DNA of 64,000 bases, from positions 4,269,525-4,333,524 of the forward strand of contig NC_037593.1 in the NCBI RefSeq assembly GCF_003073045.1, read 5' to 3'. Position 1 is the first letter of the stretch; each line of letters starts with the position of its first letter. This document shows, in pieces, positions 1 through 64,000 of this stretch. The position numbers and the translations under genes were made by a program. The notes beneath the pieces were generated by a model that was given only the letters and a program-made list of their open reading frames with translations, ran no database searches and was not told the DNA's origin. This stretch comes from Pomacea canaliculata. Lineage: Eukaryota > Mollusca > Gastropoda > Architaenioglossa > Ampullariidae.

Positions 1-769
1 AAAAAGCACTAACAGTGTGTGTGTGTGGGGTGGGGAATTCGGGGGTTGGGGTGGCCTCACACACACGTGTGTCAGTTCAAAGATCGTGCATTAGTTTCAG
101 GTTTTAACTCTCCCGTGAAAATTTCAGCGCGCTCAAGGGAGACGTGAATACACGAGGAAGAGTTTAAAAGGATAAAAGCTGACTGTGGCCTGTAGGGCAA
201 CAAAGGTTTCTGAGCTTCGAATTCTCGTTAAGTGCAACTCCAGTGAGTGTCAGTCGCTTGTAAAGCGAGCAGGCTGTGCAAACTTCCCACCCCCTTCACC
301 ACCTTACTGTGAACACGCAAGATCAACATGTGGGTGAGAAGGCAGAATGGAGGTGCACATCACTTCCGGTTGGCCAGCGTGGGGTAGGCACAGCGCGCCC
401 TCTGTTCGGTAAGCCGCGGCGAGCTCAAGCAATAAAATATTGTGAGTGTAGTTCACAACTATTTACGATCTCTGAGAAAAACAGTATTTTGAGGATTCCT
501 CTTGTTTAACTGTGAAAAAAGCACAAATAGAGCCTGGAATATTTTCCTTAACATGCCATTCACTTTATAAAGTAGCTGGTTTGAAATTTATTTTTTTAAA
601 TAAAATGTCTGTATTTTTATTGATGTCTTATGATGAACACTGATCACAAAGTGTTCGTTTCCTTTTCTTTTTTTATTCTGATTGCTGTAAATTGTTTTCA
701 TTGATTCAGGCATGTATAATGATGCCCGGCCAAGCCTGACTCGCGGCTAGGACCCGTGCACCGAGGAAA
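1..769. other. Upstream region of the first PIGZ-like gene
   Basis: No gene recognised. It holds short GT/CA-rich tracts near the left edge and AT-rich sequence from about 530 to 720. It should contain the promoter and 5' UTR of the gene starting at 770, but no clear core promoter element was seen. Confidence 0.4.
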
Positions 770-3700
770 ATGGAAGCTGGTCGTTCTGCTTCACCAGCTA
801 CGCGTCGACCTCGACATCAAAGACGAAAGCCGCAGGCGGCTCCTGTCTGTCATCCACGTGACACAACAACCCCTCAACATCGACAAAACGATATTTCCTG
901 TAGCACGGGTACGCCCCCCGCCCACACCGTGCCCTCCTGCTCACGTAGGACGTGGGCTCGCCGTACTGTGTGGCTAGTGACCTTGCTGACCCTGCTGCTA
1001 CGTGTGCGTCACGTTTTTCAGGAAAGTGCATGGTGGATTCTACACCCGGATGAGATATATCAATCCCTAGAAGGTACTTGCGGGGGTTACCCGTAACCTC
1101 TAATTGAACCAATAATTACATTATCTTTGCATGGACAGAGGATCAAACATTCATTAGGATGAAATAATAATAATAATAATAATAACATCATCAAATGCTC
1201 GCTCATGTCACGTAATCAAGGACGTAAACGGAACCTTTTTGTTTGTGTATGCTGAAGTTGGCGCTGCACTTTACAAAATAACGGGCAGGAAATGGGTTGC
1301 ATTAAAGTGTCAACTAGATTTTCATCTATGTTGGTGTCTCAAGACAGTTATCGAAAAATCATCAGTAGTCATTCTCTCTTCCCCCCCCCCCCCACCTCTA
1401 TCCCTATCCCACACACACGTACATGCATTGACTTCAGAAGCTGCTTTTTCATGAAAAGATGCGTTAATTTTTAAAAACTATAAATGCTCATTCAATGGCC
1501 TAGCTGTGTCCTCATTATTTTGGTGATTGTCTGACATTAATTTTTGAAGTCGATAATCATTCACTGGCCAGTGTCTTCATCTTGTTGGTAATTGTCTGAC
1601 GCAGTTGCCTACTCCGAGCTCCACGGCTATGGCTTCCGAACTTACGAGTTCCTCCCTCCGGCGGGAAAAGACAACCCCTCCTTGTACTCGCAAAAGAGAG
1701 ACAACTCGGGATGTACGCCCTGCGTTCTCCGCTCTTCCCACGCTTCTACTCCGCCGTAGCCTGGCTGATGACTGTCGCAGGATGGGACCTCCAGCCTTAC
1801 CTGGTATGCATTCTGATGACATTATTTGTCCTTAGGAGGACTAACTCACGAGATTCTCACCTGTCTTCATTGTTTAGGTCTGACTACCTTCACTCGCGAG
1901 ACCCTAGTGTCATCACCACTAGTAGTGTAGACACAAGAGCTTACAGCCATCTTATATTCACAGTTACGATTCTTTTCGTGGATGTCAAAATTATTCTGAT
2001 TATTGTGTGTACATTAAAAATAAAAAAGAATCACAGTTGTGCTAATAATGAGAACACCCATGAGCCGTAACCATAAGGGCAAGTCCATACTCCGGGAGCA
2101 ACATGAGGAACTCGGGGGCAGACTTCTTGTGTCCATAGTTATGAAGAGTGTCCAGACTCCACGATATTTCTATTATATTACACCAGGGGCACCCACGGGG
2201 TCTGGATTCTAACCCAGAGGCAAAAAAAAAAAAAAAAAAAATCGTCTTTGATGGACATTTTGACTGCTTCAGGCCATAAGGTTGGAACTTTTCTCTAATG
2301 CGCTAGTTTGTTGTTTATTTATTTGTTTATTTGATGCTACATTCACGCCTTTTCTTCTTTAATGTTTTCCCAGGTGTGGAGAGTGGCACACATAGTCGTT
2401 TCGTCTCTCCTTCCTCTGGCGGCCTACAGGCTAGTGAGGTCTGTCTTCAGATGTCGGGACACCGGGGTGGTGGCGGCCATGCTGGCAGCAAGCTCCGTGT
2501 TCACCAATGTAGTCGCCACGCACACCCTCATCCACGGCTTCCTGGCGCCCATTTTATTTTCCTCCCTGGCCGGAATCCTGTCCTACCTCTGTCCCAAAGA
2601 GGACTCGGAGAGAACGCCAGCGCCTGTGTAGCAAATCCAGTTTAGGATATTCAGACCGCAAAGATTCAAACTGTTTACGGAAGGAATTTCATACCTCCTC
2701 CCCTAAAGAGAATGAAAACATAGTATTATGTGATTCGTCTTTGCTGAGAATGCATTCTTCTGAACTCAAACAGAAACGAAAGACTTGAGTTCTGGGAAGT
2801 GGAAACGGTTATTTAAAGGAGAACAACAATGTGCAAATTAAGGATTTCAATCAGAAATCTCGAGGATGTTCTCAGGGTCGGCAAGTTTCGCTCCAGTCAC
2901 CAGGTTGGTGTACTTGTGCTCCAATGCGCTGTGTAGGGTTGTCAAGAAGTTAATTTTTCACTCACTTTCGATAAGAAAATTTACTTTCTTGAGCGTGATC
3001 TTTGATCGTCAAAGTGTAGAAGAAATCCAGGTACACCAAGTTCATGAAAAGTCATCGAAAGCAGCACAAAAAGCAGTTTACCATCTAGTCCGAACCCTTC
3101 TGAAGGAACAGGATGTCGTCCTACTGACAACAACTGCAGGAGAATCCAAGAAAGAAAAGCTACATCAAGGTTAACGAGTTTTGATTGGAAAAATCTGAGC
3201 GTAGAAGTCACGAGGGTTCTAAAACTATCGACGTACGCATTCGCGCTCTCTCTTTGCTGCTATGTGCGTCCTGACAGCGCTCTCCTCATCGTCGGTGTCG
3301 TCTGCCTCCTCGTCCCATGGTCGCACCTTCTTCACGCAGCGACGAGCAGACGAACTGTAGTAGGCGCAGTGGCTGGATGTCTGGCCGGCGTGCTGCTGGG
3401 TGTGTGACGACGTTTACTTTTACGGTTTCTTCACCGTTACACCCTGGAACTGGTTCTGGTTCAACGTGGCGTCCGGCGTGCAGGCTCAGCTGTTTGGAAC
3501 CGATTCCATCATGATATACCTTCATGAGCTGTTATGGAAAAATGCAGGAATGCGCATGCTTTTTGCGGCTAATGTCATTGCACTGGTTCTAATGATCCGT
3601 CCTTCGCAAGAAAGAACAAATAAAATTTGTTTCAGGACGGAAAAGACATTTAGATTCATCTCATGTCTGTTGATTATGCTCGTTATTTTTTCCCTCCAAG

Positions 3701-4533
3701 GCCACAAGGAGGTTCGTTTCATCTACAACGCAATGGTGGTGTATTTGTGTATTTCTGCAGCCAGCATTGTTTCCCTGACACACATGTTCCTCAAAAAGCT
3801 CAGTTTTAGAGCTGTATCTGTTGCTATGGTGACGATCCTCTATGCAGTCTCCCAGTGGCTTGACTTTCCGACCCCAGGTGACCTGTCCGCCAGAACTTGG
3901 ACATATAGGGAATCCATGGACAGCTACGATGTTAGCCGGTGTGTTCGTTTTATTTCTAGACAAACTGATGTGAGAGGTGTGTTTATAAACAAACATTTGT
4001 ATACATTCGGTGGCTACACGATGCTTGGACATGACGTGCCTATCTTAGTTCGGACATTCAGTGGCTACCATGAATATGGATTTTCTGCCAGAACTAAAAC
4101 AACTTCGCGAAACTGGTTCGGATCTTCAAAGGAGATTTCGATAGCCACGTCCAGCAAGGTTTCGAATTTATTTTCTGATTTCAACAAACCACATCTTTTG
4201 CTCCATCTCATCACCCACACGGAATACAACTACTTGGTGCTGGATGTCGAGGACGATTTTTTTCAAGCGAGCTTCAAAGAGGTTTACGTCCATGGACCCC
4301 TGAAAGTCCTGAAGCGCTTGGGATCGAAGGCTGACGAAACAAAAACTGTCAGCCCTACTTCCGGCGCTCAAAGTAACACCGTCGGCAGACATCCTGGAGA
4401 AAGAAGCTCAGGAATTATTCGCTTTTGGTTTAAAAGAACGGGCCGACGAAAGATACAAAGAGGCTCAACAAATAAAACGGAGATGAAACCTAAAAATAAA
4501 TGGGAAATGAAAAGAGTCTGTTCGTCTTCATGA
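770..4533 (+). CDS. PIGZ: GPI mannosyltransferase 4-like, copy A (frame-broken)
   Basis: PIGZ/SMP3 is an ER membrane glycosyltransferase (GT22, GT-C fold) that adds a fourth alpha-1,2-mannose from Dol-P-Man to the GPI anchor. Exons: 770-1073, 1605-1803, 2374-4533. Exon 1 ends with the family signature WWILHPDEIYQSLE. Exon 2 continues VAYSELHGYGFRTYEF, then MYALRSPLFPRFY. Exon 3 has hydrophobic segments and the GT22 motif GHKEVRF at about 3700. Frame breaks: one base short in the A run near 1692; a change of frame near 3410; one base too many in the A run near 4340, after which the other frame (ending 4496) resembles the C-terminal tail of copy B. The lumenal or cytosolic loop at 2630-3050 has no continuous frame and may hide a further intron. 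This is either a decaying gene or a locus with homopolymer errors. ATG 770 was chosen as the first ATG in the exon 1 frame. The second copy lies tail to tail 1.4 kb away. Confidence 0.75.
1163..1186. repeat. (ATA)n microsatellite
   Basis: About eight tandem ATA units in intron 1 of the first PIGZ-like gene. Confidence 0.9.
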
Positions 4534-5928
4534 CAATTTTTCTTTCTTTGTCTTGCGTATCCTTATACAACGACGTTCGCGTGCGTGCGTGCGTGCGTTT
4601 GTGGGTCGGGGTGAACATTTTGTAGATCACGTGTCATGGGCCGGTCGGTATTCATATTGAATCTACATCTCGTACGACGTGAATGCCCAGAGGTCGTTCA
4701 GCAATCTTTTTTTCTCCTTTAATTATGCGGATCGATTATTGTGTCGAATTTGTCCATAATGTAGGAAAGTAAAACTCGATAAAATCGATAAATATATCAG
4801 AAGCACATGAGTAAACAAAGTCTAGAGAGACTCCGACAGAACTGGATTGTAGCTGGACATTAAGACGTCTCGACCACTGCCGTTAGAAGCCAGTATTTCG
4901 TTAATTTGCGAGCCGTAGAAAAAAAAAGGTGGAGTCATTTTTAAACTGCAATAAATAAATGCACTTCATGCATGAGTGAAGAGTGTTCATAGGAGCAGTA
5001 AGGTGCAATTGTTGTTATTCTAATGACTACATAAAGCTCTGAGTAAGAAACTATTTCCCATACCTGCATGAATATCCCTTACCTCATTTTTCGTTCTCGA
5101 GATACATGCCTGCAAACTAAAACATTACCGTGGACTGAAAAAAGCTAAACTCGCGATGTATGATGATGTGCGTTGTTGACCCCTTTCTGTTTATGATAAT
5201 GTCTTCAACCACACAAAAATACATGGAGTCTTAAAGTCTAAACCGAACGAAACATGAAATTAAGCTTAAAGTCATTATTTTGTCGCAAGATTTGCAATTT
5301 TTAATTAATTGTTTGTGAAAAGTACAGGTTGATAAACCTACATTCTAGTCCCACCCAACGATAGACTTTTGAGCTCATGGTAGTGAGCTGTCACCTGTCC
5401 CTGGGCCTACGTGTGTGCCCTCGCAAGAGATGAGTTCCTGGCGTCTTTCCAATCTCCAGGTGAGAATTGCAAAGTTTAGGGTGGGCTTGTACCGTGTATG
5501 TGGGGTGGCACTCATAATTACTTTGTCCAGGTTTGTCCTGCATAGTAGAGGTATGTCGCAATAAGGGTATCTGGCTTAGGCCGGTGTCCTATGACAACAT
5601 CCATTCAGCGTTTAGCAGTTCTCTTTGTGTGGTGCTTAAATGGGAAAAGGGGATCGAGAATAGTGTGTGGCTTAGCTTCTAGCATTCTTTCACCGTGAGT
5701 GTCTTCTACAAGCTACACGATCTGAACTTGACATGAATAAAGAGTGAATTGTATGAAGGAGAAGTTCTGAGTCATGGGGAGCAGAAAATATTTCTGCCGA
5801 AGAGGGCAAACGGTGGAATTTTGCAAACTTATCAACTAGACCCACACAAAAACATCGCCACACTTTGTAAGATTGAGCCAACATTTAAAATAATTTTACA
5901 AGCCTTAAAATGTCACATTAGTCGTCTT
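4534..5928. other. Convergent intergenic space between the two PIGZ-like copies
   Basis: Both copies end here, so it should hold two 3' UTRs and polyadenylation sites. A short GCGT repeat lies near 4580. The 5340-5650 stretch is less AT-rich, but I could not identify it. No coding signal. Confidence 0.5.
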
Positions 5929-8900
5929 TCAGGGTTTATGTTTGTGATGCCGAGTGGTTTGTCGGCAGTTCAGTTGCCCAAACTTGTCGATGCACTCTTG
6001 AGTCCAACGCCCTGCTTCCGCTTGGTCTCCTAGTTCCGTGGCGCAGGCCACCAGACCCTGGAATGTATGTACATGCATCGGGTCCAGCGACAGAGCCGCG
6101 AGGTATCTCTCCGCAGCCAGTCGAAACTTCTGGAACCGGAAAAGCACGTCACCTTCGTACTGCAAGACAGTGGAGTTAACTCCAATGGGAGCGCGTGCAG
6201 CTTTTTCAAGCAGTTGTCGTTCGTGGTCGGGATGGAAGGTACGTTTCATGACGCGCATGGTACCTTGCTCGAAAACGGTCTCGTAGCCCACAGACACGAA
6301 ACGTCTTTTTCGCGTAATAATCACGTAGTTGTAGTTTCTTTTCTGGATAAGAAGTTTTACCAGGTAGGGAGCGTTTTGCACAGAAACATAATTCGAGGGA
6401 TTGTCGAATGTCAGAAAGGAGATGTTTTTACCTGGGGATAAAAGAGTCGGTTGAGGGAGGGTGATTTTTGAAGAGGAGTCAAACTCGACGAATTCATGAG
6501 TGAGAAAGGTCAAGATAGGGACGTCGCGATGCAGAGACTGTATCCTCCAGTCACGTGTAAGTTCCTGTCCACAAACACTCCAGTGACGTCAGTCTGCTCG
6601 CCAACGTAGGCCAAACAAGCGTTGATGTCGTGGCTGTCCCACGTGCCGTGATACGCCCACGATTGGTTGGACCCGTCACGCGCTGAGGGAAACCTTTTCC
6701 ACTGGAGTGCAGCGTGCAAGGCCAGACAAAGCCACACGATCTTCAAGAAGTTGCCGCCGCCATTTTGTCTCCAAATGGCAACTGTCTGGCAGATGACTGA
6801 CGCAGATGTCACCAGGATGAGCACTATCACATTATGCACAAACCTCACCTCCTTGTGGCCTTTGCAAGAATACACGAGTAGCAAAAACAGCCAAGAAAAT
6901 GTGAGTCGGAGCACTAACGCCACACTGTTTTCACCTGATTCTTTTTCTGCCTTTCTTCCCGACGACTTCCTGTTTCCACAAATCAAGATGGCGAGTCCAG
7001 CGACGCTAACTATGCCAAGCATAGACTGTCCTTTATCACGAACGAACAGCTCGTCGAAGTACTTGAAAAAAGAAGATGAACTAAAATACTTGGAAGAGAA
7101 ATCGTCGAATATGTTGAATTTCGCCCAGTTAATCGGCGTCACAACGATGTCTCCATAAAACCGGAAGTCGACGATCAGTCCAAGCGCAGTCCCTGCGCAT
7201 GCTCCGATGACGCACTTCACTAAGTTTGCATGATTCACTGTCTTTATTGAATACGATGGAAGCAGAATAACTGCAAGAAACAAAGCTGTGTCGACTCTGA
7301 TATAAATGCAGAGAGCGGCAACAAGTCCACACAGAATAAAAGAAGTGTGTTCCATCAAAATCATCACCTGATCAGCGACACCGGATGTCCAAGATGGGGC
7401 TGCAGTGTCCTCACTGTCCCCACTCTTCAAATTGCTTGCATTTGGGAAACACCTGTTTGCCCATGTTTCATCCACTTCCGCCATACAGCCGCGACTGCTT
7501 TCAGATTTGATTTCCGACAGGACACCGCCATCCTGCTGTAGACTAAAATTAGCTTCTTTGCGTGCTCTCGAAAAATGTTGCGATGCTGCACTCACCATCT
7601 CGTGCACACCTGGTTGGTGGCAACAGGTGCGGAAGGAAAACCTCTCGACGTTTTCGGGAAGGACGGTCGTTCGTTGAAGACAGAACAGAAACCGAAGCCA
7701 CCCAGAAGATAGCCGGAGCCAAAAAGCTGTTCACCAGGGATGCGTTCCGAGAACGTTCAGGTGGAGAGAACAAGCGGTCAAGATGGCTGCCAAACACGCA
7801 GTGTCATTGCAACGGAAGAAAGTTCGAGAGAAACGGTAGACGGACAAGGGCAACAGAGAGGCAACTGCAGCATGACTTGCTCTCCACAACTGAAAAAGAA
7901 AATTCAAAACAACAATCAAAACTCTATCACAAGGAAAAAGGAGAAAAAGAGAGGGACACAAAGGGTACTCTGTGGAAATTACACTTTCTAATGCAAATCA
8001 TTTTATACGTGGCGAAGGGAAGTAAACCCTGGTGGTAACATTGTTTTCATACCTAAATGATCAAACTGTATTCGTACCGCTTCCATTTAAAAAAAAAATC
8101 CGACAGTCGTCACTTAACAGCGGTTATAGGTTAAACAATGGTCACTTCATTCGTTACTCATCGTCTAACATACATATTGTTTAAACTTTACAGCTTCATA
8201 AGTCAAAAGAGTATGCACACACGCTCACACGTGCACAGTTACAAACAAGTACAGTTACCACAAAAGGTTTGACCTCAACACCCAGGAGGTCAGCCAGGCC
8301 AGACACGAGGACGAAGAAGCGAGGGTACAGGGCGGAGCGCATGGCGCGCATGCCCAGCTGCAGCTCCCTTTGGCGGAACAGGGACACGTTCCCTCCTGCC
8401 GCAGAACCTCCATTTGTAAATTCGTATGCTCGGAAACCAAACCCGTACACTTCGGTGTGCGCTACTGCAAAAATAAGAAAAAAAAAAAAGTTTTATCAAA
8501 AGTTAAGATTCGGGAACGGACGTTTAATGGTTTGAAGTGGAATTAATAAAGTATTGTTGTAGGAAGGACAGTTAAGGGTTATGAATTATTTTGTGTTATT
8601 TATCCATTGTAATCTTCTCACATTCCCTGTACATTATATGACCTTTATTCTTGTCTATTAATTCTGTGCACATTGACAACGATAATATTTTATTACATCT
8701 ATATATATATATTAATTATATATAAAATAAACCCAAATATTTATGCATATTCACTTTTTTAGACAACTTTATTTAGATAAGCAGCTAAACATTTCCCGAT
8801 GATAGCTGTCTTGGTAGGATAATGTTGTGCTCACCCGTAAATCGTATTAACGGAACAGTAACCAGTAGATTGACAAATTGCTTTAATTGTAAAATTCTTT

Positions 8901-9371
8901 TTTTTATTAGGGTATGTTTTTCTTTACATATTTAGTTCTGCATGTGACATAGATTTGTGGATGTCAGTTGTGGTAGTAGAAATGGCCATGATGATTAAGA
9001 ATGCTTTATTAGAATGTAAAACATGTAGCAAAATATTAGAATGCATTTTCCTGCTCGGGTTACCCTTTAAATGGGGACTCACCCTCAGAAGACTGAAAGA
9101 TTTCGTCGGGATGCAAGACCCACCAGTTGACTGGCTGCACGACGTGAGTAGTTCTCAGCACTAGGGTACCTATCCAGACCACGTATGGGATCCACGAAGG
9201 AAAGAATAAAGAATTTCTCATTTCCGCCGTAGTGTCGCCTGCCACTGGCCTGTCGTTGTTCTGCCAGTGTAAAGGAGTTTTTACACCGCAGTCAGCAAAG
9301 TGTAGCTCTTCAGCTGCGGGAGGTGAGTGGTTCTTGCGACGTTTGTGTGATAAACGACAGCGTCCTCCCAT
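5929..9371 (-). CDS. PIGZ: GPI mannosyltransferase 4-like, copy B (frame-broken)
   Basis: Second PIGZ/SMP3-type GT22 mannosyltransferase, predicted to act on GPI anchors in the ER. Exons: 9371-9083, 8464-8259, 7889-5929. Intron positions and phases (1 and 0) equal those of copy A. Exon 1 ends WWVLHPDEIFQSSE. Exon 2 reads VAHTEVYGFGFRAYEF and is intact. Exon 3 carries FRFYGDIVVTPINWAKFN and the GT22 motif GHKEVRF. Frame breaks: near 7744, where one more C restores THPLVNSFLAP; between about 7550 and 7620, in the variable loop; and near 6522, just before HRDVPILTFL. The C-terminus has an extra TPR-like helical hairpin at about 6120-5980 (YEGDVLFRFQKFRLAAERY). ATG 9371 fits the exon 1 frame. Copy B is better preserved than copy A. 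Whether it makes a protein depends on whether the indels are real. Confidence 0.78.
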
Positions 9372-9722
9372 GACTCCTTAAACAACAACCGCGCACACAC
9401 ACACAGAGCATAGCAATCAGATACACGTGACAGTTTGTAGAGTAGGAGACTGCATTAACAAATGCGCTTTGGGGGAAAAAATATTATATAAAGTGGAAGG
9501 TTAATGCGAGACTTACAGCACCACACTTAAAATGTCGACAAGTAATGAGAGTTGGAGCTAGCGGGGTGCATCAAAGCTGCTTAACCGGTTGCGTCAAATG
9601 CAAGATTAAATACACATTATGGAGCCACCCGCCAACAAGCGGCATGCCTCCTCCATACAAAATTTAATTCATAGCAAAACAAACAATAATCCAGAAAAAA
9701 AGATAAAAAAAGCTGAGACCAC

Positions 9723-9977
9723 CTGGGGCCGTAGTCATGAAGCAAGGGCAAGTCGTTGAACATGTATCTTACTTCCGAAGTTATTAGGCAATGTTCTACT
9801 CACCGGATGATGTTTTATAAAGCGGTGATAAACATGCCCTGGGGTAAAGAAACACAAAGTAGTGTCCACGGGGTCTGAACATCGTTTTATACCTTCGGTA
9901 AAAAGACGCTTTACCTCCAGTTTCCGATTTTTGCCCCGGGGAAACGACTTACTCTCGCTTCATGACTACGGCTCCAG
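9723..9977. mobile_element. MITE with about 22-bp terminal inverted repeats
   Basis: The left end reads CTGGGGCCGTAGTCATGAAG and the right end, reverse-complemented, CTGGAGCCGTAGTCATGAAG. Flanks GAGACCAC and GAGACAGC look like an 8-bp target duplication with two mismatches, which suggests a hAT-type element. The interior is non-coding. A related copy lies at about 21040-21267, and weaker similarity occurs near 2070-2215. Confidence 0.75.
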
Positions 9978-10984
9978 GAGACAGCAACGTCGACAGATTC
10001 AGGGGCGAGGAAAAAAGAAGACATGGAGCGGCTCACAGATTATAGGAACCGGTGTAACAGCCCCCCTCGACATTTAAAAGTTTCGTGAACAGAATTTTTA
10101 TGAACAAAGTAGTATCATCTAAAAAATTAATAACGAATGAAGTCAAGACGGATCAGGGTAATACAAAACAGATAAACAAACACAAAAGCAAACAAAAAAC
10201 TATAAGCTTTTACATTATGTTGTACTCGAGTTCATAAATTTTGAACGAACGGAGGGAGAGCATCCAGCAAAATAACAGGCATCCACGCTCACATAAGACA
10301 GCTAATTTCTAACTAAAATGTTTCGAGCAAATACAGCAATATTGCAGTTGACCATTTCTTACCTGGACACTGGATATCTTTGCCTCAGACTCAGTCTTCT
10401 CTTCCTCACAGTTTTAAAAAACATTTGGAGTGAATTCTCCAGTGTCATGAATCTTAGGGTGACAGGTGATTTTTTTTCTCTCTCTTCCCACGAACGAGAT
10501 TACAAGAAAACTAGGGGCCAAATAGAAGCTTACAAAGCGGGCAAGGGGGTGGGAACACAGGAATAGGGAAGCTGCCCAGTGTGTGGGAGTTGACATTACG
10601 TGTGGAGAAACATATTTACACAATTGGCAGAAAAAAGAAGACAAGGACAAAGGACTATCAATATTTTGATAAATTCTCGTGATTCAAGCTACTGGACTGT
10701 TCCAAAAAAGTTTCTTAGGTTTAACCGTAACTCACTGTAGCAGCAAGGATATTGCTAGGCGCTACCATAGATAACATCACCATAGTTAAGAATGTTATAT
10801 TTGAATAAAAAAATTTAAAATGTGCAGCGATCTTTGGCAGTTTATAAAAACTGGTACAGAGGGCTCAGTTCTTGATGGTTGGGTGTCGGTGTCAAAGTAG
10901 AGAATATTCTGATGAAAGTTCAATCCACAATTACACGCGTATGAAATCTTACTCAGGTAACGAATATGCATTGCCTTCCCGTGT

Positions 10985-11122
10985 TTTTCAGGGGTGAAAA
11001 AAGAAAAAAATCCGGAAGGAAGAAAAAATAACGAACGAGAGAAAGAAAAAATGAATAAAATAAAGAAAAACTAACAATCGAAGAAAGGAAAGAACAAAAG
11101 CTAGAAGAAAAAAAAAAAAAAA
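10985..11122. repeat. Purine-rich low-complexity tract
   Basis: About 140 bp almost entirely of A and G on the plus strand, ending in a long A run. No gene signal. Confidence 0.8.
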
Positions 11123-14100
11123 ATTCTAAGGAAGGAGGGCAGAAATGGAAGAAAGGGCGGCAAGTTTAAATACCAGAGGTTTGTTTCTAAAACTGCGTAA
11201 CAGCAAACAAGAGATGTATTTATTTTTCTGCATGGTTTCTTTATATACTGTTGTTAAGTTTCCTCTCCCCAAAGTATCCAGCACCACCTTAATCAAATAC
11301 CAGCCAGGGAAATTAGTCATCATTGCAGTGACAGCAACAATGACAGCTTCCAACCTCTTGGGAAGGATGGATTTGTCCCCTTAACTTGCATCCTGGCGGA
11401 TTTGGAGGGGAAACAAATTGCACAATTATTTATCACGTGATCATTTCTGAGAGCCACGCGATTGGTTGGTTCCTCAAAGGCTCTTCTCGGTGTGATTAAA
11501 CTAATTGACACGTCAGCTGATTACACACGTGTTATCCCACCTTCTCACCTCCGGCCTGCGCCCACGCAGGGAACTTTTGAAGCCCCCAGCAGGACATTTC
11601 AAAGATAAACAACCCTGCACCCCGTCACACCTGTTAAATGAAATTCGAAGAGGGTACATGAATAAGATGTGCACGTCCGCGATAAGGAGACACCCCCAAA
11701 GACCTCAGATAAACTGTGTTTACTCTCAAGTTTTTACTCGTTTTTCTGCGCCCACTCTGTTTAGATTACGATACTAGCTGCAATTAGATACACCGTGTCG
11801 TCAGGAACATGCATGTACCGGTAAGAAAAAAAAAATGTATTCAATATGTGCATGTTGGGGCTCATGCGCCAATACTCGTGAATGTAAAGGCTTGCATGGA
11901 AAGAAAAACTGAACTTGTCGATGACGCTTTTCAATACGATGAGGTACATACACGTTTCGTAGCAACATACACACACACGGATATGCACATTTTGAATAGC
12001 TTGAGCTAGTGGGAGAAGATTTAGCAACCAAAGTATGAACATCTGCCACATATAACCATCATTTTGACAATTAATCATGGATGTGTATAGTCTGTCAGCC
12101 AAGACCAACGCTTAGTCTCTTGCGAAGTGATCTGCTGTTAGTCTCAGCGAGCCTAAACAATGTGACTAAACCGGAAGCTTTGTAGTCTCATGCCTCGTTT
12201 TAGTAGTTAACTAGGAAAAAAATCTTGGGCCAGCTGTCCAGTAATACAAGTTCGTGGGTTAATCGTCTCCAGGCATGAGTGATTGCTCGGCTGTGAAGAA
12301 GAGATGGGAGAATGTGTACGAGGTGGTCATCTGCTGGAAAGATATGAAATTTGAACAACCCACTTTTGTCACGGGAATCTTGGCTAAGCCAACTTTGTCA
12401 CAGCAATATTTAAACTTGGCTATGATCTCTGTGACAAAGCTGGCACGTAAATTGGATTGAAGATGGACCAGTGAAGGACCATTTTTTGAGGGACATGTGG
12501 TATTGTTACCATGGTCGTTTCTAAATGTGGGAGAACGATTCTTCTTCTTGTTCCTAATCACACTCAGTGGAGCATAGGGCCGCAACTAATAGAACGATTA
12601 GCCACGGACAATTTCGCTGTTGGTAAGGCTGATTTCAAAAAGAAAATAGGGTTTCACCTCGACTTCAACAGAACCCATAACTACAACAGTAGTAAATTAA
12701 TTAATGTACCGATCAAGACTACAAGCTCACATTTAAGTACTATGATATTGTAATTCCCAGATGTTCAACCATGACACAATGATACCAATAGTTTAAAGTC
12801 GCAAACCGTTGTAGTACACAACACACACTCTGAAATGCTTTGCACCAGAAGCGAGGGTGGGGTTGTGGGCATTTTGCTAGGACTGCAAAGCGAAACCATT
12901 TAAATCAAATGTTGCTGAAATCCCCATTTTTTTTTTTAATTCAATGGGGTTTTTTTTCTTTTTCCTCCTTCTCAATACTAAGGTCAGAAGGCTGAGTGGG
13001 TACAGCTACATGCGCAAATATGTACATGTGTAGTTTGCTAAGTGGTTGCCCTGTGAACACAATTATTGGGGTAGGTGCACTAATGCTTATAAAACTAAAA
13101 CTGTTCTAACAAATCAAATTTAGAAATGTTTTTCAAATACCACTCCTATGCCATTTAAATGCGTTACATAAGCGTTGCACAAAATTAATTCCTGACGGGA
13201 ACGAGTCTTATTTAAAACAATTTTAATTTTTAAAAACTGTAGTTTTTATAAAACTGATTATATAAATAGTTTTAGAGCCTGAACGTATTTTCATGTAAAA
13301 ATCGTTTAGTTCAGGAACAGCCTTCACACTCAACTTAAAACTACGGTATTTGTAATATCCAAAAGCTATATGGTGAAACATACTCAACTGCTTTGCTTCT
13401 TGCAAGGTACTTTCAATTCTCCTGAGGTCGCTTTTACGCAATGCATGTTTGTGAAATCACCGAACTCTTTTCACTTGCAAGGCGCTGAAAGCTAAAGAAA
13501 GCAGTCCTAGCACTTTTGGTAAATAATCCAGGACAAAAGTCGGTCAATTTTCTACAAGAAACTCAAGTGCATTTCTATGGCGTGTATGCTCTACTTATTC
13601 TGAATGCGTTATGAGTGGGCACAGGCTCAATATCGAAGTAATAACCTCGAGAACACGTCGCACCCACCAAGGAGAAATGTGACAATATTTTGTAGCTGTC
13701 GTACAAGTGCGATCTTAATGAGTTACACTGAAAGGACCGTCACTTTTGGCTACCCGTTAGCGATCCTCTCATCTGGAAATTTGTTTACTAAGTGTTTATT
13801 GATACCCCACCACACACACACACTTTCTGTTGTTGTTGTTCTTGTTAGCATCTCACATAACTAAGACAAGGAACAGGGTATCTTCATTAGACACGCTTTC
13901 ACAACAAAACAGCTGTCGGAAAAATGTGTTCGGTTAAGACGAGCAATCATCAAACGGATAAAAGAAACTTTGTGATATATGTTGTAAGTTATCGGGTAAA
14001 ACCGCGAATGTTTCAACACTGAGAAGGCGAGCTCGGAGTGGGGACCTATTGAAACGGTTGCTATCTGCAGTGCGTTGTCTTTCCCTCATATTTATTATTT

Positions 14101-15385
14101 ATTAGGGTTACCAAATTTTTAAGCAGGCATAAACTTGGCAGGCTTCATCACTTGATGGCTATACTGTTCGACTGCGGCACACAAGCTGGTGGCTGAACAA
14201 TACTCCCCTCCCCAACCCCAGCAGAAATAAGTATTTAATCGGGACAGCAAACGTAGCCGGAAGAGAGATCGAGTTGTCTCTGATTTCTATTGTTCTTGCA
14301 ATTAATCTTCAAATAAATGGCCTTAGCATTATTAAAAATACTTTATTATATTTTAGCTTTCATTAAATTGTACTCGCATCTTATAATACATATCCACCAC
14401 CACCACCCTACAAAACCAGGTCCACACACACATGCAAATATGTACAGACAGAGCAGAACTGTTCAATTTTCTTAAACTTGATAGATAGAAAATTACAGGT
14501 GGGAAGGAAAGTAAAAAATATGGTAACAGCTGTAATGTGGATGTGCAACAAACTGTATGCACCTCTTTAAGATGAGCTAGTGACTTGCAAAATACAGTTG
14601 TACAATAAACTGTATACTTCCTTTAAGATGAGTTATGGTGACTTTTGTGAATTTGCATGTAGAACATTTCTAGTATTTGAAGACAGTATTCTAAAATTGC
14701 CAGGCCTATAAAACATTATGAAGATCTGTCTTCGCCAAACAGCCCTGAGTCTAATAATGTCAGAGAGTTGATTAGAGTCCAAAAGTTTTCCATTGTCCAT
14801 GGAACTGTTTCTGTGGACATTGGATGGTGACTGCTGCTTTCAGGACTGGAACAGAAATATAGAACCATGATTCCCTGACACTACATCTACCACTCAACAA
14901 CCCATAATCACCATATTAAAAATGGAAAACTAGACTATTAAATATTCTAAATCAAAAATAGTGGTAGTCATGTTTTTCCTTGTAGTTGATATTTTAGGTG
15001 ATTCTGATGTAGAAAAAGAAATGCTGCACATACAGCTTATCATAAACAATATAAAAGAACATATTCCGATTTTACAACAGGTGATTAAAAAAATGGTTGG
15101 TTAGTGTATTTGATTGAAGAGTGGTTGTTTCACAACATGGAGGCAAGGGGTGATTACATTAAGATTAAAAGAAACTTGAATAATCAGAAGACACCCTGCA
15201 AACCAGCCACATGATCAGGTAGTTACTAGTTAGAACTGCAGCATATGTGCCTTGATATCTGATCCCAGGACTATCAATCCTCCCTGTAGTTTCACATAAA
15301 AGCATTGTACTGCTATGCTGCTTTTTTTGGGTGGGGGAGGAGCAGTAAAAACGTTTATTTTTTGGTCAAAAACATAATAAGTCCC

Positions 15386-17080
15386 TTACTTCACATTTAT
15401 AGGGTCGTTAAAGGTGACAAGAATGTCACTCATAAACGTTGGTAAACGGAAAAGAACCATGTGAATATTAACGTTGTTCAGAGCAGATTCTTTGAACTTT
15501 GACACAAGCTGCTGTCCAGTAAGCCAGTACACACTCTTGCATCTGAAATTAAAATGATTTCTGCTATTTTAAATAGAGGAATTACATTTTTAAATGACAG
15601 TGCAAAAGATTAAACAGCATTACCATCAACATTGTAAATACACATCATGTTTTCCCTCCTATTGCTTCATTTGAACTGTATTCTTTAGAGTTTGACATTA
15701 ATAAGAGTTAATAAACAAGAAAAACTTAAAATAATACTTAAATGATTTCAGGATTAAGTGCTATACATGATTAGAGTAAGAAGATGATAGCTCCCACCCA
15801 CCTTACATCCTCCCCCAAATCATAAAACAGTTTTTGTTATAATACCTCCCCCCCCCCTTTTTTTTTTACATCCTTATCTTTTATTTCAAGTCTCTCACTT
15901 GGGTATTCCATTACAGCTGCTAACTAAACTTAGTCAACAGGTCATTATGAGGACGACTAAGATGTACAAAAGATGTCTTCTTCACTTTTTATTTTTCTGT
16001 TTTGGCAACGAATGGTTTTCGGGATCCTTATTTAAAGATTTAAGTACTGAAAGCTAAAAACAGGGTTTGCATTGACATCAACTTACAACGAAATAGATCA
16101 GTATAATCAGTATCATCAATGTAGAAAAATTAAAAACAATAACAAAGTAATACCTACTCTTTTAAGGAAATCTGGCTGAGGTCCAAAACACCAGCTGCCT
16201 GGATACAACTCTTTTCACAACCAGAAGCATCATTACTTTCAGCAAGTTCCTCAAAGTGAATTCTGATTGACATCATGATGCATTTAAATGGGTCAAAGAA
16301 CCTCTACCATGCTGTGAAAATATCTCTGTCTTCTAGTATGCTCAAAACCGTTATAACATATTATATTAAGAAGTATATATAGTAGAGCATAAACTTCATC
16401 TAAAAGCTTACAAATAACTTTACTGCTAAATGATACACTACATAATTTCATTATATTTTAAAAATGTGTGAAACCCCTGATATCTCAATTTCACACATTC
16501 AAGAGCTCTTTCCTCCTGCAAAACAGCTTTGGTTATCTTACCTTAGTGCTACTTCATCAGGCTCCTGAACATACTCCATGATTTCAATGATGATACTTTG
16601 ATCAGTCTTGGCATGTGCAAACACCTCTTGATTATCTGGGATTTCTCTCAGCAAGCTTTTTTTCAACACAGATCAACATAATACTGATATTAAGTAATGG
16701 TTGTATAATCAAGGTAGCGTATAATCACTAAATCATGACTAATCTGATAAATGCACAGAAATGATGACTTCTGATGACAGTCTAATAAAAGAGTATATTT
16801 AAATGTAATCCTAAAATTCTATATCCATCTATACATATGAATTATAATAATCATTTTTAATCTGTTAGTCCACTTTAGATTTAAGGAAAATAACAATGAC
16901 AATGATCAACTATATTAAATTGGTTCCAGTGGGCGATTTAAGCATGGGAAGGTGCTCTAGTTACAGTAAGTTAAAAATAAAAGTAAAAGTGGGGGTTATT
17001 TATATAATATAGTACCTCATATCTTGCGCATCATGGGGCAACATTCCAACCATGGCTCCACCATAAAATAATTGCTCCAT
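15386..17080 (-). CDS. RANGRF: Ran guanine nucleotide release factor (MOG1)
   Basis: MOG1 binds the nuclear GTPase Ran, promotes nucleotide release, and supports nuclear protein import. Exons: 17080-17016, 16655-16542, 16262-16158, 15542-15386. Phases agree and total 441 nt (146 residues). The N-terminus LFYGGAMVGMLP matches the family's LFGGAFSAILP. Exon 2 has IPDNQEVFAHAKTDQSIIIE, close to human [20 protein letters not shown]. The last exons carry RIHFEELAE and CKSVYWLTGQQ. It stops soon after LVTFNDPINVK, so it lacks the roughly 40-residue tail of the human protein (186 residues). The start is the ATG just before EQLFYGG; an upstream 5' UTR exon is possible. It is divergently paired with POLD4, 706 bp between start codons. 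Confidence 0.9.
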
Positions 17081-17786
17081 ATCTGGTGATTCTCTTTAAG
17101 TCTAAAAATAAAAGCCAATCTCTAAATAAAATGATTTTAAGATGTCTTGTTAAGATAACATAAAATGGGTGTAATTTTTAAATATTAACTGCGAACAGCA
17201 TATTTACCGATTAATATTATGTATCCACAGACGTATATTGGGATATATTAGTTCGTGATGTGTCTATATAATCCACTAAAGCTTTCAATAGCTAGCTGTT
17301 ATACTGATTCGGCTCCATGTTTCCAACCGATACACAAAGAATCGTTAACTTACTGTAAAAAAGATTTTAAAAAAAAACCAACTTACAGATCGTACCAAAT
17401 TCTACTTGACTAACGTGAGAATTTAAGAGTTGTCTCAGATTCGTAGACCTCCTACGCAGATTCTAACCGGCGATTCGATGCCGATGAGTCTTGCGATAGT
17501 GAAAGTAGCCCGACATAAAACTACATGTGACAGTGCATCTGTATACACGTCCGTGGTGTGACGGATACATGCATCTAGGTGGTGCGTATTATTCTTAAGC
17601 GGTAGGTTTATGAAAATACTTAAGTCAGAGTTTCTTAAAATGTACCAAAAGATTAAATCTTTTCGACTAACGCATTTGATACGAGACGTTGATTTGCGTT
17701 GTAATATATGCTACACACAAAGCTCAGCGACGTTTGTAAGAGGTTTTTTGATTGGTCGATTTTTCAGCGTGCACGCGACTGGCATC
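17081..17786. promoter_or_regulatory. Shared head-to-head promoter region, RANGRF/POLD4
   Basis: 706 bp separate the two start codons. The right half is richer in CpG than the surrounding introns. No TATA box is obvious. Non-coding first exons may lie inside. That it is a bidirectional promoter is inferred from gene orientation and spacing. Confidence 0.5.
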
Positions 17787-20619
17787 ATGGCGGAGCGGAT
17801 TACAGATGTGTACAAACAAATAAAGAAAGCAAGACGATGTCACAAGGAAGTTAAAAGTAATTGAATATTCTCTTGTAATTCATTCTCTTTTTTGAAGTAG
17901 TTCACATCGTGATCGACGTATAGTTTAGGTGTGAAAGCAAAAGGGGCGGAGAAGTGACCCCCTGTTTTGCGACTGATTAAGTTTAGATGCAGTTGACAAC
18001 AAACGCTGGTCATTAAAAAAAAAGGGTATTGTGGTCGTTTTAGGGGAATGTAAGTGTTTATAAAATCATCATTATTATGGAGGCGTTTGTGGTTTAATTT
18101 TTTTTATTTCTGTTACAAACTGTTTTGTGTTAGCATCCAGTCGAGTGTCTGAAGATAATCGAAATGTTGCTTTGCCTAAAAACAATCCAAGTGATTTACA
18201 AATTCTGAAAGAGTTCGACTTGGCCTTGGAATTTGGACCTTGTGCAGGTAAGAGGTAAAAATTTTGAGAAGAAACATGCTGACATGCACAGTTTCAAGCC
18301 TTAAAGGTGGTTAAATCCTTAAAAGATTTAGCAATATGAATAGGGAAAGTGAATAGGGAAGTAGTAGCTAGCATGCTACATAAGAACACCCATTGGTAAC
18401 CACATTTACATCTGCTGCTTTCTTTTCACACAACATTGCAAATGTATTTAAAGCAGTCAGCGTTTACTTTCAACAAAAACCTTACAGGTGTTTCATCTTT
18501 ATTTAATCTCTGAATAAATACTGTTTTAGGTATGGTGATGGTAGCACCTCACAAAAGCAGAAAGCAAATTTCCACAGTTTAAATCTGACACCATAATGAC
18601 TTGAATTATACTTTCATTAAAACCATCAAGATGAACCATTGATATGACTCAATGAACATGTCATGAATAGTCAGCAGGTTTTTAAAACTCATGTCACTAA
18701 ATTCATGAGATATAGTCCAACTTAAGCACCATCAAAATTTATTTCACAGGTATTACACGTCTAGAAAGGTGGGAGAGAGCTTTTAAACATGGATTTGATC
18801 CTCCATTGTGCGTTAAAGACATTTTGATAAAGCATCAGGATCACAAACAATATAATCATTGGTGAGAATTTATTTACCAAATAATGATGTGTTGAGATGC
18901 TTATGCATACAACTGGATGTTCATAGGTTATGGGGTTAAAGCAGCGGTTCTCAACCTGTGGGGCGCGACCCCCTGGGGGGTCGCGACGTGCCTACAAGGG
19001 GGTCGCGAAGGTGGTCCTTTTTTAAAGTTTCTTATACTGGTATAGTGAAATTAGCTTAGATTGTGTAACCGAGTGGTGAGGGCGATCAAACTCCAAATCT
19101 CTTCTCCCTATTCAAGTACAACTGTCTCGGCATGCAGTGACTTCTCACTTCTAAAATTCAAACACAATCCCCATCTCAACAATTAAGCCTCCAATCTCCT
19201 CCTTCCCCTCTCTCCCCAACCTCTCATCGCTGACTCCCTCTCCCTCTCAGTCACACCTCTCTCTTTTTAAAAAAAAAAAAAATTAAAAGGCACCCATTCA
19301 GGAAACGTCCATCATTCACACCCTTTCCCCTCGCACGTGCTCAGTCCTAGTACTCTAGGTCCCTGACAGAAGGCCATGACCAGACAGTGCGGGGTGGGGG
19401 TTAAGAACGACCGATGGCTGCTGCTAATGCATATTTATCAGACATATTTGAGAAGCTGACGTTGTGAATACTTCTATGCAAGGGAAGACACCACTCAAAC
19501 ACTGACAAGATAATGCTTTCGTCCGAAAAATTTCGTTGTGGGCAAGAGAAATATTTTTGATATGTTTCGTGCTTGTGTAAGTGCAAGGCTGACACTTGAA
19601 TCTTGATGAGGTGAAGAATGTAATTATTGCCATCTAAACGGACTGCAAGAAAGGTTTCAGCATTACTTCGCTGAAATTGATGTGACTAAATACGATGGAT
19701 TCGTAATCCATTTCTGGCTGATCCTAGCACAAGCGGGTTGTCCACGCAAGAAGAAGAGCAGCTCATCGACCTTTCGAGTGACCAGTCCCTGAAAATGGTC
19801 TTTCCAGACAACACCAGTGCCAACATGCTGGATTAGCATCAACGGTGAATATCCTCCCTTTCTGAGAAAGCAATGAAAGTTCTGCTGCCATTTTCAACTT
19901 CGTATATGTGTGAGCAAGGATTTTCATTGGCAGCACTGAAGTCGAAATACAGAAATCGTGTGGACGCAGAGGCTGAGCTGCGAATAGCAGTGGGTACGAA
20001 CATCGCACACAGGTTCGCTTCTCTATGCAACAGCAGCAGGCTCAACCTTCTCATTAATCAAGTGAGTGTCTAATAAAACTAATAAATAATATTTATTAGC
20101 ACCGCAGAATTTGCTTTAGTAAAAATTTCATTAACAGTTATACTTTTTGCAGATACGAACTTTGTTCTTCCGTTGTTGATTCCTCGACGCGGGATCGGAG
20201 GTTAGCTAAGGCTCTCGGACCGACCTGAAACGTACGGTGTTCGTCAGGGGGTCGCCACAAGTAAAAGGTTGAGAACCGCTGGGTTAAAGGTTTTGCAATA
20301 CTACTATCACAGGATGAAGAACTAAAATATTTTGGAATGGGTTTTCATGTGAAAATGACAAAAACAGTTTTAGATTATCTCAGCCATCAACAACATTACA
20401 ATGAAAAAAAAACAGGTCTTTTGCAATCAGTGTCATGTAACATAGGTTTACTGCCTTTTGCTTTTGACTATGCAGACAGCTAATGATTAGCTCAGTCTTG
20501 TGTTATTCTATCTCATGGGATACAATTCACTGTTGCTTGTCCCGTAAATGTTATTCTGAGATATGTGTGTGTGATTTTTAAAATCTTGTTTCAGCTTGTG
20601 GAATGATTATGATATATAA
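17787..20619 (+). CDS. POLD4: DNA polymerase delta subunit 4 (p12)
   Basis: Smallest accessory subunit of replicative DNA polymerase delta, which stabilises the complex and binds PCNA. Exons: 17787-17856, 18134-18247, 18750-18861, 20595-20619. They total 321 nt, 106 residues (human 107). The N-terminal RITDVYKQIKK matches the unusual PIP-box region of human p12 (RLITDSY). The core EFGPCAGITRLERWERA and the ending CLWNDYDI match the family pattern GPCTGITRLQRW and the terminal SLWHLY. The start is the first ATG in frame, in MAERITD. The last coding exon has only 25 nt. Intron 3 holds a 1.3-kb hAT transposon copy with no visible effect on the splice sites. Head to head with RANGRF. Confidence 0.92.
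18934..20289 (+). mobile_element. hAT-superfamily DNA transposon copy with 8-bp target duplication
   Basis: The element spans 18942-20281. Its ends are inverted repeats: left CAGCGGTTCTCAACCTGTGG, right AGGTTGAGAACCGCTG. The direct repeat GGTTAAAG sits at 18934-18941 and 20282-20289, the 8-bp target duplication typical of hAT. The interior keeps a decayed piece of the transposase C-terminal dimerisation region near 19873-20040 (FSTSYMCEQGFSLAALKSKY), like the ZBED5/FAM200 type. Most of the transposase is missing or interrupted by stops, so it is non-autonomous. It sits in intron 3 of POLD4. Confidence 0.92.
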
Positions 20620-21039
20620 CAGATTTGGTTCCATACTGGAAAAACTCTGGATCAAGGATGTAACTGCAACTCTTACACTCCAGCTTCAGGATTTAAACAT
20701 AAAGATGTACGTGTAAATATGTTTTCAAGGTATTTCTTTTTACTGTTATTAAAGTATAAGTTACTTTTAAATCATGCATATTTCTTTACAAATGTTTTGT
20801 AAATTTCCTTTATTTTTATTATTATAATTCAAATTATAAGGAAACAGAATTATGTTTCTGATATTGCTGCATTTGCCTATTACTGTTTTAATGGCGTATT
20901 CTCATTTAAATGTTCTTGTTTGTTCTCTTCAGCAATTGATAGATTTTAATGTTTCCCACTCCCACCATCCTAAGTAATGAAAAATCTTTGTTACATCAGC
21001 ATTTGCCTTAAAACAACCAACAGGCATGTTTCTAACCCT

Positions 21040-21267
21040 CTGGGGACGTTATGAAGCAAGGGTAGATAATTGCTAACAGGCAATCAAGGACAGGTGTCTT
21101 CCCTCCATAGTTATAAAACTGTGTCTAAACCCCACAATGTTGCAGGGGTTTCTTTGTCCCTGTTTTATGGCCTCAGGGGTAAAGCAGCATACATGTGTTC
21201 TGGACATCACATTTCACCTTCAGTACCAAATGTTGCCTGGGCAACCACTTTACGCTTGTTTTATAAA
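21040..21267. repeat. Second copy related to the 9723-9977 MITE
   Basis: It begins CTGGGGACGTTATGAAGCAA, close to the MITE end at 9723. Inside it has segments like GTGTCTAAACCCCA that match the other copy in inverted order. The right end is degraded. Non-coding. Confidence 0.5.
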
Positions 21268-22744
21268 TAAGGCATAAGAATGGTAGATCCTCTTTAATAT
21301 GAATGCATAATTTTATAGATTCCTCAGTTAAAATTAACATTTTAAAAAATAAAAATTAAGTATATTTGCAGGATACACTTCTATCTTATGTGTAAATATT
21401 TTTAAAAAAGAAAATCATAGAATGCCTGTGTACACTACAAGTTCAAGCAGCATATAATGTGTAGATTATATTATACCTTAGAAAATGGTGCTCATTGGCC
21501 TTGCTTTTGTATTCTGAAATAATTCATGAGAACCTGTGCCTTTTCTTTTACCTTTTGTGACTGCCATGTTATAGGCAGCAATTTATAAAACTCAGATTTA
21601 ATACAGTTTTGAAGAGTGTATTTTATAAATATGAGAGATGAGTTTTACAGAATGCTGCTAAAAGTTAAAAAACTTTGAAAACCTTTTCATTTACTGGTTT
21701 CAAGGAACAATGCATTTCAAAATTTAAATGTCATTGAAATGTTGTATTCAGACAAATTTTTTTATGTTCAAAATCTTTTTTCATCACAAAATGCATATTG
21801 TTGAGATGCATGGTTTAAAAGTATTAAAGTATAAAATCCACTTAAGAGTTGAAATATGTATGTGCAAGCACATATGTGTGTGTGTGTTTATATGTGTATG
21901 TCTGTGCCTCATGTGTTTTAAGGGAAGAAGAGGGAGATCTCTTTTGGTTATGAGAAAAGGTGATAACTTCCTTGCTGGCGAAAGCACATGTGTATTGCTA
22001 TACTAATGGATTGTTAGGTGGAAAAGGCAACAATTTTTGCATGATGCTAACATAAAAACATAAAATATGTTTATTGTCCTTCCTATAAAAATTAAACTTA
22101 ATGGTGTTCACAATAATTCCTTCATAAAATGATTCAGTAGATTCAGTAGAAATCTGTGACAGGTCTTGGAAAAAAGTTATTAAAGGAACACTAACATTGG
22201 GCATTTCAGAGAATGTTGTACCTGTGCACAGTGGTTGATGACAAAATCATCAGATTAACTAATCAGACTGAGTTTAAAATCAGTTTTACTGGTGCAAAAT
22301 ATGATGTACTTACATGCTCCTCAAAACGACAGAAATATTATGAAATGTAGCTTGGTTCACCTATAAATGTTCAGTACCAGATACCTCTCCTTTTAATTCT
22401 GGGCTTGTAAATGTAAACATAAAGGTGAAAAAAGTGAGATTTGAGAGAGGCACATTATTGTGGACTCTTTGGTATTATGATGATTTACTCAAAACATTTC
22501 ACAAAAGTATTTCTGCAGTCTCTAAGAAAAAATACATTAAAAGGAATTTTACTTTGCATTTTTGTTTATGAAAAGATTTTGGTTGATTTGAAAATGCTCA
22601 TTTGATGCATTAAAAAAAATTCTGGAATAACAGTGTACATTGATAAAGGACACGTTTAGTAAATAATACAGTGTATAAAAATAATAAGATTTTTTTGTAC
22701 TAATAAGTATGTGTGCAGAATGGGAAAGCTGCTTTGCACATGTC

Positions 22745-23010
22745 ATTTAAGGTAAAAGTTGGCCCCTGACTTTTTTTTAGGTCAAAGGAGTGGCTATTTG
22801 TAGACACCACACTTTTTTTGGTGACAATTCTTTTTGAAAGTGGCACCCATTTACTCTTCCTCTAGCTACTTTCCCTTTTTCCAACCCTCTGTGGAGTTGA
22901 ATACCCCTTTCCAACTGCTGTGTTGACTGGGGTAACATTCTGCCACACAGGAATTGCCCATTCACATCTGGGTTTGAACACCAGTGCTCTAATCAGTTTG
23001 CATTCCACTT
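22745..23010 (-). repeat. Candidate tRNA-derived SINE
   Basis: The minus strand has GATTAGAGCACTGG, like a tRNA D-arm/A box, then GTTCAAACCC, like a B box, then a body that shares pieces with the minus strand of 36230-36475 (CCCAGTCA, a purine-rich GGGAA stretch, AATGGGT). By-eye similarity only. Confidence 0.4.
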
Positions 23011-23362
23011 CCCCGAAGTCATAATTTTTCCAGCATTTGCTGGTATATATTGCAATTACTGGCTAAGCAGTGAGGGATTAAAATGCGTGTTAAAGATCGA
23101 CCAGATATTCAAATTTTATTTAGTGTAGGCTGTAGACCTCTGACTGAAGAGCATGAACAATTCAATGTTTCTTGCAATACTTTTGTACATGTATGTAAAT
23201 ATATGTATACAAGTAAATATATACATAGAAGTATAAAAAAGGTGCATCACCAACGATATCCACTTTTTGTTACCCCTCTGTATCTTTGAAGACATAACTG
23301 TAAAGTTTTTAACAATATCTAAAATGAGAATGTATAAAGATCCATAAATGAAAAATTCTACA

Positions 23363-26300
23363 CTAAACGAGCAGATCATCAATCTCTGTGCTTTTTTTTT
23401 CAAACAAAACTTCTTCCCACTGTGACAGTTGCTTGATGAAATTTCTGGTTGGCTTCATTGTTGAAATACAGTTTTTGACATAAATGTAGGCAACCTGAAA
23501 AATATTATCATGTTTAGGACTGTGACATCCCTAATCTTAAAATAGACAACTGGGGAAGTTACACTTGACAACCTATTTATAAATATCTATATATAAACAG
23601 CCTTTTCAATAAAATGAAAACACTGCATAAAATGTGTCCCTTTAATTTTCAGTTACCCCTAAAGCTCAGATTATTATGCAGGCAGAATAAACTATTAATA
23701 ACATTTGAAATATACATTTGGAGAAAAGGGAAAAGTAAATGCTTCAGATAAAGCACTTTGAGCTCACCTTTAATGGTGGGGAAAAGTGCTATATAAATAA
23801 ACATATAATATGGATAAATGCTCACAATTGTGTGATCTCATAAAGACATTTACCTTTAAAAAAGGTTTGGGGCACTTAATCTTGGGTGAAACAGTTCAAT
23901 GAATGCTTAAGACATGAACATTTTCAAAAGTAGAAGAGAGAAGACTGATGATTGGCCCCATGCTATATAGTAATTACAGTGATAACTGCTTTGTTGTTTA
24001 GCTTTAAATGCAACATAAAGAAAATATCAACTACAGTAGTTCAACTTGTTATTTTGTTCAAGAAACAGAAAGCTTAGCTGATCAGAATAATTACAGTAGG
24101 ATCAATGTGAACATCTTAACCTAATGGAAATAATTTTGAATTATGATACTAACATCTAGTGTCCAATGCATATGATGCATCAGATATGCAATAACAACTG
24201 TTACGCATCTGCTAATTCCTAGGTAGTCAAACACCAACACAGCTTCTTTTGCAGGCTCATGTTTATCTGTGGATACAACGCACATTTTTTTTTTTCAACA
24301 GGAATCAGCTTTATTTATGCAAATTAATAAATTATTAAATTAGCCCTGATCTAGAGGAACAGAAAAAACATCTGTGATAGCAAAAATGTTTAGAACACAA
24401 TGACCATACCTCCCACAAATTAAAGCAATAATCTATGCTGTAAATTCTTCACTTCCACAAAAGAATCAAAGTGTTATTTCATGGTAACTTTTATCTTCAC
24501 TTTATAGATACTTCTATAATTCTTTTCTTTTGACTATCAGACAGCACTGAAACCACAGTAAAGATCCTGTACATTCAACACCTTACATGCCACAATCATC
24601 ACAATTTTTTTTTAAAGTGCAAGATTGTACACCCACACACACAGAAAGCCAAAATAAGGAGAATATTAGTTTAAAAAGTACTCTATACATTAATTTCATG
24701 TTGACTATTATTTAAGAACATATTTACCAATAAAAGTGCAGGCCTTTGAAAAGTGGCTGAAAAGGTCAGCATCTTCTCGATCTTCTACCTGAATGTGCAG
24801 CCGTTGCTGTCCTGGTTCTGCAAAGCTAACAAATATATCACAAGTGTATAAATCATTAAGTGAACTAAAGTAAATTTTGAAAAGTTGTAAGTGTCAAATA
24901 TTATTTGTTTAGCTGTGTTCTGCGTGCTCCAGCAATAAATATGCTATATGTCTAGTCAATTTAACTTGACTCTAGTCAATTTAACTTGACTTAAAAAGCT
25001 CTAGCTGTATGTTCAGTTTTTGCTCATATATGCTGTAATATGTACAGTCTATATGTACTACATTCTTCAAAGGCATAAATATTTTATGGAATTTAATAAG
25101 TGCCCCAGCAGTTTCAAGATGAATATATTGCTGAGGATATTCTTTCATGTGAGAAGTTTTTAATATGCTTTAATGTGTTTCTAAATGTGAAATGCCCTAG
25201 TCCCTGGCACGCCTTGTGCAAAAAGTGTGGGATTAATTATAAAGCTGTCTTAATTTTTTTCCCTTAATAATGGCGAACTGATTTCTTTTTTAAAAGAGTG
25301 AAAATTTTTTTATTGTGCTCTGATTTATCAAACAGTTTAAAGCAGAAGGGAAAATGACATTTTCTTTTGCTAGGTTCGGTCACTATTGTTATGAAGTCTT
25401 GATAAAAGCATTAGATGAAAACCAACAAGTGCAAGATTGTGTTCCTTTAAATCAAAGCTTACAGAGTCCCTGGCTCCACACATACATTTATGTGGGCTTT
25501 GATCTTGAGATCCTTCTGGATGTATGATTCATTACCATGGAACCAGTTGCCTAGATACAAGAATCCAGGCAGAACCTCAACAGGATAGGGTTTTATTTCA
25601 TCCATTTCCTGTAACACGTCTAGAAAAGCTCACACAAAATTTAAGCTCCATTTATTCACATACTTTCAGAGAACTATTTTCAAAATAACCCACATATGTC
25701 CATGAACTAAGCCAACCTATATATATATTTAAACTACTACTATACTTAACCTAGTGGGCTTTTTTCCCCACTTATTTTTAATATTCGGGGTGGAATTGTA
25801 GCATGGTGGTTACGCAGTCAACATTAGAGCCTGTCAAGACCTATGACTAGAAATCTTTTTCTTTCCACCAGAAAATGTGAAAAGGATAAGATAAGATGAG
25901 ACTTTATCCCAGAAGGCAATTAGATATTAGGGATAGGCTCTGCTTGCCTCATACTGTGTTCTTAAACATGGTGAACCATATGCAGTTTGCTGCCCCTATG
26001 ACCACAAAAATGTAGATTGTTTCTTAAGATTTAAAAAGCTACTACCAGTACTTACTCTTGGCATATAAATAATTTTTTGAGTGCGAAGAAATGGATAAAG
26101 AGCTGAAAACGCTTCATATCCTCCTGAAATAAAATTGTGAAAACCACTTAAATTTTATTGTTTTGTTAAATGCGGAATGAAACATAAACATTAATAAACA
26201 TACCATTCATTATATTTATTCATCCCTTGACTGCTACCCATTGATGAATGGTTATGCTGTCACTAGCATCAGAATGAGATGGTCAGTGGCATAGGAAGAT

Positions 26301-29300
26301 AATTGGCTTTGGGGGTGGGGGGAGAGAGGCAACACAATGGTGACAGTGAGCGAAGTTCGAAAATAGCACATTGCAAAAAAAGAGGAAGCGGAGTGTGTGA
26401 GTGCAGCCATGCTCATATATACATGGTGAAGCATCGCAACACACGCTGATTTCAGTGTTAAAAGAAAAGTAATATTCAGAATAAGATAATCATATAATTC
26501 ATATTCAAATTTTGCAAGTCAGTGTAATAAAATAAAAATAACCCACCTGTCTTCTTTTATTTCTGTTAATGAACTCCATTGCAGTTTCATCCATAGCTAG
26601 CAGATCAACTCTATTTTAAACTCGTGCCTAAGGAGGCAGTTATCTTACCTGGTATGAAATGGGCATAGCTGGGACAAATTGACTTAGGCTGTAGGGCAAG
26701 TATGAATGGGGCAAAATGACTGACCACCAAACAAAAAAAGGTAGGTGGGTGGCTAGGGATTTTTCAGTGTGCTTTTTACATAATGGTGTGCTAGATCTTG
26801 CTTGACATTGAGAGGGGAATATACTGTTGTGTCAGTGTTTTTTCCTGCTAGAGCTCCAAAGTAATTGCAGAGTTGCATGTGATAGTCCACCATGTTCAGG
26901 ACAACAAATTTAACTCCATCTTGGGTCTTGCGCCTCACTCCGGGCTCATGAGAGTAAGGTTATGGTTGCTGCCTATGTCGGCTCCTAGGAATGACCTTGT
27001 TTTGGCTTTGTTAATGCTGGATTTTAAACACCTTGGTAGAAAGATGGTTTGATTCGATTATGAATCAGGTCATGTGAAGAGTGCCAAGTTGCCATCCTCA
27101 TTTTATTGTAGGGATGAAGGATATTGGATAGGGGTAAACTGCTGGTTTAATGTGAATTTTTAGGAGTTTAGACCCCTTTCTCTGGTTTGATTTATAGTGA
27201 TGGTATGATTATTGAGAGGACAATAAAAATGAAAAATGGTAATATTTCTCAGCATATTTTACTCTTTCAACGATGTCGTTTCTTTGCATTAAAAATTTCA
27301 AGGCAATTCATTGAACTTACATTAAATAAATCTAAAAATGTTCCCTTTCATTTCCTATAGCTTTAATAAAAGTTTATGATGACATTTAGTGGATGTGTTT
27401 CAAATTAATTGGCAGTACCAGAAACTAAGAGTAAAATACTTATTTTAAAATAATGGTTTAATAAATGAATTCTGTTATTGCAGTTTGTTAAAAAAAAAAC
27501 TTGCAAAAAGATTTCTAGCTCTGATAGGAAAGAATGAAGAGCAAAGAATAATTAAAAATTATGCCATCATACTTTCTCTGACTTCTGCAAATATTTTACA
27601 CACCTTTCAATATCTGGACTGGATTCCTGCTGCCCATGTTCCATAGTAAGCATCCACACAGTAGTGCTGGAGCTGCAGTATAAAAGAACGATCAAATGAA
27701 GCTCCAAACACATTTTCTTTAGTGTATATATTGGCTAATGAAAGATCAAACTGGCTTTATCTGTAATACTTTTATCTCTTTAGTTAACACAGATTACAAT
27801 ACATTCAAAAATAATGCTATCAAACTTGCAGTAGTTTTTGATACAGTACATGGCCTCCAATATGTATGGAAGTTATGTACCCCTAGTGTGGAGAAAGAAC
27901 TGGCTTAAAAATGGGAAAGAGTAAACTGGTCATCCTGTGCAGGACCTGCTCATTATTGCCTGAGATAGGCATTAAATGTAGGCCTTGTCAGATGTCGAGT
28001 TTTTCCATGTGCTACCGCTAATGATTGGTGCCATGGATTGACATATTCATGATCTACATTTAAATGGAATTCTCAATAAGCTATACACATTTAAAGAAGT
28101 GAATGATTAATAATGAAACAAAACACTTCTTAACTCCTTTATTTCTCTAGACATATTACCTTGTGGATCTGTAAATTCTGAGGTGTTGCTATCATAGATC
28201 ACAATGTTCTGTTTGCATTCCAACTCAGCATCATATGGAACCAAAAATTCACCATTTTCTCTCTGAAAGTGGGTTAGTGTTAATTTGAAAATTTTTTGCA
28301 AAGCTAATGACAGGACACGGGTAGATGAGCGCGAATTGGTTAGGGAAGGGGTTGGAGTGGGGGGAAAAGGGGAAGTAAAGGAATTGTGAAACTAGAAGAC
28401 AGGCTGGTTTATTTAGAAAACAATAAAAAAATTTTGGACTCTTTGTAAGATATGACAGCAAGAGATAGAGGATGACAGTTGGAGAAAAAAAAAAAGCAAA
28501 ACCCGAACAAACAAACCCAAAACAAAGCAAAAGTAACTGATAAACAGAATATAAATTTATTATATCTAAATAGGATATACTTGCACCTTCTTATAAAGGT
28601 AATATATTTCAAAAGTAAATCATTACAGGGATAAAAATCAAGCAAACATCTATCTTTTCATTATAACTGGCACAAAAATGTGGCTTGTAGCAGTTAAAGA
28701 AGTACATGCATTCACAATTACACGTTTTTGATAGTTTAACAAAAAAACATGAGGATGCTTGATGCTACCTGGCCATCTTTGGCATATGTAATTTTACATT
28801 TAAAATCTTTTTTAAGGCAGTATATATATAATGTTCTTCCTCACCTTTGGTGCCTTTTTTGCAGTTAGAACATGATCTTCAGCGAATTCATGCTTTTTCC
28901 GTGCATCTGTTAAGAAGATTAATAATCAACAAGGAATTATAGAAATCTTCTGCGCTTCACTCTACAAATTCTTATCTTAATATGTAATATCTTTATAAGC
29001 ATGTAGATTTGTTTTTATCTGTAATGGTTTGGGGGTTCTGCACATCACAAAATTTTAATGAGTTTGTTCAAAACAACTTGTAATGATGTGCTCGTCTGGA
29101 GTAAAACATTGTTTGAGTGCCAAATAGTGAAATACTAGCTGGGTCCAACTAAAATAATGTAAACGGACGGACATCGGCACACGTACATGCACAACCTCGA
29201 TTTGTAAAGAGAATGATCGGTAAGTTACCTTACCTATGAGGAGCAGATAATTCGGGTCACTTAGACAGGAATAAAACGTTGCTTGCTGCAGCAAGTTGTA

Positions 29301-29342
29301 GAGAGCTTTTGGCTCTATAAACGTAAGCCCATCGTAAGACAT
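23363..29342 (-). CDS. STYXL1: MK-STYX-type pseudophosphatase
   Basis: STYXL1 (MK-STYX) has an N-terminal rhodanese-like domain and a C-terminal dual-specificity phosphatase fold that is catalytically dead; in vertebrates it regulates stress granules and mitochondrial apoptosis. Nine exons: 29342-29234, 28906-28845, 28262-28160, 27672-27604, 26123-26056, 25608-25463, 24825-24728, 24266-24154, 23494-23363. All phases agree; total 900 nt, 299 residues (human 313). EPKALYNLLQQATFYSCLSD opens the rhodanese part; PVEVLPGFLYLGNW and KDLKIKAHINV open the phosphatase part. The signature loop reads FDYLGISR (about 231-238), so the catalytic HC is replaced by FD; human has FSTQGISR. ATG 29342 gives MSYDGLTF, close to the human start; an in-frame upstream ATG is possible. 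Head to head with MDH2. Confidence 0.93.
23751..23805 (+). repeat. LINE/SINE 3'-tail-like fragment
   Basis: It reads AAGCACTTTGAGCTCACC, then AAAAGTGCTATATAAATAAA, the pattern seen at the 3' ends of many L2-type LINEs and partner SINEs. Body not recognised. Confidence 0.4.
24950..24992. repeat. Short tandem duplication in a STYXL1 intron
   Basis: CTAGTCAATTTAACTTGACT occurs twice in a row. Confidence 0.8.
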
Positions 29343-29685
29343 ATCGGGCAACTTTTGACTTGAGTGCCCAGAAGTGAGGAGGATTCTCACTTCTCATATA
29401 AACACTGCCATTCCGCATATAAGATAAAGAGCTTAGAATGATAAAAACCGTATGCTTCAAAAATTGTATTACACAGACAATAAATAATTACGTTAAATAT
29501 TTACAAGATATTAAATTAAATTCTCACTATTATCGATATGTATCGAATAATTAAATAGTCTCTTATTTTAGCGTTGTCAAGTGCGTAGTAATTTTAAAAG
29601 TACTACGATGCGCATGCTCCAGTTTATTTACGTTTTCCGGTTTGAGTAGCCTACCGGTGGAAATCAGTGTCAAGCAGCAGCAAAC
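29343..29685. promoter_or_regulatory. Shared head-to-head promoter, STYXL1/MDH2
   Basis: 343 bp between start codons. TGCGCATGCT at 29609-29618 is close to the NRF1 palindrome (TGCGCATGCGC), and TTTTCCGG at about 29653-29660 is an ETS-like GGAA core. Both site types are common in promoters of nuclear genes for mitochondrial proteins and in bidirectional promoters. No TATA box stands out. Confidence 0.6.
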
Positions 29686-32600
29686 ATGTTTTCAAGATTT
29701 GTGAAACCTTCTCAGATTATTACTGTGGTCAGAAAAGAATTTTCGACCACTAGTAAAGTGATGGTACGGCATATTTTCGCATGCGTTATTGATGTCAGAC
29801 AGAAATGTGCTGGGTTTATTGTTGCAGGTTTCCATCTACGTGACTTTACATGCGTGTCAAGGTCTTAGTTTTGAGAATATATTTTTGTGTAATTTCTTAG
29901 TTTTTAGATAATTTACGAAGTAATTCTTGATTTAGGAATGGAACGCAAGTTTTATTTTTTGTACAGATTATCATATAATAGGCAAATGGGAAGAAAATGA
30001 TGAGTTAAGTCTAACAACGCCGTTAGAGGACAAACGAGTAAATGCCATGACTGTCAGATTAACATTGAAAAACAAATTTTTTTAAGTCAGCAGAATGGAA
30101 AACAAGTAAATCTCATTACCGTAAAGGCAGGCGTAAAGTGAGTACTCTAGAAGGTGTTGAGTATTCTGATTTTGAATAAAGGAAGAAAAAATTTTTAACT
30201 TTGATTTTTTTCATTTAAAAACTTCATTTTCATGAGTTATTGTTTGTTAATTGTTTTTCATTTATTTTATAACTTTTAGTTATTTATTTCTTTGTTGATA
30301 TTTACATTTTAGCAGCAACTTTGACGCCATGGGGGCATGTGTTTATGTTCCATTAGCCCAATGCACAGCAATCAATATACTGGACGGAACTTAAAAATTA
30401 ACCGATGAAAGAAACAGGTGCATGTTTACTTCAGTCTAACGGTCAATAGAAATTACAAAAAAATGCCATAATAGTAAGTAGAATTATGCAGATACTCTGA
30501 TGTCATTTGTCATCTACTTCCCCGTGTTGATAAGGGAGACAGTGTCCAAAAGGTACAAAACTTATCACCCCTAGTGTTTGACAAGTTTATCAAATGAAAA
30601 GTTGGCTGAAGTTCCGAAAATAGCATAAAATGACATCTTTGGCCATTCTATACCCAGGCACAAATTTTAACCAGTGAAAAAAACTTGATCTGGTCTGTTA
30701 AACTTTGTTCAGTGGGATGGTTGCACTGCCCTTAGGCTGTAATAAAGTTCTTCCCAACTTACAATTTTCCTCTCACCTGGTTTATTATCAGCAGGCAACT
30801 CCACTTCCCACTACTGAGTCTGCTCATCTCTATTTAAATGGGATCATACCTTTGTTCAGGCACCTAATTTCTGTAACTTGCTTTCTACATGTTTTCTCAA
30901 TTCCCTGTGTCAAAACCACAAAATGAACTTAAAATGCACCTCATGACACACCATAACAAAATGAATGGTTTTGTTGCACTTTTGCTTAAAACAAAACCTT
31001 TCAAAGCTTGCTCTCCACACAACAAACTCACTTTCTCCTAGTAATTTACTGTGCTTCCATTCATTTCATTTTCAAGAAGAGCATAAGACTTTGCATTATC
31101 TGCAAAAGAATTGTCCACTCGCAATAAAATGCTACCATTCTAGGGTAAAGATTGTGTGGCTCTAATAACACAACTTAATGCATGTATAAGCACAGGGTTT
31201 TACACTAGGAGACCAGATAGGTAAAGTCCGTCATTGTCTTTATGTTCATCTCATTGTTTTAAGGTCTGAGCAGTTTGATGATTTGTATCACATTATAATA
31301 TTTTGGTATGTCAGGAAGTATTTTCATGTTAACATTTTGTTATTTTTAAATAATGAGGTATCACCATAACCCTATTGGCATCTGCACTTCTAGTTCTATT
31401 GTAAATAACTACTACTTATAACTACTAGATTTTCTGTTCTATAAGTGCATATGATGGAAAATGGATAGTAGTTTGTATCGTTTATACTTCTGAACAGTCA
31501 AGTCTCGCACGTTTTAAACATGGTACCTGAGAGGGGTTATGTTGTAACTTGTTATCTTGCCACCAACTGTGCAACACAAATGTTGGCTGAGAGGTAAGGG
31601 GGACATCATAAGAGGATATTAGCTAGGAGTAATTTTGGTGGAAATCTGTTTTTCCATAAATCGAGGTGAAAGACAGGATTTGTGAGACAGTGAGTAGAGC
31701 ATGTACTTTGATTGCATGGGATATGAAATTTGCTAATGATTTTGCACTTTCAACTAGTAGTAACCATGCCTTGGTTAAAGTAGCACTTGACCTCCAACAC
31801 ATTTAGCCAGGTAGTTTGATGCATTCTTCCTGTGTACAATCTAAAATATTGATGAGAAATATCAAATACTTTTGTACAATTGTCAACTTTGATCATGTGC
31901 ATAGTGCAGATGCTTCTTCCAATGGATGTGTTAAATAGGTACAGAAGGATGCACGAGTTGCTGTCATGGGAGCGGCAGGGGGCATTGGTCAGCCTTTATC
32001 GCTTCTGCTAAAGATGTCACCACTTATCTCCCACCTTAACCTCTATGATATAGCTCACACACCTGGTGTTGCTGCTGACTTGAGTCATATCAGGACCAAA
32101 GCAAGAGTATCAGGATTCCTTGGAGAGAGTCAAGTAAAGGAGAGTCTTGAGGGGGCAAATGTTGTAATTATTCCAGCTGGAGTACCCAGAAAACCTGGTG
32201 GGTGGAGAATGTTTTTGACAGTAAATGCTAAGTTTAATCTTGATAAAATTGATAATTTGATTAAGTTATCTATTGTTTGTTTATCAATCATAAGATTAAA
32301 AAGAAATGTAACTTGAGTACTAGAACTTATTGTGGCTTATCCAAAAGTCTGTATTGTCATTGTGCATTACAGGGATGCACACAAACAAATGTTGTACTAG
32401 GTAACCCAGGAAACCTGTCGTATCAAGGATGTCTTTTGTTCAGGGATGACACGTGATGACCTCTTCAACACCAATGCCAGTATTGTGAGAGATTTGGTTG
32501 ATGCATGTGCAGATGTCTGCCCTAAAGCAATGATCTGTATCATTACAAATCCTGTGAGTTGCATTTATGTCAAATGAGTATTGCTTCAGATATAACCCTT

Positions 32601-35207
32601 TCAGATTTGTTTTCTAATCAGTAATTTATACTATTCTATGAGTGAATAATAAGTTAACATTTATATTTTATGCATATGTTCTGTTGATACATGACTAAAG
32701 TGATGCTGAAGCTTTGAATGCAATGCTTTTGAAGCTGATAAACTGGTTTTGGGCAAGATGAGTTTTAAAAATTGTTTTTCAAGTCGATCAGCGGAAAAGC
32801 AGAATCAACAGGAAATAAAAAGTGTTTCTGTTATGTATTTCTGGTCCTGTCATATTTATTTGTAGCCTTTTTTTCTGAGAAGGGGCTATTTTGTTTTCAC
32901 TAGGTTAACTCCACAGTGCCTATTGCTGCTGAGGTCCTGAAAAAACGAGGAGTGTATGACCCCAACAGACTTTTTGGGGTGACAACACTGGATGTTGTAC
33001 GAGCTAATACATTTATTGCAGAAGCTAAGGCAAGTCTGACCAAGCTGTGTTCCTTTTTTTAATTTATGTAAGTTAAGTAGTGCAGCCCTATGCTCCACTG
33101 CAGACGTAAAGAAATAATAAAAGTTAAGTAGTGCAAGTTTGTATTTGATATTTGCTAGCTCAATTTTAGTTGCAAAATATTTTTACAGGGCCTGGATGTT
33201 ACCAAAGTGAATGTTCCAGTCATTGGTGGCCACAGTGGTGTTACTATTATTCCTCTGATTTCTCAGTGCACACCACATGTCTCATTCCCTCCAGTAAGTT
33301 TTTTTCCACAATACAGCTCTGATAAAGACTGGTGCTTAACCAGCCAGATCTTTGTGTGAACTGTAGACAATTTGGGTCAAAAGTAAAGCATTTTAACATG
33401 TTCTGAAAACAGCATATAGGTTTCTGATACTTGTTAAAATGCTTAAGTGCAGAAGGGTTTTGAGGACTATAGTCTCATGGTCTTTTTATTAAATTTTTAC
33501 ACCTGCAATATTACCAACAAAGATACTTGGCAAAGCTTTCACAGTCTAACCATGCCCTGTCTGTAGAATTCAGTTTTGAAGTTGTACTTTATTTTGTACC
33601 ATTTGCCTTAGGATGAAAGGGAGCGGCTGACAAAGAGAATCCAAAATGCTGGCACTGAAGTTGTTGAAGCCAAAGCTGGTGCTGTAAGTTTCATTGTGGA
33701 GGATATGCTTTTATTTTTTTAATTTAGATTTTTGTACTTACAATCAGTTGTAATATCATTTTGATAAATTTATTATTTATTTCATGCATTGTCTCATTAA
33801 AAAACATTAAAACCTTGCTTTTGAGACTTACTAAAATCAGCCAGAATTGGGTTGTAACTGAGAGGGGTTTTAGTAGGGAAATGAACCATGACTTCAGACA
33901 CCTATAAATTCAAGTTTTTTGAAAAAAATGTTGAAAACAAAAAATATAAGAAAATATAGTGCTTTTCTTTTTCAGTAAGTCTTGTTTGCGTATTGTGCCA
34001 TTGTTGTGCTTGATTAAAGAATTATAGGGTTACTAACTTTCCAGGTAAAAGCACTTGAGAAGTGCACATGTACCATGGTAGACAAAGATGAACTTTTAAA
34101 GTGTTGGATATTTGTAGGGTTTTTTTTTTTTTTAAGCATAATCATTTTGTCCTAAACCTGTTTCCACAGCGAGGTTGATACAAATCAAACAGGTGGTTGA
34201 TATATGGTTAGGGCAACATGGTTTTGGGTCAAAATGGCAGGTGACCCAGTAAAAAAGCAGTCTTTTTCAAGTTTTCCTTATGTATTTTATTTTTCAAGAA
34301 ATTTGTAATATAGGGCAAATGGTCAGTGGGAAACAGTACTTAAATTTTTTTCCCCAACATGCAACTTCCGCATAGAACACAAATGGTTGGTTGTAAGTTC
34401 CTTTAGGTAGTCATATTAGAGATGTTTACAATGTGAAGTGCTTCTGTGAAAATATTTTGGGTTGTTATCTATGAGAGGGTTGCAGTATGGAAGGTCTTAA
34501 TGAGGAGGCCTTACTGTGCATTTCATTTATAATGAATTATGATGGAGTTTCACTTTGGATCTTGGTTTTCAGGGTTCAGCTACACTTTCGATGGCATACG
34601 CTGCTGCTGAGTTTGCAACCAGTCTTCTTGAAGCATTGAATGGGTTTGAGGGCAGGGTACAATGTGCATTTGTTAGCTCTGAGGAGACAGAAGCCAAATA
34701 CTTTGCTACACCTCTCCTTCTCGGGGTAAGCTCTCATCTTACCTTTTTTTTTAAATCCTGAGGGTACTTGATCCTTCAAAATTAATACCATGATGACAGT
34801 AAGAATTTTTTTTTTAAAGAGAAGCATTGTTTGCATGTCTGTTAATCCTCTTCATGAGAAAAATTGTATCAATGAGATCTCATATTGTATCAAGTGCAAG
34901 TGAATTGATGACTATTGCCAATCCCCTGTTTCTTGAGAAACGGTCTGTGTTAATGTGATCAGTGTAGTGTGACTTCATATAAGCTTATTTTCAAATACAA
35001 ACTGGATATAAACTAGCATAAAGATAGATTTGGCGAGGTAAAATTTAAAACACCTTTTTTTTCTTGCAGAAAGACGGTATTGAGAAGAACCTCGGTATGG
35101 GAAAACTCATTGACTTTGAGGTGAATTTGTTGAAGGCTGCCATGCCAGAGCTGTTGGCTAACATCAAAAAGGGGGAGGAGTTTGTTGAGAAGACATACAA
35201 AAAATAA
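29686..35207 (+). CDS. MDH2: Malate dehydrogenase, mitochondrial
   Basis: Mitochondrial MDH converts malate and NAD+ to oxaloacetate and NADH in the TCA cycle and the malate-aspartate shuttle. Eight exons: 29686-29757, 31939-32197, 32444-32553, 32904-33029, 33189-33293, 33612-33683, 34573-34725, 35070-35207; total 1035 nt, 344 residues (human 338). Exon 1 codes only a basic presequence ([19 protein letters not shown]). NAD-binding GAAGGIGQ at about 35-42; substrate-binding arginines in VPRKPG (R108), MTRDDLF (R114) and VVRANTF (R180); catalytic histidine in VIGGHSG (H204). All key residues are present and no frame is broken. Intron 4 starts with GC instead of GT. Head to head with STYXL1. Confidence 0.97.
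33030..33188 (+). other. GC-AG intron in MDH2
   Basis: Exon 4 ends GAAGCTAAG, followed by GCAAGT. The exon fits the protein exactly (AEAK then GLDVTKVN), and no GT gives the right phase nearby. It ends TTTTACAG. Apart from the GC, the donor matches the consensus strongly, as known GC-AG introns usually do. Confidence 0.88.
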
Positions 35208-36229
35208 GTCTTGACAGCATGCAAGCATCTTGCCAACACCACTAAGATGTTTGTGACCATTTCACGTTTTGCTGCACATGAAGTATTTCGTGACCACTGT
35301 CATTTCTGCTTGGGAGGTTAATAATACTGTGTAAAGTTTCTCATGGCTATTGTATAGCTTCTAACCAGACTAAACAAGATGAGCATGCTGGAATTACAGT
35401 TCACTGCAATCCCTCACACTTTCATGGATGAAATTCTTTTGCCCTTGGACGGTGTAAATTTCTGGGTCCGGCATACCCACTTTGGTCTATCAGAGATAGA
35501 AGAGCTTGGACTAAAGTGAAGAAGTGATTTGGGAAGTTAAAATGTGATACTTGGTCAAGTTGGCCAGCTATTTTCTATGAAGATATGGGTATTCTTACCC
35601 TAAGAAATCATGAGAAAATTCTTAATGGAATGAGCATGCAAATCCACCGGCATATAATTATCTTTGTATAAGGCCTTGCTGTGATGTGCTGCGGCAACAT
35701 GAAAAAGCAAGAGTCTTTTCGGATTGGTTTGGTAGAGGTTAGTAAGCTTGCCATTTGTTATTTTGCTTCATGAAATTCTATGCATCAGTTTGCTGGCTTT
35801 ATTATTTATCCATGACCATTGGACCATCAGGTGGATATCTGAGAAGGTGTAATTTTGTTAACTGCACATAATTATCTCTCTTGACAAGCTTCTTAAGCTG
35901 TTGTGGGGTTTGCAGTGGACGTGTGAATTTTTGTGTCCAGTTAAACTGTTTTTTCTATTAGAAAATGAGACTAGAATGAATTCTCTTTAAAATTGTAATC
36001 GAGTGTTGTGGATGTCAAAAGAAGTGACATCATGCTCCAAAAGATGGAGATATATGATATAAACATGTTTTTTATAACATTGTTTTGTTTGAATTGATGT
36101 GTAAGATTGCGATTTTTGTTACGAATTATAGTTGAGACAGAATCTTCATCTGCAATAGTAGTTAACAGCTGAGAGAAAACATGCATGCTGGTTTCCCTCT
36201 GTTGTGTATGACTAAGTTATTAAGTGCTA

Positions 36230-36475
36230 AGAAGCAGTGTTAATAAGCATGTAATAAGGTCCCATAACTTCCAGGCAGAAAATATGGTTGTCTGCAGTGT
36301 GGTGTGTGGAGGTGAAACCCATTCCTGTTGCCCTCGCCTTCCCTGATAAATCGGGTATCCTCTCAGACCAGTGACTGGGTGGGCAGAGGGAAGTTTTCCT
36401 GCTATGTTTATGAGCAGCTCTCAAAACAGTAACCTGATAGTCGAGCCTCCCACTGCACTGTGCCACTTCATTGAC
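36230..36475 (-). repeat. Candidate tRNA-derived SINE
   Basis: The minus strand starts TGGCACAGTGCAGTGGGAGG, which has the shape of an A box, followed by CCCAGTCACTGG, GGATACCCG and a purine-rich GGGAAGGCGAGGGC stretch. It shares this order with the minus-strand copy at about 22745-23010. The B box is weak. Confidence 0.4.
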
Positions 36476-37039
36476 AGCTGTGCAGCAACTTAAACATCAG
36501 TTAGATGGCATTTTTTGTTGAAACTTGCCAATCTTGTGGTTGTGGCTTTAATCAGATTCAAGGAAATACTTTATAATGGGTTTCAGCACTTTAAAAACTG
36601 TTCTCATTGATCTTGCAGTGGTGCATGGTCAGCACCTGTCACCAGTGCAGAGTTTGCTGTTCTGGGTTCAGCTCATGCCTCAGACATGCTGTTCTTTCTC
36701 TGCGTTTGGTGTCTGTTTAGAGGACTGGCTGCCTTGCCATGATATAGCCTTAGTTACTGGCTTGGCATAAAACACTGATTTCCTCCATTCCCCCATTGAT
36801 CTTGCTGATAAATGATATTTTGACTGGAGATCATGGGGCATGTTAGTTCCAAGATCAATGCTGAGTACATCATGGAGCTACAAGATTAGAAATGTAATGC
36901 CAAGTATTGATGACTTAGATGGGTATTGATAAAATACCTATCATATTATCTCTTCAGTACTGTGCATTTCACTCCATAGCCATTGAGCTCTTGGTCCAGG
37001 TTTTCTTAGCATTCCTTGATACACATAATGAATAAGCAT

Positions 37040-38310
37040 ATTTCACAGGAAGTGTATAAGGTATTCAGAGCGCTTGTATTATAAGTAGCTCAAGGTCATC
37101 TTGCTTGTGCAGCTTTGAGTCTGTGACTTCTGCAGTGTTTTGCATACTGTAATGAAAATTCTGTAGCGTCACAAAACATGACGGTCGCTATCCGTTCCAC
37201 ACAGTTGCTTTCATAATCCTTGCAAACTTTTTAAGAAATGCTGTCTGAAAGTGTGTGTTGGAGCTGTCATTATTGTAGGCTTATAGCTTGAAACCTGAAC
37301 ACTTGCTGATCCTATGAACATATTTTGAAGTGCTGGGGAGAGTTTTGAATATCTTAAAGAGGTGAGCTCTGACATAGTGCAAGGAGTGTGGAGGAAGGGA
37401 GATAATCAGGAGCACATAGATGGAGACATGGCAGTCCACTTTGTAACACCAGGGCCAATGAAGAAAAACTGGGGATGGGGAGGGGGTGATGTGATTAGTC
37501 TTAGGTGCCTCCAGCACCAGACGCGCTTTCTGAATGCATTGTGGAGTGTGGCAGTGAAAAGGGAGTTGAGCATGAGAAATGGCGATAACTACTCAGCAAT
37601 AGATGATGATGAGGCATTGGAGAGAAGTTCTTACCAAAAAAAGGAGAGGTGGGGCTGTGCTGCATGGAAAGGGTGGATTCCTTAAGGATACCAGATGATA
37701 AGGAAATTGTGGTGCCAGACAGAGGCTACAGGAACAGCTAGTATAAAGGTGCCTCAGTTTTGTCAGGGTTCAGCTTGAATTTAGTTTTTCTGTTCTGGAT
37801 GTCAGAATAGTAGTTTGATGGAGGAGAGCTATCAATTTTTTTCACTGGATAGTTAGCATATGCTTGAGTTTCATTGGCTGAGGTCATGGCATTTGATGAC
37901 CAACGATGTACTCCCTGGTAAAGATTGTAGAGGACATAATCCTGGAAAACACATGGAGGACTGGAAAAAAGGGTGGGAAAAACAGGAAGCAATAATGACA
38001 GCGTGAGGTCAGTCACAGAAGTAGCCCAGAAACCAGAAAAGATGTATTGAATACCTGAAAAATGGAAGAGCGTTGATTGACCAGACTTCATGGTCAAGAG
38101 GATCAAACATGAAAGACAAGGAGCATAAGCACTGAAACCAGACCATTGTCAGTGGCACAGAAGAGAGCTGTGCTAAGAAGACGGTAGGCTGATTGATGTA
38201 GAGGTAGAAGATAATGGCATGTATTCTGCAGTAAAGCATGTCAGAGATGACCAGGAGAAGATAGGGAATGGGGGAGATGGGAAAAAACCCAGTGTCAAGC
38301 TGAGACTACA
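37040..38310 (-). mobile_element. Decayed L2-like LINE fragment (reverse transcriptase part)
   Basis: The minus strand shows reverse transcriptase pieces in the usual order: SFMFDPLDHEVWSINAL near 38120 (family DLSAAFDTVDH), NETQAYANY near 37870 (family ADDTQLY), and NRKTKFKLNPDKTEA near 37760 (family NKLKLNDDKTEA). A sequence like an L2-type 3' tail lies near 37060. Many stops and frame changes make it an old, dead copy. Confidence 0.75.
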
Positions 38311-38578
38311 TGCTGATTTACAGGTATCGTGTATGTGTATTTAAAGACTTTCATGCCACTACTGGCACAAGTAAGAGTCAAATGGAACTTGCTTTTCAGA
38401 CACTGCAATTGTGTAAATGTCTTTTTCATCAAAAAAAAAGGTCAGCAAAGTTTCATCACAAATGTTTATTATATACCACAATTTTTCACAACAAATCACT
38501 TCCTCTGAAGATGAAAAATGCACCACTGAGAGAAGATGGGACGGAAAAGATTTTACAATATAAAGCTATTTTTATTGT

Positions 38579-41015
38579 CTATTTCTGTAAAAGTAGTTGA
38601 TCAAGAAATTCAGCCTGGTCACTTTCCTCCTTCTGAAGTGCATTATGCTGGACTCTTAATCTGTTGGAAGATGATGATTATTATAGTGAATATTTGCTCA
38701 TTCTTCTTTATTTAAATCATACATAGACTAAATCAACAACCATGCACCCACATTTGCATATAACAGACTCCCACTTATGGCGACCAGAAGTCCCAATTTA
38801 GGTGGGACAGTGCTGCCTTTGACTGAGTCCCAATGTCCCACATTCATCTAAAAAGTTTATCAATGTCCCTCATGTATTTAAAAATCTGATTATCGTACAC
38901 AGATTCGCATCTGTGCCTTTGGTTTTGGCTTTTGCCTATGTCAAATTTGTCTCCTAGTTTTCTTCTATTTCAATTAATTCCCTCCCTTTTTTCGGTGCTC
39001 TTTGTCGGTGACAACACCCTGATCGGCACATGTCCCTAATTCGCTCTCAAGACATCTGATCACATTACGCTCACTTCTACAAAATATACATGAAGCAAAT
39101 TACAGACACAGATAATGAAAACTTCATCAGTTACTGGAGGGTTTATCAAAGGATCTGTATTGTTTGGTCTTAAATTATATTTGGCAAATTAATATACTGA
39201 TAAGGAGGCCATTTCTTCCAAAGCAGAACATTAGATCCTTTCATCACTTGCCTTTCAAGCTGCATGCGTTTTTCTATGATGAGGGCCTGCAGTTGCAATT
39301 GCTGTGCTTCTCTTTGTTTGGCAATAGATTTCAGCAGGTTTCTTGCTCCTATGGCCTACAAAAAGGTGAAATATATCAGTCATGATAATTTCTCAAGAGA
39401 TGCTGTGCAGTGTTAATTTACAAGTGCTAGTTCACTTTCCTACACAATGTGATCTGTTCTAATAGACATCACACTGCAGAATCATTTGTTTTGCCACTGG
39501 CAATTACCTCGCATCATGATGGCTAAAAAAATATACATATACATATCTATATGTCAAACATGACAAGTATTGGGGGAATCTGTCTTGCAATTTAACATTA
39601 GTGATACAAATTTTAAATGGTGCTCAGTTCATTTTCTGACAACTAGTTTTAAAAAATGGAAGAATAATCATCGTTCTACAGATCTCATGTAAAAACAAAC
39701 CTTCATCTTTTCCTTTTCAACTTCTTTTGCAACTGCATCAACCATTTCAATGAATGTTCCAACTATTTTTTGAAATTCTCCAATTTCTGGAAATTAAAAA
39801 ACCGAAGATTGATCATTTCCATCATGATTATATACTACAACATGATGTTATTAATGGCATTCCACTCATAACTTTGGCTTTACTTGACCCTACCCTAAAA
39901 TGCTGTCCTATTAAAAAGTTTCTTAATCATCTAAGCAAAATTCTACAAAATCCACAAAGCTATTATCTTTGCAGTTTTCCTATCATATGGTAAATCTCCT
40001 GACTCCAACGACTTCTTAAATAAACAGCACAGTGGAAGAAATAACTCAACACTCAATTCTTTCAGAATCCTTAGGGTATCAAATCTGGACTGTGAGGTGT
40101 GTAAGGTGTGTAAAATCTCTTCACTTTTCTTGAATGTAAAAAGTTGCTACTCTTATGTGCACCAAGACTGCTACCATTAAATGAAAGCCTTGTCACAATA
40201 GTTATACTATTTATTTTTCCTGTGTGAAAACAGGAGAAAAAGACTCATTTAGTATTGCTGCATTTCTACCCTATCGTTAATGCTGATAAACTGTTCTTCC
40301 TCCTAAAAAAACCTTGATCTTCTCCTGAACATGCTTCCAAATTTTGTTTGATTTACATTACTATCCCTAGCTTCGAAGTTCCTTATTAAACTAGCACAAT
40401 AATTTCTCACCTTTATATATTGACTTTAATCATATCAAGATTTAGAGTGTAGACATCTTTGACATTGTCATAATTTCAGAAGTGTCCCGTTTCACCCAGA
40501 CTGGTTTTATTTTCTTTTTATTGTACAACTCTCATAATATGCATAAACTCCTCCATGCAGCAGACTAATTCATATGGCACCCAGCTTCATTTCATTTCTT
40601 CTGGCCTGACCTCTCATGATTACTAAAGTCTACTAATGTATTATAAACACCTCTAAATCGTGCTAAATCACATGCTCCCTATGTTATCAATAAAATCCTT
40701 GAAAGAAATTAATCCTTCTTATTTAAGAATCTATCGTCGTTAGAATAAATGACCAAACATTCATCCAGTTTATAATCAATAGTTTAGTTACTATCCTTCC
40801 ATTATATACACTACATTGCGTTTAATACCTTTATGAAACATTACTGGTACATCCTTTTCACTTATGCAGAGAATATCATAAAACTTACTGTCAACAAAAT
40901 CTTTACATTCTTCTTTTAATTCTCGTGTTTGTTGTGCAACATCAGGCTCAAGCACTCGTATTTTGTTTAGTTCATCAAAGTGTAGGCCAGCTTTAGCGAG
41001 CGCTTCGTCGGCCAT
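38579..41015 (-). CDS. IFT20: Intraflagellar transport protein 20
   Basis: IFT20 is an IFT-B subunit of cilia that also acts at the Golgi, sorting membrane cargo to the cilium. Four exons: 41015-40889, 39786-39701, 39355-39252, 38660-38579; total 399 nt, 132 residues, the same length as human IFT20. The N-terminus [18 protein letters not shown] and [11 protein letters not shown] are nearly identical to human ([29 protein letters not shown]). The middle ([17 protein letters not shown]) and the end are coiled coil. The start is ATG 41015 ([10 protein letters not shown]). Intron 3 has a GC donor. Divergently paired with TNFAIP1/KCTD10, 428 bp between starts. Confidence 0.96.
38661..39251 (-). 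other. GC-AG intron in IFT20
   Basis: Exon 3 ends CTTGAAAG, followed by GCAAGT, and the intron ends CCAACAG before ATTAAGAG. Only this junction keeps the frame (LER, then [10 protein letters not shown]) and matches the family. It is the second GC donor in the window and shares the string AAG/GCAAGT with the MDH2 one. Confidence 0.85.
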
Positions 41016-41443
41016 ATTTCGTTGGTATGTTGAGAAACAGAGCTATGCGAGAGACTTAGTTTGGAAATATTTTTAAAAATGCACGATATAACACGAATAA
41101 TAATTTTATAAATAATCAAGTAATTTTGTTAGTTTAATCTAAGTTTAAAGGTAATGTTTATAACAAAACGTTGACAGCTTTGTCTTCTGGCTTTACCGGA
41201 GGCTTTTCATGGATATGAGCAACTTGCTGGGTGAGGTGAAGCGACCTAAGGGTATCAGGGTATAGATTTAGGTTTGAAAACGTCAGGTGACCAAACGTAT
41301 AGTAACGTGCACGACCATAAGTTTAGACAGTAACAGCAGGGTTTTCACTGTCAACCAGCGAGGTGGCTGATCAGATACCAGGGCGGAAAGCGGTGGAAAG
41401 ACCGTCTAGCCCACACCCACAAGAACCTAATCAGCTGGAAACC
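41016..41443. promoter_or_regulatory. Shared head-to-head promoter, IFT20 / TNFAIP1-KCTD10
   Basis: 428 bp between start codons. A CCGGA core near 41197 could be an ETS site. No clear TATA box. Bidirectional use is inferred from the layout, which vertebrates share. Confidence 0.5.
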
Positions 41444-44400
41444 ATGTCTGGAGATTCTCATAAGACTGTGATCAAAGGCAATACGTCCAAATATGTAAAG
41501 CTTAATGTAGGTGGATCGCTTCATTATACAACGATAGGTACCTTAGTAAAGCATGACACCATGCTGCGAGCGATGTTCAGCGGTCGAATGGAGGTGCTCA
41601 CGGACTCTGAAGGTAGGTTTACTCAGCTGTTAAATATATATATATCAAAGTAGTTATGAGTACTAGTAATCAGGACGACGAATCACTTTAACAGTCACCA
41701 TATCTTCGTTGATAATGTTTTTAGGCGAAACCTGTCATCAAAGTGTGACAAAATGTATTTATTCTTGCTGTAATGGAACATTCTGAAGTATTTGTCCAGT
41801 TCCTTTGTGGCTGCTTACTGATTTAAGAATAGTGGCGTGTGTGATTTGTATGGTATTTAGGAGATTACAAGAATGTGAGATAGTAATTAGGTGCTTGAAC
41901 AAAGGGATGGATAGGATCTCAGAGGAAAGTGAAGCTGAGCAGATTGCAGTAGGGTGTAGAGTTCAGTGTTTTTAATGAACAGCCTTCAATAAACTGGGTG
42001 GTAAGGATATTTTAGTTTTATTCATTATTAAAAATTAGGGCCTTGTGAAGTTGTGGGATTAAATTTGAAGCTCTACCCAATATCAGTGGATGGCCATCTT
42101 TGATGAGTCAGATTTGTTTCTGATTTTATCATTTCCTTATGCGTGTATAGTTATTGTGGAGATATAAAAAGACTCTGTTTTTGATGCTTGTAGAATTTAT
42201 ATTGACCATAACAGTTTCTAATCTCTTAAAGACTTTAAACACTTCAAATTTTTGTAGTAACTGACGCAACTAGAAATCTTAATTTGAATTTTTTTTCTTC
42301 ATTTGTTTAAAAAAAAAAAGGATGGATCTTAATAGACCGCTGTGGAAAACACTTTGGATCCATCCTAAACTTCCTGAGAGATGGCACTCTGCCATTACCA
42401 GAGAATCGACGGGAACTGCTCGAACTACAGCAGGAAGCCAAATATTATCTTGTCCAGGACTTATGTACTCTGTTAGTTTTCATTTCAGTTAAAATCTTAT
42501 TTTTAATCTTACTATTTATTTTTTTGAGTACATGATTTAATGAGCATATTGCACTTTCATAGAAACTTTTCACACACTTTTTCATAAGTTTCTGTGAAAG
42601 TGTAGTACGCTCATTTAAATGATTGATGTGTGAAAGATTTGTGTGTGTGAGAGAGAAGACCACACATTTTGGTGTAGTTTTTAAAAATTTTGTCTAAGTA
42701 GAATTGTAATTGTTACTTTTTGAAATTTCTGCCTGTTAAAAGACCTTTCAGAAATCAGATGTTAATAAAAGTTACTTAATGTACAGGATTGAGTCGGCAT
42801 TAAAAGTTAGGGAAGAGCTGGAGCCAATTTGTCAAGTTCCACTCATTACATCGTCACGTGAGGAACAGCAGCTTGTTGCAAGCACTTCCAAGGTAAAATG
42901 TCAATACTGCTTAAGGCAAACTATTTCATTTCAAAGGTACTTGGTGAATCTTTGTCGCATGAAAACTCATTATTTTATCAGGCAGCTTGGTAGCCGATCA
43001 CTTTATGATCGTTGCTTATGGCAGAAAACTGGTTAAAATTCTACATTTTTATTGCTGTTAGTTTATATATATATTTGTAAAGGTAGCTGTTGCATTTTTT
43101 AGATTACATGTCATCTACAGGTTCTCTGGTGAGTCTTTGAGCTGACATTTCTCATCAATAAGTTTTAAAAATAAGCTTTAAAAGATTTGTTTTCTGTTTC
43201 AGCCTGTAGTGAAGTTAATTTGTAACAGACATAACAACAAATACTCATATACAAGGTAAAAGATTTTGGATTCTATGACTTTTTATACATTATTGCTAAC
43301 AAAAATCTGTTTTGTCCCATGGATAATGTTATGATTGAGAATGAAGTGTTTAAAAATGGATTTTCTAGTGCAGTGATTCTACTTTTTACTGTGCGTATAA
43401 ATCCAAAGTTGGAAAAAATAATTCTGCTTGGGATATTTACATGCATGAGTACATGTTTTTTATTTGCATTTTGCAGTAATTCAGATGACAATTTACTGAA
43501 GAACATAGAGCTTTTTGATAAGCTGTCTCTTCGGTTCCATGGTCGTGTGATGTTTATCAAGGATGTCATTGGCAGCAATGAAATTTGTTGTTGGTCTTTC
43601 TTTGGCCATGGTGCTAAAATTGCTGAAGTCTGCTGTACATCCATAGTTTATGGCACAGATAAGAAACACACAAAGGTTAGTGCTGGAACGAAGCAAATCT
43701 TACATGTTGGACAACTTGATCAAAGCAGAGATCTGTAGACAAAAGGATTGGTATCTCGCAGTGCGTTCAAACAGTGGATCTGTTGAGAAGCCCAATTGAT
43801 TGCTTGCGGGCAGACATAAGGCAACACATACTTCCGGTTGCGTAGATTCAGATCAGCACGTGTCCAATGGATTTGTTGTCGACAAACTTTGCAGGTAAAA
43901 ACTGAAGTTTTATAAATGAATATAAGGAGACAGTTTGAGAACTCATTACGACTATAGATCAAATTATTTGTTCATGAAAGAAAAAGCCTGATAAATTAAT
44001 TTTATGTGTAACATGGAGCCAATACACTATGGTAAGCAAGGCAAAATGTACACTGATAGTGGATGGGATAGTAATGTTGCCATTTCAAATATAATTTTTC
44101 TAAAATTTCTCTGAAAGTTTGCTTATATTTTATATTTTTCATTGTGACATGCCACTGCACTTATGTTTAAATAGTCTTTTTTCTGTAAAATCTTTTTAGA
44201 ATGAGATGCAGTCCCTAGAATGATGCCTGAACTACCTAAGACCTGCTTCAAGTGCAGAATCAAGGAAAATGCTTGAGCAAAATTCCACGTAGAAATAACA
44301 GACCAAGACAACATTATGATGGTTGATCCAAAAGCTAGGAAGTGATCCAACACTTATAGTAATAAATTCACTAATCACGTTGGTGGAGCAGAATGTGAAA

Positions 44401-46204
44401 GTTTGTCAAAACTCGAGCAAAAAAGCTTGGCCTAAAAGGCTTATGGGAAGACAGGAGAATTTGGAAAAATTAGAATAACTTTTAACTGACAGTAGTACTG
44501 TAAGCATTCTCACATCTTTGCTAAACAGAGGACTATTGAAACTGTATCTAAACACAACTACTGTATAGGGCCATTAAGCAATTGGGGTCCAAACTGCTTA
44601 AACACGGCTTGGGTGGTCGGCGGCTTAAATATTTTGATGATGCATAAATTACAATAAATAATGAAATAAAAAAGAAGCTTTTTATCACAATCCTTTCTTG
44701 CATGTTGATACGCGAGTCGCCATTTTGAAAGTTGCACTGTAATCTTACGATCATGTCTAGGTCCTACGATCCATAGTGTGAAAAAAATTGGGATCAAAGC
44801 ATTTTGCACAGCTTAAGGGAATTCGTGGATTACTAGACTGTGGCGTAATGGCCCTGCACTGTATTGTTTGTTGACCTCTAACTTTAAAATGTTGGTCCTT
44901 CGAGACTTCTAGGATTGTTCGGATTATTTGGTCTCCACAAAGGTTTAATACTGTATGTCTGTGCTCCTGTGTTCACAGCAACAATGTTATGAGTATGTTG
45001 CATGTTCTTCATGTAAAGACTATGTACAGTTGTCTATCCAGAATAAAGCAAGCTAAACCTCACCTCAAATATAGGCAAATATTACATCTTGAATAGCATT
45101 TGCAAAATGTTTTTCGGCAGTCACAGTTCTACTGCTAACATGTCTGTAATGAGAATTGCCAATTAAAAGTCTGGAAAAACATGTACCATTTACGTTATTT
45201 TTTTTACCAGAGGTTGAGAGACATTATAAAGCAAGCGATAAGCTGACCTTTCGTTAGTTTCATGTAAACAATTTTATACACAATATATAGGGACCTGTGT
45301 ATGATTATCAGAATATACAGTGCGAAATTCAGTGTACTTCATTAAATTTGTTCATAATTATAACTTGACTGAGAGCAGAGACATTAAATCCTGATTTCTA
45401 CTGACTGGAGGTTTCCTTAGGTGCAGGCTTTACTTGGAGACTTCAGTAGGATTGGCAGGCTGCTTGGCACCAAGTGCAGTTTCTGAAAGTCCAAATATAA
45501 ATCTGTCCTGAAATAAGTAGACACTGAGACAGAGCAGCAACCAAGAAAAACAATCCAGAGCTGCCAGACTGAAAATAAATGCAAGTTGACATTGCATGGA
45601 GTTGGTCTTACATGCACAAATGCTGCTCCTGTGCAAGGAACACGGAGATACTAATCCTTTCTACAGATCTCTGATGAAAGCATGCTTTGTGGGTACCAAA
45701 CATGACAAGTGACTTGAGAGTAGTAACAAGTTTCTAAAACAATGGGAACTGACTTTTTGCAAATACTGTAACTTTTTTCCAAGCTGGATGATGTTTGCCT
45801 TAGCTATCAAAATTGTGACAGGGCTAATGTTTGATCTACAAGATCCTGACATGTATTTGTTTAGCCATTCCACCTTTTTATTTCCATTCCATTTATTTTC
45901 TTGCCTGTTTTAGCCATGTCCATACTTCATGCTGTTCTTTTATAACATACTATTTTTCATCTTAGATGTCTTTTTTAATATACAGCAAGTGCATCATGAA
46001 GTTTTCCTTTGCTTTTTATAGGTTGAGTTTCCTGAGGCCAGAATATTTGAGGAGACATTAAATGTTCTGTTGTATGAGCATCGTGGTAAAGGTCCTGATG
46101 CAGAACTGATGCAAGCAACACGAGGTGCAAGAGATGGTGCACAAGGATATAACAGCGACGAGGATGTGGAAGAGAAACTGGATAGGGCAATGCGTCGAAA
46201 GTGA
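41444..46204 (+). CDS. TNFAIP1: BTB/POZ adaptor for CUL3 (BACURD; TNFAIP1/KCTD10/KCTD13 type)
   Basis: BACURD proteins are substrate adaptors of the CUL3 ubiquitin ligase, known to mark RhoA for destruction. Six exons: 41444-41612, 42321-42471, 42787-42892, 43203-43255, 43477-43675, 46022-46204; total 861 nt, 286 residues (human 313-329). The BTB (T1-like) domain starts at [19 protein letters not shown] and includes [18 protein letters not shown] and [20 protein letters not shown]. The C-terminal half has [20 protein letters not shown] and [20 protein letters not shown]. The ending ([13 protein letters not shown]) is short and lacks the last stretch of the human proteins. ATG 41444 (MSGDSHK) matches the human start; the open frame further upstream has no ATG. 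It is the likely ancestor-type gene of the three vertebrate paralogues. Intron 5 carries an MITE. Confidence 0.94.
44560..44863. mobile_element. MITE in TNFAIP1/KCTD10 intron 5
   Basis: The element at 44566-44857 is about 292 bp. Left end TAGGGCCATTAAGC and right end CGTAATGGCCCTGC form short inverted repeats (AGGGCCATTA). The direct repeat ACTGTA flanks it at 44560-44565 and 44858-44863. No coding capacity. Superfamily not assigned. Confidence 0.75.
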
Positions 46205-47818
46205 CATGTGATATTAGATATTTGAAACTGAGAAATAGAGTGAAATTAAAAAGACCCATCCATGCCACGGTAGTTTTGCTTTTGAAAGCTTCAAGCAAAT
46301 ACCTTGGTGCAGACATGAAAAAGGTTACTGCAAATTTTAGTTGTGGCAGTAAGGAAAGCATCATACCAATCAGCAGTATGTTCATTTTCATGTCGAGAAG
46401 GGCTGCTGTTGGGAAAAAAAGTAGATTTAGTGACATTTTGTTGTTTAAGTAATTCTTCTGAAGCATCTCAAACCCTTTGTCACAATTTGCATGAGAAAGT
46501 CTCAGAAAATGGGGGGAGGGGAAACATGTTCATGTACATAACTGTACCAGTGTTATGGGAGTTCAAGAGAAAGGTTGTCTTTTAAGGTACTTGTGTGCTT
46601 CACTGTTGAAGCTTTATGGAATTATATAAAAGATTAATATCAGATATGAAGAATAATCAAATGCTCAAACAAATAAAACGCTATAATTCAGAATCTTTTC
46701 TATTTTTATCCATCTTGTTTCAGAATCTGTTTGATTTTTTAAAAATATAAATATGCATAGAACTGCTTGATATGCACATCTATACTTTCTAGATTTGCTC
46801 AGATCTGTTGTGTAATAACCAACATTTAAAACTGAGTGAAGAGCAATGATGGGCAGGTGATGAAGATTTCCTTTGTACACATGAATGCTCTTGAACAAAT
46901 TCATGCACTATACTACACTACAGAAAACCTTCAAAATTCATCGCCCACCCAATAAACTAGACTCCAGGACAGCAACAATATAGATTATGCATGAAAGATG
47001 TGTACGCGCCTGACTAAGACCTTCAACCAAAAATGAGCTAACAAAGATAATTTTAAAAAAAACTTAATTTTTGTCATAAGTAGAGTCACATTAAAATCCC
47101 ACTAGCATGCAGCTACCTGAAAATTTTATTATCTAGTAAACTGAAGCAGAGCACATAAAAGGATATATCACAAGACTGATAATATCATCTTCTGCACATA
47201 CTGCCAGTCTTCCTTTAGATAAAATACACTTATGTCTATAATATTGATAGGTCTTTCTTTAATCTTTACATTAACCTTTCTTCTATAATATTGTTTGATA
47301 CAATTTTTTTTTTAATGACTAACTGAAATAGGTCTCAATGCCGCATTCCAATACTACAGTAAGTTATATATAAAAAGCAAGTTGCAAATATTCTGCATAA
47401 AAATAGTATTCCACAAAAAAATCTACCGGCTTTCAGGTAGTTTTAAAAAATCTTTCATTAACAATTAAAAACAACTTCAGCCCACTTTCATTTTTCAGCA
47501 TCAACAAAAGACTACAGGATGTGTTCATAGATACCATAAAAGGCCTTGTGCAGTACAACCACTCAGTAACAACTAATAAATTTTCCACATGCTTGCATAG
47601 GCCATTTTGTTGGATTCTATACTACTAATCTTCAATTACACCTTTTGAAGTGAAATGACACCAATTCCTTATCACATTCAAAGAAAATAAAATTGTCTTT
47701 AGATAAAGTGATCAGGTGAGGAGCAGCTCTCTTTCAGTAATTCTGTTATGGCAACAGCAAAAGTTTGCAAAAAACTGTCAAAGCAAATAAAATGCAGAAA
47801 AAAAACTTTGTCACTCAA
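46205..47818. other. Intergenic space between TNFAIP1 and TRIAP1 3' ends
   Basis: AT-rich, probably 3' UTR at both edges. No coding exon or recognisable repeat. Confidence 0.55.
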
Positions 47819-48726
<908 letters not shown>

Positions 48727-50046
48727 ATGTTTTCGAGCCCTAGATTAGTCCATTTTTTAAGTCGGCAGATCCGAAACAGATGTATCTCATCCAAGGTATA
48801 GTTCCAGTTCATATATTTCAGACATGATTGTTTAAAATAGTTTTGTCTTTTTGCTGAACAAAGACACAGAGAACAATTTTGTACGTGTTCATGATCAGAA
48901 CATTCTGATGAGAGAGATCTTGTTCTCTGCCGTTTTGCAGGTTCCGGACAGACCAACCTGGATAACAGTAAACCACGACAGACTTCCACAGGTCATTGAT
49001 TAATTTAATAATTGAATAATTTTTAAATACAAGATTGGCTGTATCACGGCGATTGAAGTTGCTGGCACATCATAACCAAAAATATAACAACAAACTGTAT
49101 GTGGCGTTACTTTGAATTTTGTCTACTTTATAAATTAAAATAGAAATTATCACTCTTCCTTTTCGAAGAGTTCATATTTTGAGACAGATTTATTTTACTT
49201 GATAAGTATGCGTATTGTAATCTGTTTGAATTTTTGTATAGTGTCGTATATTATTACATATTTCGTTCTTTTTTTCTTGACTAATAATCCTATTTTTTGT
49301 CAGGTGGAGGAAATAAGCAGAGAGCTAGTAGATCATTTAGAGAGGCTTTCACTGGTAGAATTCAGCAATGAAGAGGGATTAAAAAGACTATCAAGTGCCA
49401 TAAAATCTGCTAACCAGCTCTACATGGTGAACACTGATGATGTAGAACCATTGGATACTGTGCTAGAAAACAGGTATAGTTGTTAGCTATAGTGTTAATT
49501 ATTTAAAAACACAAAAATTATTTGTTCTTATATACTGTTGCATTTGAACCTTTCCATCCATGTTGACAGCTGATAACCACATTATTTTACAAGCAAATTC
49601 ACAACACATTTGTCAAAGCATTTATTATTTCTCTTCTAATTTATTTCCTTTTTTTTATATTTCAGAACATTGTTTCTTCGTAAAGATGAAATCACCGAGG
49701 GGGGTTGTAGGGATGCAATACTTTCAAATGCATGCAGAACAGAAGAAGAATACTTTGTAGCTCCACCAGGTATACTACTAATGTACCATATTTTGTAAAT
49801 ATATAAACGAAAGTTTATGCTTTAGAGCGGAAAGGGTTATCTCCCTTTAAGAGACTATCGCCATTGCAAATTTTAATGGCATTAAGAAATCATTATTTTG
49901 AATTAAGTTTTCAAGGTTGATCTTAAAGCAAATGTTGCATACTATTGATTAAATATCTATCCACATTTTAAAACAAGATTTAAAATTTGACAGGAAACAT
50001 ACCTTTAAAACAGGAAGACAAGGCGTACAAGGAGAAACTGAAGTAA
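48727..50046 (+). CDS. GATC: Glutamyl-tRNA(Gln) amidotransferase subunit C, mitochondrial
   Basis: GatC is the small scaffold subunit of the mitochondrial GatCAB complex, which turns Glu-tRNA(Gln) into Gln-tRNA(Gln). Five exons: 48727-48795, 48941-48991, 49304-49473, 49666-49769, 49994-50046; 447 nt, 148 residues (human 136). Exon 1 is a basic presequence (MFSSPRLVHFLSRQIRNRC). The family core is VDHLERLSLVEF, then DDVEPLDTVLENR (human DGVEPMESVLEDR) and EEEYFVAPPGNIPL. Phases and stops agree. ATG 48727 is the only one giving a targeting peptide in frame. It lies tail to tail with SRSF1/9, as human GATC does with SRSF9. Confidence 0.95.
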
Positions 50047-51249
50047 ACAATTGCGGGGAGAAAGGCACTTACAAGAAGAATTTTGTCTTTCACAGAAATC
50101 TTTTAACGAGGAGAAATCGACGCATTGCTTGCTTCAGTGTTTGCAATAAAAATTATCTGTGTATTGAGCTATTTAGTTTGACAAATCTTGTTTTATTTTT
50201 ATGGTTGTATGTGTAACCAGTCAAACATGTTATAGCCTTTATTGAAATAGACTTCCATGACCCTCCGTCAGTAGATCAAAAGCATATCTCACGTGCTATG
50301 CCACTCGGGTATGGTTCTCGTACCGTAGCCGAGTCCGGCAGGTGAGTAAATTGAACACCTGAGAAAAGAAGCAGGGAGATGGCTATCTAGACCGCTACCT
50401 GTGCCGAACCCTCAGGAACATTATTTTAAAAACTAACACAGATGAAATACCTAACATAGGAAAGGAAAATGCAAAGAGGAAGACGTAAATTCAGGTCTAA
50501 AATCTCTGTCTCTTTGGAGATTTATCTGTCAGCGTTCCTCGTGGACGCCTGTTCATGTTCTTCACAGGAAGTGTACCTGGCACCTCCCTTTTCTCTCTCT
50601 TTCCACGATCTGGATATCTGTACATTTGCTAATTTCTATGATAGGTATTCTCTTTTCCCGGTAAATTCTGATAATTCAATGGAGGCATCTCTAAGCTTCC
50701 GATTTTTAGTTCTCCTGCTTCTGAGTTCTCACTGGAAAATGCGCTTTCCCTATTCAATTACGAAAATCACAAGCTTTTGTGCTCACTTGTGAGTGTTACA
50801 ACATCACGATTGTCTCATTCATCCTGTCCAATGTACGAATCACTTTTAAGGTTTGATTGCAACTCGATTTTAATTTTGGTAGCAAAGATGCAATCTTTTT
50901 CTATATTATCTCACCATTCTCACATTGGGTCATATTGTCTACAATTAGCTCCTGTGCTTAAGCGTTTTCTCTTTGCGTTCTGAGCAAATCCAACGATAAA
51001 CATTAATGTTTTTTACCTGAACATTTTACTGCGGACTGATAGATTGTGACAGCTGGTGTTCACAAATCTTTTTTTATTTTGAGGAATGTAAAGCCTTAAA
51101 ACTGTCATGGTGTATTCGGTCTTGTATGGTGTATGCAGTCTTCCAATTAGCATGGACAGGCACAAAAAGTAAAGCAGTGAAGTATGGATACTGTAAACAG
51201 TTGGAGCCATACTTGATGGTTAACTTAAGGATTACAAGGGAGTTGAGGC

Positions 51250-52860
51250 TAGTATTTCAGGAATAGTACTTTCTGAACAGATATCTTCTCAGAGAGCGTT
51301 CGAATGTTGGCTGTGAGTCTGAGTGGTGAATGTCATGTGGAAGATAGTTCCACTGCTTAGCAAAGAGGGAGGACATCCGTTGTCTGTGACTGTCTTTGTG
51401 GGAGGGAGGGAGGGATAGAATACGCAAGTCTGATGAGGAGCGAAGGTTTTGGGCAGAGGAGTGGAAAGACAAGATTTCAGAAAAGTACTTTGGGGTGGGG
51501 GAGGAACTTTCAAAGAATTCATAGCATACTGTTGAGAGCTTGTAGTCTATTCTGGCTTTAACTGGTCAATGAAGAGAGTGAAGTGGTGCGACCCGTCCAG
51601 ATGTGAGACACCAAAAACGAGACAAGCAGCTGAGTTCAGGACTTTCTGAAGCTTATTAATGAGGTGGAAAGCCAGCAAGAAGAGAGTTGCAGTAGTCTAG
51701 TTCAGACAACAAATAAGCAGATGAGAAATTTGGTGGTTGACATGGACAGAGTTTGACAAAAGGAACTGATCTTCTGGAGCTAATAGTATGCAGGACAAAT
51801 GTGAGAAACATGTTTATCACCCTTGTCTCTACAAGTGACCTAAGTTACGTAAGCAACATTAGCATAGCCTACTCGAATAGAGACAGGCAGTGAAGGGTAA
51901 ACTCTGGCTCTCCTCTTCAAAGGAAAAAAGCTTATACTTTATCATCATTTAGTTTTAACTTGTCGTGGATCATCCATTGCCTAATATTAGAAATACAGTC
52001 TTGGATAATAGTGTTCATGGTGTAGCCGACTGGTGGGGTTTGTGGTCAACAAAAACGTCCAGCACTCAAACAAAAGCAGGAACAGTCAGCAGGTGTGCGA
52101 CCCTTTATTACACAGGCTAGTACAATGGCCACGGCTGCGTCACATCGCCAGCCTGTCCCCTGTCACATGTGCTCGCTCCCCGATCTGCCGGTGTCTCTTC
52201 TTTCGTTTCGTCTTAGCTCTGCCCTTATATACCTCTGGGATGGGGTAAACTTTGTGATCCTCCAACATGGCCGGGCAGTAACGAACTTCAGCCCTAGCCA
52301 ATCACTGCCGAATATACTCTCTCGCCATGCCTCAGCAGATCCGCCAACAACAATCAATCATCCGTCGGCCCCGCCAAAACTAACGAGAAGAACAGTTGAG
52401 TGTTGTCAGCATAATATTGATCAGATAGAGAGATTAAATTAAATCATATCATATATGATAAAGAGGATGGCGGGGGTGTTGGGTTGTGTATGTGCTCCTG
52501 AGCAGACTGGTTGAGACATGCAGCAATCCACCATAACCAAGTCCAATCTATGACTGAAACCAGTCGAGTGGGGAGCCTGAGATGCCATAGAGTACTGAGT
52601 CTTTGAATAAGAGTAATGTGATCTATAGGCAGCAGGCAGGTATAACATGGTGAGAAATGAGATGTCACCTCTATCCAGCGCAATCTCAGTGCTGTGAGAA
52701 GGGCAGACTGATAAATCAAGTTTTCAGAGTTAGGATAAAAGTTGCTCAAGAACCACTTTCTTGAGGATATGGGGGAAAAGACTAGAGAGTAAACATGCAC
52801 ATTTTTGTCAGGTAGCCCCAACATTTTGACGATGAGAAATACTTAAGGTAATTTTATGCT
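51250..52860 (-). mobile_element. Decayed L2-like LINE, split by an LTR
   Basis: The minus strand carries the second half of a LINE ORF2: LLPIDHITLIQRLSTLW near 52660, YADNTQ near 52405-52420, SNIRQWMIHDKLKLNDDK near 51960, WPVKARIDYKLSTVCYEF near 51545, and the C-terminal region FAKQWNYLPHDI near 51345 (family AAPRLWNSLPLHI), ending about 51257. Many stops and frame changes mean it is dead. It is interrupted at 52012-52394 by a solo LTR. Confidence 0.85.
52012..52394 (-). mobile_element. Solo LTR (LTR retrotransposon fossil)
   Basis: About 375-383 bp inserted in a LINE. The ends are inverted (TGTTC/GAACA; a TGTAG start at 52021 is an alternative left border). On the minus strand a TATATAAG box lies near 52230 and an AATAAA signal at 52109-52104, in the order of U3, R and U5. 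The short direct repeat AGTGTT at 52010-52015 and 52399-52404 may be the target duplication, though it does not meet the ends exactly. No internal region remains. It is younger than the LINE it sits in. Family not assigned. Confidence 0.75.
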
Positions 52861-52997
52861 TAGTGCCAAAAGAAAACACACCTCATCAGTCATTCAAACA
52901 GTGTAAAATCCAGTAAAAATTAAAATCATTTTTATTTCCTGAAATGAAGGACAAATAAATGTCAATCTAAATGGAACAAGAATACCAAGACACTTAC

Positions 52998-53273
52998 CAG
53001 AAATCCACATTTCCCATGTGTCTCCTATTCTTGTCCCATGAAAATCCAGGCAAGAATTTCCTCCTCTTTTCCTATGTAAGCAGACATTCCCTCTCTGATC
53101 CAATCCCATGCAATCCAGGACTAAAATCTGCTCCCTTGTTTGCAGAATTTTGTATTCCAATCCATGACACCCCAAGAATCCAAAGTAGGAAAGAAGATCC
53201 CGTTTTTGATTTCCATGATCCATTGCACAGTAAGGAAAAGCTAGAGAGGCTCCATTACAATCCTTCTTGAAAT
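52998..53273 (-). ncRNA. Candidate GGA-rich non-coding exon 3 downstream of SRSF1/9
   Basis: About 20 GGA triplets on the minus strand in 276 nt. The 3' border is TTTCTG/GTAAGTG, a strong donor; a 59-bp candidate intron ending CATTTCAG follows (52997-52939). The acceptor at CTCAG is weak and an alternative TCTCTAG lies about 35 nt inside. An open frame exists but resembles no known protein. Its status as an exon is inferred. Confidence 0.4.
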
Positions 53274-53492
53274 CTGAGCTTCACCCTAGTTATGTTAAGG
53301 AAATTAGTGATCCTGAATTATTTTTAATAAATGTTTTCAGGGAATTATTGAAAACGTAAAAAAAAAAAAAATATATATATATAAAGTGAACAGAAAAGCA
53401 TGAACAAGAACTGTTGGACTTCTGAAGAACAGAAAACCTACAAAAAGAATGGAAGGGAATGCATGTTTGAGAATCTGAACTATTTAGCTAAC

Positions 53493-54085
53493 CTCTAGAT
53501 TTCAAAACTTGCCAACCATATCCAAATGCTTGTTCATGCTCCAGTCTGCAATGTTCAACGCACCAAGGTCCAAAATCACCAACCACTCCTTCACTTCCAA
53601 TCGAAGGCACACTGGCTTGAAAGTGTCTAATTCCATTAACTTTTTTTCGGAGGGGAGGGGGCCAGTTTATAGGTTTCCAGAAATCCTGTTTCAAGAATGA
53701 ATTCCATTAGATCCACGAAACTGCTTTGCATAGTCCCGGAATTTCCTTCATTAAAATACTAGGAATAATCTTCATGATTCAAATTGTGAATTGATTTGGG
53801 AAATGTAGCCAAAATAAGGTTCATCCAATTTTTTTCCATAAATGTGCAATGGATCCATACTTAAAAGGAAAATATTTTAATCCCTGGTGGAATGGTCCAA
53901 GTGATCCCCTCCTGAAGAAGATGATTCCTTGCCCAGCCATGCATAGTGATATCCCCTTTTAAAGACAGGATTCTCCAATTTTCCATTTCAGGAGAGAAAT
54001 CCATGACAAAGGACGCACGAGTTCCTACAGTATTGCAATGCTTTTCCAGACCTCCCAATTATCCAAAAGCTTTGCTTTGTTGTAA
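53493..54085 (-). ncRNA. Candidate GGA-rich non-coding exon 2 downstream of SRSF1/9
   Basis: 593 nt with about 26 GGA triplets on the minus strand. The acceptor is excellent (pyrimidine-rich run ending GTTTGTTCAG/TTACAAC); the donor is GAG/GTTAGC. Reading frames are short and unlike known proteins. The flanking intervals hold very few GGA triplets (about 4 in the 770 nt before it, 1 in the 219 nt after it). Inferred exon. Confidence 0.45.
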
Positions 54086-54855
54086 CTGAACAAACGAGAA
54101 AACCAAATAAAAAATATTAGATGTGCATTCTCAAAAATTGACAATTCATAAGATGAAACAAAAATTCACAAAAGGTTCCTCTGCTATCTTGCCCAACGCT
54201 CTTCAGGAAGTTGTGACAAATGCTCTATTACACATGCAAGAAAGTTGTACAGCACTTCAGGTATGTTCACACAACCCACCCTCGAAATAGCCAAAATATA
54301 ACTTGTATTTTTTAATTTTATGGACCCATGCATAACCTTGTTTTAGTCAAGAGGTTTGAGAAGAAATGACTTCAGTGTTTCACCAAACAATACAATCAGC
54401 TGAACATGCACCAATAACAAACAGATGCATCTACTTCTGCCCACCAAAATCAAGGGAATAAAAGAAATTCAACAATCTCCGTGCACTTAAAATATGCCAA
54501 TCCCTGAATACCTGATTACATACCACAGCAATTGAATTCAAGGAGGAGCAGAGGGATCAAAGATACAAATATAATACTTGCTACTGATACAATGTCAAAG
54601 TGCCTCTGAGCAATGCTGCATTTCAATTTTGCTTTAAAAAAATGCACAATTTGCCAATGCAATGCATCAGGTCAAATTTGTCGACTTACTGTTTCAAATA
54701 AACTGGGACTGAGTCTGCAGCTAAGCTTTCCCTTTGAAATTTTTTTTTAGTATGTTCACTTTTGGGAGAACTGACATTTTAATGACTTCTGTACATATCT
54801 CTCTGGACGTTTTCACATGTTCACGTTGAACCATTCAAGTGATGCACTAAATTAC

Positions 54856-55017
54856 CATTTGGCCAACTGTGATCAGCCAGCCATTCCTTCCTCTGGTCCC
54901 AGATGGACGCTTTACTCAGTCCAAAATCCTGAGAAGACAATATCCTCCCATCGAGTTCCTTCCTCCTCATCAAATCCTTATCTTTAAATCCATCAGCACG
55001 TTCCTACTCGAACGCAT
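54856..55017 (-). ncRNA. Candidate GGA-rich non-coding exon 1 downstream of SRSF1/9
   Basis: 162 nt with about 13 GGA triplets on the minus strand. The acceptor is CTGATTTTCCAG/ATGCG and the donor CCAAATG/GTAATT. All three frames contain stops, as expected for a poison exon or a 3' UTR exon. It lies about 250 nt beyond the SRSF1/9 stop codon. Inferred exon. Confidence 0.45.
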
Positions 55018-55263
55018 CTGGAAAATCAGATGTGAGCTTAGATTTGACAAAGTAATATTAAAAATAGTCTACAATCCACCTACAATCCGCATTATTCCTA
55101 AGTATTTTAACAAAAAAGGCTGATTCTGAAGTTACAGGTATTGTCTCTATGTCAGAACAACGATTTCTGGTCATTGCAGAAAGTCTTTATGTAGCATAAA
55201 ATTTGAAGGGGTCAGGGTAAACAGGAGTGTAGTGGTGACTGACATGTCAGATGACCATTTGAC

Positions 55264-56833
55264 TTAGTATGGTGAACGTGACCGCGAAAATGACTGAGAA
55301 CGAGATCGCATTGGGGAGTATCTTGGGCTACCCCTAGAGCGTTTCTGTGACGCACTGCGGCTTCTGGATCGAGACCTTCCTCTGGAGTCCTCTTTCACTC
55401 TGATGTAGGATACATCACCCTAAAAACAAAGACCCATGACAACTTTTAGTCCCATTCAAAACAGCACAACAAATGCAGATTTTGTTCAGTTTAAAAAAGT
55501 AGGAAGTAGCTACATAGCATATGCATTTTAACAGTTTTATTAAAATTTGTAAAATAAACAAAAAATGACCACGCGCAACAGAAAAGTCATTACCTCATGT
55601 GAACGGAATTTCGTGTCGTCAAGCTTTCGTACTGCATACTTCATGTCTTCTCGCCTTAGAAATTCCACCACTCCTGTACCATCCTTAAAGACATCAGCAT
55701 AGCAGACATCGCCAGCCTCTCTCATGTGGTCCTTTAAATCTTGCCAACTGCCAGTAGGAGGTAGGCCTGCAAGCACATGGGGAAAATGTTTTAATCTAAA
55801 ATGGAATGCTCATCAAAATTCTATTAATGCAATGAAATAGGTGGTGTTGGTAAATGTCTTACATGCTGAAAGGAAGCGATTTAAGAAAATTGTGCAACAA
55901 ATCTATCCATATGTCACAGATTTTTAATCGATTTGCCTGTTAGTTCATAATGCATTTCTTGGCATGGGCATCTGAATAGGTGAAAAAATAACTTCCTTCA
56001 CAAATAAGCTAAAAAGGTATACTGACCTGAAACAAGAACTCTATTTTCAGACCTCCTGGATGGTGGACCTCCTCGACCACCTCGGCCTCCTCGAAAACGG
56101 CTCATTCCACTACCACGAGGAAACTCTACCCGTAATGTGTAGCCATCATAGTTGTAACCATCTCTCTGACGAACTGCATCTTCCGCATCCCTTTCAAAGT
56201 ACAGAAATTTTCGCTTACAATAAGCAACAAAAAGTTCACCGGCACATGTGATGTTAGAAGCTATTGGTGTTTACTTTTTGAATTAAAAATTACTTTTGTT
56301 ATCAGTGATACATGTAAAAGAAGTGCATACAAAATATCAACGGTACACGAGTTATACAATGTTCCTTATTACAGTAGGAAAATCCATGCTTTTCTGACAC
56401 CTAAGTCTAGGAAGATTATAAACTGTATGTTTCATTTGGCGAAGAAATAATATTTCAAAAGACCAACTAGCTTCACTCAAATATTTTACCATTCCAACGA
56501 ACGTTTCAAACACGTTACGATCACATTAAAAAGATTAGATCCATGTGGACAAGTACCGCCCTAAAAAAAAAGTCAAGTAGCACAATAAGCTATTCTAAAC
56601 GTTAACAGAGCAGTAGATTGCTTTATTTTATCACAACAATAATTAGATCTTCCGATTCAGCTTTGGCCTTACCTGGGATCCTCGAACTCAACGAATGCAA
56701 ATGGTGGTCCTTTTCGATTCTTCAAATCGACAAATACAATCTTTCCGAATCTGTAAAAGAGATCTTCGATATCCCTGGTTCTAATATCTGGAGGCAAATT
56801 ACCAACATATACTCTGCTGTCGTTGCGTGCCAT
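55264..56833 (-). CDS. SRSF1: Serine/arginine-rich splicing factor, SRSF1/SRSF9 type
   Basis: SR protein that binds exonic enhancers and steers splice-site choice. Four exons: 56833-56673, 56190-56027, 55766-55594, 55419-55264; 654 nt, 217 residues. RRM1: RNP2 RVYVGNLP (7-14) and RNP1 [10 protein letters not shown] (41-50). A glycine/arginine linker ([11 protein letters not shown]) follows. The second, pseudo-RRM carries the invariant SWQDLKD (115-121), which contacts GGA in RNA. A short RS tail ends FSRSRSPY. Human SRSF1 has 248 residues and SRSF9 221; the short RS tail and the GATC neighbour resemble SRSF9, so this is probably the pre-duplication gene. Start ATG 56833 ([11 protein letters not shown]). 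It lies tail to tail with GATC. Confidence 0.95.
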
Positions 56834-57399
56834 TGCTTACTAAAGATAGTGTAGGCCAAAAAGAAGAAACAAACGACGATGGCGACTTCTCCGACTAAAT
56901 ATGGCGACGTTACTGCTCGCACTTTTTCTCAAGAATGTATCCTTGAGCCTAGTAAAAATCAAACCTTTATATAAAATATTGTAGCATTTAAAAATGTAAG
57001 AATCAAACTTTATTACATCGTCTAAAATTGAGTGTAGAAGATATTTTGTAAACAAGTATTTCTATAAATTTTGTTTAACTTATGGTACTTTATTGCGGAG
57101 GTGAATGTTGCTAGGGTTGATAAAAGACTTGGAAAGCGTTCCCTCATGGCCGCCTACTTCCTTTTTACCTTGACCTTGAATCACGTCTCGTTTTTAATCA
57201 AACGATTTCTCTCAGAAAGTCCAAAATTAAAACAGTGTGATAAAGGCGTGGAATACCTAGATGATATATATATATGACAACAAAACGAAACAGTTTTATG
57301 CAAATCAGAATATTTATTCTGAAAACGCACTTCTTCCATAAACATTACTCCTAAAAACCTTTCCCATAATGCTTTAGTCCTTTCTCACACCCTTCCTCT

Positions 57400-57640
57400 T
57401 GCATTCATGCTACTCTCAGCTCGTGTTCTTGTTCTTTGGTTCTTATTTGTGCTTTCTGTACTTTATTTTATTCTTTGTTTAGTACGGTTGTGTATTCTTT
57501 TATAGTTCATGTGCTATTTGTTTATTTTCATGTCCCTCGTATCCTGTCCATGTTTCCTTCGATCTTGTTCTTCAGCGCTAAGAGCATGCTTAGGAGTGTG
57601 AATATGCGCTTTATAAATTTTGCATTTTTATTATGTTTCA
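57400..57640 (+). repeat. LINE 3'-end-like fragment
   Basis: T-rich 3' UTR-like sequence followed by CAGCGCTAAGAGCATGCTTA and GCGCTTTATAAATTTTGC, resembling the tail of L2-type elements in invertebrates. By-eye call. Confidence 0.4.
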
Positions 57641-58439
57641 AGTGACAGAAATGACCCTAGCCAAAGCCATCAACGGTTTTCCAGCGTATTATTATTATAA
57701 CAGCCACTCGGAGATAGGTTCTGGGACGTGAGTCGCGAGGTGCTGTTGTTACTGCATTGTTTACTTATGAAACCTATAGAAGCCTATATATTGTGTTGCC
57801 CATAAGCTACAAACCTGTATATCGAACAGCGTGGCGTGGCGCTACGACGTCATGACAGACAGCAAGTGATTGGAGTTGTTTAGTTCCATGATTAAAGGAC
57901 CACGTACTGTCGTACACGTAGTTTGTCGGTAACCGAAACATAGTTTTTTACTGTATTTAATGACTGGTATCTAAACAGACTGAACTAATTGAGAGCTGCG
58001 TGCGTCAATCTCTATATCCATGTTCTCAGCCGGTTGTACACGCACCCCTAGGGGTACTCAAGGGTTTTGCATGGGAAACATGGGACTGATGGGAGACAGC
58101 ATACGAGGGACATAAACGCACGCTACTTTTATGCACAAACTTAATGCGCGAGGGGTACCCGCGGACATACTTTCACCCTTTTGGGTATACCTCGAATGCG
58201 CGCAAGGGACACTAGGTATCGCCTGCCAGAAGTTGGAGAGGGTGTGTAGGGTTTGCAGTGATACGAGTGGCCTTCTTTCAGACAAACAGGTCAGAGAGTG
58301 GTAGCTGTATGCAGTTGGTTATCTTGCTTACCTGGTGATCGCATAAGGCGGCAATGTTAAAGTAAGAATACCTTTAATAAGGGACTTAACATTTTTCCTG
58401 AGGCTCTCCAGAGCTGTAGCTGAAACTGCGGATAAAGTT

Positions 58440-58670
58440 TCTGCTAGACATTTTTGTATAAGTGGTCACGGTGGTCTACATGATCACAGCAGGAAAACCT
58501 TTCCTTCATCCACGACTGTGGCTTTTGCAACATTCAGCTCCAGAAAACTGCAGTCAGACTAGTCTTCCAGAGTTCCAGCACCCCAAAGCAGAAAAGGTAC
58601 TGAACATCCTTGAGGCAGGCAGGCCACTTGGGCTATGTCGTCTGCATATTTCATAGTTTGCAATTCATTT
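58440..58670 (-). mobile_element. LINE reverse transcriptase fragment with YADD box
   Basis: The minus strand reads MKYADDIAQVACL near 58650, then SFLELNVAKATVV near 58530, the order of the YADD box and the LxLNVxKTK motif of non-LTR reverse transcriptases. Short and frame-broken; it differs from the L2-like copies elsewhere in the window. Confidence 0.6.
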
Positions 58671-59578
58671 CTTCCAGTTCCTCCGTACTATTTCCTTACA
58701 TCTCTTTCTCTCCGGCGAGAGGCTTTACTTACATCCAATGCACTTAAAAAGAAAAATACATTATATTTTCACTCTGTAAAATAATTGCTGTAACTGCACT
58801 GGGCTTTTATTTTTTATTCAAAACATTAAAAAATAAACCTCTTTAATAACAAAATGTTAGTTCTGAGTATTGTTAATTCATAGAGAGACTAAAATAAATC
58901 TAAATGAAGTATGTAATGAGGCTTTCTGAGATTTATTCTAAATAAACATCAGACAATCGTGACACAAGACAAATCTTGCTGATCTCCCCTTTGCCCTTAA
59001 ATTGAATATTTTCTGGATTATAGTGCAACAAAGCAGGAAAATATATATAATTGGTTGAATACTATTTTTACATACCAGCAGGAAACATAACGCATAATAA
59101 TGCAACTCAGTTATCCGAGAAGAATATATTCATAAACAACAACAATAATGAGCAAGTAAATGTTCATGCAAGTTGACGGCTTTTGATAATAATCATTGGA
59201 CAGATCCTTCTAAAGTAGGTGTAGCATGTTTCCATAACGAGAGCCTTGAATTGTTTGTATGTTTATTCTACATTACCACACGCTTAAACATATAGCTTCA
59301 CCATGGAAACCACTCTAATAGTTAGCAGCTATTTTACCACGCTGCCTTTTATAAAGTTTGTATTTGTGTAATGTGAAAGACTGGTGCAGAGTTCAAAGTC
59401 TTGTCATCGCGAAAAGGAATTGTTCTGTGAATATTTGACAGGGAGCAGACAAAAGCCAGTGAAATGCGAGATTGTAAACCAACCAGAAGGTTCGTTTCTT
59501 TTAATAAAAGAAAAAATTCGCGGACCTGTTAGTGACTTTGAAAATGTGTTTAACTATGACGAAAAGACAGTCGGAAGT

Positions 59579-63761
<4,183 letters not shown>

Positions 63762-64000
63762 CTATAAAAAAAGAAAAAGAAAAATAAATATCATCATCTC
63801 TACCATCATCATTATCATAAACAAAAGCACCAGCTATGTAAAACACACACACACACACACACCACTCGATTTTGTTGTCCTTTAAAGCTGTATTATTTAA
63901 CAGTGAGAATGCGACTAAATGCGTAAGTTCATAACCCAGAGAGAACAACGAGCCATATCAAAAAAAACAACACTGTAGCAATACACAGTTGGAATATAAG
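63762..64000. other. Right edge: sulfotransferase intron
   Basis: It should be intronic sequence upstream of the exon starting at 63761. It includes a short (CA)n run at 63843-63863. No exon seen. Confidence 0.5.

Follow-up and report, generated by a model that had tools for sequence, protein, structure and literature searches.

GGA-packed candidate exons behind the stop of the Pomacea canaliculata SRSF1/9 gene and a possible self-limiting splicing switch

Unproductive splicing of SR genes and the snail SRSF1/9 locus

SR protein genes have come repeatedly under unproductive splicing, and most of the human events are reported to have arisen independently (PMC4379411). In mammals, SRSF1 and SRSF2 reportedly promote the removal of introns from the 3' UTRs of their own transcripts, and the products are targets of nonsense-mediated decay (NMD) (PMC6884704), and the productive form of SRSF1, isoform 1, is described as the one in which the 3' UTR intron is retained (PMC9262138). 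For SRSF3-7, SRSF9 and SRSF10, stop-bearing poison cassette exons leading to NMD have been described (PMC6884704), and for the poison exon of TRA2B the density of binding sites is reported to go with the sensitivity to the TRA2B protein (PMC11791180). Concerning the sites themselves, an earlier note on the DNA analyzed here had taken GGA as the triplet bound by SRSF1, in line with a review that reports GGA binding for both SRSF1 and SRSF9 and gives as motifs CUGGAUU and GGAGGA for SRSF9 and GGAGGA for SRSF1 (PMC9022966).

Here we compare with these systems the SRSF1/9 gene of the snail Pomacea canaliculata, as found in a window of 64,000 nucleotides of contig NC_037593.1 (the whole stretch of DNA analyzed, to whose numbering all positions refer). 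The snail gene belongs to the same family as mammalian SRSF1 and SRSF2, and its predicted splicing would follow the same logic, in which splicing behind the stop is unproductive and retention is productive (PMC6884704, PMC9262138); it may differ from mammalian SRSF1 in the predicted layout of its flank, with three blocks rich in GGA and then a short terminal exon. TRA2B is alike in that its protein acts on a non-coding exon of its own transcript (PMC11791180), a regulation which we infer for the snail, but there it is a poison exon with GAA/AGAA-type sites and a different protein. The poison cassettes of other SR genes are stop-bearing alternative exons that trigger NMD, as is predicted for the snail blocks, whereas the latter lie behind the stop and not between coding exons. 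Dense GGA-type sites for SRSF1 and SRSF9 are also reported in the GGAAU repeats of HSATIII, associated with nuclear stress bodies (PMC9022966); that, however, is a repeat RNA acting in trans, while the snail blocks are not tandem repeats. The novelty attributed to the arrangement in the earlier note holds in part, since 3' UTR self-splicing is known for mammalian SRSF1 and SRSF2 (PMC6884704), whereas among the matches listed, all from open-licence literature, none reports splicing in the 3' UTR of a mollusc SRSF1/9 gene. The kind of control is already known, and what is new, among those matches, is a dense multi-exon GGA array in a mollusc SRSF1/9 gene.

The SRSF1/9 coding region occupies 55264..56833 of the minus strand in four exons (56833-56673, 56190-56027, 55766-55594 and 55419-55264), whose spliced frame of 654 nt yields a protein of 217 aa with two RRMs, a short RS tail and a SWQDLKD pseudo-RRM, which places it among the candidates for SRSF1-type control. 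Pfam matches RRM_1 in two stretches (E 4.2e-35), and the closest solved relative is the SRSF1 chain 7abg_A6 (phmmer, E 6.7e-93), in which SWQDLKD is identical. Spliced frame, domain match and chain match together confirm the previous identification of the gene as SRSF1/9 with intact SWQDLKD. The locus is the sole strong match to the protein in the P. canaliculata genome: a search retrieves 9 matches, 4 of which are the exons of the locus itself, while identity in the remaining 5 is 34-51%. In the viral collection, contig L042 (117,684 bases) encodes at 9307-9600 an RRM stretch 34% identical to the SRSF1/9 protein, one locus found in the viral_contigs scan.

Concerning the surroundings, upstream of SRSF1/9 the minus-strand stretch 59913-60479 gives a weak, sub-cut-off Sulfotransfer_1 match (E 0.0022) and overlaps a long GT microsatellite, and a GTT microsatellite is found at about 60585-60640. 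Between GATC and the SRSF1/9 flank, the minus strand harbors at 51257-51565 an open frame that we take to resemble the tail of a non-LTR reverse transcriptase, for which a Pfam search gave no match at E 0.1. TRIAP1 (48160-48342, minus, UPF0203 match), GATC (about 49304-50050, plus) and SRSF1/9 (minus) follow each other within 48160-56833 in the order of TRIAP1-GATC-SRSF9 on human chromosome 12, a snail/human microsynteny. The human order is reflected in the gene list of a 12q24.23q24.31 deletion, with COX6A1, TRIAP1, GATC and SRSF9 in sequence (PMC11867633), and in another human list with TRIAP1, GATC and SRSF9 (PMC11321361).

GGA clustering in the flank behind the stop

The minus-strand flank opens with the start of the 3' UTR (55018..55263), which shows a possible donor after 55244 (CAT/GTCAGT), a CATAAA at 55191 and no AATAAA. 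The first block, B1 (54856..55017, 162 nt), starts 247 nt behind the SRSF1/9 stop and is a candidate non-coding exon with 13 GGA and stops in all frames. It is followed by a candidate intron of 770 nt (54086..54855) with 4 GGA and ATTAAA at 54783 and 54316, by the candidate non-coding exon B2 (53493..54085, 593 nt) with 28 GGA and ATTAAA at 53881, and by a T-rich candidate intron (53286..53492) with a single GGA at 53313. The third candidate non-coding exon, B3 (52998..53285), holds 21 GGA between a weak acceptor at 53285 and a strong donor (CTG/GTAAGT), behind which lie a candidate intron of 59 nt without GGA (52939..52997) and a candidate short terminal exon with its poly(A) region (52880..52938), composed of acceptor 52938, AATAAA at 52936 and then a GT-rich stretch. 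This is the only AATAAA in 55330-52300 and it lies beyond B3, the ATTAAA and CATAAA variants coming earlier; the longest transcript likely ends at 52936, giving a very short terminal exon.

The GGA counts put forward earlier needed only small corrections: those of B1 (13) and of the two intervals between blocks (4 in 770 nt and 1 in 219 nt) stand, while B2 has 28 and not 26, and the third block, taken as 53273-52998 (276 nt), has 21 and not 20. The blocks make up 51% of the region 55017-52998 and contain 62 of its 67 GGA, and the intervals, with T fractions of 0.35 and 0.46, are almost devoid of the triplet. When the region is dinucleotide-shuffled (n=1000), the blocks receive on average 21.2 GGA (SD 3.8, maximum 33) against the 62 observed, and when each block is shuffled separately the observed count is reached in 4 (B1), 0 (B2) and 0 (B3) of 1000 dinucleotide shuffles, so that the claim of a density above that of shuffled sequence is upheld. 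A two-state HMM on GGA starts, run over 56900-50200, yields the dense segments 55091-54874, 54074-53521 and 53274-52988, the first of which starts ahead of acceptor 55017 because two GGA (55088 and 55077) precede it. The HMM finds no GGA-dense run in the SRSF1/9 introns, where introns 1-3 hold 5, 2 and 1 GGA, and the coding exons carry 1.3-3.7 GGA per 100 nt, compared with 4.7-8.0 in the blocks.

Considering both strands of the 64-kb window, the densest spans of 160 nt are found in B3 (14) and then B1 (13), the densest span of 280 nt is B3 (21) and the densest of 590 nt is B2 (28). The plus-strand stretch 37381-37970, with 26 GGA in 590 nt, is second only to B2 at that size and is G-rich (207 G in 661 nt). 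As genomic background, 20 random 10-kb stretches of the same genome (200 kb) were scanned on both strands, giving 40 strand-loci: one reaches the B1 level of 13 GGA in 162 nt, none reaches the B3 level of 21 in 276 nt (maximum 15) and none the B2 level of 28 in 593 nt (maximum 23). On the gene strand of four RRM/SR-type loci, the maxima are 9 GGA in 162 nt, 13 in 276 nt and 22 in 593 nt; these controls comprise L029 (SRSF2-like), the RS-tailed L040 and L041, and L030, a weak control with an RRM match and no RS tail seen by the filter, the 3.2-kb loci L001-L008 and L031-L039 being left out. The GGA clustering is hence particular to the SRSF1/9 gene among the loci looked at; the blocks are a real, non-random feature, for which an autoregulatory role is plausible.

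GGA is also the most over-represented of the 64 triplets in the blocks (62 vs 34.8 expected, z 7.2), followed by CGT (7 vs 1.8 expected) and TGG (48 vs 33.0), while AGA (14 vs 23.3), GGG (18 vs 33.5) and TGA fall below expectation. It is 8.8-fold denser in the blocks than in the non-block parts of 55263-53274, and the log2 change between blocks and non-block flank is +3.14 for GGA, +0.68 for GAA and -0.37 for AGA. GAAGAA is absent from the blocks, with 37 occurrences on the whole strand. The two most enriched 6-mers of the blocks are GGATTT and TGGATT, and 3 of the 9 CTGGATT of the strand fall in the blocks and terminal region. These data support an enrichment specific to GGA, not to purine-rich sequence in general. 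RRM1 of SRSF1 is reported to prefer a cytosine at -4 or +6 of GGA (PMC7813835), a preference absent from the block GGA, where the C fraction is 0.16 at both positions. Local folding had no clear effect either, the openness of block GGA being 0.27, against 0.22 for other two-G/C triplets and 0.31 for the mean of the rest.

Splice sites at the block borders and the nature of the blocks

Splice sites were scored with a generic matrix of metazoan-type frequencies, not one trained on P. canaliculata, and are expressed as ranks over every AG or GT on the strand. On this scale the donors of the SRSF1/9 coding introns rank in the top 0.06%, 0.8% and 3.1%, the last and weakest of the three being the donor of coding exon 3 (55594, minus), and the acceptors in the top 17.9%, 0.3% and 2.3%. 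Block acceptors 55017 (top 4.0%) and 54085 (top 1.4%) lie within the range of the coding-intron acceptors, as donors 53493 (top 3.0%) and 52998 (top 0.4%) lie within that of the coding-intron donors, while donor 54856 (top 6.2%) and acceptor 53285 fall outside. The B3 acceptor is probably 53285, which outranks all others in the vicinity (top 22%), while 53273 scores poorly (top 59%). Acceptor 52938 (top 0.2%), absent from the earlier note, is located 59 nt behind the B3 donor and adjoins the AATAAA at 52936. A donor is also needed ahead of B1, and the best one in the 3' UTR is the weak 55244 (top 5.9%), 20 nt behind the stop. By score, then, consensus splice sites able to define 3' UTR introns behind the stop are present, with 55244, 54856 and 53285 being weak.

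The coincidence of block borders with splice signals, as proposed earlier, applies to 55017, 54856, 54085, 53493 and 52998 (top 0.4-6.2%) and fails at 53273 (top 59%), and the level to be expected by chance depends on the settings. In the border test used here, each segment runs from the first to the last GGA of a block, and the best acceptor in front and the best donor behind are taken within a set distance; the settings (B1 start at 55004, 35 nt) were chosen with the claim known, two GGA ahead of the acceptor being left out. At 35 nt the test picks 55017/54856 for B1, 54085/53493 for B2 and 53285/52998 for B3. In a first run, none of the 20,000 random placements made per strand attained their summed score, and a second run yielded 2 such placements among 20,000 on the minus strand and none among 20,000 on the plus strand. 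Across distances of 20, 35 and 50 nt on the minus strand, the score was reached by 159, 2 and 15 of 20,000 placements for the first-to-last-GGA segments and by 48, 151 and 638 of 20,000 for the HMM segments, the first setting being the most favourable of those tried. A rigid slide at 35 nt gives a match at 16 of 61,620 offsets, 13 of which deviate from the true position by no more than 6 nt, the other 3 being about 7.9 kb off. No setting tried brought the match between block borders and splice sites down to chance level, the frequency of equally good random placements ranging from about 1 in 10,000 to about 3 in 100.

Concerning coding potential, stops per frame amount to 3/5/1 in B1, 10/5/8 in B2 and 3/2/1 in B3 (53285-52998), which extends to B2 and B3 the stops in all frames noticed earlier for B1. 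Five block ORFs (three minus, two plus, with no minus-strand B1 ORF among them) gave no Pfam match at E 0.1, and on this ground and that of the stops we rejected protein-coding blocks. The GGA keep no strict frame (5/6/2 in B1, 6/13/9 in B2 and 4/9/8 in B3). A repeat or transposon was rejected as well, since the blocks contain no tandem repeat, nothing similar to them is found elsewhere in the 64-kb window or in L001-L030, and a whole-genome search with 52900-54100 (B2-B3) retrieves only itself, as a single copy. A structured RNA was discarded on the basis of an Rfam search of 50000-57500 with no match up to E 1. The evidence supports the view that the blocks look like non-coding exons.

A putative self-limiting switch and its meaning

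On balance, we think it probable that the blocks are non-coding exons of SRSF1/9 packed with the GGA sites of its own protein, whose inclusion at high protein levels would turn the mRNA into an NMD target and lower the output; transcription, splicing, binding, decay and feedback are all predicted from the sequence. The blocks would belong to the SRSF1/9 transcription unit, and their splice sites range from good to weak. At low protein levels, the pre-mRNA would stay unspliced behind the stop, or be cleaved early, and protein would be made, while abundant protein would coat the GGA blocks, leading to their recognition as exons and their inclusion. Entry into B1 could take place from a donor in the 3' UTR, such as 55244, or from coding exon 3 with exon 4 skipped. 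Coding exons 1-3 sum to 498 nt, so a junction from exon 3 to B1 stays in phase 0 and leads, at the 16th codon, to a stop that ends 114 nt before the B1 donor; in the form that uses donor 55244, the junctions lie 20, 182, 775 and 1063 nt behind the stop. By coordinate arithmetic, in both worked-out inclusion isoforms a stop is followed, at a distance of more than 55 nt, by exon junctions, and hence the inclusion mRNA would be an NMD target and the output would fall. It should be noted that the 55-nt rule is reported to fail for some 3' UTR introns in human cells (PMC13223760).

The same blocks may be read in other ways. They could be 3' UTR exons of SRSF1/9 that are constitutive or controlled by other factors, with GGA as a general exonic enhancer and no self-regulation. 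Purine-rich enhancers are read by many SR proteins, and weak sites such as 53285 and 54856 need enhancers under any regulator; AGA, however, is found 14 times where 23.3 are expected, none of the 37 GAAGAA of the strand falls in the blocks, and the coding exons, at 1.3-3.7 GGA per 100 nt, stay below the 4.7-8.0 of the blocks, all of which makes such a general role unlikely in our judgement. It is rather improbable that the whole flank is kept as a long 3' UTR, whose GGA arrays would be binding platforms (for translation, nuclear retention or sequestration) and not exons. The position of the flank's only AATAAA beyond B3 fits a retained flank, and sequestration of SRSF1 and SRSF9 by the GGAAU-rich RNA of HSATIII has been reported (PMC9022966), but better-than-chance splice sites are found near the block borders, and a platform does not need intervals that are almost GGA-free, with T fractions of 0.35 and 0.46.

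If the ATTAAA and CATAAA variants (e.g. 55191, 54783) ended the SRSF1/9 transcript early, the blocks could instead form a non-coding RNA gene of their own, oriented like SRSF1/9, an explanation to which we give the least credit of all: B1 begins only 247 nt behind the stop, no AATAAA lies between that stop and B3, and the triplet suits the neighbouring gene's own product. Nor does a compositional accident or a worn, functionless repeat remnant appear other than very improbable. Dense GGA does occur elsewhere, as in 37381-37970 of the plus strand (26 in 590 nt, though G-rich overall) and in the 1 of 40 random strand-loci that equals B1; it is the shuffles, the genome background for B2 and B3, the splice sites near the borders, the lack of a tandem repeat and the lack of a second copy of B2-B3 that speak against it.

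Returning to the self-limiting switch, a broader and more tentative proposal, which we regard as possible but doubtful, is that SRSF1/9, lying beside TRIAP1 and GATC as human SRSF9 does, works as a multi-exon sensor with about 62 GGA sites, representing an ancestral control if it is shared with other protostomes and a convergence otherwise. If the 3' UTR splicing were shared with other protostomes, vertebrate SRSF1 would have inherited the ancestral SRSF1/9 control and SRSF9 would have swapped it for a cassette exon; if not, the snail would present a striking case of convergence, assembled from the triplet of the protein itself. A gene of this kind, in which the presumed code (GGA for a protein that reads GGA) can be made out by eye and which is the only SRSF1/9 gene found in the snail genome, would make it possible to test whether the dose response depends on the number of sites, and whether 3' UTR control predates the divergence of SRSF1 and SRSF9.
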